A DNA stretch of 36,863 nucleotides from Syntrophomonadaceae bacterium (GTDB lineage Bacteria; Bacillota; Dethiobacteria; DTU022; PWGO01). Positions 1 to 36,863 of the stretch are shown piece after piece. Made by a program: the position numbers and the translations under genes. Location of the stretch: contig PWGO01000133.1 in assembly GCA_003554525.1 (NCBI GenBank), positions 1 through 36,863 on the forward strand, in the 5' to 3' direction. Position 1 is the first letter of the stretch, and each line of letters starts with the position of its first letter. The notes beneath the pieces are model-generated. The model had not been told where the DNA came from. It saw only the letters and a list, made by a program, of their open reading frames with translations, and did not search any database.

Positions 1-51
1 GGCATTTTTCTCATTTTCAAGATAAAATTCGTTAGCCGACGCTGCATTCAC
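1..51 (-). CDS. N-terminus of an edge-truncated protein
   Basis: A minus-strand reading frame starts at a GTG at 51 and stays open for 17 codons to the window edge (MNAASANEFYLENEKNA). A strong GGAGGG ribosome binding site lies 7 nt upstream (58-63), and this is the main reason to call it. The next ATG has an immediate stop (ATG TGA), so GTG is the only sensible start. Too little is visible to assign a family. A small GC-rich hairpin followed by an AT-rich stretch lies just upstream in its leader (94-108). Confidence 0.45.
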   Translation of the reverse strand, partial: MNAASANEFYLENEKNA

Positions 52-393
52 ATAAAACCCTCCTTCAAAATATTTGTAGCAAAATATTTAAACTGCCCGG
101 TTCGGGCAAGATGAAAGGTGAACTTAACCCCTGTGCCAAAAACAAGATAATCACGATGTTGGAGTGCCACACATGTGTAACGAAAATTCAGAGGCAGCAC
201 AACGAAGGAAGTTTATCCCCTGGCACAAAAGAAAATGCCCGGTGAGTAGTTTCAAAAGGTGAACGAAATTAAACGACCTGCTACCACAATACTGGCAAGA
301 ATTCTTATTATAAATTATAAGCGGAGTAATCTTGATCTTCAAGAAAATTCGACTGTTTTTGTAAAAGGAGATCCAGATAAGAGGTGAGAAATA
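52..393. other. Intergenic stretch, no convincing gene
   Basis: Between the left-edge gene (minus) and the small plus-strand genes. The 119-aa minus-strand ORF listed here (151-510) has no ribosome binding site, an odd Cys/Phe/Ser-rich composition and runs antisense into the 497 gene, so I take it as spurious. Apart from the hairpin at 94-108 I see nothing I can name. Confidence 0.5.
94..108 (-). promoter_or_regulatory. Short hairpin in the leader of the left-edge gene
   Basis: TGCCCG and CGGGCA form a perfect 6-bp stem with a 3-nt loop. Read on the minus strand it is followed by GTTTAAATATTTT, so it could act as a weak terminator or attenuator about 40 nt before the left-edge gene. Two copies of AAAATATTT follow it. 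A regulatory role is inference only. Confidence 0.3.
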
Positions 394-519
394 ATGAAAA
401 TAATGGAGGAGGAAGAGGATAAGGTAATTAAAGCTGTAAGTAGTAGAATGGGAAAATACACAAGGAAGAATTGGGAAGGTACACGAGGAGGTGCACATGG
501 AAAAATACAAGGTGCATGA
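394..519 (+). CDS. Possible 41-aa leader ORF
   Basis: A short frame (MKIMEEEEDKVIKAVSSRMG...) starts at ATG 394 behind AGAGGTGAGAAATA. It ends at TGA 519, so it overlaps the start of the next gene (ATG 497) by 23 nt in another frame. The arrangement would allow translational coupling. It has no recognisable domain; the N-terminus is strongly acidic and the C-terminus basic and Gly-rich. It may be chance, because the region is purine-rich and such regions stay open easily. Confidence 0.25.
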   Translation: MKIMEEEEDKVIKAVSSRMGKYTRKNWEGTRGGAHGKIQGA

Positions 520-817
520 AACTAAAGATACAAGCTACGATTACGAAGTTAAAAGGAAACCAGAAAACAACAACACCCTGGGTGTTATTTCACTGGTAAC
601 CGGCATTCTGGCTATTATTCTTTATTTCTGCTGTATAGGCCTGGATTTCCTGTTGGGCATCATTGCATTGATCACCGGGATAATTGGACATAAAGAAGGC
701 CAGGATTATGCCCTGGCCGGTATGATCCTGGGTATTGTGGTATTGTCATTATATCTTATGTTGTTTTTGGGTATTTTTGCCTTAACGGGGATTTCTACTA
801 TATTCGCCTTATTTTAA
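497..817 (+). CDS. Small DUF4190-like membrane protein
   Basis: A 106-aa protein with a charged hydrophilic N-terminus of about 28 residues, then two hydrophobic segments (about residues 30-60 and 70-105) rich in Gly and Ile. The Gly-rich repeated helices with a short loop (GHKEGQ) resemble the DUF4190 family of small integral membrane proteins, whose function is unknown. I chose ATG 497 over the upstream in-frame GTG 491 because GGAGG at 486-490 lies 6 nt before the ATG, whereas the GTG abuts it. The gene is convergent with the SUF pair, only 27 nt from the end of sufB. The family assignment is tentative. Confidence 0.6.
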   Translation: MEKYKVHETKDTSYDYEVKRKPENNNTLGVISLVTGILAIILYFCCIGLDFLLGIIALITGIIGHKEGQDYALAGMILGIVVLSLYLMLFLGIFALTGISTIFALF

Positions 818-844
818 TTATGTTTCAGAGCACCGGCCCTGTTA

Positions 845-2098
845 CTACACTGCTTCCTCCGACATGGAAGATAGCGTCTGGCGCAGCAAGTTTTCCAGTG
901 CCTCCGGCAGTCCCTGTATTCCCGCCTGCATGAAACCTTGAACCACTACGCTTACAGCTTCGTCCTTGTTAAATCCCCGGCTCATCAGGTATTCTACTAC
1001 TTCTTCACTTACCGGGCCTACCGCTGCTTCATGGGAAAGGTCCGCCTGAGGCGCACCTTCCACCCACAGCTCGGGCACCGCATTCATTTCCGATTCTTTG
1101 GACAGCAGCATTCCACGGCACTCCAGGTGCGCTTGAACATCGTTACTTCTGGCCTTTAAACGCCCACGCATCATCACCCGGGAACCATCGGTACTTAAAG
1201 CCCGGCTAATGGATTCTCCCCGGGTTCCCTGCCCATTCAACTCTATTACCGAACCGAGATCCAGCTCAGAATTTTCCTGCCCGTACACTATAGTATTAAA
1301 GCGGCTGCGGGAACGATCTCCCTCCAGCACGCAACGAGGGTAAGCCTGAATGGAACGAACCGGCTTTAGCAACAGGTAGTTGTTTACAAAAGTAGCGTCT
1401 TCCTCTACCTTCACCCCCGTGCGGGCGCGAACATCGAAATCTTCGGCCCAGTTATGCACCATGGTAAAAGTCAGGTGAGCACCCTTTTTAATAAAAAACT
1501 CCGAAACTCCCAGGTGAGAACCTTGCTTTACTTCCGGGCTTACAGTGCACCCGGTAATAATCTGGGCCTCGGAACCTTCTTCAGCCAAAATAATATTATG
1601 CACCCTCTGGCTGGCCCCGGCTTCGTCCAGCAAAAGGCAGGATTGAATGGGTTGATCCAGCCTGGCCCCCGGGAGTATTCGCATAAAATAACCGCCTTTT
1701 CCCCACAATTCCACGGCAGCTGTATATTTATCCATATCCACGGGCACCATACTCCACCAGTAATCCCACAGCCAGGGATACTCCTGCAGCGCATCTTCTA
1801 TACACATGATTTCAACTTTGCCCTCGTAAGCGTCCTGTACCCGGGCATAAATAGCAGAATCTCCCTTTTGAAAGTACGATCCCGATCTTTCTTTTTCCGC
1901 AGTGTTCATGCCCGCCAAAAGAGAGGCTTCCCTTATTCTCCTATCCAGGTTTTTTAGTGATTCCAAAGGGGCTTCTTCCACAGTAGAGACCTCAGAGGAG
2001 AGATCCAGGTCGGAACCATAAGCCGCCTTCTTATCTAAAGCCTGCCGCGCCTTATTCTGAAGCTTAGATTTTTTTTCTTCTATTCCGTGATTTGACAT
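845..2098 (-). CDS. sufB: SufB/SufD-family Fe-S cluster scaffold (SmsB-like)
   Basis: A 417-aa SufB/SufD-family protein of the cytosolic SUF iron-sulfur assembly machinery. The right-handed beta-helix core corresponds roughly to residues 130-370, and the C-terminus carries the conserved pattern LSHEAAVGPVSEEVVEYLMSRG that binds the SufC ATPase and holds a conserved His. It is shorter than classical SufB (about 470 aa). The only other SUF gene beside it is sufC, with no sufD, sufS or sufU, so the pair matches the minimal SufBC type (also called SMS) found in many anaerobes and archaea. I chose ATG 2098, with GAGGGG 8 nt upstream, over GTG 2107, which overlaps that site. The start lies inside sufC (19-nt overlap), implying translational coupling. 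It probably delivers Fe-S clusters to apoproteins; sulfur donor and partners are not visible here. Confidence 0.88.
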   Translation of the reverse strand: MSNHGIEEKKSKLQNKARQALDKKAAYGSDLDLSSEVSTVEEAPLESLKNLDRRIREASLLAGMNTAEKERSGSYFQKGDSAIYARVQDAYEGKVEIMCIEDALQEYPWLWDYWWSMVPVDMDKYTAAVELWGKGGYFMRILPGARLDQPIQSCLLLDEAGASQRVHNIILAEEGSEAQIITGCTVSPEVKQGSHLGVSEFFIKKGAHLTFTMVHNWAEDFDVRARTGVKVEEDATFVNNYLLLKPVRSIQAYPRCVLEGDRSRSRFNTIVYGQENSELDLGSVIELNGQGTRGESISRALSTDGSRVMMRGRLKARSNDVQAHLECRGMLLSKESEMNAVPELWVEGAPQADLSHEAAVGPVSEEVVEYLMSRGFNKDEAVSVVVQGFMQAGIQGLPEALENLLRQTLSSMSEEAV

Positions 2099-2811
2099 TC
2101 CAGGCACCCCTCAAATCCGTTTTGGTTAACTTCTTCAAAGAGATCACGCGGATTACCCGCACAGGTAATAGAGCCCCTCACCAGAACATAACCACGATCG
2201 GCATTCAAATAATCCATAATATGCCCGGTATGGGTGATGACCAGCGCAGCCCTTTTTTTCTCGATTTCCCGCGGTGATTTGAGCAGCCTTTTTAAAGCTT
2301 CCCCGATTATTACTATGTTATCCAGGTCTACCCCTGATTCCGGCTCATCCACTAAAACCACCTTGGGGTCCTGCACCAGCAGCTGCAGAAGCTCGGAACG
2401 CTTCATCTCTCCACCGGAAAAGTTTTCGTTTAAGCCGCGCTCCAGGAGGTAGCCGCAGTTTAAACTCTCAATTTTCTCCTCCATTTCATCGGTTCCATGC
2501 TTCTCCCCGGTTATTTGCAAAATTTCCTGCAGGGAAATCTCCGGAACCGCCGGCGATTTTTGAAGGGCGATGCCCATCCCCAGGCGGGCCCTCTCATCCA
2601 CGCTCAGGTCGGCAATATTCTGCCCGTCCAACAGGATTTCCCCTTCTACTTCGGCTCCACCCATACCCATAATAGCTTTAAGTAAAGTCGTTTTTCCCGA
2701 ACCGTTAGGCCCCAGCAGAATATGGGTTTCACCTCGAGGAATTACCAGGTTAATATTTTTTAAAATTACTTCACCTTCCACCTTAACTGTTACATCGCGA
2801 AGTTGCAGCAT
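2080..2811 (-). CDS. sufC: SufC-like ABC ATPase of Fe-S assembly
   Basis: A 243-aa soluble ABC-type ATPase, the usual SufC length. It shows Walker A (GPNGSGKTT), the ABC signature (NFSGGEMKR), Walker B (VVLVDEPESGVD) and the H-loop (ITHTGH). The DEPESGVD and FSGGEMKR forms are typical of SufC rather than of transporters, and there is no permease gene nearby. It powers conformational change of the SufB-like scaffold encoded directly downstream. ATG 2811 is preferred because GGGGAGG sits 9 nt upstream, while TTG 2820 is only 2 nt from it. The gene follows the exported protease by 50 nt and could be read through from it; I see no separate strong promoter in that gap. Confidence 0.92.
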   Translation of the reverse strand: MLQLRDVTVKVEGEVILKNINLVIPRGETHILLGPNGSGKTTLLKAIMGMGGAEVEGEILLDGQNIADLSVDERARLGMGIALQKSPAVPEISLQEILQITGEKHGTDEMEEKIESLNCGYLLERGLNENFSGGEMKRSELLQLLVQDPKVVLVDEPESGVDLDNIVIIGEALKRLLKSPREIEKKRAALVITHTGHIMDYLNADRGYVLVRGSITCAGNPRDLFEEVNQNGFEGCLECQITE

Positions 2812-2861
2812 ATATATCAATTCCTCCCCGAATTTTATGGTAATACAACCAACCCGGCTCC

Positions 2862-4454
2862 TTACCAGTTTTCATCTTCTTCTTCAGTCTCCTCTTCCAG
2901 GGGAATATTGACGGCAGGAGAATCAATTAAATCTACAAGTTTATGCGAAGAGGTGACAAAATTTATATTCTGTATTTCTTCCCCAGGCATGGTCATATTA
3001 CTGATACCTATTACCACGCCCCGCTTGTTCAGAACCGGGCTACCGCTGCTGCCCGTAGATACAGGGGCAGTCATTTGAATGAATTCGCCCCAACCTTCCA
3101 GGTACCGGTTCTCGTAACTCACAATTCCATCAGACATGCTGTACTTCATACCCCCGGGATTACCAATAACAAAAACCTCCTGCCCTACCGTGACATCTCC
3201 CGAACGATCTAAGGGCAACTCGGGAAGATTCCAGGCATCAATTTTTATCAGGGCAAGATCCGTTCCCCGGTCGTAGTTAACAATTTTCTCCGCATCGTAG
3301 ACAGTACCGTCGTACAATTCTATTTCAATTTCCGTACCTCCTTCCACCAGGTGATAATTGGTGGCAATAACACCTTCTGAATCCACTACAAAACCTGTGC
3401 CATCTACCCGGTTGTCTACTTTCAAATAAACTACCGAAGGCGCCACTGATTCATATATCTGCTCCGCATGCATTTCTGTAGGCTCGTGGTAAACCATATT
3501 TTCCAGCTGATACTTTACCCTGGCACCCAGTGCCTGCTCACCGCCTAACAAACTTACCCGGTTTATAAGCGGCTTACGTTCTTCCAGGTACAGTTTCGGG
3601 TTCTCTTCCAGCTTACTGGTAGAAGTAAGTAACACAGGAGCTTCATTTTTCGCCGCCAGTACTGCACCGGTCAAGGAATCCGGAAACAGGTCGCTGCGGC
3701 TTATATAGTAATGCTCCGAGTTGGGAAAAAATTCGGAAGCCACTGCAACCGAGGTTCCTACAAAGTCAGTACCGGCTATACGGCGGGCTTCCGGCAGTTC
3801 TTCTAAAACCACCCCGGAAACGGATTCGCTGCTACCTACCACCAGGGTCTCTTCTATCTCCTGTTCTTCCAGGAAAGCCCGGGTAGACTCGGGAACTTCG
3901 TTTTGACGTGTTAACAAAACCGGGATTTCCTCCCTGGCGGCATAGGGAGCACTTACCAGTGCATCCTGGAAAGTAGTACCCGCGGCCACCACAGCTTTAT
4001 CGCTGCCCCCCAGAGTTTCTGCAATTTTTACTGCGGTTTCATAGCGGTCTTCCCCGCCGTACCGATCCACAGAAAGACCCATGGCTTCTACTTCCTCTTC
4101 CAGGTCAGTAGATAAAGCTTCTTCCCCGCCCAGAAAAACAGCATGCCGGGCCCCCAGACGGTTAATTTCCTGTTCCGTCAGGGGATTAAGACCTTCACCG
4201 GGGGTTAAAAGGACCGGTGCATCCAGCCGGTAGGCCAGCGGAGTACTTGATAGCGCATCCGGGAAATCATCCTGTCTGCTTATCAAAACATGATCACTGC
4301 GGTTCCACCCGCTCTGGCTAATGCGCACTGCTGTCTCGTAACGGGTTTCCCCGTAGACCCTTTCTACCAGGGAATCCGCTGATACAGTGCTGGAAAAAAT
4401 CACGGCCAGGGTTATTACGGACAACATTAATATTAAAACCAACCTGCACTTCAT
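2862..4454 (-). CDS. Exported CWB2-repeat / trypsin-like serine protease
   Basis: A 530-aa exported protein: signal peptide at residues 1-26, then three cell-wall-binding type 2 (CWB2) repeats starting near residues 33, 131 and 227 (each with a G-x-D/T-R-x-x-T/G-A pattern and PVLLT), then an HtrA-like S1 protease domain from about residue 330 to 510. A plausible catalytic triad is His in ATNYHLVEGG, Asp in DRGTDLALIKI and Ser in GSSGSPVLN. The classical GNSGGP is altered, but the nucleophile is kept. There is no PDZ domain, and the C-terminus is a run of Glu/Asp. CWB2 domains bind anionic wall polymers, so the protease is likely anchored at the cell surface. ATG 4454 follows GAGAGAGAGGGG. A good promoter lies at 4630-4658. 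Confidence 0.88.
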   Translation of the reverse strand: MKCRLVLILMLSVITLAVIFSSTVSADSLVERVYGETRYETAVRISQSGWNRSDHVLISRQDDFPDALSSTPLAYRLDAPVLLTPGEGLNPLTEQEINRLGARHAVFLGGEEALSTDLEEEVEAMGLSVDRYGGEDRYETAVKIAETLGGSDKAVVAAGTTFQDALVSAPYAAREEIPVLLTRQNEVPESTRAFLEEQEIEETLVVGSSESVSGVVLEELPEARRIAGTDFVGTSVAVASEFFPNSEHYYISRSDLFPDSLTGAVLAAKNEAPVLLTSTSKLEENPKLYLEERKPLINRVSLLGGEQALGARVKYQLENMVYHEPTEMHAEQIYESVAPSVVYLKVDNRVDGTGFVVDSEGVIATNYHLVEGGTEIEIELYDGTVYDAEKIVNYDRGTDLALIKIDAWNLPELPLDRSGDVTVGQEVFVIGNPGGMKYSMSDGIVSYENRYLEGWGEFIQMTAPVSTGSSGSPVLNKRGVVIGISNMTMPGEEIQNINFVTSSHKLVDLIDSPAVNIPLEEETEEEDENW

Positions 4455-4768
4455 AAAACCCCTCTCTCTCCTTGTCAGAAATTATGTAACTATCAATTCA
4501 ATAACTTTACACCATACCTTACAATTACCTGAATTTAATTGTCATGCCAAAAACACGGGTATTTTTTATACCTTGACCAGACTGCAACCGGACTGCCGTT
4601 TATGTTTACAGCGTTAATTTATAATATACACTATACACTGCTAACGCACCTCAGTCAAATTACAGATAAAAGCAGCAGCATCTTCCAGAAACATGTTTTC
4701 TCATTTATTTTCTTTCTTGTTAATTCTTTTAAAATCCCGGGTTAATGCAAAACCTGCCTGTCCAGGTT
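4455..4768. other. Intergenic stretch, AT-rich
   Basis: Leader and promoter region of the CWB2 protease and the 3' flank of the next minus-strand gene. The plus-strand ORFs here (4387-4617, 4539-4745) have no ribosome binding sites and look like chance frames. Confidence 0.5.
4630..4658 (-). promoter_or_regulatory. Sigma-A-type promoter for the CWB2 protease
   Basis: Read on the minus strand: TTGACT, a 17-nt spacer, TATAGT. It would give a 5' leader of about 170 nt before the protease ATG. That leader holds a small GGTAT/ATACC palindrome but no terminator I can recognise. Confidence 0.5.
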
Positions 4769-5035
4769 TTAATCTTCTTCCGTTGGAGAAAAATCCATAA
4801 ACCAGCTTCCAAAATCCACTTTGACTACCTCCGGGCCTTCCCCCGGGGTCAATTCTACATATTTTATAACCTTATAACCAGGACCGTAATACTCCGCCGA
4901 ACCGCCGTCATCGTACTTTACCAGGGGAACTGCAAAAACAGGAGCTTTATCTCTTTGGGCCAGCATACAATCAACTGCCAGGACAGCCAAAAACACTACC
5001 AGTAATATAACTGCAGCTATTTTGATTTTTTTCAT
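4769..5035 (-). CDS. Small exported or membrane-anchored protein, unknown
   Basis: An 88-aa protein with MKK followed by a hydrophobic segment at about residues 6-24, then a 60-residue extracytoplasmic part rich in Tyr, Gly, Asp and Glu (VKYDDGGSAEYYGPGYKVIKYVEL). The hydrophobic stretch could be an uncleaved anchor or a signal peptide. The single Cys at 23 is not in a convincing lipobox. The ribosome binding site is GGGAGGTTCC before ATG 5035. A terminator just upstream separates it from the PrcB/Gmad2 gene, so it is probably its own transcript. I do not recognise the family. Confidence 0.6.
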   Translation of the reverse strand: MKKIKIAAVILLVVFLAVLAVDCMLAQRDKAPVFAVPLVKYDDGGSAEYYGPGYKVIKYVELTPGEGPEVVKVDFGSWFMDFSPTEED

Positions 5036-5105
5036 ATACCAGGAACCTCCCGGGTTGTCTTTCCACGGTTAATTATAATTATATCATGTCCCCATTTAAA
5101 TAAAA

Positions 5106-5132
5106 CGGCCGGAAAGTCCCACTTCCCGGCCG
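5106..5132 (-). terminator. Rho-independent terminator
   Basis: An 11-bp stem (one G-U pair on the minus-strand RNA) with a 5-nt loop, CGGCCGGGAAG / CTTTCCGGCCG, followed on the minus strand by TTTTATTTAAA. It ends the transcript of the PrcB/Gmad2 lipoprotein gene. Confidence 0.8.
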
Positions 5133-5153
5133 GATTCATTTTTCGGTTACTGG

Positions 5154-6110
5154 TCATTCAAGTCCCAGTGCTACTTTCACCAGGTCTTGCATCCTTCCAT
5201 CCCTGGGGCTTTCCGTGTACAACTCCAGCAGCATCTTTTCCCCGCTTTCAATCTCTTCAGGCACTTTTATTTCTTCCTCAAAATATCCCCAGTCACCCAT
5301 GGCACCACTGGTTATACCGCTTTTAATTTCTTTCTTGTCATCCTCCTTTAGTAGCAAGCGGTAATGCACCGTTCCTTCAAACACGTTGGCAACACCTTCC
5401 AGGTTAAACTCACGGGAAACCTCCGTCTCCGGCTCGGGAGAAAAAACCTTTATGCTGTTAGACTCTGCTACAGGCGGGAATAAAACCTCTATCCCTTTTA
5501 AGCCAGGCACATATTTCTCATCGCCTTTTGCCATAAAATCCACCGGCAGACCCGTGGCTTCCAGCTCTTTCAAGTCGTAGGGGCGGGTAATAACCTGAGT
5601 TACCGGCTGATCTTCAGCAGGAGCAGTAAATTCCGCGTAAACAGTAAGCCTATCTTCCCCTTCTACTACCTCGGTAATTTCCACCTCGTACCCACCGGTA
5701 TTCTTTTTCCCGTAGGTTACCAGTATATACAGCGTACCATTGTCCTCTACCGCCTGCCCCAGCCGGATATTACGCGAATAATCCACCCATTTGTCCACTT
5801 CAACAGGCAGGCCTTCTTCTTTTTGATCTCCGTCTAAATCTTCCCCGGTTTTATTATTATCTATTTCCTCTTTTTCCTTTTGTTCCCCTTCTTTATCCTC
5901 TTTATCCTCTTTATCCTCTTCTATCCGGTTATTTTCATCATCATTAACCGGGGGTATCAACTCGTTCTTTTCTTCCCTGTTTTCTTTATCTGATGGCCTT
6001 GTTTTTCCCGGGTCATCTTCTTCACATCCACCTGCTTCAAAACCCACTACTGCAACCAACAAAATCACTGACAGAGCAGTAAATAAAGTAAACAGCCTTG
6101 ATTTCAACAC
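5154..6110 (-). CDS. PrcB/Gmad2-type acidic lipoprotein
   Basis: A 318-aa predicted lipoprotein. The N-terminus is a hydrophobic signal with Cys in AGGC (about residue 29), followed by a very acidic, low-complexity linker (DKEDKEDKEGEQKEKEE) to about residue 100. The middle part (about 110-200), with NTGGYEVEI and a beta-rich layout, resembles PrcB_C domains. The last part (about 230-316, IKVFSPEPETEVSREFNLEG... ending in a spaced PEEIESGEKMLLELYTESPRDG) resembles Gmad2 immunoglobulin-like domains of exported spore-former proteins. It likely sits on the outer face of the membrane. The GAAGAAAAG-type repeats encode the linker. Start ATG or equivalent at 6110 behind GGAGGGTC. Function unknown; domain calls are from pattern recognition. 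Confidence 0.72.
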   Translation of the reverse strand: MLKSRLFTLFTALSVILLVAVVGFEAGGCEEDDPGKTRPSDKENREEKNELIPPVNDDENNRIEEDKEDKEDKEGEQKEKEEIDNNKTGEDLDGDQKEEGLPVEVDKWVDYSRNIRLGQAVEDNGTLYILVTYGKKNTGGYEVEITEVVEGEDRLTVYAEFTAPAEDQPVTQVITRPYDLKELEATGLPVDFMAKGDEKYVPGLKGIEVLFPPVAESNSIKVFSPEPETEVSREFNLEGVANVFEGTVHYRLLLKEDDKKEIKSGITSGAMGDWGYFEEEIKVPEEIESGEKMLLELYTESPRDGRMQDLVKVALGLE

Positions 6111-6145
6111 AGACCCTCCTAACTGTAACCTTGCTCTTAAAATTA

Positions 6146-6174
6146 ATTTTAATTAACCAGAAAAATATTTTCAA
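6146..6174 (-). promoter_or_regulatory. Promoter for the PrcB/Gmad2 lipoprotein gene
   Basis: Minus strand: TTGAAA, 17-nt spacer, TAAAAT, about 35 nt before the start codon. The spacing is optimal and the surroundings AT-rich. Confidence 0.45.
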
Positions 6175-6262
6175 GTTAATGAGCATATAATTCCTTTTTC
6201 CTGGCCTATCCTATAATTTAGAGTCTATTGTATCGGCTTTGGTTCCCTTGTAAATTAAAAGT

Positions 6263-6571
6263 TTACTTAACCGCCCGAAAAAATTCCGGGTTCTTTTTTA
6301 TGATTTTGTACACATTTTCCAGGAAGTCCCCGCCGGCATAACCCACCACCAGGGCCATGCTCAAAGGCATCTCTTCCATTTCTTCAAACACCGCCAGTCC
6401 TACATCCTGGGTTACCCAGGCGGAAGCAAAACCTATAATTCCGGATATTAAAACCATCCCCGCAAAATAGTAAGGCCTTATTTCTACATCCTTATAAGAC
6501 TGCATGTACTTTATAAGGCCCACCGCTCCCCTGCATATCCCGCCAATAAAACCCAATAAAAAAAATATCAT
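6263..6571 (-). CDS. Small membrane protein, unknown
   Basis: A 102-aa protein with a hydrophobic N-terminal segment (residues 1-20, Gly-rich), a second at about 36-55 and a third, weaker one at about 68-82, then a basic amphipathic C-terminus (YKIIKKNPEFFRAVK). The size and layout recall small holin-like or accessory membrane proteins, but I cannot place it in a family. Start ATG 6571 is preceded by GGGAGGTGGAGTTCC. It is divergent from the M20 peptidase across a 266-nt AT-rich gap. Confidence 0.6.
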   Translation of the reverse strand: MIFFLLGFIGGICRGAVGLIKYMQSYKDVEIRPYYFAGMVLISGIIGFASAWVTQDVGLAVFEEMEEMPLSMALVVGYAGGDFLENVYKIIKKNPEFFRAVK

Positions 6572-6837
6572 GGAACTCCACCTCCCGCCCGCTTTTAATT
6601 TTTCATAGTGTTAAATACACAGGTGTTGGTATAAATTTCTTTTTTTCTTTATTTTCTTTTTCGAGGGAGGGCCGTGTTTTCCCTTTTAATTATAGAAAAT
6701 TTGTAATTAATTTAAGAACATTAGTTAAAGTAAACATAATATACTTCCTTTAGCGCCAAAAATAGATTTACTACAGTTAAAGGAACTGGGGTTTAAGCGT
6801 AGAAATTAATATTACCGTTGTTTTAAGGAGGACCCAA

Positions 6838-8172
6838 ATGGCCGCTTTTCCTCTTAACCTGGAAAGGGCGCATAAAAACCTGTTAACCAACCTGACCGAA
6901 CTGGTGCGCATAGATACCAGCAACCCGCCAGGTAACGAAACCAGGGCGGCTCAATATATTCAACATATATTCCAGAGAGAAGGCATCTCCTGTAAACTGG
7001 CCGGGCCCGATCCGGACCGCTGCAGCGTCCTGGCCCGTATTAAAGGCGGAGACGATCCTCCACTTATGCTTTTATCTCACCTGGATGTAGTGCCGGCACG
7101 GGCCACAGAATGGAAATACCACCCCTTCGGCGGAGTTGACGCCGGCGGTAAAATATGGGGGCGCGGCGCCATGGATTGCAAAAACCTGGCTGCCCTGTGG
7201 GTGTCTTTGATGATCGAAATTAAAAGAGAAAATATCCCTTTAAAAAGGGACATAATATTTGCAGCCACGGCAGACGAAGAAATGGGCGGGGAAAAAGGTA
7301 TAAAGTGGCTACTGGAAAATCATCCCCGGGAAATGAATGCCGGTTTCTGCCTGAACGAAGGAGGTGGCTGGTCCTTCCAGGTTAATAACAGGGAATACCA
7401 CCTGCTCAATACTGCAGAAAAATCTGTGTGCTGGCTTAAATTAACTACACACGGCACCTCGGGGCATGCTTCAATCCCCACTTCCCGCAGTGCCATACTT
7501 GATCTCGCTTCCATATTAAATATAATTGGGAACACCTCCCTACCCATGCATCTGACTTCAACTGCGGAAGCATTTATAAAAGGATTGGCTCAAAAGCAAC
7601 CATTCCCCTTTTCTTCTATAATAAAACTTATCGGCAACCGTACCTTTTCTGAAAGAATGCTCAAGCAAAGCCTGGGAAATACTTACGAAGCAAGAGTCGT
7701 AAGAGCCATGCTGCGCAACACGGCCACTCCCACGAAGCTGAAAGCTGGTTATAAAAGCAACGTGATCCCTTCCTCTGCTTCCGCTGAGCTGGACGGACGC
7801 ATTTTACCCGGCCAATCCCCGGATAATTTCATAAAAGAAATACAGGAACTGGTAGGTGAAGAGGTGGAAATAGAAAAGATTAGATCGGGCACACCTTCGG
7901 AAACTTCCCCCCAATCGGTAATGTCTTCTATTATACGGGAGGCCCTGAGGGAATGCCGTGGAGAAACTGAGGTAGTTCCCTTCCTGCTTCCCGGGGCTAC
8001 CGATGCCCGCTACCTGCGTTCCCTGGGCATCGGCGTTTATGGTTTTTTCCCCATGCTCCCCGGTGAAGATTATCACCTGGCCCACGGTATCAACGAAAAC
8101 ATTTCCATCAAAACCCTGGATTTTGCGCTACAGGTAATGTGGAAAGTTCTGGACGGCTACTGTTTCGCTTAA
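6838..8172 (+). CDS. M20-family metallopeptidase / deacylase
   Basis: A 444-aa cytosolic di-zinc hydrolase of the M20 family (ArgE, DapE, CPG2 and dipeptidase relatives). The expected metal ligands and catalytic residues are visible: His and Asp in LLSHLDVVP, Asp in GRGAMDCKN, the Glu pair in ATADEEMGG, a downstream acidic ligand near LNEGGG, and the C-terminal His in YHLAHG. The lid/dimerisation domain contains the typical GTSGHASIP. The order and the GVDAGGKIWGRGAMDCK pattern fit the general M20/M25/M40 group better than true ArgE or DapE, so the substrate (a peptide or N-acyl amino acid) is unknown. ATG 6838 follows AAGGAGGA. It stands alone, with divergent and convergent neighbours. Confidence 0.9.
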   Translation: MAAFPLNLERAHKNLLTNLTELVRIDTSNPPGNETRAAQYIQHIFQREGISCKLAGPDPDRCSVLARIKGGDDPPLMLLSHLDVVPARATEWKYHPFGGVDAGGKIWGRGAMDCKNLAALWVSLMIEIKRENIPLKRDIIFAATADEEMGGEKGIKWLLENHPREMNAGFCLNEGGGWSFQVNNREYHLLNTAEKSVCWLKLTTHGTSGHASIPTSRSAILDLASILNIIGNTSLPMHLTSTAEAFIKGLAQKQPFPFSSIIKLIGNRTFSERMLKQSLGNTYEARVVRAMLRNTATPTKLKAGYKSNVIPSSASAELDGRILPGQSPDNFIKEIQELVGEEVEIEKIRSGTPSETSPQSVMSSIIREALRECRGETEVVPFLLPGATDARYLRSLGIGVYGFFPMLPGEDYHLAHGINENISIKTLDFALQVMWKVLDGYCFA

Positions 8173-8215
8173 ACGCACTAAATATGGTTTATTGCCTCTA
8201 CAGACCTCTACCATG

Positions 8216-8243
8216 AAAGACCAAAGACCAAAGACCAAAGACC
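8216..8243 (+). repeat. Heptamer tandem repeat (AAAGACC)4
   Basis: Four exact head-to-tail copies of AAAGACC directly after the M20 peptidase gene, the last followed by AAAC. Period 7 matches other heptamer repeats at 14836-14890 and 14981-15030. Non-coding. Confidence 0.9.
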
Positions 8244-8265
8244 AAACTAAATAACCATCCCCGGC

Positions 8266-8285
8266 GGCTTGTATGGTTACAAGCC
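8266..8285. other. Inverted repeat between convergent genes
   Basis: GGCTTGTA and TACAAGCC form a perfect 8-bp stem with a 4-nt loop between the M20 gene (plus) and the Spo0E-like gene (minus). There is no clean T-tract on either side, so it is at best a weak bidirectional terminator. Confidence 0.4.
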
Positions 8286-8303
8286 CCAGCATTAATACTG
8301 AAC

Positions 8304-8483
8304 TTAACTATCCCATTTACTTATAAAATGCTCCAGTATCTTCTCATCAAGCTTCCGGGAAATTTGTAAAATTTCTTCAGTGACACCTCCTTCACGGAGA
8401 AAAGCTTTTTCCATTTCCCCTCTTAAATTGTTAATCTCACCGTCTAAATTTTGGTATTTACTCCTTTTAACCTTACTCATCAT
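8304..8483 (-). CDS. Spo0E-like aspartyl-phosphate phosphatase
   Basis: A 59-aa protein matching the Spo0E family of short helical-hairpin phosphatases, which remove phosphate from Spo0A~P and so delay sporulation. The signature is visible near the C-terminus as ISRKLDEKILEHF (family pattern S-x-x-L-D-x-L/I-I). The track gives 77 aa from 8537, but I prefer the second ATG of the ATGATG pair at 8483: GGGGG lies 5 nt upstream and the result is the usual family length. The added N-terminus in the longer form (MSCVLCRAKQYWKEW) is not typical. The presence of this gene supports a spore-forming host. It stands alone on the minus strand. Confidence 0.75.
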   Translation of the reverse strand: MMSKVKRSKYQNLDGEINNLRGEMEKAFLREGGVTEEILQISRKLDEKILEHFISKWDS

Positions 8484-8993
8484 TACCCCCAACCATTCTT
8501 TCCAGTATTGTTTTGCCCGGCACAGAACACAGCTCATGGTAAATATTGCCGCAATATACTATAAAGTGTCACTACCGGGTAATTTTTTGCACCTTGTGGT
8601 TATAAACAACCACTGTGCACTGGTTTACAACTATTTTTTCTACAAGTTACCATACTTATCCTTCCATGTAAATCAATTTGTTAAAACTGCTAACAATTTG
8701 CAAACAAATGCGGAAAAACCTGCACTGTATGCCTATGCTTAAAGCTTTATTTGTCATTTAATTTCGAATTTTTTCATGGCTCGCTACCCTGGTAAAACAC
8801 CCGGACTCCAAGGAAGCAGGGTGACAAGCTAAAGGTTTGTGTCATATGAATATGAAAGTAGTAAACCAGTCCAGGAGAAGAAATCAAAAAAAGGGTAAGA
8901 AAAAAAGAGCACCATTTGTAAAAAATAGGCCCGGGAAACAAGCCCGGGTTGCTACTAAACAGCCTAAGATGGTTTGTTTACAGTTTTCATCGT
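8484..8993. other. Gene-poor stretch with a structured-looking segment
   Basis: Upstream region of the Spo0E-like gene and 3' flank of the FmdB gene. It contains the FmdB terminator (8930-8949) and, at 8782-8825, GC-rich complementary arms (ACCCTG with CAGGGT; CACCC with GGGTG) that look like a folded RNA but match no class I can name. The plus-strand ORFs (8380-8742, 8837-9082) lack ribosome binding sites and look spurious. Confidence 0.4.
8930..8949 (-). terminator. Terminator of the FmdB-like gene
   Basis: On the minus strand, CCCGGG, a 7-nt loop, CCCGGG, then CCTATTTTTTAC. A short but GC-only stem followed by a six-T run, 45 nt after the stop codon. Confidence 0.7.
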
Positions 8994-9206
8994 TCAGCAG
9001 CTTTTGCAGCTGGAACTGCTGCAAGGGGCACATCCGCCACCCCCTGCTCCCGGCGAACTCTTCTCCCCGCCGGACATGCTAAAAGCAGAAAACACCTTGG
9101 GTGATAATGTAGAGCACCGGGGACAGGGTGCTTCTTTCTGCAGGGAACTCACCAGTTTTTCAAAACGTTGCCGGCATTCAGAACAGTAATATTCGTAAAG
9201 GGGCAT
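8994..9206 (-). CDS. FmdB-family zinc-ribbon protein
   Basis: A 70-aa protein starting MPLYEYYCSECRQRFEKLVS, the hallmark N-terminus of FmdB/CxxC_CxxC_SSSS regulatory zinc ribbons. Two CxxC knuckles (CSEC and CPRC) bind zinc, and the C-terminus is a Gly/Ser/Cys-rich tail (GGGGCAPCSSSSCKSC). The family was first seen beside formamidase genes, and its role is unclear. The track starts at 9266, but ATG 9206 (residue 21) is the family start and has GGAGGG 10 nt upstream. It lies 123 nt after serA on the same strand and may be read from the serA transcript. A terminator follows at 8930-8949. Confidence 0.85.
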   Translation of the reverse strand: MPLYEYYCSECRQRFEKLVSSLQKEAPCPRCSTLSPKVFSAFSMSGGEKSSPGAGGGGCAPCSSSSCKSC

Positions 9207-9329
9207 ACTTAATAATCCCTCCTCCCGCTTTTTGTTGTTTTTGTTTAGTAGTAACTTCCCAGGCACTGGTTATAGTAAGGCCTGTTCCTCCCTGCCTGCG
9301 TGGTCACTTTTTAGCCACTTATTTCTAAC

Positions 9330-10937
9330 TTATTTCTTCGTGGGATCCTTTAAATCCCTTTCTTTAAGCTCCACAAAGTTGGTTTCTATAATTCCTTCCA
9401 GCTGGCTTACTTCTTGCTGTACTTTTTCCGTTACCGGGTCGTCCACCTGCAAAACCATAACCGCTTCACCACCGATTGACTTTCGCCCTACCTGCATTGT
9501 GGCAATATTTATGCTCCTGTCTCCCAAGAGTGAGCCTACCCTCCCGATAACCCCTGGCTTATCCTCATAGGTACATACCAACATATACCGGGAGGGAACC
9601 ACTTCAATACGATAGTCCCCTATCTGCACTATACGCATATCCTCCTGACTAAACAAGGTACCGGAAAGAACGCGCTCCTCTCCACTTTCAGTTACGATAA
9701 CCGTAATTAAATTGGCAAAGTTATCTACATCGCTGGAAAAAGTTTCTTTTATCCGTATTCCCCGGTTTTTAGCTATATACCCGGCATTAACGAAATTTAC
9801 CTGGTCTCCCATGATTACCTGCAGTAGGCCAATCAAAAAAGAGGTGGTAAGTGGCGTTACCTGTTTGCCGGCAATTTCACCGCTATACTGGACCTCTACC
9901 TCGTCTACGGCTCCTCCGTAAAGCTGCATGTAAAAGCTGCCCAGCATCCTCATTAAAGGCATAAACGGTCTTACCTCGCTAACTACTTCCGGCATCAGGG
10001 TTGGCATATTAACCGCCGTTACCGCCGATTCTCCTTCCAGGGCTTTTAAAACTTGTTCCGCTACCTGCACAGCCACGTTAACCTGCGCTTCTTCAGTGGA
10101 TGCACCAAGGTGAGGCGTCAGGACAACGCTGTCCAATTCCAGCAGGGGAATGTCCTGCGGGGGTTCTTCCTCAAACACATCCAGGGCCGCACCTGATATT
10201 TTTCCCTCTTTAAGGGCATGGTACAGGGCCTCTTCATCCAGGAGCCCACCCCTGGCACAGTTTATAATACGGGCCCCAGGCTTTATTATTTCCAGTTCTT
10301 CCCTGGATAAAAAGTGATACGTGGCGGAAACCAAAGGAAGGTGCAGGCTTACAAAATCCGACCGGCGTAAAAGATCCTCCCAGGAAGTTAATTCTACTCC
10401 TGTATTCTCAACTTTTTCTGGAGATACATAAGGGTCATAGGCCAGTATTTTCATGCCCATGGCCCGCGCCATTCTTGCTACTTCGCCACCTATACGCCCC
10501 AACCCCAACAAGCCGAGAACTTTCTGGTTAAGCTCTACTCCGGTAAAGCGCTTGCGTTCCCATTTTTTCTGTTTAACCGAATTGTCAGCTCCCGGTATGT
10601 TACGAGCCAGGGAAAACAACATGGCCAGGGTGTGCTCCGCCGCAGATATTGTATTTCCCTCGGGTGCATTAATTACCATGATCCCTTTTTCCGTAGCTTT
10701 TTCTACATCTATATTGTCCACCCCTACCCCGGCTCTACCAATTACCTGGAGGTTAACGCCTTTTTCTATAAGGGAAGCGGTTACCCGGGTTCCGCTGCGC
10801 ACAATAAGGGCATCGTAATCGCCAATAATTTCCTTCAGGCTGCTTTCATCTCTCCCCGTGCAAACATCCACATGGGCCTTTTTTTGCAAAACCTGCAAAC
10901 CCTCCTGGGAAAGGGGATCCGTTACCAGAATCTTCAC
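9330..10937 (-). CDS. serA: D-3-phosphoglycerate dehydrogenase
   Basis: A 535-aa enzyme catalysing NAD-dependent oxidation of 3-phosphoglycerate, the first step of serine synthesis. The catalytic and Rossmann domains occupy about residues 1-315: the nucleotide-binding loop GLGRIGGEVA, the catalytic Arg in NCARGG, Glu in FEEEPP and His in PHLGAST. An intervening domain (about 320-455) and a C-terminal ACT domain (about 460-530, VCTYEDKPGVIGRVGSLLG) follow, the long type often inhibited by serine. The track start (10952) includes the ribosome binding site; GTG 10937 has GGAGG 8 nt upstream and gives the classical MKILVTDPLS. No serB or serC is adjacent. Three ATTGTATA copies sit just upstream. 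Confidence 0.95.
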   Translation of the reverse strand: MKILVTDPLSQEGLQVLQKKAHVDVCTGRDESSLKEIIGDYDALIVRSGTRVTASLIEKGVNLQVIGRAGVGVDNIDVEKATEKGIMVINAPEGNTISAAEHTLAMLFSLARNIPGADNSVKQKKWERKRFTGVELNQKVLGLLGLGRIGGEVARMARAMGMKILAYDPYVSPEKVENTGVELTSWEDLLRRSDFVSLHLPLVSATYHFLSREELEIIKPGARIINCARGGLLDEEALYHALKEGKISGAALDVFEEEPPQDIPLLELDSVVLTPHLGASTEEAQVNVAVQVAEQVLKALEGESAVTAVNMPTLMPEVVSEVRPFMPLMRMLGSFYMQLYGGAVDEVEVQYSGEIAGKQVTPLTTSFLIGLLQVIMGDQVNFVNAGYIAKNRGIRIKETFSSDVDNFANLITVIVTESGEERVLSGTLFSQEDMRIVQIGDYRIEVVPSRYMLVCTYEDKPGVIGRVGSLLGDRSINIATMQVGRKSIGGEAVMVLQVDDPVTEKVQQEVSQLEGIIETNFVELKERDLKDPTKK

Positions 10938-10962
10938 CGCCTTCACCTCCACCAGAGCAATA

Positions 10963-10998
10963 AATTGTATATAAATTGTATATAAATTTTATTGTATA
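10963..10998 (-). repeat. ATTGTATA repeats upstream of serA
   Basis: Three copies of ATTGTATA (10964-10971, 10975-10982, 10991-10998), the first two in an 11-bp tandem AAATTGTATAT. They start 27 nt before the serA GTG. They could be an operator array or simply AT-rich slippage. I see no clear -35/-10 pair here. Confidence 0.4.
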
Positions 10999-11215
10999 TC
11001 ATTTGTTTATAAAAGAAAAGCCCCCGGGTCAAAAGGGAATACCAGTTATTTTAATCACTTATTTTATCTTATTCTACTTGTTTACTTTATTCTACTTAAC
11101 TTTTTCCACTACCTTCCCATGCTTCGCTGCTTTTTTCATTTTTAATAGAGTTTAATAGAGAATGAAGGGAAAACAGGAAAGAAAGGTCGAATAAATAAAA
11201 GGGGAGGTGTATCCC

Positions 11216-11704
11216 GTGGATATATGGACAATTACAGGCCTGCTGGTAGCAATTATTTTTTTTATCCTGGGACTGGTAGGAACCATTATTCCCATGCTGC
11301 CCAGCGCTCCCCTGATATGGGTGGGCATGCTTGCCTACGGTCTTATTGCCGGATTTGAAGATCTATCCCTTGCTTTTTTCTTATGGCAGGGCTTGCTGGT
11401 ACTGCTGGTGTTGCTGGTAGATTACATTACTACCGCCCTGGGAACCCATTATTTTGGAGGAACCCGTGCGGGGTTTTGGGGAGCTGTTCTGGGACTGCTG
11501 GTCGGGGTAATTTTTTTCAACCTGCCCGGGCTGCTTCTGGGAACATTCCTGGGAGCTGTAGCCGGTGAATTAATTGCCAGCCCGGACATTAAAAAAGCTC
11601 TTATTTCCGGTATAGGAGCTGTTATCGGGTTTCTGGGGGGAATACCTTTTAAGCTGCTGCTAGAAATAATAATGATAGCCTGGTTTTTTATAGTCATAAT
11701 TTAA
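11216..11704 (+). CDS. DUF456 integral membrane protein
   Basis: A 162-aa very hydrophobic protein with five or so membrane segments. The Gly-rich pattern fits DUF456: LGLVGTIIPMLPSAPLIW near the N-terminus, DYITTALGTHYFGGTRAGFWGA in the middle and GTFLGAVAGELI later. The function of the family is unknown. The GTG at 11207 overlaps GGGGAGG, so I chose GTG 11216, which lies 8 nt after it. The gene stands alone between divergent serA and the cNMP/CBS protein. The upstream region holds a TTTAATAGAG tandem duplication. Confidence 0.85.
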   Translation: MDIWTITGLLVAIIFFILGLVGTIIPMLPSAPLIWVGMLAYGLIAGFEDLSLAFFLWQGLLVLLVLLVDYITTALGTHYFGGTRAGFWGAVLGLLVGVIFFNLPGLLLGTFLGAVAGELIASPDIKKALISGIGAVIGFLGGIPFKLLLEIIMIAWFFIVII

Positions 11705-11914
11705 ACCTGCTGTGCGTATAACCGTAACTTGTAGCAAGTTAATAATCCACTACATGCACCACATGTTATGATACAATAGTGGCAAAGGTTCACTTCAATA
11801 ATCTAACCAGCATAGCCGCGGGCACAAAAGCAGTTTAAACCGGGTAAAAGGAAATTGTAAAAAGAGGCAGGGCCGGTTTCACGGTAAAGGAATTTATTAA
11901 CCGGAGGTTAGCCA

Positions 11915-13846
11915 ATGGGGGAGAATATCAATAAAAGCAGTACAATTGACAGCTACAAAAGCTATACTTTTAACATTTTATCACACGTAACCCCGTTCAA
12001 CTACCTTGAAAAATCACAACTGGAAGAGCTATATTCCCAGTGCGAAATTAAAACTTTTCCGGTGGGGGATTTTATTTTTAAGCAGGGGGAAAGGTCACAC
12101 CAGTCACTGTACATCATACTGGAAGGAAGAGCCCGTATCTTAATGGAAGACGAAAAAGAAAGCATTAAAACGGCAGGGGAAAGAGCAGTTGCGGATTTTT
12201 TTGGCGAAACTGTACTTTTAACCGGGGAAAATTACCCGGCTTCGGTCACAGTCTTGGAAAAAATGGTGTGCCTGGTAATACCCCGCACTGTTTTTGAAAA
12301 AATGCTTTCCTTCAACCAGCAGGCTTCCGAAAGTTTCACCCGTTTGCTACTGGTCCGCCTGAAAGAAATGTATTACCAGATTGGGGAGCAAAAGAAAAGA
12401 GATATCTTATACGAAGAGCCGCTGCACAAAAAGGTAGAACAGGTAATGATCTCTCCCGTAATTACCTGCCTTCCGGGGCAGACCATAAAAAGGACCGCGC
12501 AACAAATGAGCCGGAATGGTATTACTTCTGTAGTAGTTGTAGCCCCCAACGGGAAGCCAGTGGGGATAGTTACCGATAAAGATCTGGTAGCCAAAGTGCT
12601 GGCTGAAGAAGCAGATGCCCCCCGCTACGTATTTCAAATCATGAGCCGCAATTTAAAAACTGTAAAAAGCAGCGACTTTGCATATCAGGCTTTCCTGGTA
12701 ATGGTTAAACACCATATAAACCACGTAATAATTGAGGAAAAGGGGCAGCTCCAGGGTATAGTAACCATGAAAGATCTGATCAAATCACGCGACTGGGGCA
12801 CCCTTTCTGCAGTTAATTCCATTGAAAATCACCGGGATATAGAATCTCTTGCCGAAACCATGGAGGAAATAGACCAGGTGCAACACGCCCTGCTTTTAGA
12901 AAGAGCCTATGCACGGGAAATCAGCGAGCTGGTAACTGAATTCTACGACCGGGTCACCCGCAAGATCTTGAGCCTGACCGAAGAACAAATGCAGGAGGAA
13001 GGATGGGGAAAACCCCCTGCGGGATACTGCTGGATCAGCATGGGAAGCTCGGGCCGCAGAGAGCAGTATTCCCGCACGGACCAGGATAACGGTATTATAT
13101 TTGAAGCTTCGGATACAAAGGAAAAAGACGAAGCCGCCCGTTCTTACTTTTTGAAGCTGGGAGAAAAAACTGTTAAAGGCCTGGAAACCTGCGGGTTCAG
13201 GAGGTGCCTGGGGGGTGTCATGGCCGAAAACTCCGCGTGGTGTAAAACCCTCCCGGAATGGAAAGACACGGTACACGATTGGATAAACCGGCTGGATCCG
13301 GATCATATACGCAACATGACTATATTCCTTGATTTCCGCTGCGTTTACGGCAGGGAGGATCTGGGCCAGCTTCTTAGAGACGAAGTAAGCCGGGCTTTCA
13401 AGAACTCCCCCGACACCCTGTACTTCCTGGCCAAGGACGACCTGCAACACAGAGTTCCCCTCAATTTTTTCCGGCAGATAATCACAGAAAAAGATGGAAA
13501 AATAAATTTAAAGAGTACCGCCACTGTCCATCTTATAGACTGCGTACGAATCTTTTGCCTGCGAGAGGGCATTAAGGAAACTTCTACTTTCCAGCGAATA
13601 AACCAGCTGCAAAAGAAAAACGTGTTTAACCAGGACCTGGCAGATACCATAAAGGAAGCGTTCGAAACTCTTTTAATGCTGCGTATAAAAAATTATTTGG
13701 CCTGCCTCAAGCAAGGACGGGAACCAGATAACTACATCTACCCTGCAAGGTTAAGCAAGAAAGAACGTACCAGGCTTAAAAAAGCCATGCAAGCCACCAA
13801 CTGGCTGCAGACCCTGGTATCTCAAAATATTGTAATGGGTTTATAG
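11915..13846 (+). CDS. cNMP-binding / CBS / DUF294 nucleotidyltransferase-like signalling protein
   Basis: A 643-aa cytosolic multidomain protein. Residues about 20-150 form a cyclic-nucleotide-binding (Crp-type) fold with GDFIFKQGE and FFGE. Residues about 170-290 hold a CBS pair (VEQVMISPVITC and VFQIMSRNLKTVK; each ends with a GIVT-D/M-KDL signature) that likely senses adenine nucleotides. Residues about 320-460 form a DUF294 nucleotidyltransferase-like domain with GSSGRREQYSRTDQDNGII, the GlnD-like G-S...D-x-D pattern, and the rest is DUF294_C. Such proteins are thought to adjust a partner in response to energy status, often beside a transporter or DNA polymerase III-like exonuclease. Neither is adjacent here. 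ATG 11915 follows GGAGG by 8 nt. Its 3' end overlaps the convergent lipoprotein gene by 6 nt. Confidence 0.88.
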   Translation: MGENINKSSTIDSYKSYTFNILSHVTPFNYLEKSQLEELYSQCEIKTFPVGDFIFKQGERSHQSLYIILEGRARILMEDEKESIKTAGERAVADFFGETVLLTGENYPASVTVLEKMVCLVIPRTVFEKMLSFNQQASESFTRLLLVRLKEMYYQIGEQKKRDILYEEPLHKKVEQVMISPVITCLPGQTIKRTAQQMSRNGITSVVVVAPNGKPVGIVTDKDLVAKVLAEEADAPRYVFQIMSRNLKTVKSSDFAYQAFLVMVKHHINHVIIEEKGQLQGIVTMKDLIKSRDWGTLSAVNSIENHRDIESLAETMEEIDQVQHALLLERAYAREISELVTEFYDRVTRKILSLTEEQMQEEGWGKPPAGYCWISMGSSGRREQYSRTDQDNGIIFEASDTKEKDEAARSYFLKLGEKTVKGLETCGFRRCLGGVMAENSAWCKTLPEWKDTVHDWINRLDPDHIRNMTIFLDFRCVYGREDLGQLLRDEVSRAFKNSPDTLYFLAKDDLQHRVPLNFFRQIITEKDGKINLKSTATVHLIDCVRIFCLREGIKETSTFQRINQLQKKNVFNQDLADTIKEAFETLLMLRIKNYLACLKQGREPDNYIYPARLSKKERTRLKKAMQATNWLQTLVSQNIVMGL

Positions 13847-14509
13847 CTCTTCAGATTCTTTTTCTTTGTTGTTTCCCTTACTTTTTATCACAAAAAACGC
13901 TGCCCCGCCTAAAATGGCAACTATTAATACTGCCAGCACGGCAATTACCGTGTAGTCAAGGTGCTCGTACCCGGCACTTATCTCGCTTTCTTCCAATAAA
14001 TCAATTTCCCAGCTAACAGTTTTGCCATCTACCTTATCAGCATTTTGGAAGGAAGGCTCCCGTGGAAGCTCCAGAAAAAGTTCCACATTTGTGTTTTTAT
14101 CCACATCGTCCTCCTCCTGACGATCGATAAACACTTCCACCAGCCCTTCTTCTTTTAGCAGGTTCCCTCCCATTTCTATATCAATTTCACCCCTGAACTG
14201 CTCTTCACCCGGGACAGTTATTTCTTCCAGCTGCTCATAGTGTTCATAATGCCGGGATATTTTTACGCCTTCCTGGCCTTCCCTGGTTATTTTTTCTGTC
14301 TCGTATCCGTCCTTTTCAGCTTCTTCTTTTATTCCTGACCAGATATCCCCAAACTGCTCCCCTTCATCAGTATCCCTTAAAAAATACTGTTCCACATCTA
14401 CACTGCCATCCTCGCAGAGAGAAAGCCTTATTTCAAAATCATCCACACAACCCACCAGCATCATTGAAACTACACAAACCAGGACAAAGCCCACCGCTTT
14501 TATTTTCAC
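13841..14509 (-). CDS. LppM/DUF3153-like lipoprotein with C-terminal membrane anchor
   Basis: A 222-aa predicted lipoprotein. The signal ends in a lipobox-like MLVGC (Cys at about residue 21), the extracytoplasmic part (about 22-185) is acidic and beta-rich, and a transmembrane helix (about 187-210, YTVIAVLAVLIVAILGGAAFFVI) is followed by a short basic then acidic tail. This lipoprotein-plus-anchor layout, with EIRLSLCEDGSVDVEQ after the lipobox, recalls LppM/DUF3153 proteins. Function unknown. Start GTG 14509 has GGGAGAG upstream. An extended -10 promoter lies at 14568-14576. Confidence 0.7.
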   Translation of the reverse strand: MKIKAVGFVLVCVVSMMLVGCVDDFEIRLSLCEDGSVDVEQYFLRDTDEGEQFGDIWSGIKEEAEKDGYETEKITREGQEGVKISRHYEHYEQLEEITVPGEEQFRGEIDIEMGGNLLKEEGLVEVFIDRQEEDDVDKNTNVELFLELPREPSFQNADKVDGKTVSWEIDLLEESEISAGYEHLDYTVIAVLAVLIVAILGGAAFFVIKSKGNNKEKESEEL

Positions 14510-14567
14510 CCGGCATCACTCTCCCTTGCTAAATATTTCGACAAAATTGGACAAATTTCTTTATGCT

Positions 14568-14576
14568 ATTATACCA
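14568..14576 (-). promoter_or_regulatory. Extended -10 promoter of the lipoprotein gene
   Basis: Minus strand reads TGGTATAAT, a perfect -10 hexamer with the TGn extension, about 60 nt before the GTG start. A good -35 is not obvious, which is normal for extended -10 promoters. Confidence 0.5.
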
Positions 14577-14724
14577 TAATAACCCTTAAGCTGGTTAATT
14601 TTTTTTACCGGACTGGAGGACCTCCCGGTGGTAGAACCCACGCACCTACATTGTTGCCTCGATATCTTCCTCCTCCCTGGTGCTAATCCAGTTACACACT
14701 TGACACCGGAGGTAAAGCTACACT

Positions 14725-14758
14725 CTTTGGGTTATTTTATACTTTGGGTTATTTTATA
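14725..14758 (+). repeat. 17-bp tandem duplication
   Basis: CTTTGGGTTATTTTATA occurs twice head to tail inside the inverted-repeat element. Confidence 0.9.
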
Positions 14759-14835
14759 CTTCCTTGCCGCGGGCTTCTTTCTTCCCCCCACCGGGGGGGA
14801 AGATTAAGATGGGGGGGATACCTTATTGGAGGTTG

Positions 14836-14890
14836 GAAGTTAGAGGTCAGAGGTCAGATTTCAGAGGTCGGAAGTCAGAAGTCAGAAGTA
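14836..14890 (+). repeat. Degenerate heptamer repeats (AGAGGTC / AGAAGTC)
   Basis: A run of imperfect 7-mers of the form AG(A/G)(G/A)GTC, such as AGAGGTC AGAGGTC AGATTTC AGAGGTC GGAAGTC AGAAGTC AGAAGT, on the purine-rich strand. Non-coding, inside the inverted-repeat element. Confidence 0.85.
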
Positions 14891-14980
14891 AAAGACAAGA
14901 AAAGCAAAAAGACTCTTGCCGGTGTCAAGTGTGTAACTGGGTTAGCCTGGTGGGGGAGGAATTAAAGGTGGTAGGTATCT

Positions 14981-15030
14981 TGCCTCTTGCTTCTTGCTTC
15001 TTGCTTCTTGCCTCTTGCCTCTTGCCTCTT
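14981..15030 (+). repeat. Heptamer tandem repeats (TTGCCTC / TTGCTTC)
   Basis: About seven head-to-tail copies alternating TTGCCTC and TTGCTTC on the pyrimidine-rich strand, just right of the inverted-repeat element. Period 7 again. Confidence 0.9.
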
Positions 15031-15176
15031 GCTTCTTACTCAATGCTCGCTGCCGGTATAAACACAACCCTTTTGCTTACTGCACCACAGGACAAAGCTC
15101 GTTGCTCTTTCGTCTGGTATTAAGTAGCCCCCACATTGGCGTCACGACATCTTCTCCCCCCCCTTGAGTTAAAGCG

Positions 15177-16115
15177 TTACTTTATAAGCATGGATAAAAG
15201 TGCTTTCTGGGCATGCAGCCGGTTTTCGGCCTGATCAAAAACCACCGACTGCTCAGACTCGATGACCTGGTCAGTTATCTCTTCACCCCGATGCGCGGGG
15301 AGACAGTGCATGACCACCGCCCCCGGTTCGGCTTTATCCAGGAGGGCCCGGTTCAACTGGTAAGGCGCAAAGTGTTTTCGCTTTTCTTCTTTTTCGCTTT
15401 CCTGGCCCATGCTGGTCCAGACATCTGTATATACTACTTCGCAACCTTTTACCGCTTGTTCCGGGTCTTCCATCAAGACCAGTTCTCCTCCACTGGACCG
15501 GGCTTCTCGCCTGGCCAGTTCTACAATATCGCCATCCGGGGCATAGCCAGGAGGGTGGGCTACCCGGAGCTGCAAACCCAGTTTGCTGCATCCCAACATA
15601 AGGGAATGAGCCACGTTGTTCCCGTCCCCCAGGTACACAACTTTACGTTCCGGCGCCAGTTCGCCGCATTTTTCCCATACAGACATTAAATCCGCCAGGG
15701 CCTGGCAGGGATGAAATCTATCGGTAAGGCCGTTAATAACCGGAACAGAAGCATAACGGGCCAGCTCTTCTACTTCTTCCTGATCAAAAGTACGGATCAT
15801 GATACCGTCCACATAGCGTGAGAGTGTCCGGGCGGTATCTTTAACTGGTTCTCCTCGTCCCATCTGCAAATCGCCGACACTCAGGAAAAGCCCCCTGCCT
15901 CCCAGCTGTTCCATACCTACTTCAAAGGAAAGACGGGTGCGGGTGGATGATTTTTGAAATATCATAGCCAGGGTTCTACCCTCCAGGAAATTATGGGGCT
16001 GCCCTTCCTTCTGCTTATGCTTAAGCTTGAAACCCAGCTCCAATATGCTCCGTATTTCTTCCCCGCTGTAGTCAACCAGGCTCAGCAAGTTACGCCCCAC
16101 CAATTCTCGTGTCAT
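15177..16115 (-). CDS. argF: Ornithine carbamoyltransferase
   Basis: A 312-aa enzyme, typical family length, that joins carbamoyl phosphate and ornithine to make citrulline. The carbamoyl-phosphate loop SSTRTRLSFE is near residue 55, HPCQALADL near 135 and the ornithine-binding HCLPAHRGEEI near 272, so the specificity is for ornithine and not aspartate. ATG 16115 lies 6 nt after the argD stop, and it is the last gene of argCJBDF. No argG, argH or carAB follows; the repeat-rich patch does. Confidence 0.96.
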   Translation of the reverse strand: MTRELVGRNLLSLVDYSGEEIRSILELGFKLKHKQKEGQPHNFLEGRTLAMIFQKSSTRTRLSFEVGMEQLGGRGLFLSVGDLQMGRGEPVKDTARTLSRYVDGIMIRTFDQEEVEELARYASVPVINGLTDRFHPCQALADLMSVWEKCGELAPERKVVYLGDGNNVAHSLMLGCSKLGLQLRVAHPPGYAPDGDIVELARREARSSGGELVLMEDPEQAVKGCEVVYTDVWTSMGQESEKEEKRKHFAPYQLNRALLDKAEPGAVVMHCLPAHRGEEITDQVIESEQSVVFDQAENRLHAQKALLSMLIK

Positions 16116-16121
16116 ACGCTC

Positions 16122-17327
16122 TCAACTCCCTGTAATTTCTTGTAGAGTTTCCATAAAAATCGAAGCAAACTGCTGCACATCTTGCTCGTCAATGATAAAC
16201 GGGGGTAAAATCCTTACCGTGCTTTCCCCAATAGCGTTAACCAACAGCCCCTTGCTCTGGCATCCCGCCTGGACTGCGGCAGCGTTTAAACCATCCAGCT
16301 CCATAGCCAGAATAAGCCCTTTACCCCTTACGCCCTTGACAACACCGGGCAACTGCTCCCGGATGCGCTTAATCTCTCCAAGTATAAATTCACTTTTGGC
16401 ATTTACTTCCTGCAAAAGCCCGTCGTCCAAAAGAACTTCCATTACCGCCAGCGCAGCGCTGCAGCTTACAGGGTTACCGCCAAAAGTAGAAGCGTGATCT
16501 CCCGGGCCCAGCGCTGAAGATATTTTCGGGTTGAAAATTGCAGCAGCAAGCGGCATGCCCCCTCCCAGAGCCTTGGCGGAAGTAATAATATCCGGCTCTA
16601 CACCGTAATCCTGGTAAGCCCACAATGTTCCGGTCCTTCCGACCCCGCACTGCACCTCGTCGAATATTAACAAAAGCCCGTTTTCATCACATATTCTCCG
16701 CAGCGCCCGGAGAAAATCTTTTTCAGCAACATGGACTCCACTTTCACCCTGGACCGGTTCCACCATGACCGCGCAGGTCTCTTCGTTTACGGCCCGTTCA
16801 AAAGCATCCGCATCGTTAAAAGGCGCATAAATAAAGCCGGCGGGAAGGGGATCAAAATCTTTCTGGTGATGCTCCTGCCCGGTAGCCGTTACCGTGGCCA
16901 GCGTCCGGCCATGAAAGGAACCCAACGCAGTTACAAATGTGTGCCTGTTTGCACTAATATTATTTTTGGCATATTTACGGGCCGCCTTGATAGCCGTTTC
17001 GTTTGCCTCCGCGCCGCTGTTGGCAAAGAAAACTTTCCCTCCCAGGGAATTTTCCGAAAGCCGGCAGGCCAGTTTTGCCTGCGGTTCAGTGTAATAAAGG
17101 TTAGAAGTATGGATCAGGGCTTCAGCCTGGTGCCGAATTGCCTCCACCACCCGGGGATGAGAATGACCCAGGGCATTAACCGCCAGCCCTCCTACAAAAT
17201 CCAGGTATTCCCCGCCCCTTTCGTCCCTTACACGGGCTCCTCTACCTTCTTTAATAACCAGGGTTTTCTGGGGATCCCTGCGATAGGTATTCATTACATA
17301 CTGTTCATACATGGTGGGAATGTCCAA
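16122..17327 (-). CDS. argD: Acetylornithine aminotransferase
   Basis: A 401-aa class III PLP aminotransferase converting N-acetylglutamate semialdehyde and glutamate to N-acetylornithine and 2-oxoglutarate. Visible are GLAVNALGHSHP, the cofactor region FANSGAEANE, the Asp in LLIFDEVQ that binds the pyridine nitrogen, and the Schiff-base Lys in ITSAKALGGGMP. Length and neighbours support ArgD over GABA or ornithine aminotransferases. TTG 17327 is chosen because AAAGGAGGTGG lies about 10 nt upstream; the ATG five codons later is too far. It follows argB by 157 nt, a gap that contains a three-copy 9-bp repeat. Confidence 0.95.
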   Translation of the reverse strand: MDIPTMYEQYVMNTYRRDPQKTLVIKEGRGARVRDERGGEYLDFVGGLAVNALGHSHPRVVEAIRHQAEALIHTSNLYYTEPQAKLACRLSENSLGGKVFFANSGAEANETAIKAARKYAKNNISANRHTFVTALGSFHGRTLATVTATGQEHHQKDFDPLPAGFIYAPFNDADAFERAVNEETCAVMVEPVQGESGVHVAEKDFLRALRRICDENGLLLIFDEVQCGVGRTGTLWAYQDYGVEPDIITSAKALGGGMPLAAAIFNPKISSALGPGDHASTFGGNPVSCSAALAVMEVLLDDGLLQEVNAKSEFILGEIKRIREQLPGVVKGVRGKGLILAMELDGLNAAAVQAGCQSKGLLVNAIGESTVRILPPFIIDEQDVQQFASIFMETLQEITGS

Positions 17328-17451
17328 GACGGACCCACCTCCTTTCCTGTTTTAGCAATACCCGTTGGCACCGGGGGCGGTTGGTTTTTTTGTCCTGGCT
17401 TTAGTTGGCTACAAGGAAACTAAACCACCCCGGTCGCCTACAAACTTCCTT

Positions 17452-17478
17452 AATCTGTTTAATCTGTTTAATCTGTTC
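17452..17478 (+). repeat. 9-bp tandem repeat in the argB-argD gap
   Basis: AATCTGTTT three times head to tail (last copy ends in C), seven nt from the argB stop. Confidence 0.9.
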
Positions 17479-17484
17479 ACTTAC

Positions 17485-18405
17485 TCAGGCGGAATCTTCT
17501 TTTACTACCATGGTGCCAATACCTCTGTCAGTAAATATCTCCAGCAGTAAGGAATGCTGGATTTTGCCGTTTATTATGTGTGTCCGGGTAACCCCCTTAT
17601 CCAGCGCTTTCAAGCAAGACTCCACCTTGGGTATCATGCCTTCGTTTATCATGTTTTCGCGGATCAGTCTTCGCGAGTTTTCTTCCGTCAGCGTTGAAAT
17701 AAGGCTTGATGGATCTTCAGGATTTTCCATTATTCCCTCTACGTCAGTAAGCAATATCAGTTTTTCCGCATTCAGAGCCGAAGCTATCTCCCCGGCCACG
17801 TAATCTGCGTTGATATTCAGGCCGTCGGCCTCACCTTCTTCCTCGTAATACTTGCCTATAGAAGAAACCACGGGTATATAATTCTGATGTACCAGGGTAT
17901 CCAACAACGCCGGGTTTACTTTTTCTACTTCGCCTACAAAACCCAGGTCTACCGTTTCCTCCACCCCGTTAACTTCCACCTGACGCGGGGGAACTTTACG
18001 GGCTATCAGCAGATCGGAATCTTTACCGCTTAACCCAACCGCCTTGCCCCCGAAGCGGTTTATCATGCTTACTATTTGTCGGTTTACCTTACCTACCAGC
18101 ACCATTTCTGCAAGCTCCATGGTATCTTTGTCGGTTATGCGTAGTCCTTGCGAAAACGCGGGTTTTTTCCCTATCTTGTTCATCCAACGGTCAATTTCTT
18201 TTCCGCCCCCGTGCACCAGGATAGGATTAATACCAATATATTTCAGCAAAACTACATCCAGTATTACTGTTTTTTTCAGCTCCTCGTCTACCATGGCGTG
18301 TCCGCCGTATTTTATTACAAATGTCCTGCCTGCAAAGTTTCGGATATAAGGGAGAGATTCTATCAGTATTTCCGCCTTGGCTATAAGGCTTTTCATTTCT
18401 TCCAT
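17485..18405 (-). CDS. argB: Acetylglutamate kinase
   Basis: A 306-aa amino-acid kinase that phosphorylates N-acetylglutamate, often the arginine-inhibited step in organisms with the acetyl-recycling route. Visible are the N-terminal KYGGHAM, the glycine loop VHGGGKEID, NINADYVAGEIA, LILLTDVEGI and GMIPKVESCLKAL. The N-terminal helix before the kinase core (MEEMKSLIAKAEILIESLPYIRNFAG) is the part that in hexameric, arginine-sensitive forms makes the interlocking contact, so feedback inhibition is plausible. I chose ATG 18405 with AGAGGTGG 8 nt upstream over the track's GTG 18417, which lies in that site. Confidence 0.95.
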   Translation of the reverse strand: MEEMKSLIAKAEILIESLPYIRNFAGRTFVIKYGGHAMVDEELKKTVILDVVLLKYIGINPILVHGGGKEIDRWMNKIGKKPAFSQGLRITDKDTMELAEMVLVGKVNRQIVSMINRFGGKAVGLSGKDSDLLIARKVPPRQVEVNGVEETVDLGFVGEVEKVNPALLDTLVHQNYIPVVSSIGKYYEEEGEADGLNINADYVAGEIASALNAEKLILLTDVEGIMENPEDPSSLISTLTEENSRRLIRENMINEGMIPKVESCLKALDKGVTRTHIINGKIQHSLLLEIFTDRGIGTMVVKEDSA

Positions 18406-18449
18406 AATCAATACCACCTCTTTTACTGCTTTTTCTTTTTTATTACCAT

Positions 18450-19661
18450 TTACGACCGGTAGGAACCGTTTATTGATACATAATCGTGGCTGAGGTCGGT
18501 ACCCCAGGCTAATAACTCTTCCTGCCCCATATTTAAGTCCAGGGTGACCGGAACTTCCCGGCAGCGCAACACTGCGGCGGCTTCTTCTTCAGAAAAAGAT
18601 AGGCCGCGGCCCTGTGCGGCTACCTGAACTGCCCCTATAAACAGGTCCACTTTTTCCGGGTTAAAATCCACTCCGGCATTACCCAGGGCCATAAATATGC
18701 GCCCCCAGTTGGCGTCCTCTCCATAAAAAGCAGTTTTCACCAGCACAGAATTTAAAATAGCCCTTGCCACAGTACGTGCAGTTCCCCGGTCCGGTGCACC
18801 TTTTACACGTAGTGCGATTACCTTGGTAACTCCTTCGCCATCATCTACTATACGGTACGATAGCTCGCGGCACGCTTCCTGAAGCACGCTGCAAAAACGC
18901 TGGTAAGCAGGACCTTCCCTATTTATTTTTATTCCCGAAGCACCGTTTGCCATTACTATAACCATGTCATTGGTGGAATTGTCACCGTCCACGGTTATAA
19001 GGTTAAAAGTTTGATCTGCCGCGTGCTGAAGGGCTGGCTGTAACAACTCCCGGTCTATTTGCACATCAGTAGTCAAAAAAGCCAGCATGGTAGCCATATT
19101 GGGACAGATCATTCCCGCACCTTTTGCCATTCCACCCACCAGGTAAGAACCGCCTTCTTCTTCCACCTGCATTGCTACTTGCTTGGCCGCGGTATCCGTG
19201 GTAAGGATAGCGTTTGCCGCGTCGATGCCACCTTCCGGGGAGAGTTCCCCTGCTGCCCGGGCCATACCTGCCTTTACATTTTCCATGGGGAGTGCCTGGC
19301 CGATAACTCCCGTGGAAGCTACCAGCACAGATTCTTCGGGAACTCTCAGGTGTTCCGCCGCCAGAAAGGCCATTTCCCGGACATCCTTGTATCCCTGTTC
19401 GCCCATACAAGCGTTGGCGTTTCCGCTGTTTACCACCTGTGCATGTACCCGGTTTGCTATCCTTTCACGGCTGAGCTTAACCGTGGGAGAAGCAAAAAGA
19501 TTACTGGTAAATACACCCCCCGCTGTTCCCGGCAGCTCCGTGTACAACAGTCCCAGATCTCTTCCACTTTCCTTTATACCACAAGCTACCCCGGAAGCAT
19601 TCCACCCCTGTGGTGAAGCCACCCCTCCCTGCGGTAGTTTTTTATAGTAATCGTTTTCCAC
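18450..19661 (-). CDS. argJ: Bifunctional ornithine acetyltransferase / N-acetylglutamate synthase
   Basis: A 403-aa ArgJ that moves the acetyl group from acetylornithine to glutamate, closing the cyclic arginine pathway. The self-cleavage site is visible in KGAGMICPNMATMLAF; cleavage before the Thr yields alpha and beta chains with that Thr as nucleophile. The substrate region TVDGDNSTNDMV and the C-terminal NGSYRS are typical. Whether it also makes acetylglutamate from acetyl-CoA cannot be told, but there is no separate argA here. GTG 19661 follows GGGGG by 8 nt. It sits 86 nt after argC. Confidence 0.95.
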   Translation of the reverse strand: MENDYYKKLPQGGVASPQGWNASGVACGIKESGRDLGLLYTELPGTAGGVFTSNLFASPTVKLSRERIANRVHAQVVNSGNANACMGEQGYKDVREMAFLAAEHLRVPEESVLVASTGVIGQALPMENVKAGMARAAGELSPEGGIDAANAILTTDTAAKQVAMQVEEEGGSYLVGGMAKGAGMICPNMATMLAFLTTDVQIDRELLQPALQHAADQTFNLITVDGDNSTNDMVIVMANGASGIKINREGPAYQRFCSVLQEACRELSYRIVDDGEGVTKVIALRVKGAPDRGTARTVARAILNSVLVKTAFYGEDANWGRIFMALGNAGVDFNPEKVDLFIGAVQVAAQGRGLSFSEEEAAAVLRCREVPVTLDLNMGQEELLAWGTDLSHDYVSINGSYRS

Positions 19662-19700
19662 GTGTTTTTCCCCCTTTCCTTCCTACAAATATCTATAGAG

Positions 19701-19730
19701 AACTACAGGGAACTACAGAAAACTACAGAT
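19701..19730 (+). repeat. 10-bp tandem repeat in the argC-argJ gap
   Basis: AACTACAGNN three times head to tail (GG, AA, AT as last two bases), starting 40 nt from the argJ start. Confidence 0.85.
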
Positions 19731-19747
19731 ACTCTAACTGCAGATTT

Positions 19748-20788
19748 TTAAGGTACTATCGCAGCCTGGCTCAAGCCTGTATTTTCTTCAAAATCAAGCA
19801 TCAGGTTCATGTTCTGCACCGCCTGCCCGGCGGCCCCTTTCACCAGGTTATCTATAGCTGAAATCACTACCACAGTTCCAGTTCTTTCATCCAGGGTTAA
19901 ATTTATATGGCAGAAGTTGCTTCCCCTTACCCACCTGGTTTCCGGAAACATCCCAGGCTCCAGGATTTTCACAAAACCGGCATGCCGGTAATAAGAGTGG
20001 TAAATTTCCCTTAGTTCCTCTTCGTCGCTTCTTCCCGCCAGGTTTACATAACAAGTGCTGATTATGCCCCGGTTCACCGGGATAAGGTGGGGAGTAAAAA
20101 TCAGGCGAACCCCGGAACCCTGGACCAGGGAGAGGAGCTGTTCCATCTCCGGTGTATGCTGGTGTGAGGCAATACGATACGCTTTAAAACTCTCGCTGCA
20201 TTCCGGAAAATGAAACGCCTGTTTCGGGGAGCGCCCCGCCCCGGATACTCCCGACTTGGAATCTATTATCAACCCCCCGCCCGACAGCAAACCTTTATCC
20301 GCCAGCGGAAGCAGGCCCAGCAGTACTGAAGTAGGATAGCAGCCGGGGTTTGCTACCAGCCAGGCACTTTTTATCAATTTCCTGTTTACCTCCGGCAGTC
20401 CATAAACCGCTTCCGGAAGGAGCTCAGGAACCGTATGGGTAATACCGTACCAATCCCGATAAAGGGAAGGCTCTTCCAGGCGGAAATCTGCGCTTAAATC
20501 TATGGTGCGGAGTCCCCTGCCTTTTAGTTTTTTTACTACTTCCGCCGAATGTCCATGAGGAAGCGAACAAAAAACTATATCCGTATCCCCGGGGACTTCT
20601 TCCGGGTCCAGGGCAGACAGTACCGGGATTGGTTTCCCGGTAAACTGAGGATGTACCTGGGAAAGCTCCCTGCCCTGGTGTGATTCTGAAGAAAGGTAAG
20701 ATATGTTCACTGCCGGGTGAAGCAGAAGAAGCCTTACCAGCTCTATGCCCGTATATCCTGTAGCTCCCAGCACAGCTGCTTTTTTCAA
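19748..20788 (-). CDS. argC: N-acetyl-gamma-glutamyl-phosphate reductase
   Basis: A 346-aa NADPH-dependent reductase making N-acetylglutamate semialdehyde. Visible are the nucleotide-binding loop GATGYTGIELVRLL at the N-terminus, the catalytic Cys in NPGCYPTS (about residue 149) and the general-base His in SHQHTPE (about 213). TTG 20788 follows AAGGGGG by 7 nt. It is the first gene of argCJBDF and lies directly behind the T-box leader, so transcription of the operon should respond to uncharged tRNA-Arg. Confidence 0.96.
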   Translation of the reverse strand: MKKAAVLGATGYTGIELVRLLLLHPAVNISYLSSESHQGRELSQVHPQFTGKPIPVLSALDPEEVPGDTDIVFCSLPHGHSAEVVKKLKGRGLRTIDLSADFRLEEPSLYRDWYGITHTVPELLPEAVYGLPEVNRKLIKSAWLVANPGCYPTSVLLGLLPLADKGLLSGGGLIIDSKSGVSGAGRSPKQAFHFPECSESFKAYRIASHQHTPEMEQLLSLVQGSGVRLIFTPHLIPVNRGIISTCYVNLAGRSDEEELREIYHSYYRHAGFVKILEPGMFPETRWVRGSNFCHINLTLDERTGTVVVISAIDNLVKGAAGQAVQNMNLMLDFEENTGLSQAAIVP

Positions 20789-20834
20789 TTTAAATCCCCC
20801 TTGCCGGTAGAAAATAATTCCCGAATCAATTTAA

Positions 20835-20860
20835 GCCCCCCATCCCAAAGGACGAGAGGC
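20835..20860 (-). terminator. T-box terminator hairpin
   Basis: On the minus strand GCCTCTCGTCC, loop TTTG, GGATGGGGGGC gives an 11-bp stem with three G-U pairs. It uses the TCTCGTCC strand that also forms the antiterminator, so the two folds exclude each other. The tract after it (TTAAATTGATT) is only weakly U-rich. Confidence 0.55.
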
Positions 20861-21160
20861 ATTCTCGCGTTACCACCTTTCTTGCTCCCGAGCCCGGGAG
20901 CCACCTCAGAGCGCCCGGCCATGCGGCACGGACGAAACTTTGATAACGGAAAGCCCGAACCCGCCTACCCACAACCTGCATGGAAAAATACTTCCTGTTA
21001 TTACAGATAGCTTCAGCGGATTTCCTCCGGGGTGCGCTTCACCTGACGGCTCATGACCCGCCGGGCTTCCACCATCCCCGGCTCGCTAATATCAACTCCG
21101 TCAAACTACTCTCCCCATCTCAGGATATTAACCTATAAGTTTTACAAAAATACAACTCAT
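20835..21160 (-). ncRNA. T-box leader, arginine type
   Basis: A leader RNA that binds uncharged tRNA and then allows transcription of argCJBDF. The minus strand shows a typical Stem I with GGGGAGAGTAG, the distal AGCGAGCCGGGGATGGTGG and the specifier region GGTGAAGCGCACCCCGGAG. By anchoring on the usual purine after the specifier and the CCCC-GGAG after that, the specifier reads CGC (Arg), which agrees with the operon. The alternative in-phase reading GCG (Ala) is not followed by a purine. The T-box itself is AAAGGTGGTAACGCGAGA, a one-base variant of the usual GGTGGNACCGCG, with TGGT able to pair with a tRNA ending ACCA. Stem III is GGCTCCCGGGCTCGGGAGC. Confidence 0.9.
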
Positions 21161-21176
21161 CAACTTGTTAAAATAC

Positions 21177-21204
21177 ATTTTATCATTTAAAGCCGTGTTG
21201 TCAA
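21177..21204 (-). promoter_or_regulatory. Promoter of the arg T-box transcript
   Basis: Minus strand: TTGACA, 16-nt spacer, TAAAAT, placing the start about 30 nt before Stem I of the T-box. Confidence 0.6.
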
Positions 21205-21466
21205 TATGTTTCAAGCTCAATCTTGACATATTATGCATTATTGAAGTTATAATAAGTTTTAAATATTTTAAATCTCTTTCTATATTTCTTTCTTTAATAC
21301 TTTACGTTTACCTCCTGCTCTTCAAGCTTTTCAATTATTTCTTTTTCTTGCCTTGGCATAAACACCACCCAGATTTATTATACTGGTAGATATATAGTTT
21401 GATCAAGACAAAAGAACCGTCCCCATGTCTTGCCGTCAACCCTGAGGAGGAGGAGTAGTCACTTCA
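21205..21466. other. Intergenic stretch with promoter-like sequence
   Basis: AT-rich DNA between the arg promoter and the zinc-ribbon membrane gene. On the minus strand a TTGATC / 18 nt / TATAAT pair (21377-21406) precedes a 21-codon frame at 21294-21359 (MPRQEKEIIEKLEEQEVNVKY), but that frame has only a poor GGGTGGTG site. At 21406-21429 lies AAGAACCGTCCCC flanked by AGACA and TGTCT, a motif seen again near 35.9-36.0 kb. Confidence 0.4.
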
Positions 21467-21895
21467 TTACTTCCTTATGCGTTCCTTTACCCATTCCCCC
21501 ACCAGCGGCAGCTCAAACTCGTCCCCCTGGTAAGCTTTAAGCATAAGCATTACCCACAAAACCAGCCCGGCCAGCAGCACCAGGGTATACATTATGTCCA
21601 GCACCCGGGCGCCACCAAAAGGTAAGCGAATAAACAAAAGAAGCAGGGCAATACTGCTAAACGTAACTATGGACTGAAGGGCATGAAAACGGATGTACCG
21701 GTCCTCTTTTTCCAGAAGGTAAAATATTATCCCGGTAATAAAAAAACCAAGGTAGCAAATAAACCCGCCCATCTGCGAATTCATCCCTCTAAAATTGCTT
21801 CCTCCCCCGGAAAAAACTACAGGTACCATACCACTACAACCGCCACATTTCCTGGACTTCCCGTCAAGTTCGTTTCTGCAGTAGGGACAGAGCAT
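21467..21895 (-). CDS. Zinc-ribbon, DUF4870-like membrane protein
   Basis: A 142-aa protein. The N-terminus has two knuckles (MLCPYCRNEL and CGGC) that should form a short zinc ribbon, then a Gly/Ser linker and three membrane segments (about residues 42-60, 72-92 and 98-118). The pattern QMGGFICYLGFFITGIIFYLLEKEDRYIRFHALQS is typical of the DUF4870/Tic20-like family, function unknown. ATG 21895 follows AGGAG. It begins 39 nt after mmdA and could be the last gene of that transcript, though I see no functional link. Confidence 0.75.
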   Translation of the reverse strand: MLCPYCRNELDGKSRKCGGCSGMVPVVFSGGGSNFRGMNSQMGGFICYLGFFITGIIFYLLEKEDRYIRFHALQSIVTFSSIALLLLFIRLPFGGARVLDIMYTLVLLAGLVLWVMLMLKAYQGDEFELPLVGEWVKERIRK

Positions 21896-21934
21896 GTTAA
21901 ATTCAACTCCTTTATCTTAATACACGCCTTATAC

Positions 21935-23476
21935 CTATAACGGCATGTTACCGTGCTTACGCGGAAGCCTTTTTTCACGCTTGCTATAAATAGCTTCCAG
22001 GGAACGCAGAAGGTGATAGCGGGTATCCCGGGGATCAATTACATCATCTATCCAGCCGCGCGAAGCAGCGATATAAGGGTTGGCATACTTTTCACGGTAT
22101 TCGCTGGTAAGCCTTTCCTTTTCCTTTTCCGGGTCCCCGGAGTTCTCAATTTCTTTCCGGTTAATAATATTTACCGCTCCTTCCGGTCCCATAACCGCAA
22201 TTTCCGCCGTGGGCCAGGCCAGGGAAATATCCGCACGCATGGCCCTGGAATTCATGGCCAGGTAAGCCCCGCCGTAGGCCTTACGCAAAATAACCGTCAC
22301 CTGGGGCACGGTTGCTTCCGCGTAGGCGTATAATAGCTTGGCGCCGTGCCGGATAATACCCCCCCATTCCTGGTTAACCCCGGGAAGGTAGCCGGGAACA
22401 TCAACGAAAGTAACCAGGGGTATATGGAAACTGTCACAAAACCTTACAAAGCGGGATATCTTGTCGGAAGAATCAATATCAAGGCACCCTGCCATTACTG
22501 AAGGCTGGTTCCCTATAACCCCGACCGGCTGTCCACCCAGGTGGGCAAAACCTACTACCGCGTTGGCAGCGTATTTTTCCTGTACTTCAAAAAAGCGGCT
22601 TCCGTCTACCACTCTCTTTATAATATCCCTTACATCGTATCCCTTGTTGCTGCCCTCGGGCACCAGGTTGACCAGCTCTTCCCGGTCTAAACGGGGTTCT
22701 TCCGGCTCCGCCGGCGGAGGATCTTCAACATTATTGGGAGGAAGATAGTCCAGTAGAGTTTTAACCCTTTCCAGGCAGTCATCTTCGTTTTCGTCCATGA
22801 AATGGGCCACCCCGCTGGACTGGTTATGTGACAAGGCCCCACCCAGTTCTTCCTGGGTTACTTCTTCTCCCGTAACTGCTTTGATAACCTGGGGGCCAGT
22901 TATAAACATGAGACCCGTTTCTTCCACCATAAATACAAAATCAGTTAAAGCCGGGGAATAAACCGCCCCACCGGCACAAGGCCCCATGATAACCGATATC
23001 TGGGGTATTACCCCGGAGTATATGGTGTTGCGGTAAAATATCTCTCCGTAGCCGTTAAGGGCATGAACCCCTTCTTGAATCCGGGCACCCCCGGAATCGT
23101 TTATGCCTACCAGGGGAGCACCGCTTTGGGCCGCCAGGTCCATTGCCCGGCAGATTTTTTCTGCATGTCTTTCCCCCAGGGAGCCGCCGGCCACGGTAAA
23201 ATCCTGGGCGTAAACGTATACTTTTTTGCCGTTAACGGTGCCATAACCGGTAACTACACCTTCTCCCGGGTTTTCAATATCCAGTGAGCTGGCCTCCTCC
23301 ATATCGGTCTGAACAAAAACACCTATTTCTACAAAACTTTCCGGATCGAGCAGTTGCTCCAACCTTTCCCGCGCCGTTTTTTTACCTTTTTCTTTTTGTT
23401 TTTGTTGTTTTTCTTCCCCGCCGCCCAAAAGCGTTTTTTCCCGCCTCTGTTGTAAATGAGACAGCTTTTTTTCCAT
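21935..23476 (-). CDS. mmdA: Acyl-CoA carboxyltransferase subunit (methylmalonyl/propionyl-CoA)
   Basis: A 513-aa biotin-dependent carboxyltransferase of the PCC-beta / methylmalonyl-CoA decarboxylase alpha / transcarboxylase 12S family. The crotonase-type halves are seen with GINDSGGARIQEGV, the oxyanion GPCAGGAVYSP, and in the second half FVDVPGYLPGVNQE and KAYGGAYLAMNS. It moves CO2 between methylmalonyl-CoA and biotin. No biotin carrier, biotin carboxylase or sodium-pump beta subunit is in the window, so the partner must be elsewhere and the direction cannot be told. ATG 23476 lies 10 nt after GGGAGG; the track's ATG 23485 is too close. It is the last catabolic gene of the cluster. Confidence 0.9.
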   Translation of the reverse strand: MEKKLSHLQQRREKTLLGGGEEKQQKQKEKGKKTARERLEQLLDPESFVEIGVFVQTDMEEASSLDIENPGEGVVTGYGTVNGKKVYVYAQDFTVAGGSLGERHAEKICRAMDLAAQSGAPLVGINDSGGARIQEGVHALNGYGEIFYRNTIYSGVIPQISVIMGPCAGGAVYSPALTDFVFMVEETGLMFITGPQVIKAVTGEEVTQEELGGALSHNQSSGVAHFMDENEDDCLERVKTLLDYLPPNNVEDPPPAEPEEPRLDREELVNLVPEGSNKGYDVRDIIKRVVDGSRFFEVQEKYAANAVVGFAHLGGQPVGVIGNQPSVMAGCLDIDSSDKISRFVRFCDSFHIPLVTFVDVPGYLPGVNQEWGGIIRHGAKLLYAYAEATVPQVTVILRKAYGGAYLAMNSRAMRADISLAWPTAEIAVMGPEGAVNIINRKEIENSGDPEKEKERLTSEYREKYANPYIAASRGWIDDVIDPRDTRYHLLRSLEAIYSKREKRLPRKHGNMPL

Positions 23477-23527
23477 AATTGCCATACCTCCCCGCTAAAG
23501 CATTAATTACTTCCGCAATAAACTACA

Positions 23528-23543
23528 ACCGGCTTCTGCCGGT
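23528..23543. other. Hairpin between mce and mmdA
   Basis: ACCGGC TTCT GCCGGT forms a perfect 6-bp stem in the 86-nt gap. On the minus strand it is followed by TGTAGTTTATT, so it is a weak attenuator or RNA-processing hairpin at most. Confidence 0.4.
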
Positions 23544-23562
23544 CTTTTGCTGCTTTCTCTGC

Positions 23563-23958
23563 CTACCTCTCGCACAGTTCCAGCAGCACTCCCCCGGTGG
23601 AACGGGGATGCACAAACGCTATGTTTGCTCCTCCTGCACCGGCGCGGGGTTCTTCATCTATCAGGCTAACCCCTTTTTCTTTTAATTCATTTAGCTTCTG
23701 CTGCAGGTTATCCACCCTCAGGGCAATATGCTGAATTCCTTCCCCTTTTGCATCAATATATTTGGCAACCGGGCCTTTTGGGTCCGTAGATTCCAGCAGC
23801 TCTATCTTGCTATCACCTACAGGTAAGAAAGCTACCCTTACTTTCTGTTCTTCTACTTCTTCCCGGCCAGTTTCATTCAACCCCAGCTGGTCCCGGTAAA
23901 ATTTTAAAGACTGTTCCAGGTCCCGAACCGCTATGCCTATATGATCTATTCTCTCCAA
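23563..23958 (-). CDS. mce: Methylmalonyl-CoA epimerase
   Basis: A 131-aa glyoxalase/VOC-fold enzyme interconverting R- and S-methylmalonyl-CoA. Two beta-alpha-beta-beta-beta repeats are visible: RIDHIGIAVRDLEQSLKFY at the start and GEGIQHIALRVDNLQQKL in the middle, supplying the His ligands, with the Glu of GVLLELCER at the end. Start TTG 23958 has GGAGG 7 nt upstream and gives the typical MERIDHIGIAV. It directly follows the mutase B12-binding subunit (15 nt), as in other propionate clusters. Confidence 0.94.
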   Translation of the reverse strand: MERIDHIGIAVRDLEQSLKFYRDQLGLNETGREEVEEQKVRVAFLPVGDSKIELLESTDPKGPVAKYIDAKGEGIQHIALRVDNLQQKLNELKEKGVSLIDEEPRAGAGGANIAFVHPRSTGGVLLELCER

Positions 23959-23973
23959 ATCTTCAACCTCCTT

Positions 23974-24390
23974 TTAAACCTGGGAATTTTCTTCCATACC
24001 AAAACGATTTTTTATAAAACTTACTATTTCGCTTACCGGGGTTCCCGGGGTAAATACTTCCGCAACCCCCGCTTCTTTTAAGTAAGGTATTTCTTCATCG
24101 GGTATTACTCCACCGGCTATTACCAGGATATCCCCCGCTTCATTCTCCCTCAGCAGCTCCACCACGGGGGGTATCAACTGCATGTGGGCCCCCGAAAGAA
24201 TACTTATTCCCACTACCTGGACATCTTCCTGCATGGCTGCTTCCACTATCTTTTCCGGGGTCTGGCGCAACCCGGTATAAATTACCTCCATCCCGGCATC
24301 CCGCAGTGCACGGGCTATGACTTTAGCACCGCGGTCATGCCCGTCCAACCCTACTTTACCAATTAAAACGCGAACTGTCTTAGAAGACAT
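23974..24390 (-). CDS. mcmA2: Methylmalonyl-CoA mutase, B12-binding (small) subunit
   Basis: A 138-aa cobalamin-binding domain. The dimethylbenzimidazole-off, His-on motif DGHDRGAKV is at residues about 17-25, followed by GISILSGAH (S-x-L family pattern) and [11 protein letters not shown] (GG pattern). In single-chain mutases this is the C-terminal domain. Here it is a separate gene beside the catalytic subunit, as in several Clostridia and Archaea. ATG 24390 follows GGAAGGAG. It is 25 nt downstream of the large subunit. Confidence 0.94.
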
Positions 24391-24415
24391 TACTTTTCAC
24401 TCCTTCCCGGAATCA

Positions 24416-26092
24416 TCACAGCAGAACATCTGAATGATATTCACCAAATACTTCTCTTAAAACACCACATATTTCTCCCATTGTAGCATAAGCTTTTACC
24501 GCTTCCAATATGGGTGGTATCAGGTTATCTTCCCCCCGGGCTGCACTGCGCAGGTTTTGCAGCGTTTCTGATACCTTGCGCTGTTCCCGGTTGTGCCTGG
24601 TTTCTTTAAGCCTTTCTACCTGCCTTTCCGCCACGGAAGGATCCACCTTCAACAGGTCCATCGGGGGCTCTTCCTCGCTTACAAAGCGGTTTACACCCAC
24701 TACTATTTTCTCTTCCCTTTCAATATCTTTTTGATACCGGTACGCGCTTTCCTGGATTTGTTTCTGCACGTATCCTTTTTCTATGGCCGCAATAGCTCCA
24801 CCCATGTTATCTATACGCTCCAGGTATTCTTCGATCTGCTCCTCTAACCGGTCAGTTAATTCTTCCAGGTAATAAGAGCCTCCCAGGGGATCTACGGCAT
24901 CTGTCACCCCGGTCTCGTAGCCTATTACCTGTTGGGTGCGCAGGGCCAGCAAGGCAGCTTCTTCGCTGGGCAGGGCCAGTGCTTCATCCCGCGAGTTGGT
25001 ATGCAGCGACTGTGTCCCGCCCAAAACCGCACTTAAAGCCTGGAAAGCCACCCTTACCACGTTCACTTCAGGCTGTTGAGCCGTGAGGCTGCAGCCTGCG
25101 GTCTGGGTATGGAAACGGAGCATCATGGAGCGGGGATTTTCGGCACCAAAACGCTCTTTCATTATACGGGCCCAGATGCGCCGCGCCGCCCTAAATTTGG
25201 CAATTTCCTCCAGGAAGTTTACGTGGGCGTTAAAGAAGAAAGAAAGGCGCGGGGCAAATTCGTCCACTTTTAATCCAGCATCCAGCGCCGCCTGCACGTA
25301 AGCAACTCCGTTGGCCAGGGTAAAAGCAATCTCCTGTGCCGCGGTGGAACCCGCTTCGCGGATATGGTAACCGCTAATGCTTATGGTATTCCACTGGGGT
25401 ATATTTTCCCGGGCAAAAGCAAAGGTATCCACTACCAGGCGCATGGATTCCCGGGGCGGGTAAATATAAGTGCCGCGGGCCACGTATTCCTTGAGTATGT
25501 CGTTCTGAATAGTTCCGTTAAGCTTGCTCCAGGGAATGCCCTGTTTTTCCGCTACCGCCAGGTACATGGCCAGTAAAATGGCCGCCGGGGCATTGATAGT
25601 CATGGAGGTGCTGACCTTGTCCAGCGGAATCTGGTCCATTAAAATCTCCATGTCCTTTAGAGAATCCACCGCTACGCCTACCTTGCCGACTTCACCGCGG
25701 GCCATGGGATGGTCGGAATCGTAACCAATCTGGGTAGGAAGGTCAAAAGCCGCGCTTAAACCGGTCTGCCCCTGCTCCAGGAGGTAACGAAAACGCTGGT
25801 TGGTTTCTTCAGCGGCACCAAACCCGGCATACTGCCGCATGGTCCACAGGCGCCCGCGGTACATGGTAGGCTGTATTCCACGGGTAAAAGGATACTCCCC
25901 GGGAAAACCCAGCTTCTTTAGGTAGTCCCAGTTTTCCAGGTCCAGGGGGGTATAAAGCCGTTCCACTTCTATCCCCGTATCCAGGGTAAAATCATCCTTA
26001 CGCTCGGGGCGCTTTTCCAGGGTTTTTTGCACCTTTTTGTCCCACTCTTTTTTTTCCTCTTTAAGGCGGGATAATTTTTGAGGATCAAACAT
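24416..26092 (-). CDS. mcmA1: Methylmalonyl-CoA mutase, catalytic (large) subunit
   Basis: A 558-aa TIM-barrel subunit that rearranges succinyl-CoA and methylmalonyl-CoA with adenosylcobalamin. Residues that separate true methylmalonyl-CoA mutase from isobutyryl- or 2-hydroxyisobutyryl-CoA mutases are kept: Tyr88 in TMRQYAGF (equivalent to Tyr89 of the Propionibacterium enzyme) and Arg206 in [11 protein letters not shown] (equivalent to Arg207). Other family segments are [20 protein letters not shown] and [17 protein letters not shown]. The B12 domain is encoded by the next gene. ATG 26092 follows TAGGAGGTAAAG. A 186-nt gap before it carries a likely internal promoter. Confidence 0.95.
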
Positions 26093-26143
26093 ATACTTTA
26101 CCTCCTACAGATTTAAATTCTCCGATCTTCCTGCATCAAGTGT

Positions 26144-26172
26144 ATAATAGCTCCGGGGGAAAAATTTCCCAA
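26144..26172 (-). promoter_or_regulatory. Possible internal promoter before mcmA1
   Basis: Minus strand: TTGGGA, 17-nt spacer, TATTAT, in the 186-nt gap between sucD and mcmA1. It would allow the mutase-epimerase-carboxyltransferase block to be made apart from sucCD. Confidence 0.35.
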
Positions 26173-26278
26173 CCCGTTACTACTCAGGCTCCAGGTGGAT
26201 AATAGTAACTTGATACCAGGTCCTGCTCCCCATTACTCCCCATGTGGAGGAGCTTTTATATTCATATTTCGCCCGGAG

Positions 26279-27154
26279 CTACGATTGCCCCAGCGCCTGT
26301 TCTACCAGGCCAGGTATCCGGGGCGGCAAATCCGCCACCTGGGCGCCGCATTCCCTCAGCGCCTCTTCTTTGCTGGCAAAACTGCCCCTTCCCCTTTCTA
26401 TTATGGCCCCCGCGTGCCCCATCCTCTTACCGGAAGGCGCACTTTTGCCTGCAATATATGCCACTACTGGCTTGGTTACATTTTCTTTAATAAAAGCGGC
26501 AGCTTCTTCTTCCGCACTACCTCCTATTTCTCCCACCAGGACCACCGCCCCGGTCTGGGGATCTTCTTCAAACTCCTTTAGAACCTCTATAAAATTCAGT
26601 CCTACCACCCGATCTCCACCCATTCCCACTACTGTGGAAGTACCCATGCCCTTCTCCATCAGCTGCGCCACTATCTCGTAGCACAGGGTTCCGCTTCGCG
26701 ACACCACTCCTACAGGGCCGGGAACAAAAAAGCGGTTGGGCATAATACCCGCCTTGCATTTGCCGGAGGAAACTACACCAAACGTATTGGGGCCAATAAC
26801 AACCGCTCCCCGGTACCTGGCAAACGCCATTATTTCCATAGCGTCAATAAGGGGAATGTGCTCTGGAACCAGTACCAGGGTTTTAATCCCCGCCTCCAGG
26901 GCTTCCAGCGCCGCATCTTTTGCATAAGGGGCGGGGGTAAAAAGAATGCTGGCTTCTGCCGGGTGCTCCCTTACCGCTGAAAACACCGTATTGTAAACGG
27001 GAACACCCTCTATTTCCCGGCCTTTTTTACCCGGGGTAACCCCGGCCACAACCCTGGTCCCGTATTCCAGCATCTGGCCCGTGTGAAAAGCCCCCTGGTT
27101 CCCAGTAATTCCCTGCACAATAACCCGGGTATTTTCATTAACATATATGGCCAT
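26279..27154 (-). CDS. sucD: Succinate-CoA ligase, alpha subunit
   Basis: A 291-aa subunit with an N-terminal Rossmann CoA-binding domain (VIVQGITGNQGAFHT) and a ligase domain carrying the phospho-His in KRMGHAGAIIERG (about residue 247). With SucC it makes ATP or GTP from succinyl-CoA, or the reverse. ATG 27154 lies 2 nt after the sucC stop, so the two are translated together. In this setting it links succinate to succinyl-CoA, the substrate of the mutase downstream. Confidence 0.96.
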   Translation of the reverse strand: MAIYVNENTRVIVQGITGNQGAFHTGQMLEYGTRVVAGVTPGKKGREIEGVPVYNTVFSAVREHPAEASILFTPAPYAKDAALEALEAGIKTLVLVPEHIPLIDAMEIMAFARYRGAVVIGPNTFGVVSSGKCKAGIMPNRFFVPGPVGVVSRSGTLCYEIVAQLMEKGMGTSTVVGMGGDRVVGLNFIEVLKEFEEDPQTGAVVLVGEIGGSAEEEAAAFIKENVTKPVVAYIAGKSAPSGKRMGHAGAIIERGRGSFASKEEALRECGAQVADLPPRIPGLVEQALGQS

Positions 27155-27156
27155 TT

Positions 27157-28281
27157 TTAAAACCCTCCCCCTGCATTATTCTTTGAGGCTTCTACAGCAC
27201 GCTGCACGGCTTCTTCCATGGACTGAAAAACTTCTACCCCAGCATCATGTAAAACGCGGCGGCCTTCCGCCTCGTTGGTTCCCACCAGGCGGAAAAAAAA
27301 CGGTATGGATATTCCCTGTTTTTCTTTTACCGACACAAAAGCACGGGCTACCACGTCACAACGCGTTATCCCCCCAAATATATTTATCAATATCACCCGG
27401 GGATCGGTCCCTAAAAGCAGTTCCAACGCCCCGGAGGTCTTTTCCTCTCCGGCGCCACCCCCAAAATCCAGGAAGTTTGCAGGGGTGCCACCAAAATGCT
27501 GTACCAGGTCCAGGGTAGCCATGGTTATACCCGCCCCGTTTGCCATTACCGCCACGTCCCCTCCCAGGTCCACGTAAGCCAGGCCCATCTCCTGGGCCTT
27601 TTTTTCCAGCGAAGTCTTTTCTTCCACCCTGGGGATCTCTTTTTGGCGGTACAGGGCGTCATCGTCTATTACTACTTTAGAATCCAGGGCCAAAAACTCT
27701 TCCCCGGAAAGAGCCAGCGGGTTTATCTCAACCAGCTCGGCATCTTTTTCCCGGAACAACCTGTAGAGGCTCTCCAGGACAGCCGCAAAAGACCGGACCA
27801 CTTTCCCTTCCAGCCCCAGGCGGTCACCAATTTCCCGGGCTATATAAGGGCTGTATCCCGTTAAAACCTCTACCGGGTATTTTACTATATGTTCTTCCGG
27901 AACTTCCTCTATATCCATACCACCGTAGAGAGATGCCAGTACAACCGGTTGCCGCGCTTCAGCCTCTACAGTTATAGCCAGGTAGAGTTCCCTTTCCAGG
28001 GGAAGCTTTTCTTCTACCAACAGACGCTCAACTTTTTCCCCGCCTACTTCCATCTGCAGCAGCCGTGAAGCTTCTTCCTCCGCCTGACTGGGGTTGTCTG
28101 CAAAAGATATGGCCCCGGCTTTTCCCCTTTTCCCGGTTAAAACCTGGGCTTTTAACACCACGCCGCCCAGTTCTTCCGCCGCCCGGGCCGCCTCATGAGC
28201 TTCCTGCACCACCCGCCCGCCGGGAAGCGGAACCCGGTAACCATCAAATAGTTCCTTTCCCATGTACTCGTAGAGTTTCAT
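27157..28281 (-). CDS. sucC: Succinate-CoA ligase, beta subunit
   Basis: A 374-aa ATP-grasp subunit, usual length about 385. It starts MKLYEYMGKELF. The ATP-grasp N-domain has GGVVLKAQVLTGKRGKAG, and the C-terminal part FLDFGGGAGEEKTSGALELLL and INIFGGITRCDVVA contact the alpha subunit and CoA. The track start (28320) includes non-conserved leader codons; ATG 28281 has AAGGAGGTAATT directly upstream. It is the first metabolic gene after the regulator, with a 122-nt gap holding inverted GTTAC half-sites and a TATAAT. Confidence 0.95.
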   Translation of the reverse strand: MKLYEYMGKELFDGYRVPLPGGRVVQEAHEAARAAEELGGVVLKAQVLTGKRGKAGAISFADNPSQAEEEASRLLQMEVGGEKVERLLVEEKLPLERELYLAITVEAEARQPVVLASLYGGMDIEEVPEEHIVKYPVEVLTGYSPYIAREIGDRLGLEGKVVRSFAAVLESLYRLFREKDAELVEINPLALSGEEFLALDSKVVIDDDALYRQKEIPRVEEKTSLEKKAQEMGLAYVDLGGDVAVMANGAGITMATLDLVQHFGGTPANFLDFGGGAGEEKTSGALELLLGTDPRVILINIFGGITRCDVVARAFVSVKEKQGISIPFFFRLVGTNEAEGRRVLHDAGVEVFQSMEEAVQRAVEASKNNAGGGF

Positions 28282-28346
28282 AATTACCTCCTTAAAAATT
28301 ATATTATACTTTGTAAACAAGAATTGCAGTGTAAAAGTTTATAAGT

Positions 28347-28380
28347 GTTACATACAACAGTAACCTCCTGTACGGTTACT
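28347..28380. promoter_or_regulatory. GTTAC half-site array upstream of sucC
   Basis: Three half-sites in alternating orientation: GTTAC (28347-28351), GTAAC (28360-28364), GTTAC (28375-28379). The first two are separated by 8 nt. The second and third extend to AGTAACC / GGTTACT, also with an 8-nt spacer. Symmetric arms with constant spacing suggest an operator, possibly for the Fis-type HTH of the regulator next door. It could also fold as a hairpin. No -24/-12 (GGCAC/TTGCA) element is seen before sucC. Confidence 0.45.
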
Positions 28381-28403
28381 TCACCATCACAACTTGCAGC
28401 TGC

Positions 28404-30104
28404 TTACGAATGCACCTGGTATTTCTTTAACTTGTTGTAGAGGGTAGCCAGGGATATGTTTAACGCTTTTGCCGCTTTCTTCTTCCCCTCCAGGTTTTCT
28501 CCAAAATGGGCCAGCGCAGATTTAAGCATCATCTCTTCCATCTTATCCAGGGGAATTATTTCAGCCGCCCCCGGTGAAGTAACCGCCGGCCTGGTTATAT
28601 ACGGATCAAGGTGCTCCGGTTTTATAACATGCCCTTCTGTGCTTATCGCCGCCCTTTCTATTACGTTCCACAGCTCGGGAATATTCCCGGGCCATTCGTA
28701 TTCCAGAAGGTGCTGAAGAGCCTGGGGCGATGCTCCTCTTATATTTTTCCCCAGTTTCCGGTTAAGCTGGTTTATAAAGCTGTCCACTATAAGGGGAATA
28801 TCCTCGACTCTCTGTCGCAGCGGGGGCAAGTTAAGTTCAAAATTATTCAGGGCCAGGTACAGGTCTTCCCTGAATTTGCCCTGCCGAACCAGCCGTTTAA
28901 GCCCCCGGTAAGAAGAAACTACCAGGCGAACCTCAACCCTGACCGGTTCTTCACCGCCTATACGGCAAAAACTTCCTTCCCGGAGGCACTGCAACAATTT
29001 CTCCTGCAAATAGTGGTTAAGCTGGCACACCCCTTCTATATACAGTGTTCCTCCACGCGCAATTTCTATTTTTCCCAGGCGGGTCCGCACCTTCCCGGGG
29101 TAGGCATCTTTTTCACAGCCAAACAGCTCCATTTCCAGCAGGCTTTCCGGCACAGAACTGGTATCCAGCTTGATAAACGGGTGCATTTGCCGTGAGCTGT
29201 TCCGGTGTATAGACTGGGCCAACACTTCCTTGCCGGTTCCCGGTTCTCCTTCTATTACCACCGGCTTATCGCTGCGTGAAGCTTTACGGGCCATTTCTAC
29301 CACCGGCTTAAAATTTTTGCTTTTTCCTACCATTTCTTCAAAAGACCAGTTAACTCCGGAAATACGGTTAATCTGGGCATAAAGATTTTCAATAATTGTA
29401 TTGCTGTGTTCTAGCTTTTCCATAAGCTTTAATATGTCCGTAACCGGCTGAAACACTACTACGGCCCCCTCTATTTCCCCGTCCACCACTATAGGAGAAG
29501 CGTTGGAAATTACTTCTACATCAGAGCCCCCCACTATAGTGCGGTACCCGGTAACCGGCTTCTGGTAAATAAGCGAACTGGCCAGGGCACCGTGTGGAGA
29601 AACCTCAAATATATTTGCCCCTACCCTTTGGGCTTCGGGTATGCCTGTAACACGGGTAAAAGCCGGGTTTATATACTTTATTACTCCCTCCCTGTCCGCA
29701 ACCTCGATAGCGTCCTGAACAGAATTTAATATGGCCCAGAGTTCACCTTTAAGCCGCTTTGCCTCTATTAATTCTTCCTTGGCCCGGAAAAGAGTTCTAA
29801 AAAAAGTGCTTTTTCCCGGGGTTATTACTTCTACCCCCGGGGGCACACTATCATTCAGCCGCTGCACCGTTTCTTCATCTTCTACTGCAATTATTACCGC
29901 GCTTATTCCCGTTAAAGAAGAAACCTCTTCCGGGCGGGAAGCAAGGTAACAGCTTTCTTTTTCTCCAGGAGACAGCAACGTAAATTCACCGGAAATATCT
30001 ATTACCGCAGTTATCTCAAAATAGTTCTCTACCTCCCGTAGGATACGTAAAATAGAATCGTCTTCTTCACCATTTACTACCAGGGCTACTCGCTCAGGAG
30101 CCAT
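28404..30104 (-). CDS. PAS/AAA+/Fis-type regulator with degenerate ATPase domain
   Basis: A 566-aa cytosolic regulator laid out like NtrC-type activators: an N-terminal domain of unknown fold (1-110), a PAS domain (about 118-222, AILNSVQDAIEVADREGVIKYINPAFTRVTG), an AAA+ domain (about 255-480) and a Fis-type HTH (about 535-563, KKAAKALNISLATLYNKLKKY). Walker A is intact (GEPGTGKE, 286-293). The sigma-54 contact loop, normally GAFTGA, reads DAYPGK (333-338). Walker B, normally GGTLFLDE, reads GGTLYIEG (351-358). The YYRL arginine is Ala (LYLALN), and the WPGNVREL arginine is Pro (WPGNIPEL). It therefore probably does not activate sigma-54 polymerase by ATP hydrolysis. It lies directly upstream of sucCD-mcm, in the same position as PAS-type regulators of clostridial propionate clusters. 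ATG 30104 follows GGGGAGG by 7 nt. Confidence 0.88.
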   Translation of the reverse strand: MAPERVALVVNGEEDDSILRILREVENYFEITAVIDISGEFTLLSPGEKESCYLASRPEEVSSLTGISAVIIAVEDEETVQRLNDSVPPGVEVITPGKSTFFRTLFRAKEELIEAKRLKGELWAILNSVQDAIEVADREGVIKYINPAFTRVTGIPEAQRVGANIFEVSPHGALASSLIYQKPVTGYRTIVGGSDVEVISNASPIVVDGEIEGAVVVFQPVTDILKLMEKLEHSNTIIENLYAQINRISGVNWSFEEMVGKSKNFKPVVEMARKASRSDKPVVIEGEPGTGKEVLAQSIHRNSSRQMHPFIKLDTSSVPESLLEMELFGCEKDAYPGKVRTRLGKIEIARGGTLYIEGVCQLNHYLQEKLLQCLREGSFCRIGGEEPVRVEVRLVVSSYRGLKRLVRQGKFREDLYLALNNFELNLPPLRQRVEDIPLIVDSFINQLNRKLGKNIRGASPQALQHLLEYEWPGNIPELWNVIERAAISTEGHVIKPEHLDPYITRPAVTSPGAAEIIPLDKMEEMMLKSALAHFGENLEGKKKAAKALNISLATLYNKLKKYQVHS

Positions 30105-30398
30105 AAAAAAGCCTCCCCAAATTAGAAGTTAAATTCCTTACCTTAGAATATTCGTAAATCTTAGAAGGATTTCCTGCCACTTCATGTTTATTTTTTATTT
30201 GTCATAAGATTTAAACAAATTCTGCTTTATTGAAATTCATATGGAACCCAATATTTCAAAGGAATATTTCCCCCTGTTGAAGAATAAGTAATAAATAGAG
30301 GCATATAAAATAAGCAGGGGGATAATAAAATAGTATCTTGTCACCAATATTGGTACTATCTGGTGCCAGTATTAATACTTTAAGGGGATGATTAAAGT
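30105..30398. promoter_or_regulatory. Divergent intergenic region with stacked palindromes
   Basis: A 294-nt AT-rich gap between the regulator (minus) and the P-loop/Asp23 gene (plus). On the plus side CCCCCTG (about 30271) pairs with CAGGGGG (about 30315), then come three palindromes: ACCAATATTGGT (30343-30354), CTGGTGCCAG (30360-30369) and AGTATTAATACT (30368-30379, overlapping the former). They end 20 nt before the ATG. They may be operators or a folded leader. No clear -35/-10 pair is certain. Confidence 0.45.
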
Positions 30399-31322
30399 AT
30401 GATAGTATACGCATTTACAGGCCCCAGCGGAACAGGGAAAAGCCACCACGCCCCCTTTTACGCTTACAACAACAATATCCAGGTAATTATTGATGACGGG
30501 CTGTTAATAAAAAATAACCAGGCAATAGCGGGAATATCAGCCAAACGGGAAAGAACCCGTTTTGGAGCTGTTAAGAGGGCCATCTTTAAAGATCCGGAGC
30601 ACGCGGAAACAGTAAAAGAGAAAATAAGCGAGCTAAAACCGGAAAAAATAATGATTATAGCCACTTCAAAGCGCATGAGCCAGAGAATTGCCCAAAGGCT
30701 GGAGCTACCCTACCCGCAGCACTATATAAATATTAACGATTTTATTCCCGAAGAAAATATACAAAAAGCCCTGGAAATCAGGGAAAAACAAAACCAGCAT
30801 GTAATTCCCCTGCCTACTTTTGCCATAAAAAAGGATTTCCCTGGCTACCTGATAGCCCCACTAAGGTCTTTTTACACCAGAGCAGCTACCGATCATAAAA
30901 ACGTCCCCCTGGAACGCACTATCATGCGCCCTATCTACAGCTCAATGGGGGACTTCTTTATCAACGAAAATGTAATAAAACAGCTATGCCAGCATATCAG
31001 CGAAACCATCCCCGGAGTGCACCAGTGCAATAAAACCCAAACATATTCCGACGACAGCGGTGTCACTGTGGAACTACAGCTTACCATGATTTACGGCCAT
31101 GACCTGAAAAACCTGCTTATTATAACTCAAAAAGAAGTAAAAGAAAAAATAGAGCACCTCACTGGATTCTACCTGAAAAACGTTTACGTTATAGCAAAGC
31201 ACCTGCACGTGCCCGAACACCGTAAACCCCCAAGCCTCGCCGGGAAGCACCAGGAGGAGGCTCCCGATGCCTCTACCGGCATAATTGTAAATGCAAAAAA
31301 AACCGGCGCAGAAAACCGGTAG
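30399..31322 (+). CDS. P-loop ATPase fused to an Asp23/Gls24-like domain
   Basis: A 307-aa protein with two parts. Residues 1-170 form a P-loop NTPase: Walker A in FTGPSGTGKSHH (residues 7-15), a kinase-like VIIDDGLLI and a second strand KIMIIATSKRM. Residues about 180-275 (RPIYSSMGDFFINENVIKQLCQHISETIPGV, then LQLTMIYGHDL...VKEKIEHLTGFYLKNVYVIAKHLH) match the Asp23/Gls24 family, small proteins tied to envelope stress in Gram-positives. The tail (about 280-307) is hydrophilic. I know of similar clostridial proteins only as hypothetical. The role could be an envelope- or stress-related NTPase; this is inference. ATG 30399 follows AAGGGGATG. It stands alone. Confidence 0.75.
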   Translation: MIVYAFTGPSGTGKSHHAPFYAYNNNIQVIIDDGLLIKNNQAIAGISAKRERTRFGAVKRAIFKDPEHAETVKEKISELKPEKIMIIATSKRMSQRIAQRLELPYPQHYININDFIPEENIQKALEIREKQNQHVIPLPTFAIKKDFPGYLIAPLRSFYTRAATDHKNVPLERTIMRPIYSSMGDFFINENVIKQLCQHISETIPGVHQCNKTQTYSDDSGVTVELQLTMIYGHDLKNLLIITQKEVKEKIEHLTGFYLKNVYVIAKHLHVPEHRKPPSLAGKHQEEAPDASTGIIVNAKKTGAENR

Positions 31323-31545
31323 CAGCACCTTTTGTTCAAGTAATAGCATAGTAACTACTCCGGCTCTATGTGGATAGCTCTATTTGGGTAGCTCTATTTG
31401 GATAATGTAAATAATGGGTAGCTTGGCACCACCAGGCATGTGGGCCTTTTATTCTCTAAGCTTTCACCCTGTGAATAGACACCTAGCCTAAACTTCTTCG
31501 CCGCAAATCCACCGCGTGGACCATATTACATCAACCGTCCAGCCT
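31323..31545. repeat. Intergenic stretch with a 14-bp tandem repeat
   Basis: Between the P-loop/Asp23 gene and fdhD (convergent). It contains TAGCTCTATTTGGG twice (31375-31401). It also contains GTAACTACTCCGGCTCTATGTGGATA (31351-31376), 22 of 26 bases the same as 26176-26201 in the sucD-mcmA1 gap. A short ACCGG/CCGGT hairpin closes the end of the upstream gene. No gene seen. Confidence 0.5.
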
Positions 31546-32343
31546 TTACCCCTCCCCGGCAATCCTGTCCTGCCGGGTATATACTGTCATGCGACTGCCC
31601 CGGGTAAACCCTACCAGGGTAAGTCCTACGGTGTCGGCCATTTCCACGGCAAGAGAAGTGGGAGCCGCGCGGGAAACCAGCACCGGTATTTGTAGTCTGG
31701 CCGTTTTTACTAGCATCTCCGAAGACAATCTCCCGCTGCAGACCAGCACCTTGTTGTTTAGCGTGATCTCCCGGTCCAGGCACTCCCCCACTATTTTATC
31801 CAGTGCGTTATGTCTACCCACGTCCTCGCAAAAAAATACTACTTCTTCGCTGCTACATAAAGCGGCACTGTGCACACCCCCGGTTTGTTTATACAATTCA
31901 GAATTCTCCTGAAGGGACCGCATGTGGCGCTGCAGGGAGGAGGGGCTTATTTTCAGGTTACTTTCTATAGTCTGTGTCTTAAAGGAATCCCAGGCGCTGT
32001 AAAACACGGTTCCTTTTCCACAACCTGTAGTAAGGGTCCTTTTACCATACAGCCGGTCGGACAAAAACGGCTCCTTTGAAGTCTCTACATACACTATCCC
32101 TTTTTCTCCCTCAAACCAGAGATTCTCTAACTCCTTTTTCCCTTCCAGAAAGCCTTCCGAGTGCAGAAACCCCAGGGCAAGGTATTCCAGTTTTTCCGGG
32201 GTACACAAGAGAGTTATTATCTCCCTGCCATTAAGAAAAATGGTTACCGGGTACTCCACGGCAACCATGTCTTCAAATTCCCTGGCTTCCTCTTCTTTTA
32301 ACATCATTACTTTTTTTCTTTCTAACACTTCACGTTTCTGCAT
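31546..32343 (-). CDS. fdhD: Formate dehydrogenase sulfurtransferase FdhD
   Basis: A 265-aa FdhD protein, which hands sulfur from a cysteine desulfurase to the molybdenum/tungsten cofactor of formate dehydrogenase. Family features: EYPVTIFLNGREIITLLCTPEKLEYLALGFLHSEG near the N-terminus, the catalytic loop TTGCGKGT (about residue 110), GGVHSAAL, EDVGRHNALDKIVG and SRAAPTSLAVEMA. The E. coli enzyme has a CxxC in the loop; here only one Cys is present, as in many anaerobes. ATG 32343 follows AGGAGAGG by 6 nt. No formate dehydrogenase genes are in the window, but the gene implies the cell has one. Confidence 0.94.
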   Translation of the reverse strand: MQKREVLERKKVMMLKEEEAREFEDMVAVEYPVTIFLNGREIITLLCTPEKLEYLALGFLHSEGFLEGKKELENLWFEGEKGIVYVETSKEPFLSDRLYGKRTLTTGCGKGTVFYSAWDSFKTQTIESNLKISPSSLQRHMRSLQENSELYKQTGGVHSAALCSSEEVVFFCEDVGRHNALDKIVGECLDREITLNNKVLVCSGRLSSEMLVKTARLQIPVLVSRAAPTSLAVEMADTVGLTLVGFTRGSRMTVYTRQDRIAGEG

Positions 32344-32380
32344 GGCCCGCCTCTCCTTAAATCAATAAATAATGGGCAAC

Positions 32381-33424
32381 CTAATTAACTTCCTCCACCC
32401 CGTTTTCCCCAAGTGTTCCCATGATATCATTATAGTGATCTTCGCTGTAAGGATTGTCACTCACATTAATCCTGTGCAGGTTTTCTATCTCTAAAAGCGG
32501 GGAAAGATCGCTTATCCGGTTGTTTTGCACCATCAAGTATTCCAGGCCTTCCAGCCCCACCAGCGGGGAAAGGTCCTCAACCCTGTTGGAATTTAAATAT
32601 GCAATTCTTAAACGCTCCAGCTCCGCAAGGGTGGAAATATCATCAACCCGGTTGTTGGAAACATGTAATATTTTCAGGTTCTTTAACCCCGATAGAGGAG
32701 ATAAATCCTCTATCTCGTTGCTGTTTAACCACAAAACTTGAAGATTCTCCAGGCCAGACAACGGCTGTAAGCTGCTGATTTCATTGTTGCGCAGTACAAG
32801 TGTTTCCAGGTTTACCAGGTCTTCCAGGAAAGATATATCTTTGATCCGGTTTTCCCTGAGAATCAGTTCTTCAAGGTTTTTCAACCCGGTAAGCGGTTCC
32901 GTACTTCTAATTTCGTTCTCCCCCAGGTGGAGAAAATAAAGATTTTCCAACCCCGAAAGGGACGAAATATCACTTATCCGGTTATCACTCAAATCAAGTT
33001 CCTGCAACTTCTCCATTCCGGTAAGGGGAGAAAGCTCCTCTATTTCGTTAACGCCAAGCACAAGCTCTTCCAGGTTTTCCAGCTCCGAAAGGGGAGACAG
33101 GTCGCTAACATTGTTATCCGTCAAATCAAGCTTCCGTAAATTTTGGGCGTATTCCAGCCCCGTTAAATCTTCAACTTTTTCTACTCTCCTCTTATCTCTT
33201 TCGCCGTATTTCAGTTCTTCTATCTCCATTAAATGTCTGGCTCTTATTTCTTCCCCTTCTTCCATATCTTGTTTTTCCCACACCAGCTTCCTTAAATTTT
33301 CATCAGGCATTTCCACCACTTCTTCCGGATCTACCGTATCACCCGGGCATCCCGCCAAAATAACAACCGCTGTTAACACAAATGCACCAACCAGGACACT
33401 ACCAACAAACAACGGTTTTCTCAT
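32381..33424 (-). CDS. Leucine-rich-repeat lipoprotein
   Basis: A 347-aa surface lipoprotein. The signal ends with lipobox ILAGC (Cys at about residue 26 from this start), then a spacer that begins like internalin caps (MPDENLRKLVW), then about eleven 22-residue leucine-rich repeats of the internalin/SDS22 type (consensus LENLEELxLxxNxIxDLSPLxG) to near the C-terminus. It is strongly acidic. Such proteins mediate protein-protein contacts at the cell surface; the partner is unknown. I chose ATG 33424, with GGGGAG 10 nt upstream, over TTG 33433. A promoter lies at 33507-33536. No LPXTG anchor, so attachment is by lipid. Confidence 0.88.
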   Translation of the reverse strand: MRKPLFVGSVLVGAFVLTAVVILAGCPGDTVDPEEVVEMPDENLRKLVWEKQDMEEGEEIRARHLMEIEELKYGERDKRRVEKVEDLTGLEYAQNLRKLDLTDNNVSDLSPLSELENLEELVLGVNEIEELSPLTGMEKLQELDLSDNRISDISSLSGLENLYFLHLGENEIRSTEPLTGLKNLEELILRENRIKDISFLEDLVNLETLVLRNNEISSLQPLSGLENLQVLWLNSNEIEDLSPLSGLKNLKILHVSNNRVDDISTLAELERLRIAYLNSNRVEDLSPLVGLEGLEYLMVQNNRISDLSPLLEIENLHRINVSDNPYSEDHYNDIMGTLGENGVEEVN

Positions 33425-33506
33425 TAACAACAATCTCCCCTCTTTTTTGTTTTTCCTTTATTGTGCTGTTTCTTTTAATAATTTTTATTTGCCGTTTACA
33501 CCTTGT

Positions 33507-33536
33507 ATTATAGTTTAATTTATCTTTATCATGCAA
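33507..33536 (-). promoter_or_regulatory. Promoter of the LRR lipoprotein gene
   Basis: Minus strand: TTGCAT, 18-nt spacer, TATAAT, about 85 nt before the ATG. Confidence 0.5.
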
Positions 33537-33594
33537 CACCCAAACCTCTACTATTGTAAATTATCTCCTGGATTAATCCCCGCCAAAAAAGCAG

Positions 33595-33624
33595 TTGACT
33601 TAACCGGATTCCCGCATTTATAAT
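33595..33624 (+). promoter_or_regulatory. Promoter of the M-box/mgtE transcript
   Basis: TTGACT, 18-nt spacer, TATAAT. It would start the transcript near 33631, about 210 nt before the M-box. This interval has a 13-bp tandem duplication (ATCGAGCTGCGGT, 33715-33740) but no structure I can name. A closer promoter for the riboswitch is not excluded. Confidence 0.55.
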
Positions 33625-33714
33625 TAAAATGTTGAGATAGATAAAGGTAGGTAAAAACACAATAACAAGGAACTACTTTAATTCAGGCGATTAAGTAAGC
33701 CAAACAAAAACAAG

Positions 33715-33740
33715 ATCGAGCTGCGGTATCGAGCTGCGGT
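33715..33740 (+). repeat. 13-bp tandem duplication in the M-box leader
   Basis: ATCGAGCTGCGGT occurs twice head to tail, between the promoter and the riboswitch. Confidence 0.9.
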
Positions 33741-33843
33741 AACGGTTCGCTCTATTATATTATTAAACTGCCGCTCCAGTAAAGTAAAGGTGAATGAGTT
33801 AGTTGTTAAAACAAAATAAAGCGGTGTTTTTGATTATAGAAGG

Positions 33844-34006
33844 CACTCGTTAGGTGAGGCTCCTAAATGAACACAGGCTGCTGCCCAGAAACGTCCAGAG
33901 ACGCCAACGGGTATAACAGGCAAGATCGGATTAAGGTCTGCCTAAAGCAGCTGATTCTTGCAAGTCAAGAATCTACGTCATTTAGTGCCAAATCCAGGAC
34001 GAGGAG
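33844..34006 (+). ncRNA. M-box (ykoK) magnesium riboswitch
   Basis: A clear M-box aptamer: CTCGTTAGGTGAGGCTCCTA, then ACACAGGCTGCTGCCCAGAA, ACGTCCAGAGACGCCAACGG, GATCGGATTAAGG, and AATCCAGGACGAG closing P1. It binds Mg2+ and, when saturated, favours the downstream terminator (34068-34092). It sits upstream of mgtE, the usual target, in the right orientation. An 8-bp stem GGTATATT/AATATACC lies between aptamer and terminator (34021-34050). Confidence 0.95.
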
Positions 34007-34067
34007 TCGCTGCAGTATGCGGTATATTGAATATTATATTAAATATACCGGGCAAACAGTTGATGCT

Positions 34068-34092
34068 AGCGGCTCCTGTGGGAGCCGCTTTT
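34068..34092 (+). terminator. M-box expression-platform terminator
   Basis: AGCGGCTCC TGTG GGAGCCGCT, a perfect 9-bp stem followed by TTTTAATTTG. The GGCTCC strand repeats GAGGCTCCTA of the aptamer start, in line with alternative pairing. Confidence 0.9.
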
Positions 34093-34215
34093 AATTTGTT
34101 TATAACAAATTAAAAAATCTATTAAACAAGCAAATTAATTTAGTAGCTGGCTGCGCCGGGAAAAAATTCACCCGGCATTGCATCTGCTGGCTTGCTCAAA
34201 AAGGGGGTGATGTCC

Positions 34216-34389
34216 GTGAAAGAACCTGATAGTAGTAGTTCAACTCTTTTAATCCAAAGCAAGTATATTTTTGTTTTGCAGGTAAATAAAAAAAATAACA
34301 CGGGCATCACGGGGGCTGTAAGTAAGATCATACAGGAGCAACTATCCAGGCCCCATTATGAAAATTTTTGTACCTACTCAGGTTATTGA
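34216..34389 (+). CDS. Small ORF (57 aa) between M-box and mgtE
   Basis: A frame from GTG 34216 to TGA 34389 (MKEPDSSSSTLLIQSKYIFVLQVNKKNN...). The site AAAAAGGGGGTG lies 7-8 nt upstream, which is the main support. The in-frame ATG 34210 is closer to it. The protein is hydrophilic apart from LLIQSKYIFVLQV, has no domain I know, and ends 57 nt before the mgtE ATG. It would be under the same magnesium control. It may be a true small gene or leader peptide, or only a fortuitous frame; composition is not strongly coding-like. A GCCGGG/CCCGGC hairpin lies just upstream (34154-34175). Confidence 0.4.
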   Translation: MKEPDSSSSTLLIQSKYIFVLQVNKKNNTGITGAVSKIIQEQLSRPHYENFCTYSGY

Positions 34390-34446
34390 GAAGCTCTAGT
34401 AATTACATTGAACTTGTGTATTTAAATGCCCACTGGAGGTGAAACC

Positions 34447-35814
34447 ATGACCCTTTTTGAGCAGGTAAAAAACAACCTGGATAACAAAAACATGGAAGCA
34501 CTCAAATCCCTGATAAACGAAGCCGATATTTTAGAAGTTGTCGAATTAATTAAAGAGCTTCCTTCCGAGGAAAAAGTAATAGTCTTTCGCCTTTTAAATA
34601 AAGAAAAAGCCCTGGAAGTTTTTGAGCAGCTGGATGTTGAGCTACAGCAAAAGTTAATATCTTCTTTTAAAGAAGACCGGGCCATAGAACTTATATCCGG
34701 AATGGAGCCCGATGACCGGGTGAGGCTTCTGGACGAACTGCCAGCCCGCGTGGCCAAAAAGTTGCTTTCTTCCCTTTCCCTGGAAGAAAGAGAAAAAACT
34801 AACGAACTGATGGGCTATTCCCCCAGGACTGCTGGCAGAATTATGACCCCCGAATACGTGCGCATAAAAAGAGAAGACACGGTAAAGGACGCCCTGGAAA
34901 CAGTTAGAAAAAACGGTCAGGAAAAAGAGACCGTCTACCTGCTCTATGTAACCGACAATACCAGAAAGCTAGAGGGAGTAGTTTCTTTAAGGGAACTGGT
35001 AATGGCTTCCCCACAGCAAAAAGTAGAAGATATAATGACCCAAAACCTGGCCAACGTTAGCATAGATACCGATCAGGAAGAAGTAGCACGGCTGCTGCAG
35101 GACCTGGATCTTTTAGCCGTCCCCGTGGTAGACCGGGAAAACCGCCTGGTTGGTATTATTACCGTTGATGACGCCATGGATATCATTGATGAAGAAACCA
35201 CCGACGATATCTTCGACAAGGCGGGATTAACCGCCCTGGCCGGTCAAGAAACCGGCAGGAGCCTGCGCCTGGTAACCGGTTCCATGTGGCAGGTATGGCT
35301 GGTGAGGCTTCCTTTCCTGGTTATCACCCTTATAGGAGGTTTGACCGCGGGTGCGGTAATCGATGTTTATGAAGACACCCTGGGTGCCATACCTTACCTG
35401 GCCATTTTTATCCCGGTAATTATGGACATGGGCGGCAACGTGGGAACCCAGTCTTCTACCATCTTTACCCGGGCGTACGTGCTGGGCCACATAAGCATAA
35501 AACATTTCTTTCGGCACTGGCTGCGGGAAATAGGTATAGGTTTGAGCATAGGGGTGATTATGGGATTGGTCACCGGTATTATCGCTTCCGTATGGCAGCA
35601 AAAACCGGAGCTTGGCCTAACGGTGGGCATTGCACTGGCCATCACCGTAACCCTGGCTACCACCCTGGGCTTCCTGGTTCCCTTTACCCTGGTCCGGCTC
35701 GGGTTTGACCAGGCCGCCGGATCCGACCCGTTTATTACTACCATAAAAGATATTGTCAGCCTCATGGTGTACTTCTACCTGGTTACTGTATTTATGGGGC
35801 ACCTGATTTACTAA
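34447..35814 (+). CDS. mgtE: Magnesium transporter MgtE
   Basis: A 455-aa MgtE/SLC41-type Mg2+ channel, usual length about 450. The superhelical N-domain covers about residues 5-125 (MEPDDRVRLLDELP), the CBS pair about 130-255 (AGRIMTPEYVRIKREDTV and VEDIMTQNLANVSIDT) and a five-helix membrane domain about 275-455 (IPVIMDMGGNVGTQSSTIFTRA, with the pore-lining Asp/Gly-rich segment). Cytosolic Mg2+ bound by the N and CBS domains closes the pore. ATG 34447 follows ACTGGAGGTGAAACC; the track's ATG 34426 lies before that site. Expression is controlled by the M-box upstream. Confidence 0.96.
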   Translation: MTLFEQVKNNLDNKNMEALKSLINEADILEVVELIKELPSEEKVIVFRLLNKEKALEVFEQLDVELQQKLISSFKEDRAIELISGMEPDDRVRLLDELPARVAKKLLSSLSLEEREKTNELMGYSPRTAGRIMTPEYVRIKREDTVKDALETVRKNGQEKETVYLLYVTDNTRKLEGVVSLRELVMASPQQKVEDIMTQNLANVSIDTDQEEVARLLQDLDLLAVPVVDRENRLVGIITVDDAMDIIDEETTDDIFDKAGLTALAGQETGRSLRLVTGSMWQVWLVRLPFLVITLIGGLTAGAVIDVYEDTLGAIPYLAIFIPVIMDMGGNVGTQSSTIFTRAYVLGHISIKHFFRHWLREIGIGLSIGVIMGLVTGIIASVWQQKPELGLTVGIALAITVTLATTLGFLVPFTLVRLGFDQAAGSDPFITTIKDIVSLMVYFYLVTVFMGHLIY

Positions 35815-36100
35815 AGAAAGCTTCACCCTGTTTTTTAAACTCCTGCCGCTGCTGCCTGCCAGGATGGCAGCAGCGGCACAGCGGCAGCAGGCGAAGAATA
35901 AAAAAAACTGTCCCCTGCCTGTCATCACCTTCTATAATATCAATCAGATGTTAAGATTAAGAGGTGGGTTCTTTTACGCACAAAACTTCCGAATGATCCC
36001 AATACGAACCGTCCCCTGTCACGTCTCAAATGGGTCTACAAAAACAAGAGAGTCTATGTTAAAATAATGATGAAGGTTCGTTATCAAAGGAGGGGATTAA
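35815..36100. repeat. Intergenic region with REP-like palindrome
   Basis: It contains a 13-bp perfect inverted repeat TGCCGCTGCTGCC / GGCAGCAGCGGCA (35844-35878, 9-nt loop), followed by a further GCGGCAGCAGG. There is no T-tract, so it is not a standard terminator. Two GTCCCC motifs follow: AACTGTCCCCTGCCTGTC (about 35907) and CGAACCGTCCCCTGTC (36005-36020), similar to the one at 21412-21429. I see no gene; the ORFs here have no start signals. Confidence 0.55.
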
Positions 36101-36274
36101 ATGGCTACTTCATCTTTTAACAAAGACTTCACCCTGGATAGCGAAAAAGCTTTAAGGTCGTTTGAAAAAATCTTATCTACTCCGGCCAAGAGCGTAAAAA
36201 TAGATAGGAGTTTAACAGCACCTGCAAAAGTTGTTCGGGGTGAGAAAAAATTAAAACAAATGTTATCGCGTTAA
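36101..36274 (+). CDS. 57-aa protein, likely partner of the GNAT downstream
   Basis: A 57-aa frame missed by the ORF track because of its size. ATG 36101 follows AAAGGAGGGG, a very strong site, 5-6 nt upstream. The sequence starts MATSSFNKDFTLDSEKALRS, has a helical middle (FEKILSTP) and a basic C-terminus (KVVRGEKKLKQMLSR). It ends 5 nt before the acetyltransferase start. A small basic protein coded just before and coupled to a GNAT is the usual order of type II antitoxin-GNAT toxin pairs, though I do not see a clear ribbon-helix-helix. The antitoxin idea is inference. Confidence 0.7.
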   Translation: MATSSFNKDFTLDSEKALRSFEKILSTPAKSVKIDRSLTAPAKVVRGEKKLKQMLSR

Positions 36275-36279
36275 AGAAA

Positions 36280-36855
36280 TTGATAGAAATAAGTGATGAG
36301 CAAAAAGCTCAGGAGCTTATTTCTTCTTTTATTTGCAGCAAAGACCACGATGTAGAAATGTTTTTAAAGCACAAAGCCGTTTCCTTTGAAAAATCAGGAA
36401 AAAGCCGGACTTTTTTTATCTTCGATGAAGACGCAGAAAGTTTTAATGTTTTAGCTTACTATACCCTGGCACTGCAGGTTTTAAAAGTCCCTTCTTCCTT
36501 CTCTAATCGAGAAGTCAAAAAATTAGATGGGTTCAGTGCAAAAATACGTGGAGAACGTATTACAGCAGTTCCTGCAATTTTAATTGGACAAGTTGGTAAA
36601 AATGATCTGTACCAAGAGAGCTTAACAGGGTTTAAACTGATGCAGTACTGTTTAAGCACCCTTTTTGACGGACAAGCGCACTTGGGTGGAAGAGTTGTAA
36701 TGCTGGAATGTAAAGATATACCCTACCTGATCGATTTTTATAAACAGTTCGGTTTTATTAAGCTGGAAAGAGACTGTCAAGAGGATGAGCTGGTGCAGCT
36801 TATTAAAACCCTGCGGGAAGATGAATTGATTGAAAAGACAGAGCTCCAGCAATAG
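36280..36855 (+). CDS. GNAT-fold acetyltransferase
   Basis: A 191-aa protein with the layout of a GNAT N-acetyltransferase: SRTFFIFDEDAESFNVLAYYTLALQVLKVP is the beta-hairpin that carries the substrate, AVPAILIGQVGKNDLYQESLTGFKLMQYCLSTL is the CoA-binding strand and helix (motif A, here GQVGKNDLYQ-x-x-L-x-G in place of the common Q-x-x-G-x-G/A), and VVMLECKDIPYLIDFYKQFGFIKL is the closing motif with a YKQFGF signature. This resembles TacT/AtaT-like GNAT toxins. TTG 36280 is the only sensible start (TGA in frame at 36241). It probably relies on coupling to the upstream gene, because its own ribosome binding site is weak. The gene ends 8 nt before the window edge. Confidence 0.8.
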   Translation: MIEISDEQKAQELISSFICSKDHDVEMFLKHKAVSFEKSGKSRTFFIFDEDAESFNVLAYYTLALQVLKVPSSFSNREVKKLDGFSAKIRGERITAVPAILIGQVGKNDLYQESLTGFKLMQYCLSTLFDGQAHLGGRVVMLECKDIPYLIDFYKQFGFIKLERDCQEDELVQLIKTLREDELIEKTELQQ

Positions 36856-36863
36856 GGCCGTCA

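What the first reader, a model, noticed from the sequence alone, without database searches (positions are those of the whole stretch)
14669..14959. MITE-like element bounded by 41-bp inverted arms
A 22-bp exact inverted match, extended to 41 bp with partial identity, bounds a 291-bp non-coding stretch that also holds a tandem 17-mer, a G/C hairpin and heptamer repeats. This looks like a non-autonomous mobile element or the relic of one, placed between two transcription units.
Basis: partly seen in the sequence, partly recalled or inferred. Interest (0 to 1): 0.5.

Follow-up and report, generated by a model that had tools for sequence, protein, structure and literature searches.

The report
Miniature transposon inserted in palindromic repeat
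A 263-base piece of non-coding DNA in an uncultured Bacillota genome is a small 'parasite of a parasite': it carries the end sequences of a Tn5-like jumping gene and sits, with a short duplication of its target, in the loop of an older palindromic repeat; it is a well-documented example of a known kind of element.

Summary
The inverted arms (14667-14709/14919-14961, 43 nt, 84%) are two things added together: 27-bp terminal inverted repeats (26/27 identical) and the two halves of a palindromic target. The mobile unit is 14683-14945 (263 bp), flanked by a 7-bp direct repeat CCTGGTG. Removing it and one repeat copy gives a sequence found unbroken (82-97% identical) at eight other places in the same genome: paralogous empty sites. 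The 16-base core of the ends occurs 57 times in the genome (reversed control 0), the interior in about 35 places. In related genomes the same kind of ends bound a 2.4-kb insertion sequence whose transposase is Tn5/IS50-type (IS4 family) with an N-terminal DruA domain; the copy with both flanks readable has a 9-bp duplication in a C-run/G-run palindrome. So this is a non-autonomous derivative of that IS, moved in trans, favouring palindrome loops. No such transposase was found in the window's own fragmented assembly. The interior also occurs inside a second MITE family (ends GTAACTACTCA, 8-bp duplications) linked to an IS66-type IS. Ordinary in kind; the family, the DruA link and the nesting are new.

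The parts
14642..14682 (.). left half of the older palindromic intergenic repeat that served as target (read on the minus strand: CACCAGGGAGGAGGAAGATATCGAGG...)
   Evidence: matches the flank of many other copies and of the eight empty sites
14676..14682 (.). target-site duplication, copy 1: CCTGGTG
   Evidence: direct repeat with 14946-14952; single in the empty sites
14683..14945 (.). the inserted miniature element (263 bp)
   Evidence: absent from eight paralogous empty sites
14683..14709 (+). left terminal inverted repeat CTAATCCAGTTACACACTTGACACCGG
   Evidence: 26/27 identical to the right one; core shared with IS ends of relatives
14725..14758 (+). tandem 17-mer CTTTGGGTTATTTTATA x2, private to this copy
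   Evidence: no tandem in the other 24 distinct occurrences among the fetched loci
14743..14858 (+). conserved interior: GCCGCGGGC, C-run/G-run hairpin and start of heptamers, present in about 35 places, also inside the GTAACTACTCA-bounded MITEs
14826..14890 (+). heptamer array (GARGTYA-type) inside the element
   Evidence: similar heptamers in relatives
14919..14945 (-). right terminal inverted repeat (CTAACCCAGTTACACACTTGACACCGG on the minus strand)
14946..14952 (.). target-site duplication, copy 2: CCTGGTG
14946..14975 (.). right half of the target palindrome (CCTGGTGGGGGAGGAATTAAAGGTGG...)
14977..15039 (+). second heptamer array (CTTGCYT-type), part of the older repeat
   Evidence: present in the two best empty sites
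15040..15166 (.). further repeat module, 94% identical over 128 nt to a copy on contig C190

Best explanation
[quoted passage not shown] A Tn5/IS50-type (IS4-family) transposase with an N-terminal DruA domain, supplied in trans, is thought to have bound its 27-bp terminal repeats and joined it into the loop of a C-run/G-run palindrome of an older, multi-copy intergenic repeat; gap repair then duplicated the loop (CCTGGTG). Shown: multi-copy ends and interior, empty sites, direct repeat, end core shared with complete ISs of that kind, and palindrome targets for those ISs. Inferred: that this transposase moved it, the chemistry, and that the interior (hairpin plus heptamers) is passive cargo shared with other MITEs by recombination or nested insertion.
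For: Empty sites: flanks joined minus one CCTGGTG match eight distinct places of the same genome across the junction, two of them over 98-100 aligned columns at 84-86%. Copies: ACACACTTGACACCGG with at most 1 mismatch 57 times, control 0; interior in about 35 places, up to 95% identical. Full copies with both ends: L002, L003, and shorter or longer variants L104, L116, L100, L107. Autonomous relatives: in G063 a 2,380-bp IS with ends GGTGATCCGGGTACACACTTGACACCGG / GGTGATCTTTACCCACACATAACACCGG, 9-bp duplication CTTTCTAAA inside CCCCCCTTTCTAAAGGGGGG, and a 759-aa protein with DruA (6e-34), Tnp_DNA_bind (5e-21) and Dimer_Tnp_Tn5 (2e-20). The Dethiobacter IS (G075, L178/L202) has an end GGGCTAACCCTTACCCACACTTGACACCGG, 25 of 30 columns equal to the window's right end. 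All eight IS ends with flank read in G016, G059, G061 and G063 follow a C-run half-palindrome. In the window's genome 34 of 49 distinct ends have a run of at least 4 C in the 28 outward bases, against 12% of random 28-mers from the same loci.
Against: No DruA, Tn5-type DNA-binding domain or IS protein match in the window's own assembly (the DruA profile rang in none of the control genomes, but the protein search did find the IS elsewhere). The direct repeat is 7 bp here but 9 bp in the IS of G063; other full copies in the genome lack a clean duplication. The ends are similar, not identical, to those of the ISs (19-25 of 28-30 columns). C-run flanks are not independent, because composite copies may have spread or recombined as units.
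Confidence: 0.85

Rival explanations
1. The arms are the stem of a conserved structured RNA or a regulatory hairpin kept for argF or its neighbour.
For: Both strands fold far better than shuffles (z about -8).
Against: The folding follows from the inverted ends, as in any TIR element; no Rfam family matches here; the repeat occurs at dozens of other places; empty sites exist; promoter-like and terminator-like matches are at about chance level.
Confidence: 0.04
2. It is a REP/BIME-type palindromic repeat spread by a TnpA-REP (Y1) transposase or by recombination only, without TIR-directed transposition.
For: The region is a mosaic of palindromes and tandem heptamers with many module breakpoints, like BIMEs.
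Against: A discrete 263-bp unit with 26/27 identical ends and a direct repeat is missing from the empty sites, and the ends resemble those of DDE-transposase ISs. The surrounding target repeat itself may still be of this kind; Y1 transposases were not searched for.
Confidence: 0.07
3. The element was moved by the IS66-type IS whose MITEs (ends GTAACTACTCA) share the interior.
For: The same interior lies inside GTAACTACTCA-bounded elements with 8-bp duplications (L010, L029); GTAACTACTCA occurs 106 times.
Against: The window copy is not bounded by GTAACTACTCA; its ends are of the other type.
Confidence: 0.03

Closest known systems
MITEs derived from IS4-family (IS50/Tn5-group) insertion sequences
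   Same: short, non-coding, ends like those of an autonomous IS of that group, direct repeat of the target, multi-copy and intergenic
   Different: the partner transposase carries an N-terminal DruA domain; direct repeat is 7 bp here versus 9 bp for the IS; no partner found in the same assembly
ISRm22 (IS4 family, Sinorhizobium meliloti) and other REP-targeting ISs (IS1397, ISKpn1, IS621, ISPpu9/10; PMC1525189)
   Same: insertion into palindromic intergenic repeats; ISRm22 had all its copies in REPs according to that paper
   Different: here the inserted thing is a MITE and its IS relatives have a DruA domain; target palindromes are C-run/G-run hairpins; no sequence comparison with ISRm22 was made
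BrickBuilt MITE of Porphyromonas gingivalis (PMC4596501)
   Same: a MITE that holds a tandem-repeat array, intergenic, many copies
   Different: 23-bp units there, heptamers here; different element and host
IS1272 of Staphylococcus aureus (PMC5678879)
   Same: inverted-repeat structures as targets
   Different: IS1272 replaces the inverted repeat and leaves no duplication; here the loop is duplicated
Bacterial interspersed mosaic elements (BIMEs)
   Same: palindromic modules in changing combinations between genes
   Different: here two TIR-defined MITE families are nested in the mosaic

Membership tests
MITE (non-autonomous TIR element) | terminal inverted repeats | tested here: met
   27 bp, 26/27; exact core absent in shuffles
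MITE (non-autonomous TIR element) | short, no transposase gene | tested here: met
   263 bp; only a mechanical 119-aa ORF crosses it
MITE (non-autonomous TIR element) | multiple copies in the genome | tested here: met
MITE (non-autonomous TIR element) | target duplication and empty sites | tested here: met
   CCTGGTG x2; eight paralogous empty sites
MITE (non-autonomous TIR element) | orthologous empty site in a relative | tested here: inconclusive
   no relative read shares the neighbourhood
derivative of the DruA-fused Tn5/IS50-type IS | ends shared with a complete IS | tested here: met
   shared CACACTTGACACCGG, 19-25 of 28-30 columns over the whole ends
derivative of the DruA-fused Tn5/IS50-type IS | 9-bp target duplication | tested here: inconclusive
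   7 bp in the window; up to 9 possible if terminal G's belong to the target; 9 bp in the IS of G063
derivative of the DruA-fused Tn5/IS50-type IS | transposase present in the same genome | tested here: not met
   the assembly is in 190 contigs that often end in these repeats. This is not required of a MITE, which can outlive its partner, but it lowers the claim
derivative of the DruA-fused Tn5/IS50-type IS | transposase moves it | not testable with these tools
   needs a transposition assay
IS66-derived MITE (GTAACTACTCA ends) | GTAACTACTCA ends at the window element | tested here: not met
   ends are CTAATCCAG.../CTAACCCAG...
REP/BIME mobilised by TnpA-REP | Y1 transposase in the genome | not tested
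structured RNA | match to an Rfam family | tested here: not met
   only an M-box and a T-box elsewhere in the window

The most novel reading that the evidence does not exclude
The DruA domain is a target-choosing part of transposons: ISs with a Tn5/IS50-type transposase fused to DruA, and the MITEs that borrow it, insert preferentially into the loops of intergenic hairpins across several phyla, and DruA in the Druantia defence system would be a relative with a comparable DNA-structure-sensing task.
Probability: 0.2. Interest if true: 0.65.

Novelty: new member of a known kind. Interest (0 to 1): 0.36.

Why it matters
The locus gives a clean, nested example of how bacterial intergenic mosaics are built: palindromic repeat first, then a MITE dropped into its loop. 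It links a large MITE family to a transposase type, helps explain why this genome assembly is so fragmented, and shows a DruA domain, known from the Druantia defence system, as part of two unrelated kinds of IS, which makes a role for DruA in transposition directly testable.

Tried and rejected
Exact 22-mer in the species genome collection: none (records very near the window's own may be left out there). IS66 transposase as partner of the window element: the ends do not fit, although IS66 proved to be the likely partner of the sister family. Apparent absence of IS66 from the genome was traced at least once to assembly collapse: contig C31 begins inside an IS66-like C-terminus. Orthologous empty site next to argF: no LppM-like neighbour in the 14 relatives' loci read. 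Structured RNA: no Rfam hit. Promoter/terminator role: only chance-level matches. The 2.7-kb pair of GTAACTACTCA on contig C91 was suspected to be an autonomous element but encloses what read as a cold-shock-type protein and a DEAD-box helicase. Literature on DruA/DUF4338 with transposases: no paper describing the fusion found in the held library, which does not show that there is none.

Full report
What is there. The window holds an inverted pair 14667-14709 / 14919-14961 (43 nt, 84%) with a 22-bp exact part that is unique in the window and far beyond chance. The stretch lies in a 667-bp gap between a carbamoyltransferase of the arginine cluster (15177-16115, minus) and an LppM-domain protein (13841-14509, minus). 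Most of that gap, 14642-15166, is made of sequences repeated elsewhere in the same genome.

It is multi-copy. A search of the window's genome (2.3 Mb, 190 contigs) with 14640-14990 gave 130 matching pieces at some 40 places. The best cover nearly the whole element (L002, 77%; L003, 76%); many others carry only the interior (query 103-219, up to 95% identical) or only the ends. The core of the ends, ACACACTTGACACCGG, occurs 57 times with at most one mismatch and never in the reversed control. The exact 22-mer was found in no other species genome scanned.

It is an insertion. The flanks read ...CTTCCTCCTCCCTGGTG | CTAATCCAGTTACACACTTGACACCGG ... CCGGTGTCAAGTGTGTAACTGGGTTAG | CCTGGTGGGGGAGGAATTAAAGGTGG. 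Joining the flanks with one CCTGGTG gives a palindromic unit that is present, unbroken, at eight other distinct places of the genome; the two best match over 98-100 columns at 84-86%, from the GCACC..GGTGC hairpin on one side to the CTTGCYT heptamers on the other. The terminal repeats proper are 27 bp, 26 identical.

Whose ends are they? In same-order genomes G059 and G016 the same end core stands at contig ends and leads into the start of a reading frame. Following that frame gave complete or near-complete ISs: G063 (2,380 bp, 759 aa), G061 (85% identical, runs off the contig), G075 (Dethiobacter sp., 73%), G169 (Firmicutes UBA5473, 61-63%), and named contigs from other phyla at 44-51%. The protein has an N-terminal DruA domain (PF14236), the Tn5-type DNA-binding domain (PF14706) and the Tn5 dimerisation domain (PF02281). 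The G063 copy has a 9-bp duplication, CTTTCTAAA, inside CCCCCCTTTCTAAAGGGGGG. The Dethiobacter copy ends in GGGCTAACCCTTACCCACACTTGACACCGG, very like the window's CTAACCCAGTTACACACTTGACACCGG. That G063, G061, G075 and G169 are the named records L200, L201, L202 and L207 is inferred from equal contig lengths.

Target choice. All eight IS ends read with flank in G016, G059, G061 and G063 stand just past a run of C that forms half of a palindrome. The Aerophobetes copy L209 has C-run/G-run flanks and the Marinimicrobia copy L206 lies in TCCGCC-GGCT-GGCGGA, though neither shows a clean 9-bp duplication; L203 shows no such palindrome. In the window's genome 34 of 49 distinct ends have at least four C in a row in the outward 28 bases, against 12% of random 28-mers of the same loci; these are not independent, since copies may have moved together. 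IS4-family insertion into REP palindromes is known for ISRm22 (PMC1525189).

A second family in the same mosaic. The same interior is found inside elements bounded by GTAACTACTCA (106 exact copies, control 0) with 8-bp duplications such as ATTATGTG (L010) and ATTTTATT (L029); elements with these ends but other interiors show TATAATTT, TTTAAATT and AAAAAACC. In G033 this end bounds an element with an IS66-type transposase (1.7e-50) next to a DruA protein. One contig of the window's genome starts in what looks like the C-terminus of such a transposase. So two unrelated transposase types, both linked to DruA, appear to feed MITEs into one intergenic mosaic.

What is inferred. That the DruA-Tn5-type transposase moved the window element rests on shared ends and target type; no such gene was found in its own assembly, which is often broken at these repeats. 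The role of the interior (hairpin and heptamers) is unknown; I take it as passive cargo exchanged by nesting and recombination. The tandem 17-mer is private to this copy among those read. The strong predicted folding follows from the inverted ends, and no RNA family matches.

Verdict. It is a new member of a known kind. The unusual part is the repeated link between DruA, two IS types and palindrome targets, which is a lead, not a result.

Noticed in passing
L145, L144, L178, L179 and L171: DruA domain (PF14236) is fused to Tn5/IS50-type transposases in one IS kind and encoded beside an IS66-type transposase in another; no description of this was found in the held papers.
   Followed up: partly
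genome-wide in G000; also G027 (52 ends) and G040 (45 ends): A second MITE family with ends GTAACTACTCA and 8-bp duplications, about 50-350 bp, many with a GGGGACGGTTC...GAACCGTCCCC hairpin inside; patchy across the order.
   Followed up: partly
L045 (G000 contig C31, bases 1-120): Contig starts inside an IS66-like transposase C-terminus bounded by GTAACTACTCA, so an autonomous copy is probably present but collapsed in the assembly.
   Followed up: partly
many contig ends of G000 (e.g. C13, C31, C47, C67, C78): Contigs often end about 100-120 bp inside these repeats, which would help explain the fragmentation into 190 pieces.
   Followed up: no
window 33839-34013 (+) and 20845-21130 (-): An M-box (magnesium) riboswitch, and a T-box leader just upstream of the arginine biosynthesis cluster.
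   Followed up: no
window 14977-15166: A second heptamer array and a further 128-bp repeat module (94% identical to contig C190) lie between the element and argF.
   Followed up: partly
L075 (G000 contig C83:5517-5662): A GTAACTACTCA-type MITE inserted inside a heptamer array with duplication GAGGTAAG/GAGGCAAG: the heptamer arrays are themselves targets.
   Followed up: no
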